Source: Eubacterium sp. (lineage in GTDB: Bacteria > Bacillota > Clostridia > Lachnospirales > Lachnospiraceae). From it: a stretch of DNA of 51,356 bases. Positions 1-51,356 of this stretch are shown here, piece by piece (position 1 is the stretch's first letter; every line of letters starts with the position of its first letter). Where the stretch lies: the NCBI GenBank assembly GCA_017420535.1, contig JAFOIV010000037.1, positions 1-51,356 of the forward strand, given 5' to 3'. A program made the translations under genes and the position numbers. The notes under the pieces were generated by a model, which was given only the letters and a program-made list of their open reading frames with translations, was not told where the DNA came from and searched no databases.

Positions 1-1
1 T

Positions 2-376
2 AAATATACAGTCCTTGAAAATGTTGAACTGCCGCTCTTAATAAGAAATGTTCCTAAAAAAGAGAGAAGAAGGAAGGCTATGGAAGTCCTTACTTCTCTC
101 GGAATAGAGAAGCTTAAAAATAAAAGACCTGCGAAACTATCTGGTGGTGAAAAACAAAGATGTGCAGTAGCAAGAGCAATAGCTGCAGATGTACCGCTGA
201 TACTTGCAGATGAGCCAACAGGTGCCCTTGATTCAGCTAACGGAGAAAATATTATGGAAATCTTTACAAAGCTGAATAAAGAAGGAAAGACCATAATCGT
301 AGTAACCCATGACGAGCATGTGGCATCATATTGCGAAAGAATAATAAGATTAAAAGACGGAAAACTTGTGGATTAA
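2..376 (+). CDS. ABC transporter ATP-binding protein, C-terminal part (LolD/MacB type)
   Basis: The reading frame is open from the left edge, so the true start lies outside the window. Visible in order: a YTVLENVELPLL stretch typical of the helical-domain entry in the LolD/MacB/FtsE branch, the ABC signature LSGGEKQR, Walker B with D-loop LILADEPTGALD, and the H-loop VVTHD. Proteins of this type drive MacB/FtsX-like permeases that export peptides, lipids or antibiotics; Walker A and any partner permease must lie upstream. The protein ends normally after LKDGKLVD. The substrate cannot be told. Family assignment is firm. Confidence 0.92.
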   Translation, partial: KYTVLENVELPLLIRNVPKKERRRKAMEVLTSLGIEKLKNKRPAKLSGGEKQRCAVARAIAADVPLILADEPTGALDSANGENIMEIFTKLNKEGKTIIVVTHDEHVASYCERIIRLKDGKLVD

Positions 377-445
377 ATATAAATAAAGACGTGAAAAGAA
401 TCCCTCTAAAGGTATTTGCTCAATGCTGTAAAGTATAAACAAACA

Positions 446-536
446 GCCCCGATAGTATAAAAGATGCGAAAGAATCGTGCCAAAGGGCATGTTTGGCCCG
501 CTGGCGCGATTGCTTGAGCATCAATACTATCGGGGC
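446..536. repeat. Long nested inverted repeat (three-tier hairpin)
   Basis: A perfect 13-bp outer stem pairs 446-458 with 524-536 (GCCCCGATAGTAT). Inside it 463-467 pairs with 518-522 (GATGC/GCATC), 473-482 with 502-511 (10 bp, one G-U pair), and 485-488 with 496-499 around a short loop. The right arm's outer part is echoed at 553-578 (CTATCGG(G/A)(G/A)CGTTCGTT). It lies between convergent genes. There is no T-run, so it is not a plain intrinsic terminator. It may be a REP/MITE-like repeat or a structured 3' element. Confidence 0.7.
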
Positions 537-591
537 GTTCGTTTGCCAATTGTACTTGAACATCTATTCTATCGGGACGTTCGTTCGTCTA

Positions 592-1968
592 TTATATTTT
601 TACATCCACTTTCAATTTTTTCTTCGAGATCATAAAGTAAGCCCCCATTACCAGCGTACCTGTTATGCACCAGGAAACAGGATATACATTTAACAGCATT
701 TCATAAGTCTTACTTATTGGGAAGATAAAGTAGATCCAGAATAATCGGAATCCTACACATCCAAATATCGTAAGAATGGTTGGGGTTGCTGAATATCCCA
801 TACCACGCAGATTTGAACCTGATATCTCATAGGTAGATGCAATGCACTGGAAAGAGATAACATGGATCATTCTGATGTATGCAGCCTGTACTACCTCTTT
901 ATCGCTAGAGAAAAGAGAAAGAACCGGGCCGTGGAAAATCAGCAGCAGAATATCTATTGCAAGAGATGATAAGAGACCACAGAGAAGAGTATATCTGAAT
1001 ACTTTTCTGCAACGGTCTTTCTTACCGGCTGCATAGTTCTGACTCATAAAGGTCGTAGCTGACTGGTTAAATGAATTAATGGCATAGTATCCGATGGTTT
1101 CTATATTCTGTGAGGCTGTTGAGCCGGCCATTATGGTTGAATTAAAGCCGTTAAGGTGAGTCTGTATTATACTGTTCGAAAATGAGAAGATCATTCCCTG
1201 TATTCCTGAAGGAACACCAATTCTAAGCACTTCTAAGAAGAATTCCTTATCAAATTTTAATTCATGCACATTAAGACGAAAATCCTCATCTCCTTTTATG
1301 AGGAAAACTATTATGAATATAGAACTAATGGCATTGGAAATAACTGTAGCAATAGCAACTCCGGCAACACCCATTTTAAATACAATGACCAAAATGAGAT
1401 TGAGGGATACATTTACAAGGCCGGAGAAGAGAAGAGCAAAGAATGGTCTTCTGCTGTCGCCGCGGCTTCTAAGTATTGCAGCTCCAAAATCATAGATCAT
1501 TATAAATGGCATTCCCAGAGAATAAATCTGCAGGTATTTGATTGCAAGATATAGCACGTCGTCAGGTGTTTTCATAAGACGAAGCACAGGTGATGCCAGG
1601 ATAAGACCTAGCACAAGTAATAGGATGCCACTAAATACTGCCAGGATCATTATAGTTGTTATGGCAGTATTGATCCTCTTTCTTTCGTTGTGACCTATGA
1701 GACGGCCTATTGATACATTTGCACCTACAGAAAGCCCTACAAAAAGGGAGACTATAAGACAAATTACAGAGGCATTTGCTCCAACTGCCGCCATATCCTG
1801 AGAACTTGCAAAATTACCTACAACAGCCGTATCGCAGGAGTTAAACAGCTGCTGAAGTATGCTTGAACCTGCAAGCGGAAGGGCGAAAATGATAATCTTA
1901 TCCAGTAAGGAGCCCTCTAACATATTTACTTCATTTTTTTGTGTTAAATTATTTTTACCCATACACAT
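592..1968 (-). CDS. MATE-family multidrug/organic cation exporter
   Basis: Cytoplasmic-membrane antiporter of the MATE (NorM/DinF) family, which exchanges cations for toxic organic compounds; the natural substrate cannot be inferred. The 458-residue protein has the family pattern of about twelve hydrophobic segments, beginning with MLEGSLLDKIIIFALPLAGSS and the conserved segment DTAVVGNF...AVGANASV, then a second half starting near PSGIQGMIFSFSNSI. The start is uncertain: ATG at 1968, 1962 and 1923 are in frame and none has a strong ribosome site, and the conserved family sequence begins only at the last. It is transcribed divergently from pgi and convergent with the ABC ATPase. It looks intact. 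Confidence 0.92.
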   Translation of the reverse strand: MCMGKNNLTQKNEVNMLEGSLLDKIIIFALPLAGSSILQQLFNSCDTAVVGNFASSQDMAAVGANASVICLIVSLFVGLSVGANVSIGRLIGHNERKRINTAITTIMILAVFSGILLLVLGLILASPVLRLMKTPDDVLYLAIKYLQIYSLGMPFIMIYDFGAAILRSRGDSRRPFFALLFSGLVNVSLNLILVIVFKMGVAGVAIATVISNAISSIFIIVFLIKGDEDFRLNVHELKFDKEFFLEVLRIGVPSGIQGMIFSFSNSIIQTHLNGFNSTIMAGSTASQNIETIGYYAINSFNQSATTFMSQNYAAGKKDRCRKVFRYTLLCGLLSSLAIDILLLIFHGPVLSLFSSDKEVVQAAYIRMIHVISFQCIASTYEISGSNLRGMGYSATPTILTIFGCVGFRLFWIYFIFPISKTYEMLLNVYPVSWCITGTLVMGAYFMISKKKLKVDVKI

Positions 1969-2000
1969 GATTTTATACTGTTTTTTTAATAATTGCTATT

Positions 2001-2026
2001 TTGTTTTGTGAAAATAATGTTATAAT
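2001..2026 (+). promoter_or_regulatory. Extended -10 promoter of pgi
   Basis: TGTTATAAT at 2018-2026 is a consensus extended -10 element (TGn plus TATAAT). The nearest -35-like TTGTTT (2001) is only 14 bases away, so recognition probably rests on the extended -10. It is followed by AAGGAAGG before the pgi ATG. Confidence 0.6.
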
Positions 2027-2071
2027 ATCACGTGGAATATTAGTAAAAATTTCTAAGGAAGGAATAAAAAC

Positions 2072-3652
2072 ATGATCAGCTGGAAAAATTTAGATGAGCT
2101 TAAGTCATTTCAGGAACTTAAGGAAGTAGAGAAGGTTAACTTAAGAGAAGTAATGTCTGGGGAAAAGGGTGCAGAACGTGTAAAGAATTACAGTGTACCT
2201 ATGGCAGAAGGTTTTGCATTTAACTATGCTGCTAAAGCAGTTGATGAAAATGTTATAGATAAGCTTGCTCAGCTTGCTGAGGAGGCAAACCTTGTTGAAA
2301 AATATGAGGCACTTTTAAATGGTGAGATAATCAATACTGGTGAGAAGAGACTCGTTCTTCACCAGCTTACAAGAGGTCAGCTTAAGGATGACGTTATGGC
2401 TGACGGTACAAATAAGAGAGATTTCTATGTTGAGCAGCAGACAAAGATGGCTGAGTTCGCAAAGAAGGTTCATGATGGTGAGATCGTAAACGAGCAGGGT
2501 GAAAAGTTCACAACTGTTTGTCAGATTGGTATCGGTGGATCTGATCTTGGTCCTAGAGCTATGTATCTTGCTCTTGAAGATTGGGCAAAGAAGAATGACA
2601 CATTCTTCATGGATGCTCATTTTATCTCAAACGTAGATCCTGATGATGCTACATCAGTTCTTAACTCAATTGATGTTGCACATACAATCTTCATTCTTGT
2701 ATCAAAGTCAGGTACAACACTTGAGACTCTTACAAATGAAGCATTTGTAAATGATGCTTTAACAAAGAAGGGACTTAATCCTTCAAAGCATATGATCGCT
2801 GTTACAAGTGAGACATCTCCACTGGCATCTTCAGATAACTATATGGCTGCATTCTTCATGGATGACTATATAGGTGGACGTTTCTCATCAACATCAGCAT
2901 GTGGCGGAGCAGTTCTTACACTTGCATTTGGCGCTGATGTATTTGCAGATTTCCTTGCTGGTGCTGCAGAAGAAGATAAATTAGCATTAAATAAAGATAT
3001 CAGAAAGAACCCAGAAATGCTTGATGCCCTTATCGGCGTATATGAGAGAAATGTACTTGGATTTGGTACAACAGCAGTTCTTCCATATTCACAGGCATTA
3101 AACAGATTCCCGGCTCACCTTCAGCAGCTTGATATGGAATCAAATGGTAAGTCAGTAAACAGATTTGGCGAGCCTGTTAACTATGTTACAGGTCCTGTAA
3201 TCTTTGGTGAGCCAGGAACAAATGGTCAGCATTCATTCTACCAGCTCCTCCACCAGGGAACAGATATCATTCCACTTCAGTTCGTTGGATTTAAGAATAA
3301 CCAGATCGGAAATGACGTAACAATCCAGGGCTCAACATCTCAGCAGAAGTTACTTGCAAATGTAGCAGCTCAGATAGTAGCATTTGCTTGTGGTAAGGAT
3401 GATGAGAACCTTAATAAGAACTTCAAGGGTAACCGTCCTTCATCAATCATTATTGGTGAACAGGTAAATCCTAAGACTCTTGGTGCTCTTCTTTCACACT
3501 TTGAGAATAAGATCATGTTCCAGGGATTTGCATGGAATGTAAATTCATTTGACCAGGAAGGCGTACAGCTTGGTAAGACTCTTGCTAAGAACGTTCTTAG
3601 TGGAAACACAGATGGTGCACTTAAGTGCTACAGTGATCTTCTTAACATCTGA
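2072..3652 (+). CDS. pgi: Glucose-6-phosphate isomerase
   Basis: Cytoplasmic enzyme interconverting glucose 6-phosphate and fructose 6-phosphate, linking glycolysis with glycogen and cell-wall sugar supply. The SIS-fold signatures are clear: IGIGGSDLGPRA near residue 153, ILVSKSGTTLET near 211, DDYIGGRFSSTSACGG near 267, the ESNGK region, GEPGTNGQHSFYQLLHQG near 389 and NSFDQEGVQLGK close to the C-terminus. At 526 residues it is longer than the roughly 450-residue Bacillus type. AAGGAAGG precedes the ATG. It is transcribed alone, with its own promoter and terminator. The uniform, strongly biased codon use suggests high expression. Confidence 0.97.
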   Translation: MISWKNLDELKSFQELKEVEKVNLREVMSGEKGAERVKNYSVPMAEGFAFNYAAKAVDENVIDKLAQLAEEANLVEKYEALLNGEIINTGEKRLVLHQLTRGQLKDDVMADGTNKRDFYVEQQTKMAEFAKKVHDGEIVNEQGEKFTTVCQIGIGGSDLGPRAMYLALEDWAKKNDTFFMDAHFISNVDPDDATSVLNSIDVAHTIFILVSKSGTTLETLTNEAFVNDALTKKGLNPSKHMIAVTSETSPLASSDNYMAAFFMDDYIGGRFSSTSACGGAVLTLAFGADVFADFLAGAAEEDKLALNKDIRKNPEMLDALIGVYERNVLGFGTTAVLPYSQALNRFPAHLQQLDMESNGKSVNRFGEPVNYVTGPVIFGEPGTNGQHSFYQLLHQGTDIIPLQFVGFKNNQIGNDVTIQGSTSQQKLLANVAAQIVAFACGKDDENLNKNFKGNRPSSIIIGEQVNPKTLGALLSHFENKIMFQGFAWNVNSFDQEGVQLGKTLAKNVLSGNTDGALKCYSDLLNI

Positions 3653-3675
3653 TCAATAAGATTATATTTAATATA

Positions 3676-3711
3676 ATAATCCCTCCTCTATTAGGAGGGA
3701 TTATGCTTTTT
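3676..3711 (+). terminator. Intrinsic terminator after pgi
   Basis: A perfect 12-bp stem pairs 3676-3687 (ATAATCCCTCCT) with 3693-3704, followed by a short T-run (3707-3711). It starts 23 bases after the pgi stop. Confidence 0.9.
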
Positions 3712-3720
3712 AATAAATAA

Positions 3721-3768
3721 AAATAACTCCACAAAGGCGCATGTTTTACTGCGACTGTGGAGTTATTT
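3721..3768. terminator. Bidirectional terminator between convergent genes
   Basis: AAATAACTCCACA (3721-3733) pairs perfectly with 3756-3768. There is a T-run on the plus side and an A-run on the left, which is a T-run for minus transcripts. It can stop both residual pgi transcription and the minus-strand lipoprotein gene ending at 3778. Confidence 0.85.
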
Positions 3769-3777
3769 TTTTAGCTT

Positions 3778-4242
3778 CTATCGGGTAGCACCACAGATAG
3801 AACATTCTTCATATTCGATATACTCGTCATATTCACTTACAGGAGCTGAGTCAGTTCCGGATGCGTAAGATCCTTCGTGATGGATAACTTTTGTTTTTGT
3901 TACCCAGTCGTGTTCATGCTCATTATTATCGCCTGAATCATTGGAATAATCTGTCGGATCATTATCATAATAACTGTTACTGGATCCTGTTTCTTTTGTT
4001 TGCTCTTCAGTGGTTAATTTTTCTGGTGTTTTATCTTCTTTTTTTGCGGTTGATGCTTCCGTTTTCTTAGGAACTGCTGTTGTTATCTCGGTAGTGCTTT
4101 CGGTAGTAGCTCTGGTGGTGTTTTCCTGTGGTATGCGAGGTTCCTTAATAGGAAGATCATTTCTCTTTCCACATCCAGTTATTATAGTGATACTAATGCA
4201 GGTAATCAGGATAAGGAATACTAATCTTTTAGCACGGTTCAA
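3778..4242 (-). CDS. Small secreted lipoprotein with Thr/Glu-rich linker and CxxC tail
   Basis: No function recognised. The 154-residue product starts with a lipoprotein signal (basic MNRAKR, hydrophobic core, lipobox ITGC), then a low-complexity Thr/Glu/Lys linker, an Asn/Asp/Ser-rich stretch and a C-terminal module EHEHDWVTKTKV...ECSICGATR. The HEHDW segment plus CxxC could form a small metal- or disulfide-stabilised unit; this is inference. The start codon is TTG (4240-4242), fixed by AGGAGG (plus-strand CCTCCT 4251-4256) eight bases upstream. It lies 85 bases after the histidine kinase gene on the same strand and may be co-transcribed with it. Confidence 0.75.
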   Translation of the reverse strand: MNRAKRLVFLILITCISITIITGCGKRNDLPIKEPRIPQENTTRATTESTTEITTAVPKKTEASTAKKEDKTPEKLTTEEQTKETGSSNSYYDNDPTDYSNDSGDNNEHEHDWVTKTKVIHHEGSYASGTDSAPVSEYDEYIEYEECSICGATR

Positions 4243-4327
4243 TATTTCTACCTCCTGAATAGATTGATATTATTGTTGATTACAGCATAGCACATATTTT
4301 AACAGATAATCTATGATATTATTGTGT

Positions 4328-6145
4328 CTAAAGACGTACGCAGATCTCGGATCTGAACTGGTTTTCCAAAGCCTCAAATTTAGCGGATCCCTGATGCCTT
4401 TCGGATATTGATTTAAGAGAACGAAGTCCGATGGCATCTCCTTTATGTTTTGTGGAATTAAAGAATTCACCATTTGGAAGGTAATTGCCATTTGAACTGT
4501 TATCCATAGTTATAAAAAGCATTTCACCTGCCTTCTGGGACTTGATGCTTATATAACGACTGCCTTTTGGAAGAACAGCGCAGGCGTCAATTGCATTTTC
4601 AAGTAGATTTCCAAATATCACACTAAGATCTGAATCCGAAATATGAGGATTAGAACGTGGAATTTCAATATTTGTATTAATATCTATATCGGAATTAATG
4701 GCGGTTTCTATATAATATTCAAGCGTAGAATTCACAATTACATTTTCGCAGTACTTCTTGTCTGAAATGGCAGGAATACTGTTTTCTATAGAAGAAAGAT
4801 AAGTTGAAAGTTCAATATATCTCTTCTTTTCAAGAAGATCAGACATGGTCCTGATATGATGCTTAAGGTCGTGACGCTGTTTTCTTATGTCATCAAAGTG
4901 AGTGATCATAAGTTCTAATTTATCTTTGCTTGCTTCGATAGTCTGGTTTTGGAGCTTCATATCATTTTTTAATTCGAGAGTATCGAGACTCTGCTTATAG
5001 ATCCTGCTGGATTCGATTCCGCCTAAGATTCCCAGGACGATAGAGAAAACAAACAGGCTATCCTGGAATATGAGCATCATCTGATCTAAAAAATGTATCT
5101 GGTAATTCAGATATTCCAGAACAGAAGAAAGAAGCATAAATACTGTGGCTAAAAAGAACCAGAGATCGCCCCATTTTCGGTCTTTTAAAAGGCGTTGAAG
5201 GACTATGATAGCCAGGGTAAGGAAGGTAACAGTAAGGAAAATCTGATAAAAATGGAATGATTTCTGTAATGGAACTACCCCCATTATGCCAAAGGCAAGA
5301 GTGATGATAAATGATAAGATCTCTATAAATGTTAAGTATTTTAAAACCTTATTATCTTCCATATTTAGTGATCTTTTTGTTGATTCGCAAAGTGGTATGC
5401 CTATGAAAAACATAGAAACAAATCCGGTGACATAAAGTACTGCCGGATAACGGGTCAAAAGTATAACCAGATTGTTGTTTGAGAATTGCCACAGTCCAGA
5501 GGAAAGGGCCATAAGTCCTGGCCATAAAAAGAAAGCTCCATGTTTAGGCGATTTCAGATAGAACAGGGAAAAAAACATAAGGATAAATCCAAGACTTATA
5601 TAGAAAAGAGAATTAAGCACATATCTGCCGTACTTTTCTATAAGATAATGGAAAATGGTAATTGAATCCCCGGCTATAGGTGGATATAAAACCACAGCGT
5701 TTCTGGTGTTTGAAGCGGTGTAAAGCATAGTAACTTCGTAAGGCTTATAACTCTTTGGAAGGGAAACAATCTTATATAATACAGGTGGATCGACAAAGAG
5801 TGAGGTTTTGGAGTTTTTTCCATAACTAAAGAGATGAGTTCCGCTGGCAAATACTTCTAAAGGACAATAAATCGAACTAATATAAATAGAAGAAGCATCA
5901 GGAGATACTCTATATTGAACCTTTACAACAGTTCCTGGTTTAAGATTAGATATTTTACATGGTAAGGTCGCTTTATATTCCTTTTCTCCATAAGAAACTG
6001 TAACGGAAGTTATATTGTACATAGGAACTCCCGGGGTAGAAGTATTTGTCGAATAGATGAGAGTATGGTTAACGATTATATAGAATAGCAAAACTATACT
6101 GGTTGTGATTATGATATTTACAAAATTTGAATTCTTTTTTTCCAT
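4328..6145 (-). CDS. Sensor histidine kinase with 7TM-DISM-like sensor and GHKL domain
   Basis: Membrane sensor partner of the LytTR regulator just upstream. The 605-residue protein has one N-terminal membrane segment (about 10-30), an extracellular region to about 170, a block of roughly seven hydrophobic segments (about 175-385) as in 7TMR-DISM sensors, a coiled linker (LELKNDMKLQNQTIEASKDKL split across it), the phosphoacceptor motif RQRHDLKHH (His about 425), the N-box NLLENAIDAC and a C-terminal G-box region AIGLRSLKSI. This is the AgrC/LytS-like GHKL class, not the classical HisKA class. The signal is unknown. It is 23 bases downstream of the regulator gene, clearly the same operon. Confidence 0.9.
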   Translation of the reverse strand: MEKKNSNFVNIIITTSIVLLFYIIVNHTLIYSTNTSTPGVPMYNITSVTVSYGEKEYKATLPCKISNLKPGTVVKVQYRVSPDASSIYISSIYCPLEVFASGTHLFSYGKNSKTSLFVDPPVLYKIVSLPKSYKPYEVTMLYTASNTRNAVVLYPPIAGDSITIFHYLIEKYGRYVLNSLFYISLGFILMFFSLFYLKSPKHGAFFLWPGLMALSSGLWQFSNNNLVILLTRYPAVLYVTGFVSMFFIGIPLCESTKRSLNMEDNKVLKYLTFIEILSFIITLAFGIMGVVPLQKSFHFYQIFLTVTFLTLAIIVLQRLLKDRKWGDLWFFLATVFMLLSSVLEYLNYQIHFLDQMMLIFQDSLFVFSIVLGILGGIESSRIYKQSLDTLELKNDMKLQNQTIEASKDKLELMITHFDDIRKQRHDLKHHIRTMSDLLEKKRYIELSTYLSSIENSIPAISDKKYCENVIVNSTLEYYIETAINSDIDINTNIEIPRSNPHISDSDLSVIFGNLLENAIDACAVLPKGSRYISIKSQKAGEMLFITMDNSSNGNYLPNGEFFNSTKHKGDAIGLRSLKSISERHQGSAKFEALENQFRSEICVRL

Positions 6146-6168
6146 ACTGATCTTTCTATAGAAGAAAA

Positions 6169-6894
6169 CTATTCAGAAATGTTTCTTGTGCATTCAAACA
6201 TATATTTCTTATAGCTGTCTTCAATCTCCTTTAAGCTGTTTCTTCTGATATATACGGAACCACCTTCAGACATATCAAACAGAAGGAGATCCTTGTTTAG
6301 AAAATTTACATGTATAAGGTTAACTATATAACTTTTATGGCATTTAATAAATGGTGGAAGTGGAAGAAGAGCCTCAATATCGGAAAGTTTATAATTGATC
6401 TCTTCGTCACGGCCGCCTGTAAGATGAAGGATCATACTATGGCCGCGTTGTTCTATATATCTTATCTGCATATAAGGAATGTCTAATTCTGAATAACCAC
6501 TTCGGATACGTAAAGAAGGAAGATTTTTCTTTTCGTAGGCTGCAAGAGAGAGAACTTCATTTATATCATTTTCATTAAAAGGTTTAGTTATATAACGATT
6601 AACATGATGTATATACCCATCCATGGCATGATCAAGACTTGTTGTGATAAAGGCAATAGGAATATGTTTATCTTTCTCTCTGATTTTTGTTACAGCTTCA
6701 ATTCCGTTCATGACAGGCATATAGATATCCATAAATATAAGGTCATACTTACAAGGATAATAAGAAGCGACCATGTCATTTCCATTTTCAAACAATTCAA
6801 TGTTAACAGTATAAGCAGATTTTTCTAATAATTTAAGAAGAACTGCTTGTTCCATCTTATCATCTTCACAGATACCTACATTTAAAATTTCCAT
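6169..6894 (-). CDS. LytTR-family response regulator
   Basis: DNA-binding response regulator of 241 residues. The receiver domain (about 1-120) has the acidic pocket GICEDD, the phosphoacceptor in LIFMDIYMP (Asp56) and the Lys in RYITKPF. A LytTR domain (about 135-235) carries IRYIEQRGHSMILHL and FIKCHKSYIVNL, typical of AgrA/LytR-type regulators that bind short direct repeats. The ATG is preceded by AGAGGG. First gene of the operon with the kinase. Regulators of this class commonly control their own promoters, which fits the repeats upstream (6965-7098). Confidence 0.93.
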   Translation of the reverse strand: MEILNVGICEDDKMEQAVLLKLLEKSAYTVNIELFENGNDMVASYYPCKYDLIFMDIYMPVMNGIEAVTKIREKDKHIPIAFITTSLDHAMDGYIHHVNRYITKPFNENDINEVLSLAAYEKKNLPSLRIRSGYSELDIPYMQIRYIEQRGHSMILHLTGGRDEEINYKLSDIEALLPLPPFIKCHKSYIVNLIHVNFLNKDLLLFDMSEGGSVYIRRNSLKEIEDSYKKYMFECTRNISE

Positions 6895-6964
6895 ATTTGC
6901 CCTCTTTTTTTCTTAAAGATTTAAAAACTGTATTATGTAAATAATCTAGATACCTATATAATAA

Positions 6965-7098
6965 GGTAACTTTGCGGTAACTATCACTAGTTTAGAACGG
7001 AATTCGGTCAAAATCAATAGAATCTTGGTTGAATTTAGAACAAAAAATTGAAAAATGTCAAGAACGAATTTTGGGTGAAAGTTGCACATGAACGGGAC
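6965..7098. promoter_or_regulatory. Cluster of direct repeats upstream of the LytTR operon
   Basis: Reading the minus strand, four GTTC cores lie at plus coordinates 6995-6998, 7038-7041, 7062-7065 and 7090-7093. The first three share an AATT(C/T)(C/T)GTTCT context; the first two continue as GTTCTAAA. Separately, GGTAACT occurs twice on the plus strand at 6965-6971 and 6976-6982, one helical turn apart. LytTR regulators bind short repeats of this kind, so these are candidate autoregulatory sites. The assignment is inference. Confidence 0.45.
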
Positions 7099-7116
7099 TT
7101 CCCTATTTTAAAGGAT

Positions 7117-7300
7117 TATTGCATAATGTAACTACAGTTGTTCTCGAAGTAATGGGATTGAATGCCAAGTCATCGGGGGATGAAAAGAGTTAAAAATATT
7201 CTATGGCATTCGTTGGTATCTATGAATTATTGTAGAGTATCACTGTGGGGTAAAAGTGAAGGCTTTTATATAACACCACGCCGACGGGCGTGGTTTTTTT
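7117..7300 (+). ncRNA. Candidate small RNA or leader RNA ending in a strong terminator
   Basis: No credible protein is encoded here, yet a strong terminator closes the region at 7276-7300. A promoter-like TTGCAC (7082-7087), 16-base spacer and TATTTT (7104-7109) would start a transcript near 7117, and the fourth GTTC repeat lies in that spacer. The RNA would fold: GAATGCCA (7160-7167) pairs perfectly with 7204-7211, enclosing a CATC/GATG hairpin (7171-7182). It could be a stand-alone small RNA or an attenuated leader of feoAB. I do not recognise a known riboswitch. Confidence 0.35.
7276..7300 (+). terminator. Intrinsic terminator with no coding gene before it
   Basis: CCACGCC (7276-7282) pairs with GGCGTGG (7287-7293), followed by seven T. 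The nearest upstream gene is on the other strand, so it must end a non-coding or leader transcript. Confidence 0.85.
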
Positions 7301-7323
7301 GTGCGAAGTCGAGCCAAAGTCAT

Positions 7324-7385
7324 ATATGCGGAGCATATACATCATATAACCCCCGGGCCTTCGCATTTATGCGAAAAGGCCTGGG
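7324..7385 (+). other. Two further hairpins in the feoAB upstream region
   Basis: ATATGC (7324-7329) pairs with GCATAT (7333-7338). A larger stem follows: 7352-7365 pairs with 7370-7385, with TTCGCA/TGCGAA around a TTTA loop, a two-base bulge, then GGCC/GGCC and CCC/GGG. No T-run follows, so these are not plain terminators. They may belong to a long feoAB leader. Confidence 0.5.
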
Positions 7386-7409
7386 CCCCTCTTCAGTGAA
7401 AATAATCTA

Positions 7410-7439
7410 TTGTATTCCTCCCCCTAATAGTATTATACT
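7410..7439 (+). promoter_or_regulatory. Possible feoAB promoter
   Basis: TTGTAT (7410-7415) and TATACT (7434-7439) are separated by 18 bases. No Fur- or DtxR-type palindrome was recognised around it. Confidence 0.4.
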
Positions 7440-7505
7440 TCTTCTTAATGTGAGATAGGACTAACTTACGTTTAACATATATAACAAAAATTGGAGGAAT
7501 TAGAA

Positions 7506-7727
7506 TTGAAGACCCTTAGAGACATACCTGTTGGAGGCAGGGCAAAGGTAGTAAAGGTTCATGGAGAAGGGGCGTTGAGAAGACGTATCATGGATATGGG
7601 GATTACGAAGGGTACAGAAATATTTGTTAAGAAAGTTGCTCCGTTTGGGGATCCTGTTGAAGTGACAGTTAGAGGTTATGAATTGTCCCTTCGTAAGGAT
7701 GACGCAGATATAATTGAGATGGAATAG
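7506..7727 (+). CDS. feoA: Ferrous iron transport protein A
   Basis: Small cytoplasmic SH3-like protein that works with the FeoB ferrous iron permease. The sequence MKTLRDIPVGGRAKVVKVHGEG...RRRIMDMGITKGTEI...DPVEVTVRGYELSLRKDDA is the full FeoA fold at 73 residues. Start choice: an in-frame TTG at 7491 overlaps the ribosome site GGAGG (7493-7497), so the TTG at 7506, eight bases after it, is the likely start and gives the usual FeoA N-terminus. It is 12 bases upstream of feoB. No FeoC is present. Confidence 0.93.
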   Translation: MKTLRDIPVGGRAKVVKVHGEGALRRRIMDMGITKGTEIFVKKVAPFGDPVEVTVRGYELSLRKDDADIIEME

Positions 7728-7739
7728 GATTGGATAGAA

Positions 7740-9881
7740 ATGGAAATAAAGATTGCTTTGGCCGGAAATCCCAATTGTGGAAAAACAACGCTGTTTAATG
7801 AACTTACTGGAAGCAATCAGTATGTAGGCAATTGGGCCGGCGTTACAGTTGAGAAAAAAGAAGGATACTTAAAGGGAGATAAGGAAGTAATAATTCAGGA
7901 CCTTCCGGGTATCTATTCTCTTAGCCCTTATACCTTGGAAGAGGTAGTGGCTAGAAATTACATTGTAAAAGAAAAGCCGGATGTGATCTTAAATGTTGTT
8001 GATGGCACAAATATCGAGAGAAATCTCTATCTTACAACACAGCTTATAGAAACAGGAGTTCCTGTGGTAATAGCCATAAATATGATGGATGCTGTAAGAA
8101 AAAATGGAGATGACATTGATATTGAAAAACTGGGTAAATCCTTTAAATGTGAGATAATCCAGATATCAGCCTTAAAGAACGAAGGAACCCTGGAAGCTGC
8201 ACAACTGGCTGTAAAGGTTGCGAAAGAAAAGAAAAAAATCAAACTTCCACATGTTTATGGTGGTTGCGTAGAACATGCCATAGCTCATATTGAGGAATCT
8301 ATTGAAGATCTGGTGGAAGAGGATCTTCTCAGGTGGTATGCCATAAAATGTTTCGAAAGAGATGAAAAGGCATATGAGAATATAAATGTACCTGATGATG
8401 TAAAAGAACATATCGAAGAGCATATCAAAGAATGCGAAAATGAAATGGATGATGATGCAGATTCTATCATTATAAATCAAAGATATGAATATGTTACTTC
8501 ATTAGTTGAAAAAGCTGTAACCCGGGGAAGAAAACCAGGAGAGCTTACAGTTTCGGATAAGATAGACAGGATAGTAACCAATAGATGGCTGGCACTTCCG
8601 ATATTTGCAGGACTTATGTTTTTTGTGTATTACATTGCAGTTACAACGGTGGGAACTTTCATGACCGACTGGATAAATGATACACTTTTCGGAAGCTGGA
8701 TCGAGCCGGGGATGGAGAAGCTGCTTACAAAGATGGGAGCATCACATTGGCTGATATCCCTTGTGGTAAATGGTATAGTTCACGGTATCGGAACTCCTCT
8801 GGGATTTGTTCCTCAGCTGGCAATAGTATTTATCTTCCTTTCATTCCTTGAAGATTGCGGATATATGGCAAGAATTGCATTTATCATGGATAAATTATTC
8901 CGAAAATTTGGACTTTCCGGAAAGAGTTTTATCCCATTCCTTATATCATCAGGTTGTGGAGTACCGGGAATCCTTGCCACAAGGACTATAGAGTCAGAGA
9001 AAGACAGACGTATGACCATGATGACCACTACTATGATCCCATGTAGTGCAAAGCTTCCGGTTATCGCACTTATCAGTGGATATCTTATGGGAGGAGCCTG
9101 GTGGATGGCACCGGCTATGTATTTCCTGGGAGTAGGGCTGGTTATCGTATATTGCCTTATCCTTAAGAAGACAAAGGAATTTGCCGGAGAATCAATTCCA
9201 TTTGTAATGGAGCTTCCTAATTACCATATGCCAGTGTTTAAAAGCATGTTCATGCATGTATGGGAAAGAGTCTGGGCCTTTATAAAGAAGGCAGGAACCG
9301 TACTTTTCCTTTGTTGTACCATTATGTGGTTCCTGGGCAATTTCGGATTAACTGAAAACGGATTTGGCCTCACTACAGCAGACAGGTCACTACTTGCTAT
9401 TATCGGAACAGGTATAGCACCATTATTTATACCACTAGGATTTGGAACATGGCAGTCAGTAGCTTCATCACTTTCAGGATTTGTTGCAAAGGAAAGCATA
9501 GTTTCAACTATGTCGCTTCTTTCAGCTATGGGTGTTGACCTTTCAACAGCTGCAAATACAGAAGGATTCCACGCTGCATTTAATACATTCTTCCCAACGA
9601 AGATGGCAGCACTTTCCTTCCTTATATTTAATCTCTTTAACTCTCCTTGTATTGCAGCGGTTACAACCCTTGCAAAGGAAATAGGAAGAAGGAGATGGTT
9701 TGTATATGCAATACTCTTCCAGAATATATCAGCCTATATTGTAGCGCTTTTAGTATATCAGCTGGGCGGTCTTATGATCGGACAGGTGGCATTTACCTGG
9801 GCTACAGTTTTAGCTATTGCAGTGCTTGTTTTAGTATTATATCTGTTGTTTAGAAAAGATAAGAATAAAAAGCTGGCCTAA
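7740..9881 (+). CDS. feoB: Ferrous iron permease FeoB
   Basis: Inner-membrane Fe2+ importer with an N-terminal G-protein domain. Seen: G1 GNPNCGKTTLFN, the GNWAGVTVEK switch I region, G3 DLPGIYSL, G4 INMMD and a helical spacer domain (about 170-270), then the membrane part with the gate motifs SSGCGVPGI and MIPCSAKLPV, each with the conserved Cys. At 713 residues it is full length. It ends in a Lys-rich tail before a strong terminator. Together with feoA it gives the standard anaerobic iron uptake operon. Regulation is not evident, but the long structured upstream region is suspicious. Confidence 0.97.
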   Translation: MEIKIALAGNPNCGKTTLFNELTGSNQYVGNWAGVTVEKKEGYLKGDKEVIIQDLPGIYSLSPYTLEEVVARNYIVKEKPDVILNVVDGTNIERNLYLTTQLIETGVPVVIAINMMDAVRKNGDDIDIEKLGKSFKCEIIQISALKNEGTLEAAQLAVKVAKEKKKIKLPHVYGGCVEHAIAHIEESIEDLVEEDLLRWYAIKCFERDEKAYENINVPDDVKEHIEEHIKECENEMDDDADSIIINQRYEYVTSLVEKAVTRGRKPGELTVSDKIDRIVTNRWLALPIFAGLMFFVYYIAVTTVGTFMTDWINDTLFGSWIEPGMEKLLTKMGASHWLISLVVNGIVHGIGTPLGFVPQLAIVFIFLSFLEDCGYMARIAFIMDKLFRKFGLSGKSFIPFLISSGCGVPGILATRTIESEKDRRMTMMTTTMIPCSAKLPVIALISGYLMGGAWWMAPAMYFLGVGLVIVYCLILKKTKEFAGESIPFVMELPNYHMPVFKSMFMHVWERVWAFIKKAGTVLFLCCTIMWFLGNFGLTENGFGLTTADRSLLAIIGTGIAPLFIPLGFGTWQSVASSLSGFVAKESIVSTMSLLSAMGVDLSTAANTEGFHAAFNTFFPTKMAALSFLIFNLFNSPCIAAVTTLAKEIGRRRWFVYAILFQNISAYIVALLVYQLGGLMIGQVAFTWATVLAIAVLVLVLYLLFRKDKNKKLA

Positions 9882-9888
9882 AACAATA

Positions 9889-9928
9889 GGCCCTCTTTAC
9901 CGAAAGAAAGGTAAGGAGGGCTTTTTTT
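9889..9928 (+). terminator. Intrinsic terminator after feoB
   Basis: GCCCTCTTTACC pairs with GGTAAGGAGGGC (one G-U pair) around a short A-rich loop, followed by seven T. It starts a few bases after the feoB stop and separates iron and copper operons. Confidence 0.9.
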
Positions 9929-9932
9929 ATAC

Positions 9933-9993
9933 TTGACATTATACCCCTGGGGGGTATAGAATCTTGTGAAAGAGGAATACCCCCTGGGGGTAT
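9933..9993 (+). promoter_or_regulatory. csoR-copA promoter with two CsoR-type operators
   Basis: TTGACA (9933-9938), a 16-base spacer and TATAGA (9955-9960) form the promoter. Operator 1, ATACCCCTGGGGGGTAT (9941-9957), fills the spacer and overlaps the -10. Operator 2, ATACCCCCTGGGGGTAT (9977-9993), is a perfect palindrome about a central T in the untranslated leader, just before the csoR ribosome site. CsoR repressors are known to bind G-tract palindromes of this form. Confidence 0.88.
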
Positions 9994-10008
9994 GAAGGAG
10001 GCAGGATC

Positions 10009-10314
10009 ATGGAAGATAATAAATGCGCATGTTCTAACAGACATAAAATAAGAACTAAAGAGGAACAAAAAAGATTAAATAACAGGTTAAAGAAGGTTGA
10101 GGGACAGATAAGAGGAATTGAAAAAATGATCGAAGAAGATGCTTATTGTCCTGATATTTTAATTCAGGTTTCTGCTGTAACAAATGCACTTAACAGTTTT
10201 GCAACGCAGCTTTTATCATGTCATATAAAAAGCTGTGTTGTTGATGATATAAAAAATGGAAAAGAAGAGACTATAGATGAATTATGTGAATTGATAAAAA
10301 AATTCTCAAAATGA
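10009..10314 (+). CDS. csoR: Copper-sensing transcriptional repressor CsoR
   Basis: Cytoplasmic all-helical repressor that releases DNA when Cu(I) binds. The 101-residue protein has the CsoR/RcnR core RLKKVEGQIRGIEKMIEEDAYC and the Cu-binding triad Cys47, His72 and Cys76; the 25- and 4-residue spacings equal those of Mycobacterium tuberculosis CsoR (Cys36/His61/Cys65). An added N-terminal CAC motif (Cys6, Cys8) is not part of the known triad. AAGGAGG precedes the ATG. It is the first gene of an operon with copA and sits directly behind two matching palindromes, so autorepression is very likely. Confidence 0.95.
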   Translation: MEDNKCACSNRHKIRTKEEQKRLNNRLKKVEGQIRGIEKMIEEDAYCPDILIQVSAVTNALNSFATQLLSCHIKSCVVDDIKNGKEETIDELCELIKKFSK

Positions 10315-10347
10315 TCCAGGGATCTTCTGCTAAAAAGAGGTGATTTT

Positions 10348-12846
10348 TTGAAATATGATATAAAAGGAATGTCCTGTGCAGCCTGCCAGGTACATATTGA
10401 AAAAGCGGTTTCAAAGATAAGTGGTGTTGAAAAAGTATCAGTTTCACTTCTTACGAATGAGATGGTGGTTGAAGGAAATGCAAAAGATAAAGATATTATC
10501 CAGGCGGTAGAAAGCGCCGGCTATGGGGCGGTAAATAAGGATAAAAAGATTGATACTAAAGAAAAAGAAAATAATGAAGAGCCATTTGAAAATAAGGAGA
10601 TCAAACATCTTCTCAGAAGACTGGCCTATTCGGTGACATTTCTTATGATACTGATGTACTTATCCATGGGATATAACATGTTTCATGCACCGCTGCCGGA
10701 TTTTCTAAATGAAAATTATATAGGCCTTGGTATCCTTCAGATGCTTCTTTCTTTAGTGGTGATGATAATTAATAAAGATTTCTTTATTTCCGGGTTCAGG
10801 TCTGCAAAAAATAAAGCACCGAACATGGATACATTGGTGGCCTTAGGTTCATCAGTATCATTCTTATGGTCATTTATCATGCTGCTGAAAATGACGGTGC
10901 TGCTTCGGGATGGCGGCAGCATTCATATGATATATATGAAGGAACTATATTTTGAATCAGCGGCAATGATACCTGCATTAATAACCGTTGGAAAGACGCT
11001 GGAATCCTATTCTAAAGGAAGAACCAGAGATGCGTTAAAGAGTCTTATCATGCTGAAGCCGGAGAAAGCCCTGGTTGAAAAGAATGGTGAGATAGTTGAA
11101 GTCATGATAGATGAAGTTTATCCGGGAGACATTTTCGTTGTTAAGCCTGGAGGGGCTATACCTTGTGACGGCGAAATAATCGAAGGCAGTGCAGCCATTG
11201 ATGAATCTATGCTTACAGGCGAATCAGTCCCTGTAGATAAAAAAGAAGGGGACTATGTAGCCGCTGCTACAAAAAATGTATCAGGTTTTATAAAGGTAAG
11301 AACCATAAGAGTTGGGGAAGAAACCACTTTCTCAAAGATTATTAAGATGGTAAGGGAGGCTTCATCTACTAAAGCACCTATTGCCAGGATTGCAGATAAG
11401 GTATCATATTATTTCGTACCGGCTGTAATACTTGTAGCACTGGCTGTTTTTATCTTGTGGATCCTATCAGGTGAAACCATGGCCTTTGCAGTTGAAAGAG
11501 CAGTAGGTGTTCTTGTGATCTCCTGTCCATGTGCTTTAGGACTTGCGACTCCGGTGGCCATTATGGTGGGAAATGGAGTTGGAGCAAGAAATGGAATCCT
11601 GTTTAAAACCAGTGAAGCCTTAGAAAATCTTGGAAAGATAGATATTGTTGCCCTTGATAAGACGGGAACTATAACTAAAGGAGCCCCAAGTGTAGTAGAT
11701 ATAATAGGGGAAGAAAAAGTATTGCCAATAGCTTATAGCTTAGAAGCTTTATCTGAACATCCTCTGGCAAAAGCCATTTCTGAATATGGAAAAGAAAAGA
11801 AGATAGAAAGATTAAAGGTTGAGAATTTTAAAGCCCTGTCGGGAAGCGGACTTAAGGGTAAGATTAATGGAAAAAACTATTATGGCGGATCCATGGAATT
11901 TATTAAATCCAAAGTAAAACTTAATAAGGAACAGGAAAAGCTGTTAGATGATCTCTGTTCTTCAGGAAAGACACCGGTGTTATTTGCTACGGAAAATGAA
12001 TTGCTGGGAATCATTTCACTTAGAGATATGATTAAGGAAGATTCTCTTAAAGCTATTAATGAAATGAAGAATATGGGCATTAAAGTGGTAATGCTTACAG
12101 GGGATAATAAAAAGACAGCTATGGCTTTAAATGAAGAGATAAAGGTGGATGAAGTGATAGCAGGCCTTCTTCCTGAGGGTAAAAAAGAAGTAATAGAAAA
12201 GCTGAAAAAACTTGGAAAAACTGCAATGGTGGGAGATGGGATAAATGATGCTCCTAGCCTTAAAACAGCTGATGTAGGAATTGCCATTGGTTCAGGTACT
12301 GACGTGGCAATAGATTCAGGAGAGGTAGTGCTGGTCAATTCAGATCTTTCCTCCTTAAGTTCAGCTATCAGGCTTAGCCGATGGACTCTTAGAAATATAA
12401 AAGAGAATCTCTTCTGGGCTTTTGGCTATAATATCATTCTGATACCTATGGCTGCGGGACTTTATAAGGGAATTAATATGAGCCCTATGTGGGGAGCCCT
12501 TGCCATGTCACTTTCAAGCTTTACGGTATGCATGAATGCCTTAAGGATAAATCTATACAAGATAGATAAGGCTGGTAAAGATAAGAGAAGAAAAAATAAT
12601 ATAGAACTAAGTATCAATAATATAGGAGAAATAAAAATGAAGAAAACAGTTAAAGTAGAAGGAATGATGTGTGGACATTGCGAGGCAGCAGTTAAGAAAG
12701 CACTTTTAAATATTCCTGGAATTGAAGAAGCAGAAGTAAGCCATGAGAGAAATGAAGCAGTGATAACTGTTTCGTCTCAGATTGAGGAAGATGTGATAAG
12801 AAAAGCAATCGAAGATAAAGATTATAAATTCCTTGGTATAGAGTAA
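10348..12846 (+). CDS. copA: Cu(I)-exporting P1B-type ATPase fused to a C-terminal CopZ-like domain
   Basis: Membrane copper export ATPase, 832 residues. In order: N-terminal HMA domain with GMSCAAC (Cys10, Cys13), membrane segments, actuator TGES in DESMLTGESVPV, ion-path CPCALG (Cys393/Cys395), phosphorylation site DKTGTITKG (Asp437), hinge GDGINDAP, then a Lys/Arg/Asn-rich linker and a second HMA domain with GMMCGHC. The start is TTG at 10348 after AAGAGGTG. The C-terminal HMA is unusual: residue 764 is a Met preceded by an in-frame ribosome site, so this end probably was, and may still act as, a separate CopZ gene. Second gene of the CsoR operon. Confidence 0.95.
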   Translation: MKYDIKGMSCAACQVHIEKAVSKISGVEKVSVSLLTNEMVVEGNAKDKDIIQAVESAGYGAVNKDKKIDTKEKENNEEPFENKEIKHLLRRLAYSVTFLMILMYLSMGYNMFHAPLPDFLNENYIGLGILQMLLSLVVMIINKDFFISGFRSAKNKAPNMDTLVALGSSVSFLWSFIMLLKMTVLLRDGGSIHMIYMKELYFESAAMIPALITVGKTLESYSKGRTRDALKSLIMLKPEKALVEKNGEIVEVMIDEVYPGDIFVVKPGGAIPCDGEIIEGSAAIDESMLTGESVPVDKKEGDYVAAATKNVSGFIKVRTIRVGEETTFSKIIKMVREASSTKAPIARIADKVSYYFVPAVILVALAVFILWILSGETMAFAVERAVGVLVISCPCALGLATPVAIMVGNGVGARNGILFKTSEALENLGKIDIVALDKTGTITKGAPSVVDIIGEEKVLPIAYSLEALSEHPLAKAISEYGKEKKIERLKVENFKALSGSGLKGKINGKNYYGGSMEFIKSKVKLNKEQEKLLDDLCSSGKTPVLFATENELLGIISLRDMIKEDSLKAINEMKNMGIKVVMLTGDNKKTAMALNEEIKVDEVIAGLLPEGKKEVIEKLKKLGKTAMVGDGINDAPSLKTADVGIAIGSGTDVAIDSGEVVLVNSDLSSLSSAIRLSRWTLRNIKENLFWAFGYNIILIPMAAGLYKGINMSPMWGALAMSLSSFTVCMNALRINLYKIDKAGKDKRRKNNIELSINNIGEIKMKKTVKVEGMMCGHCEAAVKKALLNIPGIEEAEVSHERNEAVITVSSQIEEDVIRKAIEDKDYKFLGIE
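12637..12846 (+). CDS. copZ: Possible separately initiated CopZ copper chaperone inside copA
   Basis: An ATG at 12637, in frame with copA, is preceded by AGGAG (12624-12628) at an ideal eight-base spacing. Translation from it gives a 69-residue protein, the usual CopZ length, starting MKKTVKVEGMMCGHCEAAVK with the CxxC Cu(I) site. Free CopZ would carry Cu(I) in the cytosol to CopA or CsoR. The preceding linker reads as translated spacer, as if an old stop codon between copA and copZ was lost. Internal initiation is inferred. Confidence 0.55.
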   Translation: MKKTVKVEGMMCGHCEAAVKKALLNIPGIEEAEVSHERNEAVITVSSQIEEDVIRKAIEDKDYKFLGIE

Positions 12847-12852
12847 TATGAT

Positions 12853-12879
12853 CCCACGGCTTTAGGCCGTGGGGTTTTT
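12853..12879 (+). terminator. Intrinsic terminator after copA
   Basis: CCCACGGC pairs with GCCGTGGG around a short TTTAG loop, followed by five T. It ends the csoR-copA operon. Confidence 0.88.
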
Positions 12880-12928
12880 CAGTTTTATATTAGTCATTTT
12901 TTTTTCGTTTTTTAGGATAGTGAAGGAA

Positions 12929-12937
12929 TGGTATAAT
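12929..12937 (+). promoter_or_regulatory. Extended -10 element before the wall-protein gene
   Basis: TGGTATAAT (12929-12937) matches the extended -10 consensus. The -35 region is only T-rich. Confidence 0.5.
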
Positions 12938-12980
12938 TATCTTGTAGGGTAAAAAACATTTCCGATGGAGGGTGAAACAT

Positions 12981-14852
12981 ATGAAAAAAAGTATATTAAG
13001 GAGAAAAATGTCATTACTGGCTTTATTTATGGCAATTTTCTTTATGATGCCGAGCGCTTATGTAAAAGCAGCCGAACCGGATGAAAGAGATGGACAGACT
13101 AATGGTATAGTTACTGAAACGGCTGATTATGAAGAAGTTACTGATATTTCAGTGGATGTTCCTGAAGAGGAATTCTATGTAGAAGCATATATGGAGCAGG
13201 CCTTCTATGAGGTGATGAATGCTTCATCTACCGGGATTACAAGAAAAACTCTTACAGGAATCAATAAGAAATTATATGATGCATTAGAAAAAAAGATAGA
13301 GGCAGCTGCAGCGGGACAGCTTACATCATCAGAATTTAAGATTTCTTTACAGGAACTGGGGATCACCAAGACAAGATATACAAAACAAGAACTAGGGGTG
13401 GATATTTTATCCAATGGACAAATTACTAATGAGGCAGTTAAGAAGTTAAATGAGAAACTTTATGGGAATCTTAGTGAAACTAAGGTGGTAAATGCACTCC
13501 TTAGCAATAAGCCATATGCTTTATATTGGTTTAATAAAACAGGCGGATATACCTACAGTCGAACGGGAGCAAGTGGGTCAACAAATTACATTGAAGCAAG
13601 AGGAACAGAAATAACATTAAAATTTCAAATTACTTCTGATTATGCTGCATTAGAAAATGGAAGCTATAATATCTATAAATTTGACCAGTCTAAGATCAGA
13701 GCAGTATCTACAGCGGTTAATAATGCTAAAACTGTTGTGACTCAAAATGCTTTAAAATCAGATTATGAAAAATTAGTTGCATATAAAAATACCATATGTG
13801 AAAGAGTAAGTTATGATTATTCCAGCATAAATAATGGAAGAGCATATGGAAATCCATGGCAGCTTATAAATGTTTTTGATAATGATTCATCTACAAATGT
13901 TGTATGTGAAGGATATTCAAAAGCTTTTAAATATCTATGTGATATAAGTACTTTTAATGATTCAACATTTTCATGTCTCCTGGTAACAGGAACCATGTCT
14001 GGAGGAACAGGTGCCGGAGGACACATGTGGAATATAGTGACTCTTGAAGGAGAGAATTATCTGGTAGATGTCACCAATTGTGATACAGGAACTATTGGAT
14101 CTCCTGATAAGCTGTTCCTTGTGGGAAATTCTCAGGGAAGCGTAAATAATGGTTATATTTTTTCACTTGGTTATTCTATTTCATTTGAATATGATAGCGA
14201 TACTTTATCGGAATATGATTCATCTGAATTAGTGCTTGCTGCTTCAAATTATCAGCCAAAGAGTGACCCGGATTCAGACCCGGACTCAGACCCAGACTCA
14301 GACCCGGATTTAGACCCGGATTCAGACCCGGATTTAGACCCGGATCCGGACCCTGTGATCTTAAAAAATGGATGGGAAAAAATTGATGGAATCTGGTATT
14401 ACTTTACAGATGATGTAAAAGCTACAGGCTGGAAGAAGGTAAATAACATCTGGTACTATTTTAATGATAAGGGTGAGATGCAGACAGGCTGGAAAAAGAT
14501 TAATAATATCTGGTATTATCTTAAATCATCAGGTGCCATGGCCACAGGCTGGCTTAAGGTAAACAATGTCTGGTATTACTTTAGTGATTCAGGAGCTATG
14601 CAGACAGGCTGGATATTATATAGTGGAACTTATTATTATATGCATCCATCAGGAGCTATGGCAGAAAGTGAATGGGTAAATGGATACTGGCTCAGTAAAG
14701 GTGGAAAATGGCTATATAAGGCCAGAGGTTCATGGCATACAAACAGTACAGGAAAGTGGTATGGAGATACCAGTGGATGGTATGCAAAGAGTGAGTCTCT
14801 TAAGATAGATGGAAAGGTTTATAGATTTAATTCCAGAGGCTATGTTTACTAG
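12981..14852 (+). CDS. Secreted transglutaminase-like protein with cell-wall-binding repeats
   Basis: Surface protein of 623 residues. Signal peptide (1-35, ending near YVKAAEP); a region without recognised family (about 40-240); a transglutaminase-like domain with candidate catalytic Cys in VVCEGYSKAF, His in GGHMWNIV and Asp in YLVDVTNCD; an Asp-Pro-Ser repeat linker; about five choline-binding-type repeats (GWKKINNIWYYL pattern); and a C-terminal module (WYGDTSGWYAK...) also found in the GH5 protein. Such domains suit peptide-bond cleavage or crosslinking at the wall; the substrate is unknown. An upstream GTG (12972) overlaps GGAGGG, so ATG 12981 is chosen. Own promoter. Confidence 0.88.
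   Translation: MKKSILRRKMSLLALFMAIFFMMPSAYVKAAEPDERDGQTNGIVTETADYEEVTDISVDVPEEEFYVEAYMEQAFYEVMNASSTGITRKTLTGINKKLYDALEKKIEAAAAGQLTSSEFKISLQELGITKTRYTKQELGVDILSNGQITNEAVKKLNEKLYGNLSETKVVNALLSNKPYALYWFNKTGGYTYSRTGASGSTNYIEARGTEITLKFQITSDYAALENGSYNIYKFDQSKIRAVSTAVNNAKTVVTQNALKSDYEKLVAYKNTICERVSYDYSSINNGRAYGNPWQLINVFDNDSSTNVVCEGYSKAFKYLCDISTFNDSTFSCLLVTGTMSGGTGAGGHMWNIVTLEGENYLVDVTNCDTGTIGSPDKLFLVGNSQGSVNNGYIFSLGYSISFEYDSDTLSEYDSSELVLAASNYQPKSDPDSDPDSDPDSDPDLDPDSDPDLDPDPDPVILKNGWEKIDGIWYYFTDDVKATGWKKVNNIWYYFNDKGEMQTGWKKINNIWYYLKSSGAMATGWLKVNNVWYYFSDSGAMQTGWILYSGTYYYMHPSGAMAESEWVNGYWLSKGGKWLYKARGSWHTNSTGKWYGDTSGWYAKSESLKIDGKVYRFNSRGYVY
14265..14355 (+). repeat. Asp-Pro-Ser/Leu coding repeat (linker)
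   Basis: Tandem GAC-CC(G/A)-GA(T/C)-T(C/T)A units encode a DPDSDPDSD-type acidic linker between the enzymatic and wall-binding parts. Such tracts may change length by slippage. Confidence 0.85.
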
Positions 14853-14879
14853 TAAAGACAGCTCGGATTTACATTTGAT

Positions 14880-14908
14880 TTGATATTTTTTATCAATATG
14901 CGTATAAT
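14880..14908 (+). promoter_or_regulatory. Promoter of the polysaccharide transferase/GH5 pair
   Basis: TTGATA (14880-14885), a 17-base spacer and TATAAT (14903-14908): a near-consensus vegetative promoter directly before the transferase gene. Confidence 0.7.
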
Positions 14909-14947
14909 AGAGAAAATTATTTTATTATTCTAGAGAGGAATACTAAC

Positions 14948-16372
14948 TTGAATAATCAAAGTGTAAGATCAAAGCATATTGATTTTGTCATCCTGGACAT
15001 TATCAGTATCATCGTATGTATGGTTTCGGCATATGCATTATATATCATCTTTTATTTAGGTGAAAAAAATGATGTGTATATGACATTTTTCATGAAGATT
15101 GGAATGGGTGTCATAGCACTTTATCTTATAATAATGCTATTCCAGCCAATCCACAGTAAGATTCTCAAGCGAAATAATGTTGATGAGCTAAAGAGAGTTA
15201 TAGTCCTTAATATTGAAATATTAGGATTACTTCTTTTATCGCTTTTCATTGTAAAACAGACAGATAATTACTCAAGAGCAACAATAATGCTGTTCTTTGT
15301 ATTTGATGTTGTTCTTATGTTTGTTTTAAGAGTGATCTGGAAGAATGTTATAAGGATAAGATTTAAAGAAGGTAAACAGGTCAGTCATGTAATTGTAGCA
15401 ACTTATAGAAGATCTATAAGAGATTATCTTGATGAATTAAAGAAGAATAACAATGGATATTACGACTTCATTGGTATACTTCTTTTAAATGATGAACACC
15501 ATCCGGATAATACCCCTATCACAAGTGTTGACAATGTTCCTGTAATAGAAGGAGATCTTCTTGATTTCATGAAGGATAACGAAGTAAATGAAGTTTTCCT
15601 TCTGGCTAAGCATGGAGAAAGTGCAAGATTATCAAAGCAGTTCCTTAATATGGGTATAACAACTCATATATCACTTAACCTTGAAATGTCTGCCAGTCTT
15701 GATAATGTATCTCTTGAAAATACTGGCAAATATACTACCATTACCACAAGGATTGATAATGGCAGCACAGGTGAGCTTATAGTTAAGCGTGTATTTGATA
15801 TATTTGTTTCTATAATCGGACTGGTATTTACCGGACTGCTTTATCTTATATTTGCACCGATCATTAAGAAACAGTCTCCAGGACCAGCTTTCTTCGGTCA
15901 GGAAAGAGTTGGAAAGAATGGACGAATCTTTAAGATGTATAAGTTCAGATCCATGTATATGGACGCTGAGGAACGTAAGAAAGAACTTATGGCTCACAAT
16001 GAGATGAACGGTCTTATGTTCAAAATGGAAGATGATCCTCGAATCATGCCAATAGGAAAATTTATAAGAAAGACAAGTATTGATGAATTCCCTCAGTTTT
16101 GGAATATCCTTAAGGGGGACATGTCTCTTGTAGGAACAAGACCACCAACACTTGATGAATTCAAGCAGTACGACCCTCATCATCTTAGCCGTCTTGCCAT
16201 GAAGCCGGGACTTACAGGTATGTGGCAGTGCTCAGGAAGATCAGATATCACTGATTTTGAAGAGGTAGTAAAGCTTGATAATGATTATATTAGAAATTTC
16301 TCTATAATACTTGATTTTAAGATCATATTAAAGACCTTCGTTGCTGTATTTGATATGAAGGGCTCAAAATAA
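14948..16372 (+). CDS. Polyprenyl-phosphate sugar phosphotransferase (exopolysaccharide initiation)
   Basis: Membrane enzyme that moves a sugar phosphate from a nucleotide sugar onto undecaprenyl phosphate, the first step of many capsule or exopolysaccharide pathways. The 474-residue protein has four to five N-terminal membrane segments (about 10-130), a nucleotide-binding-like region (about 145-260), a further membrane hairpin (KRVFDIFVSIIGLVFTGLLY) and the catalytic bacterial-transferase domain: QERVGKNGRIFKMYKFRSM, DEFPQFWNILKGDMSLVGTRP and MKPGLTGMWQCSGR. The start is TTG at 14948 behind GAGAGGA. It stands apart from any other glycan genes; the next gene, 30 bases on, is a cellulase. The sugar is unknown. 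Confidence 0.93.
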   Translation: MNNQSVRSKHIDFVILDIISIIVCMVSAYALYIIFYLGEKNDVYMTFFMKIGMGVIALYLIIMLFQPIHSKILKRNNVDELKRVIVLNIEILGLLLLSLFIVKQTDNYSRATIMLFFVFDVVLMFVLRVIWKNVIRIRFKEGKQVSHVIVATYRRSIRDYLDELKKNNNGYYDFIGILLLNDEHHPDNTPITSVDNVPVIEGDLLDFMKDNEVNEVFLLAKHGESARLSKQFLNMGITTHISLNLEMSASLDNVSLENTGKYTTITTRIDNGSTGELIVKRVFDIFVSIIGLVFTGLLYLIFAPIIKKQSPGPAFFGQERVGKNGRIFKMYKFRSMYMDAEERKKELMAHNEMNGLMFKMEDDPRIMPIGKFIRKTSIDEFPQFWNILKGDMSLVGTRPPTLDEFKQYDPHHLSRLAMKPGLTGMWQCSGRSDITDFEEVVKLDNDYIRNFSIILDFKIILKTFVAVFDMKGSK

Positions 16373-16402
16373 TACACACATAATGTTTAGGGGTTTAACA
16401 AA

Positions 16403-17941
16403 ATGAATAAAAAAAGAATCAGAAGTATCATACTTACTTTTATTATGATGCTTTCATTACTTGCTTATGTTCCATTTAAGGTTGAGGCAGCGGGAAATAC
16501 GCTTCCAAAACCTGGCTATCCAGCGGGTTCACCGGCAGATGTTCATGGAGCACTTAAGATTTCAGGGAAGAATATTTACGATTCTCATGGTAATAAGTTT
16601 CAGCTGAGAGGAGTAAGCACTCATGGACTTCAGTGGGATGGGGATCCTTATGGAGATGTAGGTGGAACTTATGTTTCAGAAGCAACATTTAAGACCTTAA
16701 GAGATGATTGGGGCGCAAATGCCATAAGACTTGCGCTCTACGTTGATCAGGGTGGATATTCAGATTCATCTAAGAGATCACAGCTTAAGACTAAGGTTAT
16801 GAATGGTGTTAAGTATGCTACTAACCTTGGAATGTATGTAGTTATCGACTGGCATATACTTGACTCGGATCCAAATTCACATAAGAGTGAAGCCATTGAA
16901 TTCTTTAAGGAAATGGCTACAACTTATAAGAATTATGACAATGTAGTATTTGAAATATGCAATGAGCCATCTGCTATACAGTGGTCTACTATTAAAAGCT
17001 ATGCTACAGATGTTATAAGAGAGATAAGAAAGATCAGTGATCATATCATTATCGTAGGAACTCCAAGATATTCTCAGCTTACTCTTAATGCCTGGGAATC
17101 AAATAGTAATGATGTGGCAGACAGTCCTATCACAGGATATAAGAATATTGCTTATTCTCTTCATTTCTATTGCAATGAATCAGGTCATACAAGAGACCTT
17201 CCTGGAAAACTTCAATATGCTCTTAATAAGAACATTCCTGTTGTTATTTCAGAATTTGGCCTTTCATCTGCAAATGGTAACGATGGAATTAATAAGGGAC
17301 AGGCAGATAAATGGATGTCTATCCTTAACTCAGATGAGAATAAGATCAGTTATTTCTGCTGGAGTCTTTCAAGAAAAAATGAGAGTTCAGCATTACTTAA
17401 GAGTTCAACAAGCTCAACAAGCAACTGGTCAGATTCAGAGCTTTCTGACGCAGGAAGATATATAAAGGATCTTTATTCAAGAGAAGCAAAGAAAGACAAT
17501 GTGTTCAGTACACCGGGATGGCATCAGTCTAACGGCTGCTGGTACTATGTTTATAACGGAAAGTTAAAAACAGGCTGGCTTATAGACAATGGCAAATGGT
17601 ATTATTTCGACGGCTCAGGAAAAATGCAGCTGGGCTGGAAGCTGATAAGCGGTAAATGGTATTACTTCGTACCTGGTGGCGCCATGGCTACAGGATGGGT
17701 AAAGGTAAGCGGAATATATTACTATTTCTTTAGTGATGGTCATATGGCGGCCGGAGAATGGGTAGGTGGCTATTGGCTTGGAAAGAATGGCTCATGGACA
17801 TATAATGCTAAGGGTTCCTGGAAAAAGAATGCAAAAGGCACCTGGTACGGGGATACATCAGGCTGGTATGCTAAAAATGAGACCCTTCGAATTGATGGAA
17901 AAGAATATAAATTTGATTCTTTAGGATACGTGATCCAGTAA
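16403..17941 (+). CDS. Secreted GH5 endoglucanase (cellulase) with cell-wall-binding repeats
   Basis: Extracellular hydrolase of beta-1,4-glucans, 512 residues. Signal peptide to about residue 29 (KVEAAGN), GH5 catalytic domain (about 45-355) with acid/base Glu188 in FEICNEPS and nucleophile Glu284 in VISEFGLS, conserved IRLALY and VVIDWHIL strands, then four or more choline-binding-type repeats (TGWLIDNGKWYYF pattern) and the WYGDTSGWYAK C-terminal module shared with the transglutaminase-like protein. It is probably displayed on the cell wall, not freely secreted. A GH5 enzyme can also act on related glucans or mannans; cellulase is the best fit. AGGGG precedes the ATG. Confidence 0.93.
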   Translation: MNKKRIRSIILTFIMMLSLLAYVPFKVEAAGNTLPKPGYPAGSPADVHGALKISGKNIYDSHGNKFQLRGVSTHGLQWDGDPYGDVGGTYVSEATFKTLRDDWGANAIRLALYVDQGGYSDSSKRSQLKTKVMNGVKYATNLGMYVVIDWHILDSDPNSHKSEAIEFFKEMATTYKNYDNVVFEICNEPSAIQWSTIKSYATDVIREIRKISDHIIIVGTPRYSQLTLNAWESNSNDVADSPITGYKNIAYSLHFYCNESGHTRDLPGKLQYALNKNIPVVISEFGLSSANGNDGINKGQADKWMSILNSDENKISYFCWSLSRKNESSALLKSSTSSTSNWSDSELSDAGRYIKDLYSREAKKDNVFSTPGWHQSNGCWYYVYNGKLKTGWLIDNGKWYYFDGSGKMQLGWKLISGKWYYFVPGGAMATGWVKVSGIYYYFFSDGHMAAGEWVGGYWLGKNGSWTYNAKGSWKKNAKGTWYGDTSGWYAKNETLRIDGKEYKFDSLGYVIQ

Positions 17942-17954
17942 GGATATAGGGATT

Positions 17955-17990
17955 AATAATGCCCGGCGAAAGCCGGGCATTATTTTTTTT
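17955..17990 (+). terminator. Intrinsic terminator after the GH5 gene
   Basis: A 13-bp stem (17955-17967 with 17972-17984) closed by a GAAA tetraloop and followed by a T-run. Confidence 0.92.
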
Positions 17991-18000
17991 GTTTTTTTCA

Positions 18001-18029
18001 TTGACAATAGGCATTTTAAATGGTAATTT
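18001..18029 (+). promoter_or_regulatory. Promoter of the first sugar ABC importer
   Basis: TTGACA (18001-18006), 17 bases, then TAATTT (18024-18029). No clear operator palindrome was found before the gene. Confidence 0.55.
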
Positions 18030-18104
18030 ATATGTGTTCATACAGTGAAAAGACATAAAAGTTCGTGAACGAGGGGGAAAATATAATATAAGAACGAGGT
18101 AGAT

Positions 18105-19085
18105 ATGAGTCAGTTGGCTGGTACCCGGAATGTAGAAGAAAAGATCTACAAAGAAGATGGGGAAATTAATGGAGTAGCTGAGAAGGTTACAGCAAAAAGA
18201 AAGAAAATAAGAGCGAGAGATTTAAAAAATATAGGGAATGTTCTTTTATTTACATTACCTGCTATGGTCCCTATGGTTCTTTTTTGGATCTATCCTATCA
18301 TTAACACCGGTTGGCTTAGTTTTACTGATTGGGATTATATGACACCGGAATATAATCTGGTTGGAGTAGAGAATTATCAGAATATATTTACTGATTCGAG
18401 ATTTTGGGAAGCAATGACACATACTGTCTTGTTTGCTGTTGGTACTGTTATCCCCATCCTCATGTTTGGGCTTATACTTGCGCTTCTTATGAGAAGTAAA
18501 TTCAGAGGAAGTGCTGTATATAAATTTCTTATTTTTTCACCATGGATAACACCGACAGTTGCCATTTCCATTATTTGGAACTGGATTTTTTTACCCAATG
18601 GTGGACTTGCAAATCAAGTCCTCAAATTACTTAACCTTCCTGCATCTCAATGGACTCAGAGTTCTGATTCCGCTCTGTTGTCTGTTATTATCGTTACCGT
18701 GTGGAAAAGTATTGGCTATGCGATGATCTTTTATATAACTGCATTAGAAAAGATACCACAGGAACGAATTGAAGCTGCTTCTCTTGACGGTGCAAACAAG
18801 CTTCAAAAATTTAGATATATCATTTTCCCAGGTATATCGCCAACTACTTTTTTTCTGTCAGTTGTTACCATGGTGGATTCCTTAAAGGCCTATGACCAGA
18901 TTCAGATACTCACTCAGGGAGGACCTTCAGGAAGTACCAGAACACTCACTTACCTGTATTATCAGTTGGGATTCGAAGAATTTAATATGGGTGCAGCCTC
19001 AGCTGTGGCTATTGTGCTCATTATGATCACAGTTGCATTGTCACTTATTCAGTTCAAAGTATCAAAGAAGTGGGTGAATTATTAA
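18105..19085 (+). CDS. Sugar ABC transporter permease (MalF/UgpA type)
   Basis: Inner-membrane permease subunit of a carbohydrate (CUT1) ABC importer, 326 residues. A charged N-terminal tail of about 45 residues is followed by six membrane segments beginning NVLLFTLPAMVPMVLFWIYP. The ATPase-docking EAA loop is EAASLDGANKLQKFRYIIFP. It overlaps the next permease by one base and is followed by a binding protein, but no ATPase gene is nearby; such systems usually borrow a shared MsmK/UgpC-type ATPase. Proximity to the cellulase suggests an oligosaccharide cargo, which is only inference. Confidence 0.92.
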   Translation: MSQLAGTRNVEEKIYKEDGEINGVAEKVTAKRKKIRARDLKNIGNVLLFTLPAMVPMVLFWIYPIINTGWLSFTDWDYMTPEYNLVGVENYQNIFTDSRFWEAMTHTVLFAVGTVIPILMFGLILALLMRSKFRGSAVYKFLIFSPWITPTVAISIIWNWIFLPNGGLANQVLKLLNLPASQWTQSSDSALLSVIIVTVWKSIGYAMIFYITALEKIPQERIEAASLDGANKLQKFRYIIFPGISPTTFFLSVVTMVDSLKAYDQIQILTQGGPSGSTRTLTYLYYQLGFEEFNMGAASAVAIVLIMITVALSLIQFKVSKKWVNY

Positions 19086-19915
19086 TGAAAAAGAAAATAT
19101 CATATGTATTAAAACATATTCTGCTTTTGGTCTTAAGCCTTTTTATGGTATTTCCACTTATCTGGATGATACTTGGAGCATTAAAGACCAGCAAGGAAGC
19201 TATGAATGCAAATATCATACTTCCTTCAACCTATCATTTTGAAAATATAACTAAAGTTTTGACAGAGTCTCCATTGTTAAAGTATGTAGGCAACAGCCTT
19301 TTTATTGCTGGAGTGACAGTACTTATACAGATGGTGACCGGAGCCATGCTTGCTTATGCCTTTGTATTCTTTAAATTCAAGGGAAGAAATGTGCTTTTTG
19401 GAATCGTAATGGGAACATATATGCTTCCATCCTGTGCAACTTACATTCCAGCCTTTGTTCTCTTAGCAAGATACAATATGCTGAACAGTTTTAAGGGACT
19501 TATCATCTCCCAGTGTGTAAGTATTTTCGGCATATTCCTTTTGAGACAGGCATTTCTTCAGTTCCCCAAAGAACTTATCGAAGCCGCGAGAGTTGATGGG
19601 GCAAGCGAATTTAAGATCCTTTGGAAGATAGTATTTCCAGTGACCAGACCATCCTTTGTTGCATTTTTCCTTATAAGTTTTATAAGTCTTTACAACAATT
19701 ATATGTGGCCATCACTTATCACTAAAGATGAAAAATACTATCAGGTTGCTCAGGGACTTAGAAACTTCTTCTTTGAAGGAGGAGCTTATGGAACTGACTG
19801 GGCGGCTGTTATGGCGGGAAGTACAGTTATCGTTCTTCCGCTTTTGATACTCTTTGCTTTTACCCAGAAATGGTTCATATCAGGTCTGGCTGGCGATACA
19901 GGAGTAAAGGGTTGA
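19085..19915 (+). CDS. Sugar ABC transporter permease (MalG/UgpE type)
   Basis: Second permease of the importer, 276 residues, six membrane segments, EAA loop EAARVDGASEFKILWKIVFP. Start choice: the frame is open from an ATG at 19070, but the ATG at 19085 shares a base with the stop of the first permease (TAATG), gives a normal MalG N-terminus (MKKKISYVLKHILLLVLS) and implies translational coupling. The C-terminal FTQKWFISGLAGDTGVKG is typical of this subfamily. Confidence 0.92.
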   Translation: MKKKISYVLKHILLLVLSLFMVFPLIWMILGALKTSKEAMNANIILPSTYHFENITKVLTESPLLKYVGNSLFIAGVTVLIQMVTGAMLAYAFVFFKFKGRNVLFGIVMGTYMLPSCATYIPAFVLLARYNMLNSFKGLIISQCVSIFGIFLLRQAFLQFPKELIEAARVDGASEFKILWKIVFPVTRPSFVAFFLISFISLYNNYMWPSLITKDEKYYQVAQGLRNFFFEGGAYGTDWAAVMAGSTVIVLPLLILFAFTQKWFISGLAGDTGVKG

Positions 19916-20034
19916 TCAGATAATAAATAGATATATTCGTCAAAAGACGTTTATAAATATAGGGTACCTGTGTTAGGGGCACTGGCATCTAAGATTTTTA
20001 AACATGGGCATAAGGCCTAGAAAAGAGGAAAAAA

Positions 20035-21357
20035 ATGAAGTTAGGAAAGAGAATTTTAACAGGCATTTTAGCTGGTGCTATGACACTGGGAGCTCTTACT
20101 GGTTGTAAGGCTAGTGTGAATACAGGCTCAGCAAAGAGGGAAGCAACAAAGACTGCTGATGGAAAGGTTGAGATCGAATTCTGGTTCGCCGGCGGTAAGA
20201 CAGCAGTTAAGGTTATTCAGGGAATTGTTGATGATTATAACAAATCTCAGGATAAATATTTTGTAAAAGCAGTAGTACAGGCTGACTATGATGAGACATA
20301 TCAGAAACTTCAGGCTTCTATCGCTGGTAATGTAGCTCCAGACGTAGCTCTTATCGAGGTAGTTCCTACATATAATCTTGCTCAAAAAGGTTTATTAACA
20401 GATCTTACAGATACAATCGCAAATGACAGCGAATTTGATAAGGATGATTATATAAATGTATTCATGGAGCAGGGTATGGCAGATGGAAAGAATTATGCAT
20501 TACCTGCTTATGGAACAACACAGGTTTTCTATTACAACAGAGCTTTATTTGAAAAGGCTGGGGTAAAGGAAGAAGACATAAAGACTTGGAATGATCTTAA
20601 TAATGTAGCTGAAAAAGTTAAGGCTGCAGGTGGAACATATGTATGGGAGCCAATGTGGGGACCAGACAACCTTGTAGATGTAGCGCTTTCAAATGGTGCT
20701 AAGCTTTTAAGCGATGATGGCAAGACAGTACTTATCAACTCACCTGAATGGGTAGAGGTTTGGGATTCATTTGGTAAATGGATCAACACAGATAAGACAA
20801 TGGCTATCCACTCTGGTGGTGAAGGCTGGGAGTACTGGTACAGTACAATGGATGATGCTGTAAATGGTGTTGCCGGTGGTTACACAGGTTCATCAGGTGA
20901 CCAGGCTGACCTTGATTTTTCAGTTGTTGCAGCTATGGAACAGCCAGCATGGAAAGAAGGATCAGTTGCTACACCTACAGCAGAATCAAAGAACCTTGTA
21001 TCAGTTGCTGCATCTTCAGATGAAGAAAAGGCTGGTGCTTATGATTTCATGAAGTTCTTTACAAATCCTGAAAATCAGGCCAACTGGTCAATCAATACAG
21101 GTTATGTTCCTGTTCGTTCATCAGCAAAAGATACTGAGGCTTATAAGGCATACTCAAAAGAGCATCCTGAAATCTTAGTACCACTTGCACAGTCACAGCA
21201 TGCGTCAGTTGCACCAATCGATCCAACAGGTGGAGCAATCTACGATGCCCTTAAGACAGCTGCAGATAAGGTAGAGATTGAAGGCGTACCTGCAAAAGAA
21301 GCTCTTGATGAAGCTTGCAAGACTGCACAGGCAGCTCTTGATAAAGCAAATAAATAA
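20035..21357 (+). CDS. Sugar ABC transporter substrate-binding lipoprotein
   Basis: Extracytoplasmic sugar-binding lipoprotein of 440 residues. Lipoprotein signal with lipobox LGALTGC, then a cluster-B-type bacterial binding-protein fold: EIEFWFAGGKTAVKVIQGIVDD near the N-terminus, AGNVAPDVALIEV, LPAYGTTQVFYYNRALFEKAG and a C-terminal EKAGAYDFMKFFTNPENQANW segment, all usual in this family. It lies about 120 bases after the second permease, with no terminator seen between. AAGAGGAA precedes the ATG. Regular, biased codon use suggests high expression. The ligand is unknown. Confidence 0.93.
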   Translation: MKLGKRILTGILAGAMTLGALTGCKASVNTGSAKREATKTADGKVEIEFWFAGGKTAVKVIQGIVDDYNKSQDKYFVKAVVQADYDETYQKLQASIAGNVAPDVALIEVVPTYNLAQKGLLTDLTDTIANDSEFDKDDYINVFMEQGMADGKNYALPAYGTTQVFYYNRALFEKAGVKEEDIKTWNDLNNVAEKVKAAGGTYVWEPMWGPDNLVDVALSNGAKLLSDDGKTVLINSPEWVEVWDSFGKWINTDKTMAIHSGGEGWEYWYSTMDDAVNGVAGGYTGSSGDQADLDFSVVAAMEQPAWKEGSVATPTAESKNLVSVAASSDEEKAGAYDFMKFFTNPENQANWSINTGYVPVRSSAKDTEAYKAYSKEHPEILVPLAQSQHASVAPIDPTGGAIYDALKTAADKVEIEGVPAKEALDEACKTAQAALDKANK

Positions 21358-21372
21358 GTTTAATATTTGCAG

Positions 21373-21762
21373 TCATTCTTTTGGGGTATTGATATAGGCG
21401 TCTATTCTTCCCATAATCTTACCAAGATTTTCAATATCCGTTACCAGATTGCCTGTTTCTAAGGAATGGTTTGAGTCCTTTGTGATAAAAAGTGGAAGAT
21501 TTAAGTTTTCGCAGTTTTTCACTAAAACAGGGGTGTTTATCCAAGGGTCACTTGTACCATGAAATACGATCCCTGAGGCTGGCTGCATATAATTAAAACT
21601 TTGTTCAACAGGAGTGAGATATATAAATCTTATCTCTTTAGTAGTGAAGGAACAAAGTATTTTAGAAGCATAGGCTGCTGCAATGGCAGTGCCTATGCTT
21701 TTTCCAATTATTAGGACTTCTTTACCATTAAAGTCTATGGAAGAAAGAGCTTCCTTTGCCTT
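21373..21762 (-). pseudogene. 5'-truncated alpha/beta hydrolase remnant
   Basis: The minus-strand frame reads, without interruption from 21762 to the stop at 21373, the C-terminal two thirds of a small alpha/beta hydrolase: nucleophile elbow GKSIGTA (GxSxG), acidic GTSDPW and the catalytic His in NHSLE. A stop codon (TGA, 21763-21765) lies immediately before, and no usable start codon precedes the nucleophile; the first ATG (21588) is past it. The N-terminal part is not found in other frames upstream, where the azlC promoter region begins. It therefore looks like a remnant cut off by a deletion or rearrangement. Confidence 0.75.
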
Positions 21763-21782
21763 TCAACTGAGTGGGTAGTAAC

Positions 21783-21833
21783 ATTGTACTTTTATTAATA
21801 CAATTTAACAAAATGTACGTTATTTTGTACAAT
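21783..21833 (+). promoter_or_regulatory. AT-rich inverted repeat upstream of azlC
   Basis: ATTGTAC (21783-21789) and GTACAAT (21827-21833) form an inverted repeat, with another TGTAC between them (AAAATGTACG). This is a plausible operator for an unknown regulator of azlCD; no clear promoter consensus was found. Confidence 0.35.
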
Positions 21834-21918
21834 TAATTTTGTTTGTTGTGTTGCGAATCTTGGTTTAAATGAGTAAACTAGAGTAGTTGGTTGGAGTTTT
21901 AAGCTATAGGAGTAAGAC

Positions 21919-22647
21919 ATGAAAGGTTATATACGTGGACTTAAGGCCGGAGTTCCTATTGCACTTGGGTATCTTTCGGTCTCTTTTACATTTGGTATAA
22001 AAGCCGTGTCTTTAGGATTTACCTGGTGGCAAGCTGTTATTATTTCAATGATGGTAGTCACATCGGCCGGGCAATTTGCAGGCATTCAGATGATGATGAC
22101 ACCGGGACTGTACTTCGATATGCTGATTTCACAGATAACGATCAATATTCGTTATTCATTTATGTCAGTATCCATATCTCAGAAGGTTGAAGAAAAATTT
22201 AAAGGTATCTATAGATGGATCTTTGGATTTTTTATGACAGATGAGATATTTGCTGTTGCAGCAGCTGAAGATAAAGTAACGAGAAGCTTTTTTGCAGGAC
22301 TTTCAACTCTGCCATGGGTTGGATGGTGCTTAGGAACATTATTTGGAGGACTTCTTGGAGAGGTTCTTCCAAAGGCTGTAATGAATGCGCTAGGACTTGC
22401 TATATATGGAATGTTTGTAGCAATAGTAGTGCCAGAGGCAAAGAAGGTAAAGAAGGTAGCACTCCCGGTTTTTATCGCCGCAGCCTTAAGTATAATGTTT
22501 AAGTATGTGCCTGTTTTTAAAGGAATATCAGCAGGTATGGTCATTACTATCAGTGCACTGATAAGTGCCGTGGTTGCTGCTATCATATTCCCGGTTAAAG
22601 AAGCTGATGAAGAGTCTTATGACGAGACAAAAAAGGAGGAAGAGTAA
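21919..22647 (+). CDS. azlC: AzlC family branched-chain amino acid exporter, large subunit
   Basis: Membrane protein of 242 residues with the AzlC core: RGLKAGVPIALGYLSVSFTFGI, TSAGQFAGIQMM and INIRYSFMSVS. With AzlD it exports branched-chain amino acids or their analogues. About six to seven hydrophobic segments are visible, and the protein ends in an acidic, Glu/Asp-rich tail. The stop overlaps the azlD start (TAATG), so the two are coupled. GGAG precedes the ATG. Confidence 0.93.
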   Translation: MKGYIRGLKAGVPIALGYLSVSFTFGIKAVSLGFTWWQAVIISMMVVTSAGQFAGIQMMMTPGLYFDMLISQITINIRYSFMSVSISQKVEEKFKGIYRWIFGFFMTDEIFAVAAAEDKVTRSFFAGLSTLPWVGWCLGTLFGGLLGEVLPKAVMNALGLAIYGMFVAIVVPEAKKVKKVALPVFIAAALSIMFKYVPVFKGISAGMVITISALISAVVAAIIFPVKEADEESYDETKKEEE

Positions 22648-22964
22648 TGAGTAATAAACAATTCATTATCTATCTTCTTATAATGTCAGGTTCAACCTAT
22701 CTGATCAGGGCTCTGCCTTTTGCTCTGGTTAAGAAGAAGATAAAAAACAGATTTCTTCAGTCGGTACTTTATTATATTCCATATGCTGTTCTTACTGCCA
22801 TGACGATCCCTGCAATATTTACTGCTACAGGATCTCTCTATTCTGCAATAGCAGGATTTTTCACAGCCATAGTCCTTGCTCTTTTAGGCAGTGGACTTAC
22901 AAGTGTTGCAATATTTTCATGCATAGTTGTATATCTGACTGAATTATTGATAAGGATCATTTAA
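22647..22964 (+). CDS. azlD: AzlD family branched-chain amino acid exporter, small subunit
   Basis: Small membrane partner of AzlC: 105 residues, about four hydrophobic segments, with the typical STYLIRALPFALV start and YYIPYAVLTAMTIPAIF centre. It shares one base with azlC. Nothing suggests a third gene in the operon. Confidence 0.92.
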   Translation: MSNKQFIIYLLIMSGSTYLIRALPFALVKKKIKNRFLQSVLYYIPYAVLTAMTIPAIFTATGSLYSAIAGFFTAIVLALLGSGLTSVAIFSCIVVYLTELLIRII

Positions 22965-23046
22965 TGCATATTTGGAACAAAAAAGATAAAAAATGATTCT
23001 TTATAATTGATGGCGTGAAAAACCACAGAAAAAACATATTTTCTGC

Positions 23047-23075
23047 TTAATACTTCATTCAAATAGTGCTATCAT
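23047..23075 (+). promoter_or_regulatory. Possible pta promoter
   Basis: TTAATA (23047-23052), 17 bases, and TATCAT (23070-23075) with an extended TG (23067-23068). It leaves an 85-base leader. Confidence 0.45.
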
Positions 23076-23160
23076 TAAAGATGTGATTTTATGGGATTTA
23101 ACTATATTCACATAGTGTTTGGGGTACGCATATACATAACTGTTAAAAGGAGAAAGGAAA

Positions 23161-24147
23161 ATGTTTGGTTTCGGACAATTAATCGAAAAACTTAAGAAGG
23201 ATCCGAAGAAGATCGTATTAACAGAAGGTACAGATTCAAGAATTCTTGAGGCAGCATCAAGACTGCTGGCAAGTAATTTCCTTGAACCAGTTCTTATTGG
23301 TAATGAGGCAGAGGTTTACGAGGCTGCAGAAAACTGCGGCTTTAATATAAGGGGAGCAAAGATCATTGATCCTTTAAACTTTCCACAGATAGAGGAAATG
23401 ATCGATCTCTATTGCGAACTTAGAAAGAAAAAAGGCGTTACAAGAGAAGAGGCAAGAGAAGTACTTAAAACAAATAATTATTTCGGTACAATGCTTGTTA
23501 AGATGGGATATGCAGATGCACTTCTTGGAGGGGCAACATATTCTACAGCTGATACAGTAAGACCTGCACTTCAGCTTATTAAGACAAGACCAGGAAACAC
23601 AATTGTTTCATCCTGCTTTATCCTGGTAAGACCTGGTGCAACAGGCGAGAATGAAGTTCTTGCAATGGGTGATTGCGGTCTTAATATTGATCCATCAGAA
23701 GATGAATTAGTTGAGATAGCAGAAGAGACAATCAAGTGCGCTAAGGCATTTGGTGTTGATCCTAAGGTTGCATTCCTTAGCTATTCAACAAATGGCTCTG
23801 GTAAGGGACCAACAGTTGATAAGATGAGAAATGCTGCAAAGCGTACAGCAGCTATCCATCCTGATATTCCAATTGATGGTGAGATGCAGTTCGACGCAGC
23901 TGTTTCACCAAAGGTTGCAGCAAAGAAATATCCTGACTCAAATGTAGCAGGACATGCAAATACATTTATCTTCCCTGATATCAATGCAGGTAACATCGGT
24001 TACAAGATTGCACAGAGAATGGGAAATTTTGAAGCATTTGGACCAATACTTCTTGGACTTAATGCACCGGTTAATGATCTTTCAAGAGGATGTACAGCTT
24101 CTGAGGTATATTCTATGGCGATCATTACAGCAGCTCTTTCAAACTAA
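23161..24147 (+). CDS. pta: Phosphate acetyltransferase
   Basis: Cytoplasmic enzyme converting acetyl-CoA and phosphate to acetyl phosphate, the first step of acetate formation with ATP gain. The 328-residue protein has the full short Pta fold: ILTEGTDSRILEA-like N-terminus, DALLGGATYSTADTVRPALQ, FLSYSTNGSGKGP, DGEMQFDAAVSP and PDINAGNIGYKIAQRMG. Butyryl transferases are related, but the GGATYSTADTVRPALQ stretch fits Pta. No ackA is adjacent. AGGAGAAAGG precedes the ATG. It is monocistronic with its own terminator. Confidence 0.94.
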   Translation: MFGFGQLIEKLKKDPKKIVLTEGTDSRILEAASRLLASNFLEPVLIGNEAEVYEAAENCGFNIRGAKIIDPLNFPQIEEMIDLYCELRKKKGVTREEAREVLKTNNYFGTMLVKMGYADALLGGATYSTADTVRPALQLIKTRPGNTIVSSCFILVRPGATGENEVLAMGDCGLNIDPSEDELVEIAEETIKCAKAFGVDPKVAFLSYSTNGSGKGPTVDKMRNAAKRTAAIHPDIPIDGEMQFDAAVSPKVAAKKYPDSNVAGHANTFIFPDINAGNIGYKIAQRMGNFEAFGPILLGLNAPVNDLSRGCTASEVYSMAIITAALSN

Positions 24148-24161
24148 AATAAAGAGAATAG

Positions 24162-24194
24162 TTACCCTCCTTAGTTATTAGGAGGGTAATTTTA
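24162..24194 (+). terminator. Intrinsic terminator after pta
   Basis: TTACCCTCCT (24162-24171) pairs perfectly with 24180-24189, followed by TTTTAT. Only about 50 bases separate it from the next gene, so the Pel-like operon either has a weak promoter here or uses readthrough. Confidence 0.88.
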
Positions 24195-24243
24195 TATAAG
24201 TAGTAAGTTGGTTTTAGTCCTAGATGGGAGAGGGACGAAAATT

Positions 24244-26409
24244 ATGAATATACTATTTACAGGAAATATTGCGAGGGTATCGTCACAGTTCTTTGATACA
24301 GTGGCAGGTTTAGACAAAAAAGAAAATCTTTTGATTCTTTATAATGAAGAATTAGATAATCGAGAAAAACAAAATAATAAAATAAAAGAAAATTTAGACA
24401 GGATAAGAAGCCTGTCTTTTGTTCGTGTGTTTGATTCCGAAAAAGGCAAGAATTTAGAAACGTTATTTAAATCCTATTCATTTGGAATGATCGTTTATTT
24501 ATCTAAGGCCTTGGATGGGGCAAAACGTTTTTATGATGAACTTGAGGATCTGGAGGAAACGCTTCATTTAGCAAAAAAATACAATGTGCCTCTTTTCACT
24601 CAGGTGGTAACAAATGACATTTACCGTGAAGTAAAGGAAGCGGATATAAGGTTCAGAAACAGAAGAATGCTCCTTATGACAGGAGAAAGAATGGGTTATA
24701 TCAGTGCATCTACGGATAATATCAAAGTGGTAACCCTAAGAGTTCCAAGACTTTACTCAGATATAGATAATGCCTGGGAACTTAGCTCCTGGGTGGATGA
24801 AGCAATATTAAATAATAAGATAGTTTTTTCAGGTGGAAGACTTGAAGATACAGATTTTTTAAATGATCAGGACTTGGGAGAACTGATAGGGCGTATTGCG
24901 GATCTTCCTCCTAAAACTGATTATACGGAGATGGATCTTTCTGGAGGCAATATATGTAATCTTGAGATCATATATGAGAATTTTCAGAAGGTGCAGCCGG
25001 ATGTAGATGTATTTTATAAAAATGATGTCATCATACAGCCTGTTATCAAAACTTCGGAAGTGGCGAGAATAGAGTATGGATGGTATCCAAAACATAATCT
25101 ATGGAAAGAATTACCGGAAATATATGAAAACCGGGTTGAAGATATAAAGAAAAATAATATTAAAAAAGACAGATTAGAAAAGCTTCGTAAATTTGGCGAA
25201 GCCACCCGTGTGGGATTTGAGATCCTTTCCCTTGCTTTTATTGCGGAATGGCTCAATCGACGGGTTAGTGGAAATGCCATTCTGGGATTTATAGATTTCA
25301 GACTGGTAGCGGTTACTATTATCGGGTCCATGAATGGACTTATGCCGGGTCTTTTATCGGCGTCTCTTGCTAGCATTGGTTATCTCATAATGAGCCATAA
25401 GACCCTTTCTTGGCAGATCCTTTTACTTAATGTAATGAACTGGCTGCCTTTCGTATCATATTTTCTTCTTGGTGCAGTATCAGGATATGGAAAAGATAAG
25501 CATGAAGATGAAAAGAGAGAGGCAAGACAGGAAAGAAGAGTATTAGAAAAAAAATACGAATTCCTAAATAAGACATATGAAGATGTTTTAAAAAGTGCTG
25601 AACAGTATAACAGTCAGATCATTGGATATACAGACAGTTATGGAAAAATATTTAGTGCTATTCAGCAGCTGGATTCCATGAAACCTGAAGAAGTTTATTT
25701 TGAGGGAATTCAGGTACTTGAAAAATTATTAGATAATAATTCCATTGCTATCTATAACGTTTATGAAGGCAATAGTTTTGCAAGACTTGTAGTCTGTTCA
25801 AAACAGGAAAATGGCAGACTTAGTAAATCCTTTGATCTAAGAGCTTTTCCTGAGATGACAGATAAAATATTAAAGGGAGAATCATTTATAAACAGTAAAT
25901 GTCTTCCGGATTATCCAGCCTACAGCTGTCCTATCATGGAAGGAGAAAAACTCCGGGCTATGGTTCAGATAATTCATTCTAAAGACAGCCAGATGAATAA
26001 TGAATTTCATAATAAGTTATTTATAATTTCCAGGCTGATATCTGCTTCTGTTGCAAGAGCAGTATCAGAACAGGAAAGAGAGGACCGCTTTATTGAAGGA
26101 ACTCATGTGCTTAAGAAGGAAAACTTTAGTGAAACATTAGAAATCTACAAGCAGATGAGCTTAAAGAATTTTATGGATTATACTTTGATCCGGCTTATTC
26201 CTGTGAAACCAGATGTGGACATTTTTGATCCAATGAACATCAGGGCGGTGGAAAAAGGACTTCAGGGAGTAATAAGAAATAATGACATTTTAGGAATTGG
26301 TTCTGATGATGCTATCTGGCTGCTTTTATTACAGACTGGAAAAGCAGGGGCTGAAGTTGTAAAGCGTAGACTTGCGGAAAGAGAATTTGTATTTGAGGAT
26401 GTAAAATGA
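24244..26409 (+). CDS. pelD: PelD-like c-di-GMP receptor with N-terminal SDR-like domain
   Basis: Membrane regulator of a Pel-type polysaccharide synthase, 721 residues. N-terminal SDR/epimerase-like region (about 1-275, opening MNILFTGNIARVSSQ, with LRVPRLYSD and NAWELSSWVD), membrane segments (about 320-415), a coiled stretch, a GAF-like domain (about 470-610) and a degenerate GGDEF domain. In the latter the active-site GGDEF is replaced by SDDAI (687-691), while the c-di-GMP I-site RxxD is kept as Arg678-Asn-Asn-Asp681 at the canonical distance. P. aeruginosa PelD is likewise an inactive GGDEF protein that binds c-di-GMP. ATG 24244 follows GGGAGAGGG; an upstream TTG (24208) is less likely. 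First gene of the operon. Confidence 0.82.
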   Translation: MNILFTGNIARVSSQFFDTVAGLDKKENLLILYNEELDNREKQNNKIKENLDRIRSLSFVRVFDSEKGKNLETLFKSYSFGMIVYLSKALDGAKRFYDELEDLEETLHLAKKYNVPLFTQVVTNDIYREVKEADIRFRNRRMLLMTGERMGYISASTDNIKVVTLRVPRLYSDIDNAWELSSWVDEAILNNKIVFSGGRLEDTDFLNDQDLGELIGRIADLPPKTDYTEMDLSGGNICNLEIIYENFQKVQPDVDVFYKNDVIIQPVIKTSEVARIEYGWYPKHNLWKELPEIYENRVEDIKKNNIKKDRLEKLRKFGEATRVGFEILSLAFIAEWLNRRVSGNAILGFIDFRLVAVTIIGSMNGLMPGLLSASLASIGYLIMSHKTLSWQILLLNVMNWLPFVSYFLLGAVSGYGKDKHEDEKREARQERRVLEKKYEFLNKTYEDVLKSAEQYNSQIIGYTDSYGKIFSAIQQLDSMKPEEVYFEGIQVLEKLLDNNSIAIYNVYEGNSFARLVVCSKQENGRLSKSFDLRAFPEMTDKILKGESFINSKCLPDYPAYSCPIMEGEKLRAMVQIIHSKDSQMNNEFHNKLFIISRLISASVARAVSEQEREDRFIEGTHVLKKENFSETLEIYKQMSLKNFMDYTLIRLIPVKPDVDIFDPMNIRAVEKGLQGVIRNNDILGIGSDDAIWLLLLQTGKAGAEVVKRRLAEREFVFEDVK

Positions 26410-27419
26410 TCTTATTCATTTTGGGTCACATGGTTATATGCATAATTGTGGCTGTTCTGCTTAAACTTGATATTGTAAAAACCAGGGAACATCTGATGCC
26501 TTTTGTTATTCTTGTGCCTTATGTGGGAGCTTTGCTCTTGCTTGTTGAGCAGTGGCTTCAGAAAAGAAAGATTTATTCCACCAGGGAAACGGGTTATGAG
26601 AAGCTTGAGGTGGATGATATCAGGTTTAAAAAGATCGTTCTGCCTGTAAGTGAGGAGAATTCTGATGTTATCCCTTTGGAAGAGGCTATGGAAATGAATG
26701 GGTCAGAAACCAGAAGAAGCCTCATTATGGATATCTTAAGGGGAAAGCCGGAGGATTATGTATCTGTCCTTGAAAGTGCCAGCCTTTCAAGTGATACAGA
26801 ATTATCTCATTATGCTACTACATCTATGATCGCCATCCAGACTAATTATGAGTCAAAATTAGGGGAACTGGAAGTGAGGATGAAGGAGATAAGAGGATTA
26901 GATGATATAGCTCCTGCAAAAGAAGTGGATATTGACGAATTTGAAAAGTCCGTAAATGAAAAAGAAAATACAGTTGAATTAGTTACTAAAAATGTGGATA
27001 TGCCAAGTAAGGGCTATATCAAGCTGCTGGATGAATATATTACGATAATTGATAAATACATGGCCAGTGGACTTATTTCCGGGGCTATTTATGAAATCTA
27101 TCAGGAGAAATTTGATGATGCTCTTGTAGAGATGCTGGGATATATCAAAGATAATAAGAGATACTGGCTTATGTTTGTAACTAACAGGATAGAGGCAGGA
27201 AGGCTTAAGAGTATGGATAAGCTGCTGGAACTTATTAGAAGCAGCTGGCCTGATGACGAGAAATGCTATATGGCCTATATGGCTTATGCTCATAAGACTT
27301 CTAATGATGAACTTGCAAGAGAGATAATTGAAACAGTTGAGGAAAAGGATATCTATCTCTCTAAGGCCGGAAAGGCCTGGTATAATTTCTGGAAGGGTGA
27401 ATATGAAAATCCATTTTAA
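26406..27419 (+). CDS. pelE: PelE-like membrane protein
   Basis: Protein of 337 residues with two N-terminal membrane segments (about 1-50) and a soluble helical region containing IPLEEAMEMNG...TRRSLIMDILRG and SSDTELSHYATTSMIAIQ, the pattern seen next to PelD in Pel clusters. The second half resembles TPR-type helical repeats (DKYMASGLISGAIYEIYQEK, MLGYIKDNKRYW). In Pel systems PelE supports assembly of the PelD-PelF-PelG complex; its exact role is not known. It overlaps pelD by four bases (ATGA) and the next gene by 17. Identification rests mainly on architecture and position. Confidence 0.75.
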   Translation: MILFILGHMVICIIVAVLLKLDIVKTREHLMPFVILVPYVGALLLLVEQWLQKRKIYSTRETGYEKLEVDDIRFKKIVLPVSEENSDVIPLEEAMEMNGSETRRSLIMDILRGKPEDYVSVLESASLSSDTELSHYATTSMIAIQTNYESKLGELEVRMKEIRGLDDIAPAKEVDIDEFEKSVNEKENTVELVTKNVDMPSKGYIKLLDEYITIIDKYMASGLISGAIYEIYQEKFDDALVEMLGYIKDNKRYWLMFVTNRIEAGRLKSMDKLLELIRSSWPDDEKCYMAYMAYAHKTSNDELAREIIETVEEKDIYLSKAGKAWYNFWKGEYENPF

Positions 27420-29262
27420 GAAAGAGAATGACGAAAATAATACAGGCTGGAACAGGGTTGTTGTCCCTATTGTGGCAATATTTATATTTACATTCCTTGT
27501 GATCCTTCAGAGAAGAGGAGTTGTATTGGATGATAACAGAGACGATCTGCCAGGGGATTATTCATTTACGGCCCAGGTAAGCACCACTGCGGAATGCCTG
27601 CTTATAGTTGATAAAGAGGATGTTAATACAGCGGAGATAACTCCTGAAATGGAGATCGTGCTGCAGCAGATGAAGATTACCTATGATAAGAAGGATGTAG
27701 CTGAAGTGGACTGGGCAACAGACCTCTTTAATTATAGAAATGTAGTTATATCCTTTAGTGATTGGGACAAGATGGAAGATGGTGCCGAGATAATTTCTCG
27801 ATGGATCCTTACCGGTGGACATCTTATGTGTGATACTACCCCTTATGTAGGGACTGTATTTAAAGCACTTTTCCCAAGACTTGGTATAGAGAGCTGCTCC
27901 GGATATACAAAGATCAAGGGGATTTCTCTTCTTGATGAGAGGATGATCGGCTCATATGTTAAGAAAGGCTTTAAATTCTCCCTTGATGGAGAAGAAGGTG
28001 GACTGGATATCTCTTTAGGGATACAGCTTTCTAAGGAATGTGATGAGGTGGTAGCTTCGGAGGATGGAAGTGTACCTTTGATCTGGGGCCATAGGGATGG
28101 AAGCGGTAAGGTTGTGATAATGAATTATACAATGACAGATAAATTCCAGAGAGGATTTTACTGTCTTGCCTACAGTATGCTGGATGATGTCTGCATATAT
28201 CCGGTGATAAATGCATCTTCTTACTATATTGATGACTTTCCATCACCGGTACCAAGTGGCGATTCCAGTTATATTATGAGGGATTACGGAGTTGATATTG
28301 CAACATTTTATTCCAATTACTGGCTTCCTCAGATCATCAAATGGGAAAATGAGTATGGCATTGTCCACACAGGTTTTATCATTGAAGATTATAACGATAA
28401 TGTAAATGCACCATTTCAAAGAAATAATGCTACAGCCCGTTTCTCTATGTTTGGGAATATGCTCTTAAATAACGGAGGCGAATTAGGGCTTCATGGATAT
28501 AATCATCAGCCTTTATGTATAAAGGGAATCGATGATGATATGCAGTTTGGCACATATAAATTATGGCCGGATTCCAAGTCTATAGTTGATGCCATTACGG
28601 AATTAAAGGAATTCTCGGAACAGTTATTTCCAAATGAGAAATTCAGGGTTTATGTTCCTCCTTCAAATATAATGTCTGAGAGCGGTAAGAAAGCTCTTCT
28701 TAATGCGGATAAAGATATTTCTATAATTTCAAGTATCTATCTTCCGGATGCAGACGTAAACAGCTGTACCCAGGAGTTTGGGATTGATATTGAAAATAAT
28801 GTAATAGAGACTCCTAGAATAGTTTCAGGATGTGACATGGATGAATACATGTATTATACAGCTTTTTCAGAGCTGAATTTCCATTATGTTCAGTCACATT
28901 TCCTGCATCCGGATGATGTTCTGGATCCGGATCGTGGTGCTGAGGTAGGCTGGGCCAAGAACGTAGAGTGGTTTAATGAATATCTGGAATTTCTTAAGGT
29001 ATCTGTTCCGGATATAAGACAGTGTACCGGTTCAGAGATGGGAGATGCCACTCTTAAATATACAAAACTTTCAGTTGAAAGAATTTATAAAGATAATTGT
29101 TTAGAGGTAAATCTGGGTGGATTTGCCGGCGAGGCATCATTTTTGCTGAGACTTACTGATAAGGAAATAGTAAATGTTACAGGAGGAACTGCCCATAAGC
29201 AGGCAGAAGGATGTTATCTGATCAATGCAACCAGTGATCATTTGAAGATCGAATATAAGTAG
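27403..29262 (+). CDS. DUF2194 protein, PelA-like membrane-anchored polysaccharide deacetylase candidate
   Basis: Protein of 619 residues with one N-terminal membrane anchor (VVVPIVAIFIFTFLVIL) and a large extracytoplasmic part. An N-terminal region carries ECLLIVDKED and VVISFSDWD. A CE4-like deacetylase region follows, with Asp277-Asp278 in YYIDDFPSP, zinc-site-like His364 and His368 in HGYNHQP, and VPPSN. A C-terminal beta-rich module ends the protein. PelA deacetylates Pel in Gram-negatives; this protein probably plays that part but shows no glycoside hydrolase domain. ATG 27403 is chosen for GGAAGGGTG upstream; the frame extends to 27328 inside pelE. Confidence 0.78.
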   Translation: MKIHFKKENDENNTGWNRVVVPIVAIFIFTFLVILQRRGVVLDDNRDDLPGDYSFTAQVSTTAECLLIVDKEDVNTAEITPEMEIVLQQMKITYDKKDVAEVDWATDLFNYRNVVISFSDWDKMEDGAEIISRWILTGGHLMCDTTPYVGTVFKALFPRLGIESCSGYTKIKGISLLDERMIGSYVKKGFKFSLDGEEGGLDISLGIQLSKECDEVVASEDGSVPLIWGHRDGSGKVVIMNYTMTDKFQRGFYCLAYSMLDDVCIYPVINASSYYIDDFPSPVPSGDSSYIMRDYGVDIATFYSNYWLPQIIKWENEYGIVHTGFIIEDYNDNVNAPFQRNNATARFSMFGNMLLNNGGELGLHGYNHQPLCIKGIDDDMQFGTYKLWPDSKSIVDAITELKEFSEQLFPNEKFRVYVPPSNIMSESGKKALLNADKDISIISSIYLPDADVNSCTQEFGIDIENNVIETPRIVSGCDMDEYMYYTAFSELNFHYVQSHFLHPDDVLDPDRGAEVGWAKNVEWFNEYLEFLKVSVPDIRQCTGSEMGDATLKYTKLSVERIYKDNCLEVNLGGFAGEASFLLRLTDKEIVNVTGGTAHKQAEGCYLINATSDHLKIEYK

Positions 29263-29275
29263 GAGATGAATTAGC

Positions 29276-30679
29276 ATGAGAGTCTGTATGATACTTGAAG
29301 GCTGTTACCCATACGTGTTTGGGGGCGTTTCGAGCTGGACACATCATTATATTGAGGCTATGCCAGATACAGAATTTTCTCTCTGGACCATCGGTGCAAA
29401 CGAGGGACAGAAGGGGAAGTTTAAATTCACCCTGCCTGAAAATGTTGTGGAGACAAGGGAGCTCTTCCTTGATACAGCATTAAATATAAAACTTGATAAA
29501 AAACAAAGGAAACATCCGGCTCTTTCTGATAGTGAATTAGAAGAACTTAGTAATCTTTTTACAGGAGAAAAGGTAAAATGGGAAGTGCTTTTTAATCTCT
29601 TTAATGTTAAGAAAGCAAATCCTATGTCGATCCTTATGAGTGATGAGTTCTTCAGTGTTATAATAAAAGAATGTAAGGAGAAATACCCGTATATATCATT
29701 TTCCAGTTTCTTCTTCAATGTAAGATCTATGCTTTTGCCGGAACTTTATCTTCTTACCAGTGATATTCCTGAGGCGGATATATATCATTCTGCATCCACA
29801 GGATATGCAGGAATCTTAGGGGCTTTGGCCAGCTGGAAAACAGGAAAGCCATTTATTGTAACAGAGCACGGTATTTATACAAGAGAAAGAGAAGAGGAGC
29901 TTCTTTCTGCTAAATGGGTGCCTTCATATTTAAGACAGCAGTGGATAGATCTTTTCTATCAGTTTTCTTCCTGTGCCTATGATCATGCGGCTAAGGTAAC
30001 GTGTCTCTTTAAGAATGCAATGAAGATCCAGCAGGATATCGGCTGCCCTAAGGATAAACAGCTGGTAACTCCAAATGGTATTAATTTTGAGAGATTTAAA
30101 GATATTCCTGTTAAAGAGGACAATGGTTTTGTAGATATTGGAGCAGTTGTTAGAATTGCAAAGATTAAAGATATTAAGACTATGATCTATGCTTTTGCGG
30201 AAGTAAAGAACAGAGTCAGCAATGCAAGGCTCTTTATATTAGGAGATGTGGATGATCCTGAATATAATGAGGAATGCAAGGGACTTATCAAACAGTTGGG
30301 AGTTAAAGATATAATCTTTACGGGAGTTGTAAATGTCCTTGAATATATGCCGAAGTTTGATTTTACAATATTAACAAGTATATCCGAGGGACAGCCTCTT
30401 TCTGTGCTTGAATCATTTGCAGCGGGACGTCCTGCAGTAACTACTGATGTAGGATGCTGCAGAGAACTTATCGATGGGGAAGACGGCTTTGGACCTGCAG
30501 GAATTGTAGTTCCGCCAATGCATAAAGACCAGCTGGCGGATGCCATGGTTTATATGTGCGTTGACAAGGAAATGAGACTTAAGATGGGTGTGGCTGGAAG
30601 AAAGAGAGCAGGCGCCGTTTACACACAGAAGATGAGCATAGATAAATTCCGTGAGCTGTATAAGGAGGTGAATTCCTGA
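29276..30679 (+). CDS. pelF: PelF-like GT4 glycosyltransferase
   Basis: Cytoplasmic glycosyltransferase of 467 residues that in known Pel systems polymerises the chain, probably from UDP-activated amino sugars. The N-terminus MRVCMILEGCYPYVFGGVSSWTHH split at EGCYPYVFGGVSSW is diagnostic of PelF. GT4 features follow: ADIYHSASTGYAGILGALA, FIVTEHGIYTRER, VTPNGINFERF, DIGAVVRIAKIKDIKTMI and the nucleotide-sugar motif SEGQPLSVLESFAAGRP. The stop overlaps the pelG start (TGATGG). This is the most confidently recognised member of the cluster. Confidence 0.94.
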   Translation: MRVCMILEGCYPYVFGGVSSWTHHYIEAMPDTEFSLWTIGANEGQKGKFKFTLPENVVETRELFLDTALNIKLDKKQRKHPALSDSELEELSNLFTGEKVKWEVLFNLFNVKKANPMSILMSDEFFSVIIKECKEKYPYISFSSFFFNVRSMLLPELYLLTSDIPEADIYHSASTGYAGILGALASWKTGKPFIVTEHGIYTREREEELLSAKWVPSYLRQQWIDLFYQFSSCAYDHAAKVTCLFKNAMKIQQDIGCPKDKQLVTPNGINFERFKDIPVKEDNGFVDIGAVVRIAKIKDIKTMIYAFAEVKNRVSNARLFILGDVDDPEYNEECKGLIKQLGVKDIIFTGVVNVLEYMPKFDFTILTSISEGQPLSVLESFAAGRPAVTTDVGCCRELIDGEDGFGPAGIVVPPMHKDQLADAMVYMCVDKEMRLKMGVAGRKRAGAVYTQKMSIDKFRELYKEVNS

Positions 30680-32169
30680 TGGCTGGAATAGGTTTTGAAC
30701 TTAAGAAAGCATTTAATAAAAAAGGGATAATCGCACTTCTTAAAGCATATGGATATTCGGGACTGGTATGTACCGGGCCTATGATACTGGGAATAGTACT
30801 TCTTCTTGGCATAAGGATGCTGGGAATTGCGGCCCATGCAACAAAAGCAGAATTGGGTCTTCTTAATGCTATGGTAACATATACTCTGCTATTTTCCCTT
30901 GTTATGGTAAATATACTTGCTATGGTAACTACCAGATATATAGCAGATTGCATTTATATGAAGAAGGAAGAGGATATTATGCCTTCATTTTATGGCAGTA
31001 TATCCTGCATACTTTTACTGGGGTGCCCTATATGGGGGATATTCCTTCATTTTTCAGGAGTCAGCCTAAGTGAAAGATATTGCTGTTATATATTTTTTGG
31101 AGAACTGGTGATCGTATGGACTGAGATAAATTATCTTACAGCCATTAAGAATTACCGAGAGATAATGAAGGCTTTTCTTGTGGCAGTTACGGCTTCTCTT
31201 GTTGTGGGATATATCTTTGGAGTTAAGCTTCATATCCTGCCTACTACCATGGCTCTTCTGGCTTCCATGTGTATAGGATATGGCATTATGGGACTTTGGT
31301 ATTATGTCCTTCTTACCAGATATTTTCCAAGAGGAAGATGCAGTGCCATGAAATTCTTAAAATGGCTTTCGGCATATCCGGAACTGGGATGCCTTGGAAT
31401 CTGCATGTCTATTGGACTTTATGGACATATAGTACTGATGTGGTCTTCTCCTATCAATAACTGTGTGAAAGGGCTGTTTTTTGAAGCGCCTCAGTATGAT
31501 GTGCCGGCACTTCTCAGCTTCCTTTCGATACTTATTACAACTATAAATTTTGTTACCAGTGTTGAGGTTGAATTCTATCCGAAATACAGGAATTTCTTCG
31601 GATTACTTAATTCTGAAATGACATATTCAGATATTGAACAGGCTCGTATTGAGATGGAACAGACCCTTACCCGTGAGCTGTCTTATACATTTTTAAAGCA
31701 GTTCTTTTCAACGCTGATCTTTATCATCCTGGGAACATTTTTGATCCCAAAGATCCCTTTGGGCTTTAATGAAGATATGCTGGGGATCTACAATGTGCTT
31801 TGCTGCGCATATGCCTTCTATGCCATAGGAAATGCAACAATGCTTATTCAGCTTTATTTTGCAGATAATACAGGAGCTCTTATATCGGGAGCGGTATTTA
31901 TGATATTTTCCTTTGGTGGTACATTTGCAACTATATTCTTAGATATAAAGTGGTACGGCTTTGGATTCTTGCTGGGATCATTTCTCTTTGCAGTTGTTTC
32001 ACTGCTGCAGTTAAAGAAATATCTGTCAAAGATCTTAGAAAATGTATTAAGCCGCCAGCCTATTAAAAATGAGGAAGTTGATGGTATTATGAGCCGTTTT
32101 GCTGATAAATGCGAAAAGGTTTATAGAGATTTATATAGAAAAGACATTCTTAGAGAAGAGGAAGAATGA
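30679..32169 (+). CDS. pelG: PelG-like Wzx/MOP-type membrane transporter
   Basis: Polytopic membrane protein of 496 residues with about twelve hydrophobic segments. It starts MAGIGFELKKAFNKKGI, the characteristic PelG opening, and has PMILGIVLLLGIRMLG, TRYIADCIYMKKEEDIMPSFYG and FVTSVEVEFYPKYRNF, all typical. PelG is thought to move the growing polymer across the membrane. It shares one base with pelF. The next gene begins one base after its stop. Confidence 0.93.
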   Translation: MAGIGFELKKAFNKKGIIALLKAYGYSGLVCTGPMILGIVLLLGIRMLGIAAHATKAELGLLNAMVTYTLLFSLVMVNILAMVTTRYIADCIYMKKEEDIMPSFYGSISCILLLGCPIWGIFLHFSGVSLSERYCCYIFFGELVIVWTEINYLTAIKNYREIMKAFLVAVTASLVVGYIFGVKLHILPTTMALLASMCIGYGIMGLWYYVLLTRYFPRGRCSAMKFLKWLSAYPELGCLGICMSIGLYGHIVLMWSSPINNCVKGLFFEAPQYDVPALLSFLSILITTINFVTSVEVEFYPKYRNFFGLLNSEMTYSDIEQARIEMEQTLTRELSYTFLKQFFSTLIFIILGTFLIPKIPLGFNEDMLGIYNVLCCAYAFYAIGNATMLIQLYFADNTGALISGAVFMIFSFGGTFATIFLDIKWYGFGFLLGSFLFAVVSLLQLKKYLSKILENVLSRQPIKNEEVDGIMSRFADKCEKVYRDLYRKDILREEEE

Positions 32170-32170
32170 T

Positions 32171-33967
32171 ATGAGAAGAAATAGTAAAGTTAAAAGGTTT
32201 ACAGCCAGGCTATTATCTTTATCCATGATCTTTTTAACCTGGGGCTGTGCTGGGATTAAAGTTCCTGACAGGTACAAAGAGCAAAAAGAAGAGGATAAGA
32301 CTGACAGGGCTGTGGAGAAAGCTACTGCAACTGAGCCGGTATTAAAGGACAATATGGAACTTTATGGTGATGATGATGACGATGTGGTGGTTATGTATCT
32401 TACTGTGTCAAAGGGAAATTCTTCAGATAGTACAGACCATACATGGAAAGAGGTTAATACTTACTCAACGGATTACTATGCAGAACAGGGAATCGATAGA
32501 TATAAAGTAAATGGAGTCCTTCAGGTGGGAGATGAAACAGGACCAATGCCAGGAGAACTGGGATATGGAAGGACTACACCAAATTGTACTGTGTCAGTCA
32601 GAGGACAGACTTCATCTAAGGATCCGCAGAAGGGTTATAAGATAAAGATCAAAGATAATCAGGGTACCTGGGATGGTCAGTCTGTGCTTAATCTTAATAA
32701 GCATGAGATGGAAGGCTTAAGATTTAGAAATAAACTTATGTATAAGCTGCAGGAGGGACTTCCTGATATGATTTCTCTTAGGACCAGGTTTGTACATCTT
32801 TACGTTAAAGACCTTACTAGTGAGAATCCTGATACGGCCTTTGTGGATTATGGACTTTATACCCATGTAGAGCAGGCTAATAAGAAAATGCTCAAAGCTC
32901 ATGGACTTGATTCTCAGGGTTATCTATATAAAGAAAACCAGATGTTTGAGTTCTATGATTATGAAGATATAAGGCTTGCCACAGATCCTTTATATGATGA
33001 AGGAAAATTTGGTTATTACCTTGAAAGTAAAGGAAGTAATGACCATTCAAAACTTAAAGAGATGCTTAAGGATGTTAACAGCAATTCTATGGATGGAGAC
33101 ACCCTTTTAGATAAGTGGTTTGACAGGAATAATCTATCCATGTGGATGGCTTTTAATATAATCACAGGAAATATAGATACTCAAAGTAGAAATACCCTGC
33201 TTTATAGTCCATCCAATATAAATAAGTGGTACTTTATAGATTGGGACTGCGATGCAGGCCTTAGAAGATATGAATGGGCATTGAATAAGCATGATATGTC
33301 CTTATATTCTAAGGAGGCATTTGGATGGGAGTATGGAATAAGCAATTACTGGTCAAATGTATTATTCCAGAAGATACTTAAATCCGAAGAGTTTAGAAAA
33401 CTGCTGGATAGTAAGGTGGAATACCTTTATAAGAATTTTCATGGAGGAAAGGTACAGAGACTGGCAGAATACTATGCAGGTATTGTAAAACCTTACTGCT
33501 TTGGAAATGCAGATAAATTATATGAGCCTCTTACGGAAGCTGAATATGATGATATAATCTCAAAGATTGACGATGAGCTGGAATATAATTATTCACTTTA
33601 TAAGGAGTCTCTTAATAACCCAATGCCTTTCTATATTGGAAAGCCGGAAGTAGTAGACGGAAAAACGGTATTTGAGTGGGACGCATCCTATCATTTTGGT
33701 GGAAGCGAGATATCCTATGAGGTTGAAGTGGCTGATAATTTTGATTTTAAGAATCCTATAATCAGCCAGCAGAAATTGTTCCTTGGTCAGGTAATATATG
33801 ATAAGAAACTTGAACCAGGTCAGTATTTTATAAAAGTTAAGGCTGTGGATGCAGAGGGTAATAAATGCACTGCCTTTGATGTTTATTACGGTGAAGAAGA
33901 AAAGATTTTTGGATGCGTCTGCTTTTATGTAGGAGAAGATGGCACCATCAGGCTGGAGGGTGAATAA
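32171..33967 (+). CDS. CotH-family kinase lipoprotein
   Basis: Secreted lipoprotein of 598 residues: signal with lipobox LTWGC, short charged linker, then a CotH kinase-like domain (about 60-480). Recognisable are VRGQTSSKDPQKGYKIKI, LNKHEMEGLRFRNKLMYKL, VEQANKKMLKAHGL, a GNIDTQSRNTLLY segment and WYFIDWDCDAGLRRYE, the region supplying the ATP-site Asp in this family. An FN3-like C-terminal domain (FEWDASYHFGGSEISYEVEV) follows. CotH proteins phosphorylate surface or spore-coat proteins; the target here is unknown. The frame opens at 32099, but ATG 32171, one base after pelG, gives the signal peptide. It overlaps the VTC gene by one base. Confidence 0.86.
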   Translation: MRRNSKVKRFTARLLSLSMIFLTWGCAGIKVPDRYKEQKEEDKTDRAVEKATATEPVLKDNMELYGDDDDDVVVMYLTVSKGNSSDSTDHTWKEVNTYSTDYYAEQGIDRYKVNGVLQVGDETGPMPGELGYGRTTPNCTVSVRGQTSSKDPQKGYKIKIKDNQGTWDGQSVLNLNKHEMEGLRFRNKLMYKLQEGLPDMISLRTRFVHLYVKDLTSENPDTAFVDYGLYTHVEQANKKMLKAHGLDSQGYLYKENQMFEFYDYEDIRLATDPLYDEGKFGYYLESKGSNDHSKLKEMLKDVNSNSMDGDTLLDKWFDRNNLSMWMAFNIITGNIDTQSRNTLLYSPSNINKWYFIDWDCDAGLRRYEWALNKHDMSLYSKEAFGWEYGISNYWSNVLFQKILKSEEFRKLLDSKVEYLYKNFHGGKVQRLAEYYAGIVKPYCFGNADKLYEPLTEAEYDDIISKIDDELEYNYSLYKESLNNPMPFYIGKPEVVDGKTVFEWDASYHFGGSEISYEVEVADNFDFKNPIISQQKLFLGQVIYDKKLEPGQYFIKVKAVDAEGNKCTAFDVYYGEEEKIFGCVCFYVGEDGTIRLEGE

Positions 33968-34689
33968 TGGCTGAAGAGATCGTTAGAAAATTCCGGCATG
34001 AACTTAAATATATGATTTCTGAATCAGAGGCTTTAGTATTAAAACAACGTTTTAAAAGCATAATGTCTCTGGATAAGAATGCAGGTGAAACTGGATATCT
34101 TATAAGAAGCCTTTACTTCGATGATGAGAAAGAGTCGGCCATTATGGATAAAATGGCTGGAACTGCCGCCAGAGCTAAATTCAGGATAAGGATATATAAT
34201 TATAAAGATGGATTTATAATGCTTGAAAGAAAGGCAAAGCAGGGACAGTACATCCAGAAGACTTCTGTATCTCTCACTAAAGAAGAATATTATAAGATCT
34301 ATGATAAGGATTACAGATTTCTTCTTGATAGAAAAGAGGCCTTGTGTAAGGATTTTTATTTCGAGCTTGTTTCCAATAATTTAAAGCCTGTAGTAATTGT
34401 AGATTACGACAGAGTACCATTTGTCTATCAATATGGTGATGTGAGAGTTACTTTTGATGAAAATATCAGAAGTGCGGGAGCTGTAAGAGAGATATTTAGT
34501 GATAAACTGGATACATATAATGTAATGCCGCCATCAACTCTTATACTGGAAGTGAAATTCACAGAATTTCTGCCTCAGATAATTAGAGATATGTTGGATA
34601 TAAGAAGTTCAACTTATGTATCTGCTTCAAAATATGTAATGTGTCTTGAGAAGAGACTGGAAAATACCATGAGAAAGAAAGCTGATTAG
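33967..34689 (+). CDS. VTC-domain polyphosphate polymerase-like protein
   Basis: Protein of 240 residues made only of a VTC domain, the tunnel-fold catalytic part of yeast Vtc4, which makes polyphosphate from ATP. The basic and acidic tunnel strands are all present: FRHELKYMI, LIRSLYFDD, AKFRIRIYNY, MLERKAKQGQYIQKTSV, VIVDYDRVPFVY, VRVTFDENIR, LILEVKF and SASKY. In bacteria this family is often encoded next to CotH and DUF4956 genes, as here. Whether it makes polyphosphate or another triphosphate-derived product has not been shown from this sequence. It is translationally coupled to the CotH gene (TAATGG). Confidence 0.87.
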   Translation: MAEEIVRKFRHELKYMISESEALVLKQRFKSIMSLDKNAGETGYLIRSLYFDDEKESAIMDKMAGTAARAKFRIRIYNYKDGFIMLERKAKQGQYIQKTSVSLTKEEYYKIYDKDYRFLLDRKEALCKDFYFELVSNNLKPVVIVDYDRVPFVYQYGDVRVTFDENIRSAGAVREIFSDKLDTYNVMPPSTLILEVKFTEFLPQIIRDMLDIRSSTYVSASKYVMCLEKRLENTMRKKAD

Positions 34690-34702
34690 GGAGGAAAAAG
34701 AT

Positions 34703-35371
34703 ATGTCTATTGAGGATATCATAAAAGATTCGGATGCATTTCAACAGGCCATAACACCTGGAACAGCGCTGACTATTGCGTTGGACCTGCTGTTTGCACT
34801 TGTAATGGGAATTTTAATATATTTTGTTTATAAAAAATATTTCTCAGGGGTAGTATATAGCAGAAATTATGCCATAACCCTTATTGGAATGAGTGTGCTT
34901 ACCTGTATGGTAACTCTTGCTATCAGTACCAATATTGTTATCTCTCTTGGTATGGTAGGCGCGCTTTCTATTGTACGTTTCAGAACAGCCATAAAAGAAC
35001 CGCTTGATCTTATGTATCTTTTCTGGGCAATTACATGTGGAATTACTGCAGGAGCAAGTATGTATATCCTTGCCATTGCAGCCTTTGTCATTATGTTTAT
35101 AGTGATAGTGATCTTTGCCCGCAGAAATGCTACAGGAAATACATATGTAATGATAGTTCATTATAATGGGGCTGATACAGAGGGATGTATTGTAAGAGAA
35201 ATCTCAGATCTTAAGTATAATATCAGATCAAAGGTGGAAAGAAGTGAAGATACAGAGCTTACCATCCAGCTTCAGATCAGAAAGAATAACCTTGGTTTTA
35301 CTGAAAAAATAAAGGCTTTAGAAGAAGTAAAGGACGTAGCTGTTATTAACTTTGATGGAGAATATCATTAA
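34703..35371 (+). CDS. DUF4956 membrane protein
   Basis: Protein of 222 residues with four membrane segments (about 20-150) and a cytoplasmic C-terminal domain. The conserved core is NIVISLGMVGALSIVRFRTAIKEP split as SLGMVGALSIVRFRTAIK followed by PLDLMYLFWAI, the hallmark of DUF4956. The C-terminal part (YVMIVHYNG...VKDVAVINFDG) looks like a small ferredoxin-like sensor fold. The function is unknown; the family repeatedly accompanies VTC-domain proteins. GGGAGG precedes the ATG, 13 bases after the VTC gene. Last gene of the operon. Confidence 0.86.
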   Translation: MSIEDIIKDSDAFQQAITPGTALTIALDLLFALVMGILIYFVYKKYFSGVVYSRNYAITLIGMSVLTCMVTLAISTNIVISLGMVGALSIVRFRTAIKEPLDLMYLFWAITCGITAGASMYILAIAAFVIMFIVIVIFARRNATGNTYVMIVHYNGADTEGCIVREISDLKYNIRSKVERSEDTELTIQLQIRKNNLGFTEKIKALEEVKDVAVINFDGEYH

Positions 35372-35458
35372 GATTTTCTGATGATAAGTTTATGTTTAGA
35401 ATTATAAAAAATTTATAATAATATAAATTTTTAGTCATTTAAATTTTTGAGATATATG

Positions 35459-35520
35459 ACCGCGCCAAAAGAGGTTCAGAGAGTTTTCCCGGGAATGGAT
35501 AAACCCCTTTGAGGCGCGGT
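35459..35520 (+). other. Structured hairpin in the malQ1 upstream region
   Basis: ACCGCGCC (35459-35466) pairs perfectly with GGCGCGGT (35513-35520), with further AAAG/CTTT pairing inside. The loop holds TTTTCCCGGGAA. No T-run follows, so it is not an ordinary terminator. It is strikingly GC-rich in a very AT-rich stretch (35372-35650) and could be a 3' end of the Pel-like operon or a leader element. Confidence 0.5.
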
Positions 35521-35599
35521 TTACTTATGGTTTAAAAGGGTGAAGGGACTTTTTTTTGAAGGTTTAAAATCATTTAAATTTTTAAGTGAAAATTGGTTT

Positions 35600-35680
35600 T
35601 GTTATACTAAATGCCATAAAATTGATATATACGCTTATTTAAAAATTTGTTAGAGTTGACTTAAATCGAAAACGTTTCCG
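35600..35680 (+). promoter_or_regulatory. malQ1 promoter and LacI-type operator
   Basis: TGTTATACT (35600-35608) is an extended -10 element. CGAAAACGTTTCCG (35667-35680) is one mismatch from the perfect palindrome CGGAAACGTTTCCG, the form bound by LacI/GalR regulators with a central CG. It lies in the leader about 35 bases before the start codon, where a bound repressor would block transcription. MalR (45641-46699) or a CcpA-like protein is the likely binder. Confidence 0.55.
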
Positions 35681-35714
35681 GCTTATGAGCCGGCATTATG
35701 AAAGAGGGGAAAAC

Positions 35715-37277
35715 GTGAAAGAAAGACTTAAACAAAGAGGCGCAGGCATCCTTATGTCAATTACGAGTCTCCCATCTCCATACGGTATTGGAACAATGGG
35801 TAAGGCGGCATATCACTTTGTTGATCAGTTAGCAAAGGCTGGACAGAGTTATTGGCAGGTGCTTCCAATCGGACCAACAAGTTTAGGAGACAGCCCATAT
35901 CAGGCTTGTTCTTCATTTGCAGGAAATCCATATTTCATCGATCTTGATATGCTCATTGAAGATGGATTACTGAAGAAATCAGATCTTAAGGGCTATGATT
36001 TTGGAAATGACGAAGCAAATGTAGATTACGAAAAGATCTGGAATTACAGATTCAAAGTGCTTCGCATTGCTTATGAAAACAGCAAGGATATCCACGATGA
36101 CGCTCAGGATTACTTTGAGAAGAAGAATCGTGAATGGCTTGATGATTATGCACTTTTCATGGCTGTTAAGAATCATTTTGACAATCATGAATGGCTCATG
36201 TGGGATGAAGATATCAGATTCCGTGAAAGAAAGGCTATGATCTCATATAAGAAAGCTCTTTCAGAAGAAATCGGTTTCTGGAAATTCATTCAGTTTGAGT
36301 TCTACAAGCAGTGGGACAGCTTAAAGAAATATGCTAATGAGAAGGGCATCTCTATCATTGGTGATATTCCTATCTACATTGCTTTAGATAGTGTTGATGT
36401 TTGGAAGAATCCAGAACTGTTCCTTTTAGATGAGGACAGAAGACCGGTTCTTGTAGCAGGTGTACCACCAGATGCATTTTCTGATGAAGGTCAGAAGTGG
36501 GGAAATCCTATTTATGACTGGAAGAAGATGGAAGAAGATGATTTCGCTTGGTGGAAGAAGAGAATCGAAGGTTCAGCAAAGCTTTATGACATCATAAGAA
36601 TCGATCACTTCATCGGTGTTGTAAGATACTATGCCATCCCTGTAAATGAAAGTGCTAAACATGGCAAGTTCGAGTGGGGACCTGGAGAAAAGCTTACAAA
36701 GGCCATCGACAGTGCCAAGGGTGAAGCTGAGATCATCGCAGAAGATCTTGGTGTAGTTATTCCTGAAGTTCAGGAACTTATTGAAAAGACAGGATATCCA
36801 GGAATGAAGATCCTTGAGTTTGCTTTTGACCAGAATCCTGATAATGAACACCTTCCACAGAACTATACAAAGAATTTTGTTGTGTATGGTGGAACTCATG
36901 ATAATGACACACTTAAGAGTTATTATAAGTCTATTGATAAACGTTCAAAACAGTATGCTTATAACTACGTAGGGGCTCATACAGAGGATGAACTTCTTGA
37001 TAATGTTCTTCGTCTGGCATATGGAAGCGTAGCGAACACTGTAATCTGGCAGATGCAGGACGTACTTAAACTCGATGGTGATGCAAGAATGAATCTTCCT
37101 TCAACAATCGGTACTAACTGGAAGTGGCGTATGAAGAAGGGCGAATTCACAAATGACATGGTAAAGAAATTGGCTATGCTGTCAAAACTTTATGGCAGAA
37201 AAAGGGAAATACCAGTCAGAAACGCATCAAAGTCTGCAGAAGCTAAAAAGACAACAAAGAAAAAAGAAAAGAAATAA
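35715..37277 (+). CDS. malQ: 4-alpha-glucanotransferase (amylomaltase), copy 1
   Basis: Cytoplasmic GH77 enzyme that transfers glucan units between maltodextrins, feeding glycogen phosphorylase. The 520-residue protein has SITSLPSPYGIGTMG, GPTSLGDSPYQACSSFAGNPYFID, the nucleophile region IIRIDHFIGVVRYY, the acid/base region IIAEDLGVVIPEV and GTHDNDTLKSYY. It ends in a Lys-rich tail (AKKTTKKKEKK). Start: the frame is open from an ATG at 35685, but GTG 35715 sits five bases after GAGGGG and gives the family N-terminus MKERLKQRGAGIL. A second, divergent copy lies at 43938. It is upstream of glgP. Confidence 0.95.
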   Translation: MKERLKQRGAGILMSITSLPSPYGIGTMGKAAYHFVDQLAKAGQSYWQVLPIGPTSLGDSPYQACSSFAGNPYFIDLDMLIEDGLLKKSDLKGYDFGNDEANVDYEKIWNYRFKVLRIAYENSKDIHDDAQDYFEKKNREWLDDYALFMAVKNHFDNHEWLMWDEDIRFRERKAMISYKKALSEEIGFWKFIQFEFYKQWDSLKKYANEKGISIIGDIPIYIALDSVDVWKNPELFLLDEDRRPVLVAGVPPDAFSDEGQKWGNPIYDWKKMEEDDFAWWKKRIEGSAKLYDIIRIDHFIGVVRYYAIPVNESAKHGKFEWGPGEKLTKAIDSAKGEAEIIAEDLGVVIPEVQELIEKTGYPGMKILEFAFDQNPDNEHLPQNYTKNFVVYGGTHDNDTLKSYYKSIDKRSKQYAYNYVGAHTEDELLDNVLRLAYGSVANTVIWQMQDVLKLDGDARMNLPSTIGTNWKWRMKKGEFTNDMVKKLAMLSKLYGRKREIPVRNASKSAEAKKTTKKKEKK

Positions 37278-37324
37278 GCAGCTGATTTAGCGCAAGAAAT
37301 ATTATATAAAAGGGAGTTTGGATA

Positions 37325-39580
37325 ATGTTAGAGAATTACTTAAAGAAACATTTCAACAAGACAATCGCTGAATGTACTGACGAAGAAATCTATGCAGCTC
37401 TTCTTCTTCTTACAAAAGAGAAGGCAGAGAAGCGTGTTAGTACAAATGGTAAGAAGAAGCTTTATTACATCTCAGCTGAGTTCCTTATTGGTAAGCTTCT
37501 TAGTAATAACCTTATTAATCTTGGTATCTATGATGCAATAGCAGATGAGCTTAGTGCTAACGGTAAGTCAATCACACTTATTGAAGAAGTTGAGCAGGAG
37601 CCATCACTTGGTAACGGTGGTCTTGGAAGACTTGCAGCTTGTTTCCTTGATTCTATTGCAACTCTTGGACTTAACGGTGACGGTATCGGACTTAACTACC
37701 ACCTTGGACTTTTCAAGCAGGTATTTGAGAAGAATCTTCAGAAAGAAACAATCAACCCATGGATCGATGATCACAGCTGGCTCACAAAGAGAAAAGAGAA
37801 TTACACAGTTGAATTCGGTGATTTCAAGGTAAAGTCAACTCTTTATGATATTGCTGTAACAGGTTATGAAAACAGAACAAATGAACTTCATCTTTTCGAT
37901 ATTGATTCAGTAGATGAGAGCATTGTAGAGAAGAATTCAATCTCTTTCGATAAGGAAGCTATCAAGAAGAACCTTACACTTTTCCTCTATCCAGATGATA
38001 GTGATGAAGCAGGAAATCTTCTTCGTGTATATCAGCAGTATTTCATGGTATCAAATGCTGCACAGTTTATCATTGATGAAGCTAAGGGCAGAGGTTCTAA
38101 CTTACATGACCTTGCAGATTATGTAGCTATTCAGATCAATGATACACATCCATCAATGGTAATTCCTGAACTTATCAGACTCCTTGACAAAGAAGGAATC
38201 AAGTTTGAAGAGGCTGTTGAGATCGTAACAAATACATGTGCATATACTAACCATACAATCCTTGCAGAAGCTCTTGAGAAGTGGCCTATCAAGTTCATTG
38301 AAAAGGTTGCTCCAGCTATTGTTCCTATCATTAAGAAGCTCGATGCTATCGTTGTTAAGAAGTTCGACGATCCATCAGTAGCTATCATTGATGAAGACGA
38401 GAGAGTACACATGGCTCATATGGATATCCATTTTGGTCACAGCGTAAATGGTGTTGCTTACCTTCATACAGAAATCTTAAAGAACACAGAATTAAACAAG
38501 TTCTATAAGTTATATCCAGAGAAGTTCAACAACAAGACAAATGGTATCACATTCCGTAGATGGCTCCTTCACTGTGATCATGACCTTACAAAGTTCATCG
38601 AAGCACATATCGGAACAGGATTTAAGAATGATGCTACAGAACTTGAAGAACTCCTTAACTATATCGATGATGAGAAGACACTTTATGATCTCCTTTCAGT
38701 AAAGGCTGAAAACAAGAAGATCTTAAAGAACTTCCTTAAGAGAACAGATGGTATGGATTTAAATGAAAATTCTATCTTCGACGTTCAGGTTAAGAGACTT
38801 CATGAGTATAAGAGACAGCAGCTTAACTGCCTCTATGCTATTCATAAATATTTAGAGATCAAGGCAGGTAAGAAGCCAACAACTCCTATCACAATGCTTT
38901 TCGGAGCTAAAGCTGCACCAGCTTACACAATCGCTAAGGATATCATTCACCTTATCCTCTGCCTTCAGGAACTTACAGCAAATGATCCAGATGTAGCTCC
39001 ATACTTCAGAGTTGTTATGGTTGAGAACTACAACGTATCAAAGGCTGAGAAGGTTATTCCAGCAGCTGATATCTCAGAGCAGATCTCACTTGCTTCTAAG
39101 GAAGCTTCAGGAACAGGTAACATGAAGTTCATGTTAAATGGTGCTATCACAGTTGGTACAATGGATGGTGCTAACGTAGAGATCGCACAGTTTGTTGGCG
39201 AAGACAATATCTACATCTTCGGTGAAGATTCAGATACAGTTATCAAGAGATATGCAGATGCTTCTTATGTATCAAAGGATTACTACAAGAAGAATCCTGT
39301 GATCAAGGAAGCTGTTGATTTCATCGTAGGAAAAGAAATGATGAAGATCGGTAATAAGGAGAACTTAGAGAGATTATACAACGAACTCCTTAACAAAGAC
39401 TGGTTCATGACATTCCCTGATGTTGATGATTATTTCGCAACAAAGGAAAAGGCTTACAAGGATTATGAGGATCGTCTCGGATGGGCTCGTAAGATGCTTG
39501 TAAATATTGCAAAGGCTGGTTTCTTCTCATCAGATAGAACTATTGAAGAATACAACAGAGATATCTGGAAGTTATCATAA
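37325..39580 (+). CDS. glgP: Glycogen/maltodextrin phosphorylase
   Basis: GT35 enzyme releasing glucose 1-phosphate from alpha-1,4-glucans. The 751-residue protein has [64 protein letters not shown] and [15 protein letters not shown]-type stretches, and the pyridoxal phosphate site [20 protein letters not shown] followed by MDGANVE. Shorter than the roughly 800-residue classical enzymes but complete. It is 47 bases after malQ1, so the two likely form one operon that converts maltodextrin to glucose 1-phosphate. Strong codon bias suggests high expression. Confidence 0.96.
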
Positions 39581-39612
39581 TTACATACATTAAGGCTAAA
39601 ATATGTTACTAT

Positions 39613-39642
39613 AAGTGTGGTCCGAAAGGGCCACACTTTTTT
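39613..39642 (+). terminator. Intrinsic terminator after glgP
   Basis: AAGTGTGGTCC (39613-39623) pairs with GGGCCACACTT (39628-39638) around GAAA with one G-U pair, then a T-run. Confidence 0.88.
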
Positions 39643-39670
39643 ATACAGACTTTTTAATACAGGAGTTAAA

Positions 39671-40324
39671 ATGTTACAGATATTTTCAATGGATGGCCCA
39701 CTTTATAAGTGTTTATCCACCTTGGCGAATATAGTTATCATCAATATCCTTTGGCTTATAACTATGATTCCGGTGGTAACCTTTGGCCCGGCCACAGAGG
39801 CTGCCTATTATACCCTTACAAAGGTATATAAAGGCGAAGATTCAAAAATCATACGTAAATATTTTAAAGAATTTAAAGATGGATTTAAGAAGAATGTACC
39901 AGCTGGACTGATAGTTCTTATTTCTGCTGCAGTGGTAGCGGGGGATCTTTTTATTTTTTATAATCTTATGAACAGTGACGCTTATGGTATGAGTAAACAA
40001 ATGATAAAGATCCTTGGGATAGCATTTGTGATTCTTTATATCATTTTGTTTTCTTTTTTCATGCCTTTAATGGCAACCTTTGAAAATTCCATAAAACAAA
40101 ATCTAAAGAACAGCCTGCTTTTAGGAGTAAGAAGATTCTATATAGCTCTTCCTATGGGACTGATTACCCTTATTCCTTTGATGGTATTTTTATATGATCA
40201 GCAGTTTTTTATGAAGACTTTTGTGCTTTATCTTATGTTAGGTCTTGGAGGACCGGCTTATATAAATGTCATTTTATTCAGGTTTGCAGTTAAGGAATAC
40301 CTGCCTAAAGAGGAAGAATCCTAA
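39671..40324 (+). CDS. DUF624 (YesL-like) membrane protein
   Basis: Membrane protein of 217 residues with about five hydrophobic segments and the DUF624 hallmark LANIVIINILWLITMIPVVTFGPATEAAYYTL split across it (NILWLITMIPVVTFGPA). These proteins accompany carbohydrate ABC importers in Firmicutes; their function is not established. The frame opens at 39617 inside the glgP terminator, so ATG 39671 just after AGGAG is the start. It sits between the glgP terminator and its own terminator, ahead of the maltodextrin importer. Confidence 0.85.
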   Translation: MLQIFSMDGPLYKCLSTLANIVIINILWLITMIPVVTFGPATEAAYYTLTKVYKGEDSKIIRKYFKEFKDGFKKNVPAGLIVLISAAVVAGDLFIFYNLMNSDAYGMSKQMIKILGIAFVILYIILFSFFMPLMATFENSIKQNLKNSLLLGVRRFYIALPMGLITLIPLMVFLYDQQFFMKTFVLYLMLGLGGPAYINVILFRFAVKEYLPKEEES

Positions 40325-40378
40325 GGAATAGCGTATTTCTTTGTTTTAGCGGTTTTGTACAAAAATGCAGAATGTTTT

Positions 40379-40411
40379 AAAATGGTTCCCGGAAAATGGG
40401 AACCATTTTTT
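40379..40411 (+). terminator. Intrinsic terminator after the DUF624 gene
   Basis: AAAATGGTTCCC (40379-40390) pairs perfectly with 40398-40409 and is followed by a T-run. Confidence 0.9.
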
Positions 40412-40484
40412 GTGCATAATGCACGGTGAAATTGAAAAAACTTTGTAGATACATGACAAATATGTGAAAATATGAAAAAGGATG

Positions 40485-40575
40485 TTGAAATCGTATGTGT
40501 AAAGTGCTAACATCGGATTTAGTTGGAAGCGTTACCGAAATCGTTATACGAAAACTATTCCGGTTTCGATACCAA
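40485..40575 (+). promoter_or_regulatory. Promoter and operator region of the maltodextrin importer
   Basis: TTGAAA (40485-40490), 17 bases, TAACAT (40508-40513) with an extended TG. Just after the expected start lies TGGAAGCGTTACCG (40524-40537), a CG-centred imperfect palindrome, followed by CCGAAATCGTTATACG and CCGGTTTCGATACC. CGTTACCG also occurs, inverted, at the regulator's own promoter (45571-45580). Likely targets of the LacI-family regulator at 45641. Confidence 0.55.
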
Positions 40576-40609
40576 AAAGTTCATTATATTAAAAGGAGCG
40601 GGTAAAAAA

Positions 40610-42055
40610 ATGAGAAAATTTAAGAAGGCAGCAGCTTTAACAATGGCACTTGCTATGTCAGCTACTATGATTGCTGGCTGTGGATCAAAAAACGAAGACA
40701 CAACAGCCGCAGCAAAGCAGGATCAGGATGCATCAAAGACTGATACAGATAAGAAGGATGATGACAAGACATCATCTGGTAAGGGATCAGTTTACATGCT
40801 TAACTTCAAGCCTGAAACAGATGAAGTTTGGCAGGATCTTGCAAAGACATACAAAGATCAGACAGGCGTTGATGTAACTGTACTTACAGCTGCTGAAGGC
40901 CAGTATTCAACAACACTTCAGTCAGAAATGGCTAAGGGCGCTGATGCACCAACAATTTTTAATATTGGTAATACAACAGCAGCTCAGACTTGGAATGATT
41001 ATACATATGATTTAAAAGATTCAGAGATCTACAAGCATCTCTCAGATAAGTCACTTTCTATCAATTTCGATGGAAAGGTTGCAGGTGTTGCTAACTGCTA
41101 TGAAGCATTTGGTATCATTTACAACAAGAAGATCATTGCTGATTACTGCAAATTAGACGGTGCAGTTGTTAAGTCAGCAGATGAGATCGACAGCTTTGAA
41201 AAGTTAAAGGCTGTTGCAGAAGATATCAACAAGAGAGTTGATGAGATGAATGAGAAATATGGTTATGAACTCACAGAAGCATTTGCTTCATCAGGTCTTG
41301 ATGGTGGTTCATCATGGAGATTCTCAGGACATCTTTCATGTATCCCTCTTTACTATGAATTCAAGGATGCTGGATGCGATCTTATAGCTGGTCAGGGCGA
41401 GATCACAGGTAAGTATCTTGATAGCTTCAAGAATATGTGGGATCTTTATGTTTCAACATCATCAGCTGATCCTAAGACTCTTACTTCAGGTACATACAAT
41501 GCTGAGACAGAGTTTGGTATGGAACAGGCTGTATTCTATCAGAATGGTAACTGGGAGTATGCTCCTCTCACAAATGAAGAGAACGGTTACCTTGTACAGG
41601 CAGAGGATCTTGGTATGATGCCTATCTATGGTGGCGTAGATGATGCTAATCAGGGACTTTGCGTTGGTACAGAAAACTATTGGGCAGTTAACAGCCAGGC
41701 TTCAGAAGATAATATCAAGGCTACACTTGAGTTCCTTAACTGGGTTATCACATCAGATGAAGGCCGTGATGCAGTAACAAACAAGATGGGACTTTCAGCT
41801 CCATTTGATACATTTACAGGTGAATATGCTCCTTCAAATGCTTTCTCACAGGATGCTCAGAAGTACATGGATGCGGGTAAGACTTCTGTTGCATGGTCAT
41901 TCAATGCTACACCAAACGTTGATGATTGGAGAGCAGATGTAGTTACAGCACTTACTGCTTATACAGATGGATCAGGCGACTGGTCAGCAGTTCAGACAGC
42001 ATTTGTTGATGGATGGGCTAAGCAGTGGAAACTTGCTGAAGAAGCAGCTAAGTAA
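40610..42055 (+). CDS. Maltodextrin-type ABC transporter substrate-binding lipoprotein
   Basis: Sugar-binding lipoprotein of 481 residues. Signal with lipobox MIAGC, a Thr/Ala/Asp/Lys-rich linker, then a MalE-like fold: VYMLNFKPETDEVWQDLAKTYKD, GADAPTIFNIGNTTAA, EAFGIIYNKKII, a FYQNGNWEYAPL strand and EDNIKATLEFLNWVITSDEG near the end. Start: the frame runs back to 40523 through the operator region, but ATG 40610 after AAAGGAGCGGG gives the signal peptide. The setting among malQ, glgP and two permeases makes maltodextrin the likely ligand. Highly biased codons and a terminator behind it fit high expression. Confidence 0.93.
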   Translation: MRKFKKAAALTMALAMSATMIAGCGSKNEDTTAAAKQDQDASKTDTDKKDDDKTSSGKGSVYMLNFKPETDEVWQDLAKTYKDQTGVDVTVLTAAEGQYSTTLQSEMAKGADAPTIFNIGNTTAAQTWNDYTYDLKDSEIYKHLSDKSLSINFDGKVAGVANCYEAFGIIYNKKIIADYCKLDGAVVKSADEIDSFEKLKAVAEDINKRVDEMNEKYGYELTEAFASSGLDGGSSWRFSGHLSCIPLYYEFKDAGCDLIAGQGEITGKYLDSFKNMWDLYVSTSSADPKTLTSGTYNAETEFGMEQAVFYQNGNWEYAPLTNEENGYLVQAEDLGMMPIYGGVDDANQGLCVGTENYWAVNSQASEDNIKATLEFLNWVITSDEGRDAVTNKMGLSAPFDTFTGEYAPSNAFSQDAQKYMDAGKTSVAWSFNATPNVDDWRADVVTALTAYTDGSGDWSAVQTAFVDGWAKQWKLAEEAAK

Positions 42056-42082
42056 TTAGCATACTGTTTAATAAGACGTATT

Positions 42083-42110
42083 TAGGGTGGGCAATGTCCA
42101 CCCTATTTTT
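42083..42110 (+). terminator. Intra-operon attenuator between binding protein and permeases
   Basis: TAGGGTGG (42083-42090) pairs perfectly with 42098-42105 and is followed by five T. It lies inside the importer operon, so some transcription must read through; this raises binding protein over permease. Confidence 0.85.
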
Positions 42111-42127
42111 AAAAAAAGGAGCAACTG

Positions 42128-42982
42128 ATGGAAAAATCAATTAAGAGATATTGGCCGCTTTTTGTTCTACCAACTATGGCGGCATTTACAATTGGATTTC
42201 TTATTCCATTCGTTTATGGTATCTTCCTTTCTTTCTGCAAATTTACAACTGTTGTAGACTGGAAGTGGGTAGGATTTAAGAATTACACAAGAATTTTCGT
42301 GGTTAATGGAGAAGTGGATAAGACATTCATTCATTCACTCTGGTACACCACTTTATTTACAGTAGTAACAATGCTTATCATCAACGTGGTAGCATTTGCG
42401 ATCGCTTGGTGCCTTACAAAGGGCATTAAAGGAACTTCACTTTTTAGAACAGTGTTCTTCCTTCCAAATCTCATCGGTGGTATCGTACTTAGTTACGTAT
42501 GGCTGATGATCTTTAACTCATTTCTTAAGAGATATTCACAGACCATTGTTACATCTCAGTGGCATGCTTTCTGGGGAATGGTGATCGTTGTCTGCTGGCA
42601 GCAGATAGGTTATATGATGATCATCTATGTAGCAGGTATCCAGAGTATTTCAGGTGATGTATTAGAAGCTGCAAAGATTGATGGAGCTACAGGAAAGAGT
42701 ATGCTGTTTAAGATCATACTTCCTATGCTGGCACCAACTATCACAGTTTGTTCATTCCTTACAATGACAAATGGATTTAAGCTCTTCGATCAGAACCTGG
42801 CTCTTACAGGTGGTAACCCTGGTAAGATGTCTCAGTTACTTGCGCTTAATATTTATGACACTATGTATGGAACTACAGGATGGCAGGGAGTAGGACAGGC
42901 AAAGGCTGTTATCTTCTTCCTTTTGGTTGCTGTAATTTCAATTATTCAGAATAAGATATCAAGAAGCAGGGAGGTACAGTAG
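42128..42982 (+). CDS. Maltodextrin ABC transporter permease, MalF type
   Basis: Inner-membrane permease of 284 residues with six membrane segments and the EAA loop EAAKIDGATGKSMLFKIILP. It lacks the long extra N-terminal segments of enterobacterial MalF, as usual in Firmicutes. AAAAGGAG precedes the ATG. Two bases separate its stop from the next permease. No ATPase gene is nearby, so a shared MsmK-type ATPase is expected. Confidence 0.92.
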   Translation: MEKSIKRYWPLFVLPTMAAFTIGFLIPFVYGIFLSFCKFTTVVDWKWVGFKNYTRIFVVNGEVDKTFIHSLWYTTLFTVVTMLIINVVAFAIAWCLTKGIKGTSLFRTVFFLPNLIGGIVLSYVWLMIFNSFLKRYSQTIVTSQWHAFWGMVIVVCWQQIGYMMIIYVAGIQSISGDVLEAAKIDGATGKSMLFKIILPMLAPTITVCSFLTMTNGFKLFDQNLALTGGNPGKMSQLLALNIYDTMYGTTGWQGVGQAKAVIFFLLVAVISIIQNKISRSREVQ

Positions 42983-42984
42983 AA

Positions 42985-43890
42985 ATGGCTAAGAAAGAAA
43001 GTAATGTTTCAACTGTAAGACAGTCCAAACATGCCGGGATTCTTACATTCTTTTTCGCTATAGTTTCAGTGATCTGGCTTCTTCCTATGTTTCTTGTGGC
43101 GCTGAATTCATTTAAGAAAAAAGCATACATTTTCTCAAATCCATATGGAATCAGTTCTAAGAAACTGTCAGATGGCTTTGCTGCATGGAAAACCGGAATA
43201 AACAGAGTAATGGTTGGATTCCTCAACTATAAAAATGCCATTAAGAAAACAGATTTCTTCAAGGCTTTTGGTTATTCCTTATTTATCACTATTGCCTCAG
43301 TGCTCCTTATAATCCTTTGTACATCAATGTGTGCATGGTTTATCGTAAGAGTACACGGTAAAATCACAATGATGATTTATTATTTATGTATATTTGCCAT
43401 GGTAGTTCCATTTCAGATGGTAATGTTCACATTGTCAAAGTTTGCAAATATGCTTCATCTTGGAAATCCTGTGGGTATAGTAGTGGTATATCTAGGATTC
43501 GGGGCCAGTACCTGTGTGTTTATGTTTACGGGATTTGTTAAAGCAATCCCTGTAGAGATAGAGGAAGCTGCACTTATAGATGGATGTAATCCATTGCAGA
43601 CATATTTCCTTGTGGTTTTCCCAATGATGAAACCAACAACAGTTACTGTTGCTATTCTTCAGGCAATGTGGGTATGGAACGATTATCTCCTTCCATGTCT
43701 CGTACTTAATATCAATAAATACAGGACAATACCTATTGCTATTCAGTTTTTGAAACAGAGTCACGGGCAGCTGGACTGGGGGGCTATGATGGCTGCGCTT
43801 GTGCTTGCAATTTTACCAATAGTAATATTCTATATAGCAGGTCAGAAATATATTATTGAAGGCGTGCTGACTGGTGCTGTAAAGGGTTAA
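42985..43890 (+). CDS. Maltodextrin ABC transporter permease, MalG type
   Basis: Second permease, 301 residues. Basic N-terminal tail, six membrane segments, EAA loop EEAALIDGCNPLQTYFLVVFP, and the usual C-terminal IIEGVLTGAVKG. A loop insertion of about 50 residues follows the first membrane segment (SNPYGISSKKLSDGFAAWK region), longer than in the permease at 19085. It is followed by malQ2 after 47 bases. Confidence 0.92.
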   Translation: MAKKESNVSTVRQSKHAGILTFFFAIVSVIWLLPMFLVALNSFKKKAYIFSNPYGISSKKLSDGFAAWKTGINRVMVGFLNYKNAIKKTDFFKAFGYSLFITIASVLLIILCTSMCAWFIVRVHGKITMMIYYLCIFAMVVPFQMVMFTLSKFANMLHLGNPVGIVVVYLGFGASTCVFMFTGFVKAIPVEIEEAALIDGCNPLQTYFLVVFPMMKPTTVTVAILQAMWVWNDYLLPCLVLNINKYRTIPIAIQFLKQSHGQLDWGAMMAALVLAILPIVIFYIAGQKYIIEGVLTGAVKG

Positions 43891-43937
43891 ATGGTATAAT
43901 TATAATATGATTTTTAAAGAAAGGCAGGGAAAAAAGA

Positions 43938-45449
43938 ATGAGAACTAGCGGAATACTTTTCCCAATATTTAGTTTGCCATCTCCATATGGAATAGGCTGT
44001 TTTTCAAAGGAGGCATATGACTTTGTAGACTACCTTAAGGAATGTGGCCAGAGTTACTGGCAGATTCTTCCATTGGGACCAACAGGCTATGGAGATTCAC
44101 CCTACCAGAGTTTTTCAACATTTGCGGGAAATCCCTATTTTATCGATCTTACCGCTCTTATTGAAGAGGGACTTCTTACTAAGAAAGAATGTGAATCATC
44201 AGATTTAGGAAATGACGAGAAATCTATTGATTATTACAAACTTTATAAAAACAGATGGCCTTTACTGAGAAAGGCCTATGACAGGTATGATAAAGAAGGG
44301 GATTCAGAGTTCCGTAAGTTTCAGGAGGAACAGGCATATTGGCTGAAAGATTATGCCCTGTTTATGGCTGTAAAGGATAGGTTCGAGGGCGTTGAATGGC
44401 GCAAATGGGCTGATGATATCCGTTTCAGACATAAGAATGCAATGGAGTACTACCAGACAGAAGAGTATTTCAATGTGGAGTTTTATCAGTTTGTACAGTA
44501 TCTGTTTTTCAAACAGTGGTACAAGCTTAAGGCGTATGCAAATCAGCAGGGAATAAAAATAATCGGAGATATTCCTATTTACGTATCACCGGACTCATCT
44601 GATGCCTGGGCAAATCCGGAATTATTCCAGATGGATAACGAAGGTAATTTCGCCAGAGTTGCTGGATGTCCACCGGATGGTTTTGCGGCTGAAGGTCAGC
44701 TTTGGGGTAATCCTTTATACAGATGGGATTATCATAGACAGACAGGATATGACTGGTGGGTAAGGAGACTTGCTGCCTGTTACAATATGTATGATGGTGT
44801 AAGAATAGACCATTTCAGAGGATTTGACGAATATTATTCAATCCCGGCTGGAGATAAGAATGCAGTAAATGGTGTCTGGGTAAAGGGACCAGGTATTGAT
44901 CTCTTTAATACTATCAAATACAGATTAGGCGACGATAAGATGATCATTGCTGAGGATCTGGGTTATATGACAGAGACCGTTAAAAAACTTGTTGATGACA
45001 CTGGATATCCAGGAATGAAGGTAATTGAATTTGCCTTTGATGAAAGAGATTCATCGGGACCTGTTGCTTATCTTCCACACAATTATATAGAAAATTGTGC
45101 TGCTTACACAGGAACACATGATAATGAAACTCTTGCTCAATGGATTGCAGGTATTTCTAAACGTGAATTATCAAAAGTAAAGAAATATATTGGCATTGAA
45201 ACAGATGATTATGATGCGATCTGCGATGGCCTTATCAGAGTACTTCAGATGAGTGTTGCAAAATATTGTATAATTCCACTGCAGGATTATCTTAAACTTG
45301 GTAAAGAAGCAAGAATCAATACACCTTCAACCCAGGGAGGAAATTGGGTATGGAGAATTGATAAAAAATATTTTACTAAGAAAAATGCAAAATATATTAG
45401 AGATTTTGCTGAAACATATGGCAGAATCAAGGTGGAAGAGAAACTTTAA
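43938..45449 (+). CDS. malQ: 4-alpha-glucanotransferase (amylomaltase), copy 2
   Basis: GH77 enzyme of 503 residues, clearly related to copy 1 but diverged throughout. Motifs: FSLPSPYGIGCFS, GPTGYGDSPYQSFSTFAGNPYFID, DGVRIDHFRGFDEYY (nucleophile Asp), MIIAEDLGYMTETV (acid/base Glu) and GTHDNETLAQW. Unlike copy 1 it has no Lys-rich tail. It follows the maltodextrin permeases, so it probably processes freshly imported dextrins while copy 1 works with glgP; this division is inference. Confidence 0.95.
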   Translation: MRTSGILFPIFSLPSPYGIGCFSKEAYDFVDYLKECGQSYWQILPLGPTGYGDSPYQSFSTFAGNPYFIDLTALIEEGLLTKKECESSDLGNDEKSIDYYKLYKNRWPLLRKAYDRYDKEGDSEFRKFQEEQAYWLKDYALFMAVKDRFEGVEWRKWADDIRFRHKNAMEYYQTEEYFNVEFYQFVQYLFFKQWYKLKAYANQQGIKIIGDIPIYVSPDSSDAWANPELFQMDNEGNFARVAGCPPDGFAAEGQLWGNPLYRWDYHRQTGYDWWVRRLAACYNMYDGVRIDHFRGFDEYYSIPAGDKNAVNGVWVKGPGIDLFNTIKYRLGDDKMIIAEDLGYMTETVKKLVDDTGYPGMKVIEFAFDERDSSGPVAYLPHNYIENCAAYTGTHDNETLAQWIAGISKRELSKVKKYIGIETDDYDAICDGLIRVLQMSVAKYCIIPLQDYLKLGKEARINTPSTQGGNWVWRIDKKYFTKKNAKYIRDFAETYGRIKVEEKL

Positions 45450-45455
45450 TGATTT

Positions 45456-45485
45456 ACGGATATATCTAAGGATATATCCGTATTT
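45456..45485 (+). terminator. Intrinsic terminator after malQ2
   Basis: ACGGATATATC (45456-45466) pairs perfectly with 45471-45481 around a TAAG loop. The T-run (ATTTTATT) is weak. Confidence 0.7.
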
Positions 45486-45535
45486 TATTGAAAACAATAA
45501 TGTGAAAAATTCCACATATTCCATTAGTTTTTTAA

Positions 45536-45580
45536 TTGACAGATTGTAAATTGGTAACGTATAATTATTTCCGGTAACGT
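45536..45580 (+). promoter_or_regulatory. Autoregulated promoter of the LacI-family regulator
   Basis: TTGACA (45536-45541), 18 bases, TATAAT (45560-45565): a consensus promoter. Two copies of GGTAACGT (45553-45560 and 45573-45580) lie exactly 20 bases apart, one abutting the -10 and one just past it. This suits a dimer pair bound on one face of the DNA and blocking the promoter. Confidence 0.65.
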
Positions 45581-45640
45581 TTTTTTGTAGCATTTTTGCA
45601 CAAAAAGATAGAGGGAAATTTTAAAAAAAAGGGTAAAGTA

Positions 45641-46699
45641 ATGGCTTCGATTACGATCAAAGATGTAGCACGTCTTAGTGGCTACAGTATCAGTACGGTT
45701 TCGAGAGCACTTAACGATCACAGGGATATAAGCCCTGAAACAAAGGAAAAAATCCAGAAGGTAATCAAAGAATATGGATATATTCCTAATAACAGTGCAA
45801 GAAATCTTAAGAAAAAAGATTCAAATACTATATCAATAATTGTAAAGGGTATATCAAATCCATTTTTCCAGGATATGTATACTATGTTTGAGCACAGCCA
45901 GCAGATGAAGAATTATACGCTTTCACTGACTCAGGTTTCTGAAGATGAGAGTGAGATATTTGCGGCTATAGAGGCTGAAAAAGAGAAAAAGCTTTGCGGT
46001 GTCATTTTCTTCGGAGGTTATTTCGATGAAAAGGCCAGAGACTACTTAAAGAGGATAAATGTTCCTTATGTTCTCTGCACAGCCAAAATGGACGGGGATG
46101 CAGATCCTGCTACATATACCGAGGTTGGTATCGATGACGAATTAGAAAGCTATAAGGTAGTTAAATATCTTACAGAGCTGGGGCATAAAAGAATTGCTAT
46201 CATCGGCGGTAAGAAAACTGACAGAAATATCGGAAGATACAGACTTCAGGGTTACTATAAGGCTTTAAAGGATGCCGGTATCACTCCAGATGAAAGTCTT
46301 GTTTTCTACATGGATGATAATTATCCAGAGCATACACCTGAAAATGGTTATGCTGTAATGAACGCAATGCTTGACAGCGGTGTGGATTTCAGCGCTGTAT
46401 ATGTTATCTCAGATAACACAGCATATGGCGCATGTAAGGCAATGCTTGACAGAGGACTCAAGATTCCAGAGGATTATTCTCTTGCTTCCTTCGATGGACT
46501 TGAAATGTCAAAGTACTATCATCCATCACTTACAACCATGAAACAGCCTTGCCAGAGAATGGTAGATGAAGTTGTAAAACAGCTCCTTGTACTTTTAAAT
46601 GCAGAAGACGGGGAAGAGGTTCAGCATGTTCATAAGATTTTCCCTGCTAAACTAATCATAGGGCAGTCAACAGCTCCATATAAGCCTAAGAAAAAATAA
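45641..46699 (+). CDS. LacI-family transcriptional regulator, probable MalR
   Basis: DNA-binding regulator of 352 residues. Helix-turn-helix ITIKDVARLSGYSISTVSRALNDHRDI split at STVSRALN, hinge helix NNSARNLKKK, then a periplasmic-binding-like ligand domain (SIIVKGISNPFFQDMYTMF, HKRIAIIGGKKTDRN, YVISDNTAYGACKAM, LASFDGLEMSKYYHPSLTTM). The frame begins at 45596, but ATG 45641 is the family start. Its place after the maltodextrin genes and the shared CG-centred sites suggest it represses malQ1, the importer and itself. Maltose or a maltodextrin is the likely inducer. Confidence 0.9.
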   Translation: MASITIKDVARLSGYSISTVSRALNDHRDISPETKEKIQKVIKEYGYIPNNSARNLKKKDSNTISIIVKGISNPFFQDMYTMFEHSQQMKNYTLSLTQVSEDESEIFAAIEAEKEKKLCGVIFFGGYFDEKARDYLKRINVPYVLCTAKMDGDADPATYTEVGIDDELESYKVVKYLTELGHKRIAIIGGKKTDRNIGRYRLQGYYKALKDAGITPDESLVFYMDDNYPEHTPENGYAVMNAMLDSGVDFSAVYVISDNTAYGACKAMLDRGLKIPEDYSLASFDGLEMSKYYHPSLTTMKQPCQRMVDEVVKQLLVLLNAEDGEEVQHVHKIFPAKLIIGQSTAPYKPKKK

Positions 46700-46745
46700 T
46701 TAGGTGTGTGAATACGGACGCGCACAATTGTATAGATGTTCAAGT

Positions 46746-46790
46746 AAATCCCTCCAGCGGGCTAAAAATGCCCTTTGGAGGGATTTCTTT
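46746..46790 (+). terminator. Intrinsic terminator after the LacI-family regulator
   Basis: AAATCCCTCCA (46746-46756) pairs with TGGAGGGATTT (46776-46786), with an inner GGGC/GCCC stem, followed by CTTTC. The stretch 46791-46917 beyond it holds nothing recognisable. Confidence 0.82.
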
Positions 46791-46917
46791 CGCGTCTTTT
46801 ATTTTATTTTGGCTGGGGACGGATACTTTATGATATTGATTCTTTTTCTGAAATTAATATTTCGGATGAGTAAAGGATCAACCTGAGATGTAATCTTTCG
46901 GCGGAGTGAAGTCCTTA

Positions 46918-47209
46918 AGATATATGCTTTTCATACAATGCTACTCAGAGTAAATATTCTCCCCTCATCTCACGGTAAAGCTGAAGGAGGTATGTTTATC
47001 TGAGCGAATAAGCGCAGCTCTTAGATTGCCCCGAGTCGAATAGGTACCTGAGGGCGCGCAGCTTGCTGCGACGACGGAAGGTACCGTTAAGTGAGACGAC
47101 GGGAGAAGCTTAGAAGCGGAGGCGACCAGCGAAGAAAACATACCCTCCTTTAGCCAGTGAGATGAGGGGAGAATCATAAACGAGTCTCACCGTATGAAAC
47201 CCTATATCT
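46918..47209. repeat. Large nested inverted repeat between convergent genes
   Basis: Four arms pair in order: 46918-46924 with 47203-47209 (AGATATA), 46929-46936 with 47192-47199 (TTTCATAC), a perfect 18-bp arm ATTCTCCCCTCATCTCAC (46956-46973) with its complement (47156-47173), and AAGGAGGTATGTTT with AAACATACCCTCCTT (one bulge). The centre (46995-47130) is GC-rich and holds two GGTACC sites and GCAGC/GCTGC hairpins. It has no credible gene. A MITE-like mobile element or a large structured RNA are both possible. The outermost right arm touches the 3' end of the GH42 gene. Confidence 0.75.
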
Positions 47210-49232
47210 CAGAAAGTATTATGAGGTTCCATGGATCGATCTTTAGGATATCGCCAGGACGCACTATTTCATTGCCGTCCAGAGGAAGAACATGGTTGTT
47301 GTTCAGAAGCACTTTTTCATTGCTGGCTTCGTGGCAGTATTCTTCTGCGTGGCTGGAATAGTTGAAGATATAACGGATCTTCTTTAAGTTTTGTCCCAGA
47401 CCCTCTTTTACTATTACTGGGAAATGTTCCTTCTTAAGATGGATATTGATCTTTTCTTCCCTGATAACTCTTCTTATCAGCATTTCTAATTCTTTTTCTT
47501 CAAAGAAACATCCAAGGTAAGTCACGGAACCTAAAGTGTTTTTCTTATGGGTGATGGCGGCATAATTTTTCCAGAATGGGTTGTCGTAACGGGCCCAGAC
47601 TTCAGCGTCGGATGGGATCAGTAATTCAATCCATTTTGACAAGCTGGCTTTTGTTTCTTCTCCAGAGCTGTTTTTTATAAGGAGGCCAGTGTTTTTTGGA
47701 TAAGTAAAATCTGAATAGCTGGCACCGATCAGGTCTGTCATCATAAATGGCTGGTCGCCGTCATAAATCTTTAATTCCTCATCGGAGAAACAAGATTTAA
47801 AACCAAGGATCAAATGACCGCCGGATAAAACATAGGCTCTTAATTTTTCGATGGTTTCCTTTGTTGCACTGTAGAGCGCAGGGATGAAGAGAAGTTTGTA
47901 TTCTGAAAAATCGCTGTCTTTATAAATGATGTCGGTTTCAAGATTCATTTTATAGCAGGTGTCATGCATCCATCTAAAAATCTGGTTATAGTTAAGCCCC
48001 GAATTTATTGGGAATTCATCTAGTCCTGTAAGGCTTCGCTGATCTAAAAGGATTGCGGCGTCGGCCTTCTTTGTAAGATGTAGCAGGTGCTGTTTTAAGA
48101 TATTCATCTCCCCTGCATATTCTTTAATCTCATAATATTCTCTGTTTGGTTTAAGGTCATGAGAAAGAATGCCCTTCCAATATGATTCTATGGCGTTATG
48201 GATGGAATGCCAGTGCCAGTACATTATGGAATCAGCACCTGAAGACAGGTGGCTGTAGGCCTGAAGGCGGATCTGTCCTGGGTAAGGAAGCCACTGGGTA
48301 AGCCCCTGGCAGGCGGTTTCTAAAACCAGATAGTTGTCTTTCTTCAGGGATCTTGCTATGGCGCCACCAAAATCAATTTCAATGCCAGTAAGATCCTCAT
48401 TGGATTTATGATAAATGTCACAGCCGGCAATATCCATGCATTCGGCGGCTTCTGGCTGATCTACCAGAGGTTGAAGTCCGACGGAATGATCATCCCAGGC
48501 ATAATCAAAGTTGTGAGTTATAAACTGGTCGGGACGCATGTATTCTCTTACGATTGAGGCAAGAAAAGATAAAAAGTCTGTGATCACCTCTCTAAGGAAT
48601 TTTTTATAGGCGGCTGAGAGACTGCCATTTATTGTTCCTCTGATATCAGGAAAATCATCCCAGTTATCTACACGGTTGCTCCAGTAATCCAGGCCGAATT
48701 CGTGGTTGAATTCATTTATGTCAGGATATTTTTTCTTTAAGTATTCAACAAATAGCTTTTGGGTTCCTGGGTTTGCGGCATCTGCGGCCCTTGTTTCATT
48801 ATCCAGCTGGAAGCCTATGACACATTTATAATTCTTTTGCTCTTCCATAAGGCGCTGGGTGATACGCTGGCAGTATTTTCTAAAGACTGGATTTGTAAGG
48901 TCGAAATGCTGCCTTCCTCCATAGATTTCCTGACCGTGTTTTGTTATGGCCATGATATCCGGATATTTTTTAATGAGCCAGGATGGAACGGCGTAAGTAG
49001 GGGTTCCGATAATAACATTAAGATCGTATTTTTCTGCCATGGAAAGAACATGGTGTAGTTTTGAGAAATCAAAGGTATTGTCCTGAGGTTCCCAGGTGCT
49101 CCAGGTGGACTCAGCAATCCTTATGGTATTTATTCCTGCTTCTTTCATGAGCTGCATATCTTTCTCCACACGCTCATAAGGCATATATTCTGTGTAGTAA
49201 GCGGCTCCGATAAGAAGATCTTTTACTTTCAT
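47202..49232 (-). CDS. GH42 beta-galactosidase
   Basis: Cytoplasmic beta-galactosidase of 676 residues. The TIM-barrel domain has IGAAYYTEYMPYERVEKDMQLMKEAG split as YYTEYMPYERVEKD, then IRIAESTWSTWEP, acid/base Glu146 in GFQLDNETR and nucleophile Glu305 in YLVLETACQG. A trimerisation domain (LFIPALYSATKETIEKLRAY, GGHLILGFKS) and a C-terminal beta domain follow. GH42 enzymes act on short galactosides from plant or host glycans more than on lactose. AAGGAGG precedes the ATG. It diverges from a LacI-family regulator whose operator lies in the shared region. No signal peptide, so its substrate is imported. Confidence 0.95.
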   Translation of the reverse strand: MKVKDLLIGAAYYTEYMPYERVEKDMQLMKEAGINTIRIAESTWSTWEPQDNTFDFSKLHHVLSMAEKYDLNVIIGTPTYAVPSWLIKKYPDIMAITKHGQEIYGGRQHFDLTNPVFRKYCQRITQRLMEEQKNYKCVIGFQLDNETRAADAANPGTQKLFVEYLKKKYPDINEFNHEFGLDYWSNRVDNWDDFPDIRGTINGSLSAAYKKFLREVITDFLSFLASIVREYMRPDQFITHNFDYAWDDHSVGLQPLVDQPEAAECMDIAGCDIYHKSNEDLTGIEIDFGGAIARSLKKDNYLVLETACQGLTQWLPYPGQIRLQAYSHLSSGADSIMYWHWHSIHNAIESYWKGILSHDLKPNREYYEIKEYAGEMNILKQHLLHLTKKADAAILLDQRSLTGLDEFPINSGLNYNQIFRWMHDTCYKMNLETDIIYKDSDFSEYKLLFIPALYSATKETIEKLRAYVLSGGHLILGFKSCFSDEELKIYDGDQPFMMTDLIGASYSDFTYPKNTGLLIKNSSGEETKASLSKWIELLIPSDAEVWARYDNPFWKNYAAITHKKNTLGSVTYLGCFFEEKELEMLIRRVIREEKINIHLKKEHFPVIVKEGLGQNLKKIRYIFNYSSHAEEYCHEASNEKVLLNNNHVLPLDGNEIVRPGDILKIDPWNLIILSEI

Positions 49233-49273
49233 TTGATCTGCCTCCTTTTCATATTTGTTTTTATATTATAATG

Positions 49274-49338
49274 TTTAGTTTCCTAAATTATATAAGGCGC
49301 AAAGACCTTTTGTGTATTTTTATGTACAAAAGTTGCGC
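49274..49338. promoter_or_regulatory. Inverted repeats in the GH42/regulator divergent region
   Basis: TTTAG (49274-49278) and CTAAA (49283-49287) form a small palindrome next to a minus-strand TATAAT (49265-49270), a likely -10 of the GH42 gene. Further on, GCGCAA plus CTTTTGT (49297-49313) is mirrored by ACAAAAG plus TTGCGC (49326-49338). These could be operator sites or a leader hairpin. Confidence 0.45.
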
Positions 49339-49412
49339 AGAATAAATGCGCGAATTTGAAGGGATTAGAGACGTTTAAGCTTGAAAAACGTAACACTTTT
49401 GTAAAGATAAAC

Positions 49413-49462
49413 TTGACATTTCTAGTAATAATTGCTATATTTCAAATGACAACCGATTGCGC
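49413..49462 (+). promoter_or_regulatory. Promoter and operator of the second LacI-family regulator
   Basis: TTGACA (49413-49418), 17 bases, TATATT (49436-49441), then ACAACCGATTGCGC (49449-49462) containing the near-palindrome CAACCGATTG. The same 14 bases recur at 51119-51132, also just past a promoter. Confidence 0.72.
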
Positions 49463-49519
49463 ATAATATACCATACTGGGATTGAAATGTAAAGCTAAAA
49501 GGGGTTTGGGGAAACAAGC

Positions 49520-50551
49520 ATGAGTGAAGAAAAAAATACAGTTCAATTTAAAGAGGAAACCTCAAAGATAACCATATCTGATGTGGCTGATGCTTTAGGA
49601 ATTTCAAAGACTACTGTATCGAGAGCCATTTCCGGTAAGGGTAGGATTGGTGAAGCCACAAGGCAGAGAGTTCTTGATTATATTTCAAAGAATCATTATA
49701 GACCAAGCATTATAGCTAAGGGTCTTGCCAATTCGAAGACATACAATATTGGATGGATAATTCCTGGAGATTCATCATCTTCAGATCTGCCATTCTTTCA
49801 GAGATGTATGATGGGGGTCAGTGAAGTTGCAGCAACGGAAAACTATGATCTGTTAATGACCATGGTGTTTAGTAAGGATATATCACAGCTTGAAAGAGTT
49901 GTAAGAAATAGAAAAGTTGATGGGATTGTAGTTGGAAGAACTCTTATGGATGATCCAACTGTAGCATTTCTTAAGAAAAATGATATTCCATTTGTGGTTA
50001 TAGGAAGCAGTAATGATAACTCAGTTGTTCAGGTTGATAATGATCACGTAAATGCCTGTCGTGAGATTACATCAATCCTTCTTATGAAGGGCGTTAAGAA
50101 GCCTGTTCTGATTGGAGGCAGTGAGAATCATATCGTTAACAGAAACCGTAAAAATGGATATATTTTAGGACTTGAGAGTCAGGGAATGCATCCATCAGAT
50201 GATCTGATCTATATGAATATGGATACAGATGTGATGATAGAAAGGGCAGTTGATGAAGCTGTCAGTAACAAGGCTGACTGCATTTTCTGTATGGATGACA
50301 GAATCTGTGCAACAGTACTTGCAAAATTAAGAGAAGATGGAATTGAGATACCTGGACAGATTAAGGTTGCTTCGTTCTATAACAGCAAACTCCTTCAGTC
50401 AAACCAGCCTCAGATCACAACGCTTCAGTATGATCCAAAAGAACTTGGAGCTGTTGCCTGCAAGACTTTATTTGATTATATGGCTGGTAAAGAGATACAA
50501 CGCAAAGTATATCTTGGCTATGAAGTAGTACTTAAGGGTTCTACAAAATAG
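49520..50551 (+). CDS. LacI-family transcriptional regulator, probable galactoside regulator
   Basis: DNA-binding regulator of 343 residues. Helix-turn-helix ITISDVADALGISKTTVSRAI split at GISKTTVSRAI, hinge helix PSIIAKGLANSKTYNIG, then a ligand domain with SSSDLPFFQRCMMGVSEVA, VDGIVVGRTLMDD, KKPVLIGGSENH and ADCIFCMDDRICATVLAKL. It diverges from the GH42 gene and precedes a sugar-binding lipoprotein gene; the same operator sits at its own promoter and at that gene. Autoregulation and control of galactoside uptake are the natural reading, though unproven. Confidence 0.9.
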   Translation: MSEEKNTVQFKEETSKITISDVADALGISKTTVSRAISGKGRIGEATRQRVLDYISKNHYRPSIIAKGLANSKTYNIGWIIPGDSSSSDLPFFQRCMMGVSEVAATENYDLLMTMVFSKDISQLERVVRNRKVDGIVVGRTLMDDPTVAFLKKNDIPFVVIGSSNDNSVVQVDNDHVNACREITSILLMKGVKKPVLIGGSENHIVNRNRKNGYILGLESQGMHPSDDLIYMNMDTDVMIERAVDEAVSNKADCIFCMDDRICATVLAKLREDGIEIPGQIKVASFYNSKLLQSNQPQITTLQYDPKELGAVACKTLFDYMAGKEIQRKVYLGYEVVLKGSTK

Positions 50552-50593
50552 CTAAAGATTTACATATAACCCCCTTTTTAATATAATGAGCTT

Positions 50594-50651
50594 GAAAGAC
50601 TTCATTGCAGAATTTACCGTTTTTGTTCTGCAATGGAGTCTTTCTTTTTTT
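50594..50651 (+). terminator. Intrinsic terminator after the second LacI-family regulator
   Basis: A 19-bp stem pairs 50594-50612 with 50626-50644 (one G-U pair) and is followed by a long T-run. Confidence 0.93.
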
Positions 50652-51079
50652 GGTTAGAAGTCAGTTTAAACGTTTTTTTAGACATATTTACCTAAAAACA
50701 ACGGAAAAATGCCTGTTTAAAGTATGTAATAAATATGACCGGACGGTCAATAAAGGCAGATAAATGACATCGGGAGAGCATAAATTTGATATTTTTTTAT
50801 TGTGTATTTTTGCTATAAAACATGCATTTTAGACCAGGGGCAATTGGTAAAAACCGCGTAAAATCGCCCATTTTACTTGATTCGACAATTTTACCAATGA
50901 TAGGTGCCGGATACTTGACAATTATGTTAAATATGTGCTAAAATTCGTGAAAACGGTACCAATAACGGTGCCAGTTTTACCAAATATTATTGTTTATTAG
51001 CGTTTAAACGTTTTTTCAAGTGAAATTATGGTTGTGAAAATGCACAAAAATAAATTTCCGGGGGAGAGAAAACTAGCTA
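50652..51079 (+). promoter_or_regulatory. Long regulatory region before the last binding-protein gene
   Basis: No gene is seen. Contents: GTTTAAACGTTTTTT twice (50664-50678, 51002-51016); a perfect-armed palindrome TGACCGGACGGTCA (50736-50749), the form bound by TetR-family regulators; ATTGGTAAAA (50843-50852) inverted at TTTTACCAAT (50889-50898) and repeated as TTTTACCAAA (50975-50984); ACGGT(A/G)CCA twice (near 50954 and 50965); and an upstream promoter TTGACA (50915-50920), 18 bases, TAAAAT (50939-50944) with an extended TG. Confidence 0.6.
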
Positions 51080-51132
51080 TTGACAACAAAAACTGTCTTT
51101 GATATCATCAAAAACAGAACAACCGATTGCGC
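51080..51132 (+). promoter_or_regulatory. Downstream promoter and operator of the last binding-protein gene
   Basis: TTGACA (51080-51085), 17 bases, TATCAT (51103-51108), then the operator ACAACCGATTGCGC (51119-51132), identical to that at 49449-49462. The arrangement promoter then operator is the same in both places. Confidence 0.72.
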
Positions 51133-51235
51133 GTACGGCTAGGGAACCTATTTATGATTGTTTATGATGGAAATCAACCCATTTCATCATTTAACAATAA
51201 ATATTGTTCAAAACATTATTATGGAGGAAATGTTA

Positions 51236-51356
51236 ATGAGAAAGAAGAGTTTACTCGCACTTACACTTGCAACAGCTATGACAGCAGGTGTGCTCGCAGG
51301 ATGCGGAAACAAGAATGAGACAACAACAGCAGCTCCTGAAAACAATTCAGAGGTTA
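51236..51356 (+). CDS. Sugar ABC transporter substrate-binding lipoprotein, N-terminal part
   Basis: The gene runs off the right edge. The visible 40 residues are a lipoprotein signal (MRKKSLLALTLATAMTAGV) with lipobox VLAGC, then a Thr/Ala/Glu linker (NKNETTTAAPENN) like that of the binding protein at 40610. GGAGG (51223-51227) lies eight bases before the ATG. A longer open frame on the same strand (51127-51318) overlaps it but gives no recognisable protein. A binding protein for the importer of the GH42/LacI galactoside group is the likely role; the sugar is inferred only from neighbours. Confidence 0.85.
   Translation, partial: MRKKSLLALTLATAMTAGVLAGCGNKNETTTAAPENNSEV

Follow-up and report, generated by a model that had tools for sequence, protein, structure and literature searches.

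The segment 24244-35371 of the window (the whole stretch of DNA analysed, 51,356 nt) contains eight genes, all on the + strand, that encode PelD, PelE, PelADA (DUF2194), PelF, PelG, CotH, VTC and DUF4956 (Table 1). We read this locus, with a probability of about 0.65, as a Pel operon of the extended kind already described for Gram-positive bacteria, equipped with a portable VTC-DUF4956 machine and with a CotH kinase that would tune the system at PelG. The reading is built on the protein families, the key residues, the conserved gene order, the VTC-DUF4956 pairing, the PelG-CotH fusions and the triads CotH, VTC and DUF4956 found without pel genes; as functions of the added genes, we infer polyphosphate export and surface phosphorylation. 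The open reading frames, the DNA and the Pfam profiles agree on the eight-gene operon described by the original prediction, and the one-base junctions that it placed at pelG/cotH and cotH/VTC are borne out by the coordinates.

In the proposed mechanism, PelD would sense c-di-GMP via its I-site and, with PelE, activate the synthase PelF; PelG would export a GalNAc-type polymer that PelADA would deacetylate outside. The downstream genes would constitute a portable accessory module, in which VTC (a soluble enzyme of polyphosphate-polymerase type) and DUF4956 (its membrane partner) would form one two-protein membrane machine. CotH, once exported, would act as a kinase kept at the outer face of PelG, and its phosphorylation of a surface target would tune polymer output or matrix cohesion.

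Table 1. Features of the pel locus and of its borders in the window.
Feature	Coordinates	Strand	Description
hairpin, pta/pelD intergenic	24160..24191		folded segment 24150-24205, z -4.6
pelD	24244..26409	+	N-terminal degenerate SDR part (epimerase-like), then membrane helices and a GAF/GGDEF-like C-terminus that carries RxxD (RNND)
pelE-like	26406..27419	+	4-base overlap with pelD; assigned by position and conservation in relatives only
pelADA (DUF2194)	27403..29262	+	17-base overlap with pelE; PF09960 E 7.8e-155; predicted exported polysaccharide de-N-acetylase
pelF	29276..30679	+	GT4 polymer synthase; NCBIfam PelF NF038011 E 2.1e-99
pelG	30679..32169	+	exporter; PF16933 E 3.3e-123; 1-base overlap with pelF
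cotH	32171..33967	+	predicted exported CotH-family kinase; PF08757 E 8.8e-57; 1-base gap after pelG
VTC	33967..34689	+	VTC-domain, polyphosphate-polymerase type; PF09359 E 1.5e-40; 1-base overlap with cotH
DUF4956	34703..35371	+	helical membrane part and C-terminal ACT-like domain; PF16316 E 2e-12; 13-base gap after VTC
hairpin 3' of DUF4956, possible terminator	35458..35521	+	segment 35455-35535, z -2.3; 8/200 shuffles equally stable

The Pel core is recognized first by PelF and PelG, which lie side by side and match NF038011 and PF16933 above the cut-offs. PelADA aligns with the solved Pel de-N-acetylase PDB 9zau (E 2.5e-55) over the metal and catalytic motifs: the Asp-His-His metal site is present in the motifs of D262/D263, H350 and H354, and the SHFxHPDD motif of H488 is likewise aligned (reference numbering as given in PMC13254593). 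PelD and PelE have no match in Pfam or NCBIfam at E 0.01, and their homologues occupy the equivalent position in relatives. In PelD, the Arg and the Asp of the RxxD motif are invariant in 15 of the 15 aligned rows, an alignment that excludes L177 and L221 where this region is absent. The profile likeness of PelD to GGDEF is weak (E 0.012), and the fold search is dominated by SDR structures and is uninformative for the GAF/GGDEF part. PelD thus appears to retain a degenerate GGDEF domain with an RxxD I-site, through which c-di-GMP may control the operon in its host. The PelF and PelG matches, the PelADA motifs and the PelD RxxD support the earlier assignment of the locus to the Gram-positive Pel operons with a c-di-GMP receptor; its assignment of the added genes to this operon is likewise supported. 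The host, a Lachnospiraceae-like bacterium, has 19 GGDEF stretches in its genome, 18 of them above cut-off, which speaks for the proposed reading.

This gene architecture is not new, and the window represents a further example of it. In the passages drawn on here, Whitfield 2020 (PMC7112168) describes cotH, poly-phosphate polymerase (PPP) and DUF4956 genes directly adjoining pelDEADAFG, and the homologues of Streptococcus intermedius were deleted in an mBio 2025 study (PMC12345266). The joining of two gene sets noted by the original prediction is supported by the conserved adjacency and by the fusions described below, and is already published. The extended clusters of PMC7112168 share with the window the core genes, the contiguous downstream cotH/PPP/DUF4956 and the degenerate SDR N-terminus of PelD. 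They may include DUF4832, which was not found among the 10 neighbouring genes scanned in the window; this gene is not constant, since it is replaced by a different gene in bifidobacteria according to the same source. The S. intermedius cluster (SIR_1591-1594) shares the Pel core and the CotH, VTC and DUF4956 homologues, and the study also notes the ACT domain, whereas the PelD described there has no GGDEF domain and that of the window keeps RxxD (PMC12345266). The window extends the published set by a locus whose c-di-GMP motif is intact. According to the portions of that study used here, deletion of the CotH or DUF4956 homologue alters Pel level and aggregation (the DUF4956-homologue mutant has more Pel and aggregates less), no change is reported for the VTC homologue, a point that counts against our reading, and most of the Pel may consist of neutral GalNAc (PMC12345266). 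The pelDEADAFG operon of Bacillus cereus shares the PelADA catalytic motifs and the PelD RxxD with the window but, as described in the cited passages, is without cotH-VTC-DUF4956 (PMC7112168, PMC13254593).

CotH, VTC and DUF4956 are located downstream of PelG, on the same strand, in 21 of 54 family pel loci (window included), which excludes an adjacency confined to this genome, and a tight order of pel followed by the module is conserved in 40 loci from several families. All three accessory genes are absent from 32 of the 54 loci, which weighs against the proposal; 28 of these have at least 4 kb after PelG, therefore the module is dispensable for Pel export. VTC is present in at least 224 of 299 family genomes versus 53 for PelG. 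In the best 80 of at least 588 loci, a set where close relatives are consequently over-represented, VTC-DUF4956-CotH occurs without a pel operon in 32, often beside a two-component system; three further such loci add a chitin-synthase-like GT2, and 18 loci of the set have the VTC-DUF4956 pair without CotH, several with little flanking sequence on one side. A Pel-specific triad is rejected on these grounds, and the triad is best described as a portable module attached to Pel. Cthe_2159 proteins lie beside 18 of 40 non-pel VTC loci, drawn evenly from 111 places that were picked by eye among the matches listed, contig ends and pel loci being left out; neighbouring genes were called by a simple longest-ORF rule. 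The exact order CotH-VTC-DUF4956 may be Pel-linked, because none of the 32 loci that place CotH last has a pel operon and the four non-pel loci with CotH first are L170 and L181 (CotH starting at or near a contig end) and L192 and L196 (with a PelF-like GT). The NELoc-2 locus of Clostridium perfringens, for which the cited passages give no pel genes, has the order VTC, CotH, HEAT-repeat and glycosyltransferase as in L127, L151 and L153, and its 222- and 226-aa proteins would be DUF4956 by their size and place (PMC2879425, PMC11677781).

Across the phylum, VTC and DUF4956 match the identical 20 of 149 genomes with equal copy numbers, and 24 of 26 pairs are within 700 bp. The pairing is found in 39 of 40 loci, and in 78 of 80 in the second set (best 80 of at least 588). 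VTC and DUF4956 behave as one two-protein machine, a near-invariant pair for which CotH is optional, so that CotH-VTC-DUF4956 do not form one indivisible set; the comparison gives a handle on the role of DUF4956, which is nearly always a partner of VTC. L167, a pair without CotH, is to be counted against the proposal. The VTC domain prefers the profile of VTC4, from the eukaryotic VTC complex (E 7.1e-20), over VTC2 and VTC3, and 24 columns are invariant among 26 sequences, including what we take to be the named VTC4-type tunnel residues. VTC is therefore a putative polyphosphate polymerase, judging from its residues. Contrary to the eukaryotic complex, the catalytic domain and the membrane part are split here into two proteins, and DUF4956 would do the membrane job. 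PPK1 is present in the host genome, another point against our reading, and in 244 of 299 family genomes, which rejects VTC as a replacement of an absent PPK1; a second polymerase beside PPK1 suggests a different site of use. Polyphosphate export by VTC-DUF4956, if real, would give bacteria a way other than PPK of placing this polymer outside the cell.

The VTC4-type residues, the apparently obligate membrane partner and this second polymerase would also suit a matrix role, in which VTC-DUF4956 makes polyphosphate and passes it across the membrane, the polyanion binds partly de-acetylated, cationic Pel, and CotH merely regulates export. We regard this as unlikely, given that the pair is so common outside pel loci and there often adjoins Cthe_2159 proteins, and that the S. 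intermedius passages report no VTC-mutant phenotype and a possibly neutral Pel (PMC12345266).

DUF4956 has no sequence match in the PDB, and its assignment to a known fold is rejected because the matches of the fold search, to judge from aligned length and descriptions, cover the ACT-like part; the MgtC C-domain 2lqj is among them. A weak MgtC/SapB match in NCBIfam is below its cut-off, and since the membrane part is without solved match, it is the C-terminal domain that supports the MgtC likeness. These likenesses, the two-component genes that flank many triads and the S. intermedius DUF4956-homologue phenotype (PMC12345266) would fit a purely regulatory role, where DUF4956 responds to a metabolite by adjusting the supply of phosphate or ATP, VTC handles triphosphate with no need of long polyphosphate, and CotH phosphorylates a protein regulator. 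This seems to us quite improbable: the VTC profile is nearest to the catalytic polyphosphate subunit VTC4, and the MgtC likeness concerns one domain of DUF4956.

The cotH reading frame opens at TTG 32099 and has an ATG at 32171. Counting from this TTG, the residues N358, D360, N365, W382 and D383 are conserved at 90% or more in 47 pel, 42 non-pel and 7 fused sequences, and the spacing of 23 between D360 and D383 is that of the catalytic D228 and D251 in B. subtilis CotH. Both catalytic Asp are kept, and CotH is a putative kinase; its extracellular site and surface target are presumed. A lipobox-like Cys is present in 37 of 47 pel and 15 of 42 non-pel sequences; that it is not universal, and that the site of the window (TWGC) is atypical, count against the proposal. 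The smallest distance from PelG to CotH is at most 66 bp in 39 of 40 pel-CotH loci (1,680 bp in the exception, L076). In seven loci PelG and CotH form a single ORF, with both Pfam domains above the cut-offs in 7/7, a recheck made because L094, L095 and L098 had contributed their fused ORFs to the training sets of the custom CotH and PelG profiles. In the PelG tree (midpoint-rooted FastTree, read from its topology), the fused loci are split between two distinct groups. An exported kinase can thus be one protein with the exporter, which gives a handle on the CotH-Pel link.

A further account takes the pair as a bacterial VTC complex: VTC would polymerise phosphate from ATP and thread the chain out via DUF4956, and in CotH loci the polyphosphate would feed extracellular CotH as phosphate donor or building block, there being no ATP outside, with phosphorylation of the polymer or proteins that emerge from PelG as the result. 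We hold it doubtful; if true, pel loci took up a free-standing surface-phosphorylation system. That CotH-VTC-DUF4956 merely adjoin the pel genes by accident is hardly credible in view of the gene order, closely kept in 40 loci across several families, and of the in-frame PelG=CotH fusions, even though the triad and the pel set are each found without the other.

Concerning transcription signals, riboswitch control is rejected, as no Rfam family attains its gathering score within the 51,356-nt window. Folding is weak at the pelG/cotH (z -1.8) and VTC/DUF4956 (z +0.4) junctions. In a simple scan of 23900-35750, promoter-like sites number 34 versus 41.4 expected, and the one upstream of cotH (32063-32090) is at chance level. 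The same scan gives 14 terminator-like sites versus 6.3 expected in shuffles, of which the eight on the + strand are all intragenic.

The operon of the window is best read as a c-di-GMP-gated Pel operon that acquired a portable phosphate module, composed of CotH, VTC and DUF4956. The first part of this reading follows from the knowledge of Pel families, and the second from fusions of PelG with CotH and from the pairing of VTC with DUF4956. CotH would sit on the outer face of PelG, and a membrane polyphosphate machine would be formed by VTC-DUF4956, the chemistry being putative. The architecture pel plus cotH-VTC-DUF4956 is already published. For the near-obligate VTC-DUF4956 pair, the PelG-CotH fusions and the stand-alone triads, no earlier report was found in the accessible parts of the open-licence PMC literature.

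The genome carrying the window comprises 134 contigs (2.67 Mb). The closest DUF4956 relatives with names are mostly Lachnospiraceae (best 80 of at least 588 loci, hereafter the named loci, where close relatives are over-represented). Pfam matches were obtained for DUF2194 (PelADA), the PelF-type GT4 (DUF3492), PelG, CotH, VTC and DUF4956; PelF is also named by NCBIfam, and no Pfam or NCBIfam family model matched PelD or PelE. The tight spacings of the original prediction were confirmed, with a 1-base overlap shared by cotH and VTC and a gap of 1 base between pelG and cotH. The two genes found directly 3' of the operon are ordinary.

Coordinates of the operon and of the loci discussed
Feature	Location	Strand	Source
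Eight-gene operon	window 24244-35371	+	ORFs, DNA
4-alpha-glucanotransferase and glycogen phosphorylase genes	window 35685-39580		
Second VTC-DUF4956 pair	L165:9528-11001		window's genome, contig C113
PelG-CotH fusions	L094, L095, L098		family genomes
PelG-CotH fusion	L178		Claveliimonas bilis chromosome
PelG-CotH fusions	L197, L198, L212		Paenibacillus
ORFs joining PelADA with PelF and PelG with DUF4956	L179:6114-10576		Eisenbergiella porci
CotH-VTC-DUF4956 with PelF-like GT4	L192:7501-19824		
CotH-VTC-DUF4956 with PelF-like GT4	L196:7583-20295		

Residues 161-587 of PelADA match the PDB entry 9zau (E 2.5e-55), which a constant numbering offset suggests to be the B. cereus PelADA. The motifs containing the B. 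cereus catalytic residues D262/D263, H350, H354 and H488 (given in the available part of PMC13254593) are aligned and retained against this structure. The N-terminus of PelD is SDR/epimerase-like, by profile over the whole alignment and by fold; the window sequence is devoid of the YxxxK-like motif present in the Paenibacillus sequences. The C-terminal RxxD is invariant in 15 of 15 sequences, a count excluding L177 (Abiotrophia) and L221 (Gemmiger), which both lack the C-terminal region. According to the available sections of PMC7112168, the SDR domains of clostridial PelD look inactive and streptococcal PelD has lost its GGDEF domain. The window's genome contains 19 GGDEF stretches, 18 of them above the cut-off.

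PelG was matched in 53 of the 299 family genomes (Lachnospiraceae), 52 above the cut-off; the only sampled genome of the same genus possesses VTC and DUF4956 and no PelG. The 54 pel loci analyzed are the window and 53 fetched loci (the weak match of G177 was left out, and G107 and G163 contribute two loci each). CotH, VTC and DUF4956 occur downstream of PelG in 21 of the 54, window included, so the predicted adjacency is shared beyond this genome. One further locus (L095) has a fused CotH at a contig end. All three module genes are absent from 32 loci, 28 of which extend at least 4 kb after PelG; many of the 32 have an additional GT gene after PelG and group separately on the PelG tree. L076, a triad locus, falls within this other group and looks like a case of module transfer; its PelG and CotH genes are separated by a DUF4832 gene. 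Among the PelG-bearing named loci (best 80 of at least 588), 22 of 24 have the complete module, three of these with CotH as a fusion only; L167 has no CotH, and in L175 the module is placed upstream of pelD.

Seven PelG ORFs (1035-1091 aa) include a CotH domain, both Pfam domains being above cut-offs, and no separate CotH was found within the three Paenibacillus loci. L098 and L178 nearly coincide on the PelG tree and may be from the same species. The Paenibacillus and Lachnospiraceae-type fusions fall into separate groups with unfused relatives in between. Such a fusion was not found in titles or abstracts of the open-licence PMC literature, among the matches listed.

Counting from TTG 32099, CotH residues N358, D360, N365, W382 and D383 are at least 90% conserved in each of the three groups compared (pel, n = 47; non-pel, n = 42; fused, n = 7). 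D360 and D383 are spaced by 23 residues, as are D228 and D251 of B. subtilis CotH, whose substitution inactivates the enzyme (PMC7821199, in the part available). A loose lipobox-like pattern occurs in 37/47 pel, 7/7 fused and 15/42 non-pel sequences. VTC displays 24 invariant columns across 26 sequences, and its profile favours the catalytic VTC4 (E 7.1e-20) over VTC2 (2e-10) and VTC3 (2.1e-8 and weaker). The predicted DUF4956 model (mean pLDDT 83.7) shows five long helices; its C-terminal alpha/beta domain resembles ACT-type domains by fold match, including the MgtC C-domain 2lqj.

DUF4956 lies directly downstream of VTC in 39 of 40 sampled non-pel loci (exception L132) and adjoins it in 78 of the 80 best of at least 588 loci (exceptions L179 and L242). 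The odd ORFs of L179, where no VTC was found, may reflect a deletion or an assembly error. Both families match the identical 20 of 149 phylum-wide genomes in equal copy numbers (26 vs 26 matches), and the identical 3 of 14 control genomes. The phylum-wide pairs are at most 700 bp apart in 24 of 26 cases (VTC-DUF4956 in 20, reversed in 4), one other being 2 kb apart and one divided between two contigs; Fisher values for this co-occurrence overstate independence because the genomes are related. VTC was detected in 224 and DUF4956 in 219 of the 299 family genomes; compared by eye, 218 have both, six VTC alone (five with weak E-values, 6e-8 to 4e-5), one DUF4956 alone and 74 neither, and copy numbers are off by about one in a number of genomes. 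The second pair of the window's genome belongs to the more distant kind, and its 20-kb stretch yielded no CotH.

Four observations argue against a strict joint role of the two gene sets: pel loci often lack the module, the VTC-DUF4956 pair is far commoner than PelG in the family genomes, PPK1 is already present in the window's genome, and for a S. intermedius VTC mutant no phenotype is reported in the available part of PMC12345266.

The triad without a pel operon was found in 36 of the named loci (best 80 of at least 588), with CotH last in 32 and first in 4. The two genes upstream were scanned in 27 of the 32 CotH-last loci: the 54 proteins include 15 response regulators, and a histidine-kinase ATPase domain is present in 15. 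In the family sample of 40 loci, CotH is the gene just after the pair in 5 and just before it in 2; Cthe_2159 carbohydrate-binding proteins often directly follow these more distant pairs (18/40). In L127, L151 and L153, VTC-DUF4956-CotH is followed by a protein of about 700 aa, one of 366-387 aa (the L127 copy was scanned and contains HEAT repeats) and a GT2 that matches chitin synthase. This gene order is that printed for C. perfringens NELoc-2 (PMC2879425, in the part available), and the three look like an undescribed GT2 polysaccharide locus. The analyses in the available part of PMC12345266 did not find this syntenic module outside the Pel locus; the present loci have the three genes together outside pel, though in a different order. 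L192 and L196 are divergent Pel-like loci in which no PelG was found; the module is followed there by the PelF-like GT4 (DUF3492) and several large Pfam-less proteins, and L192 additionally holds HD and GH114 genes.
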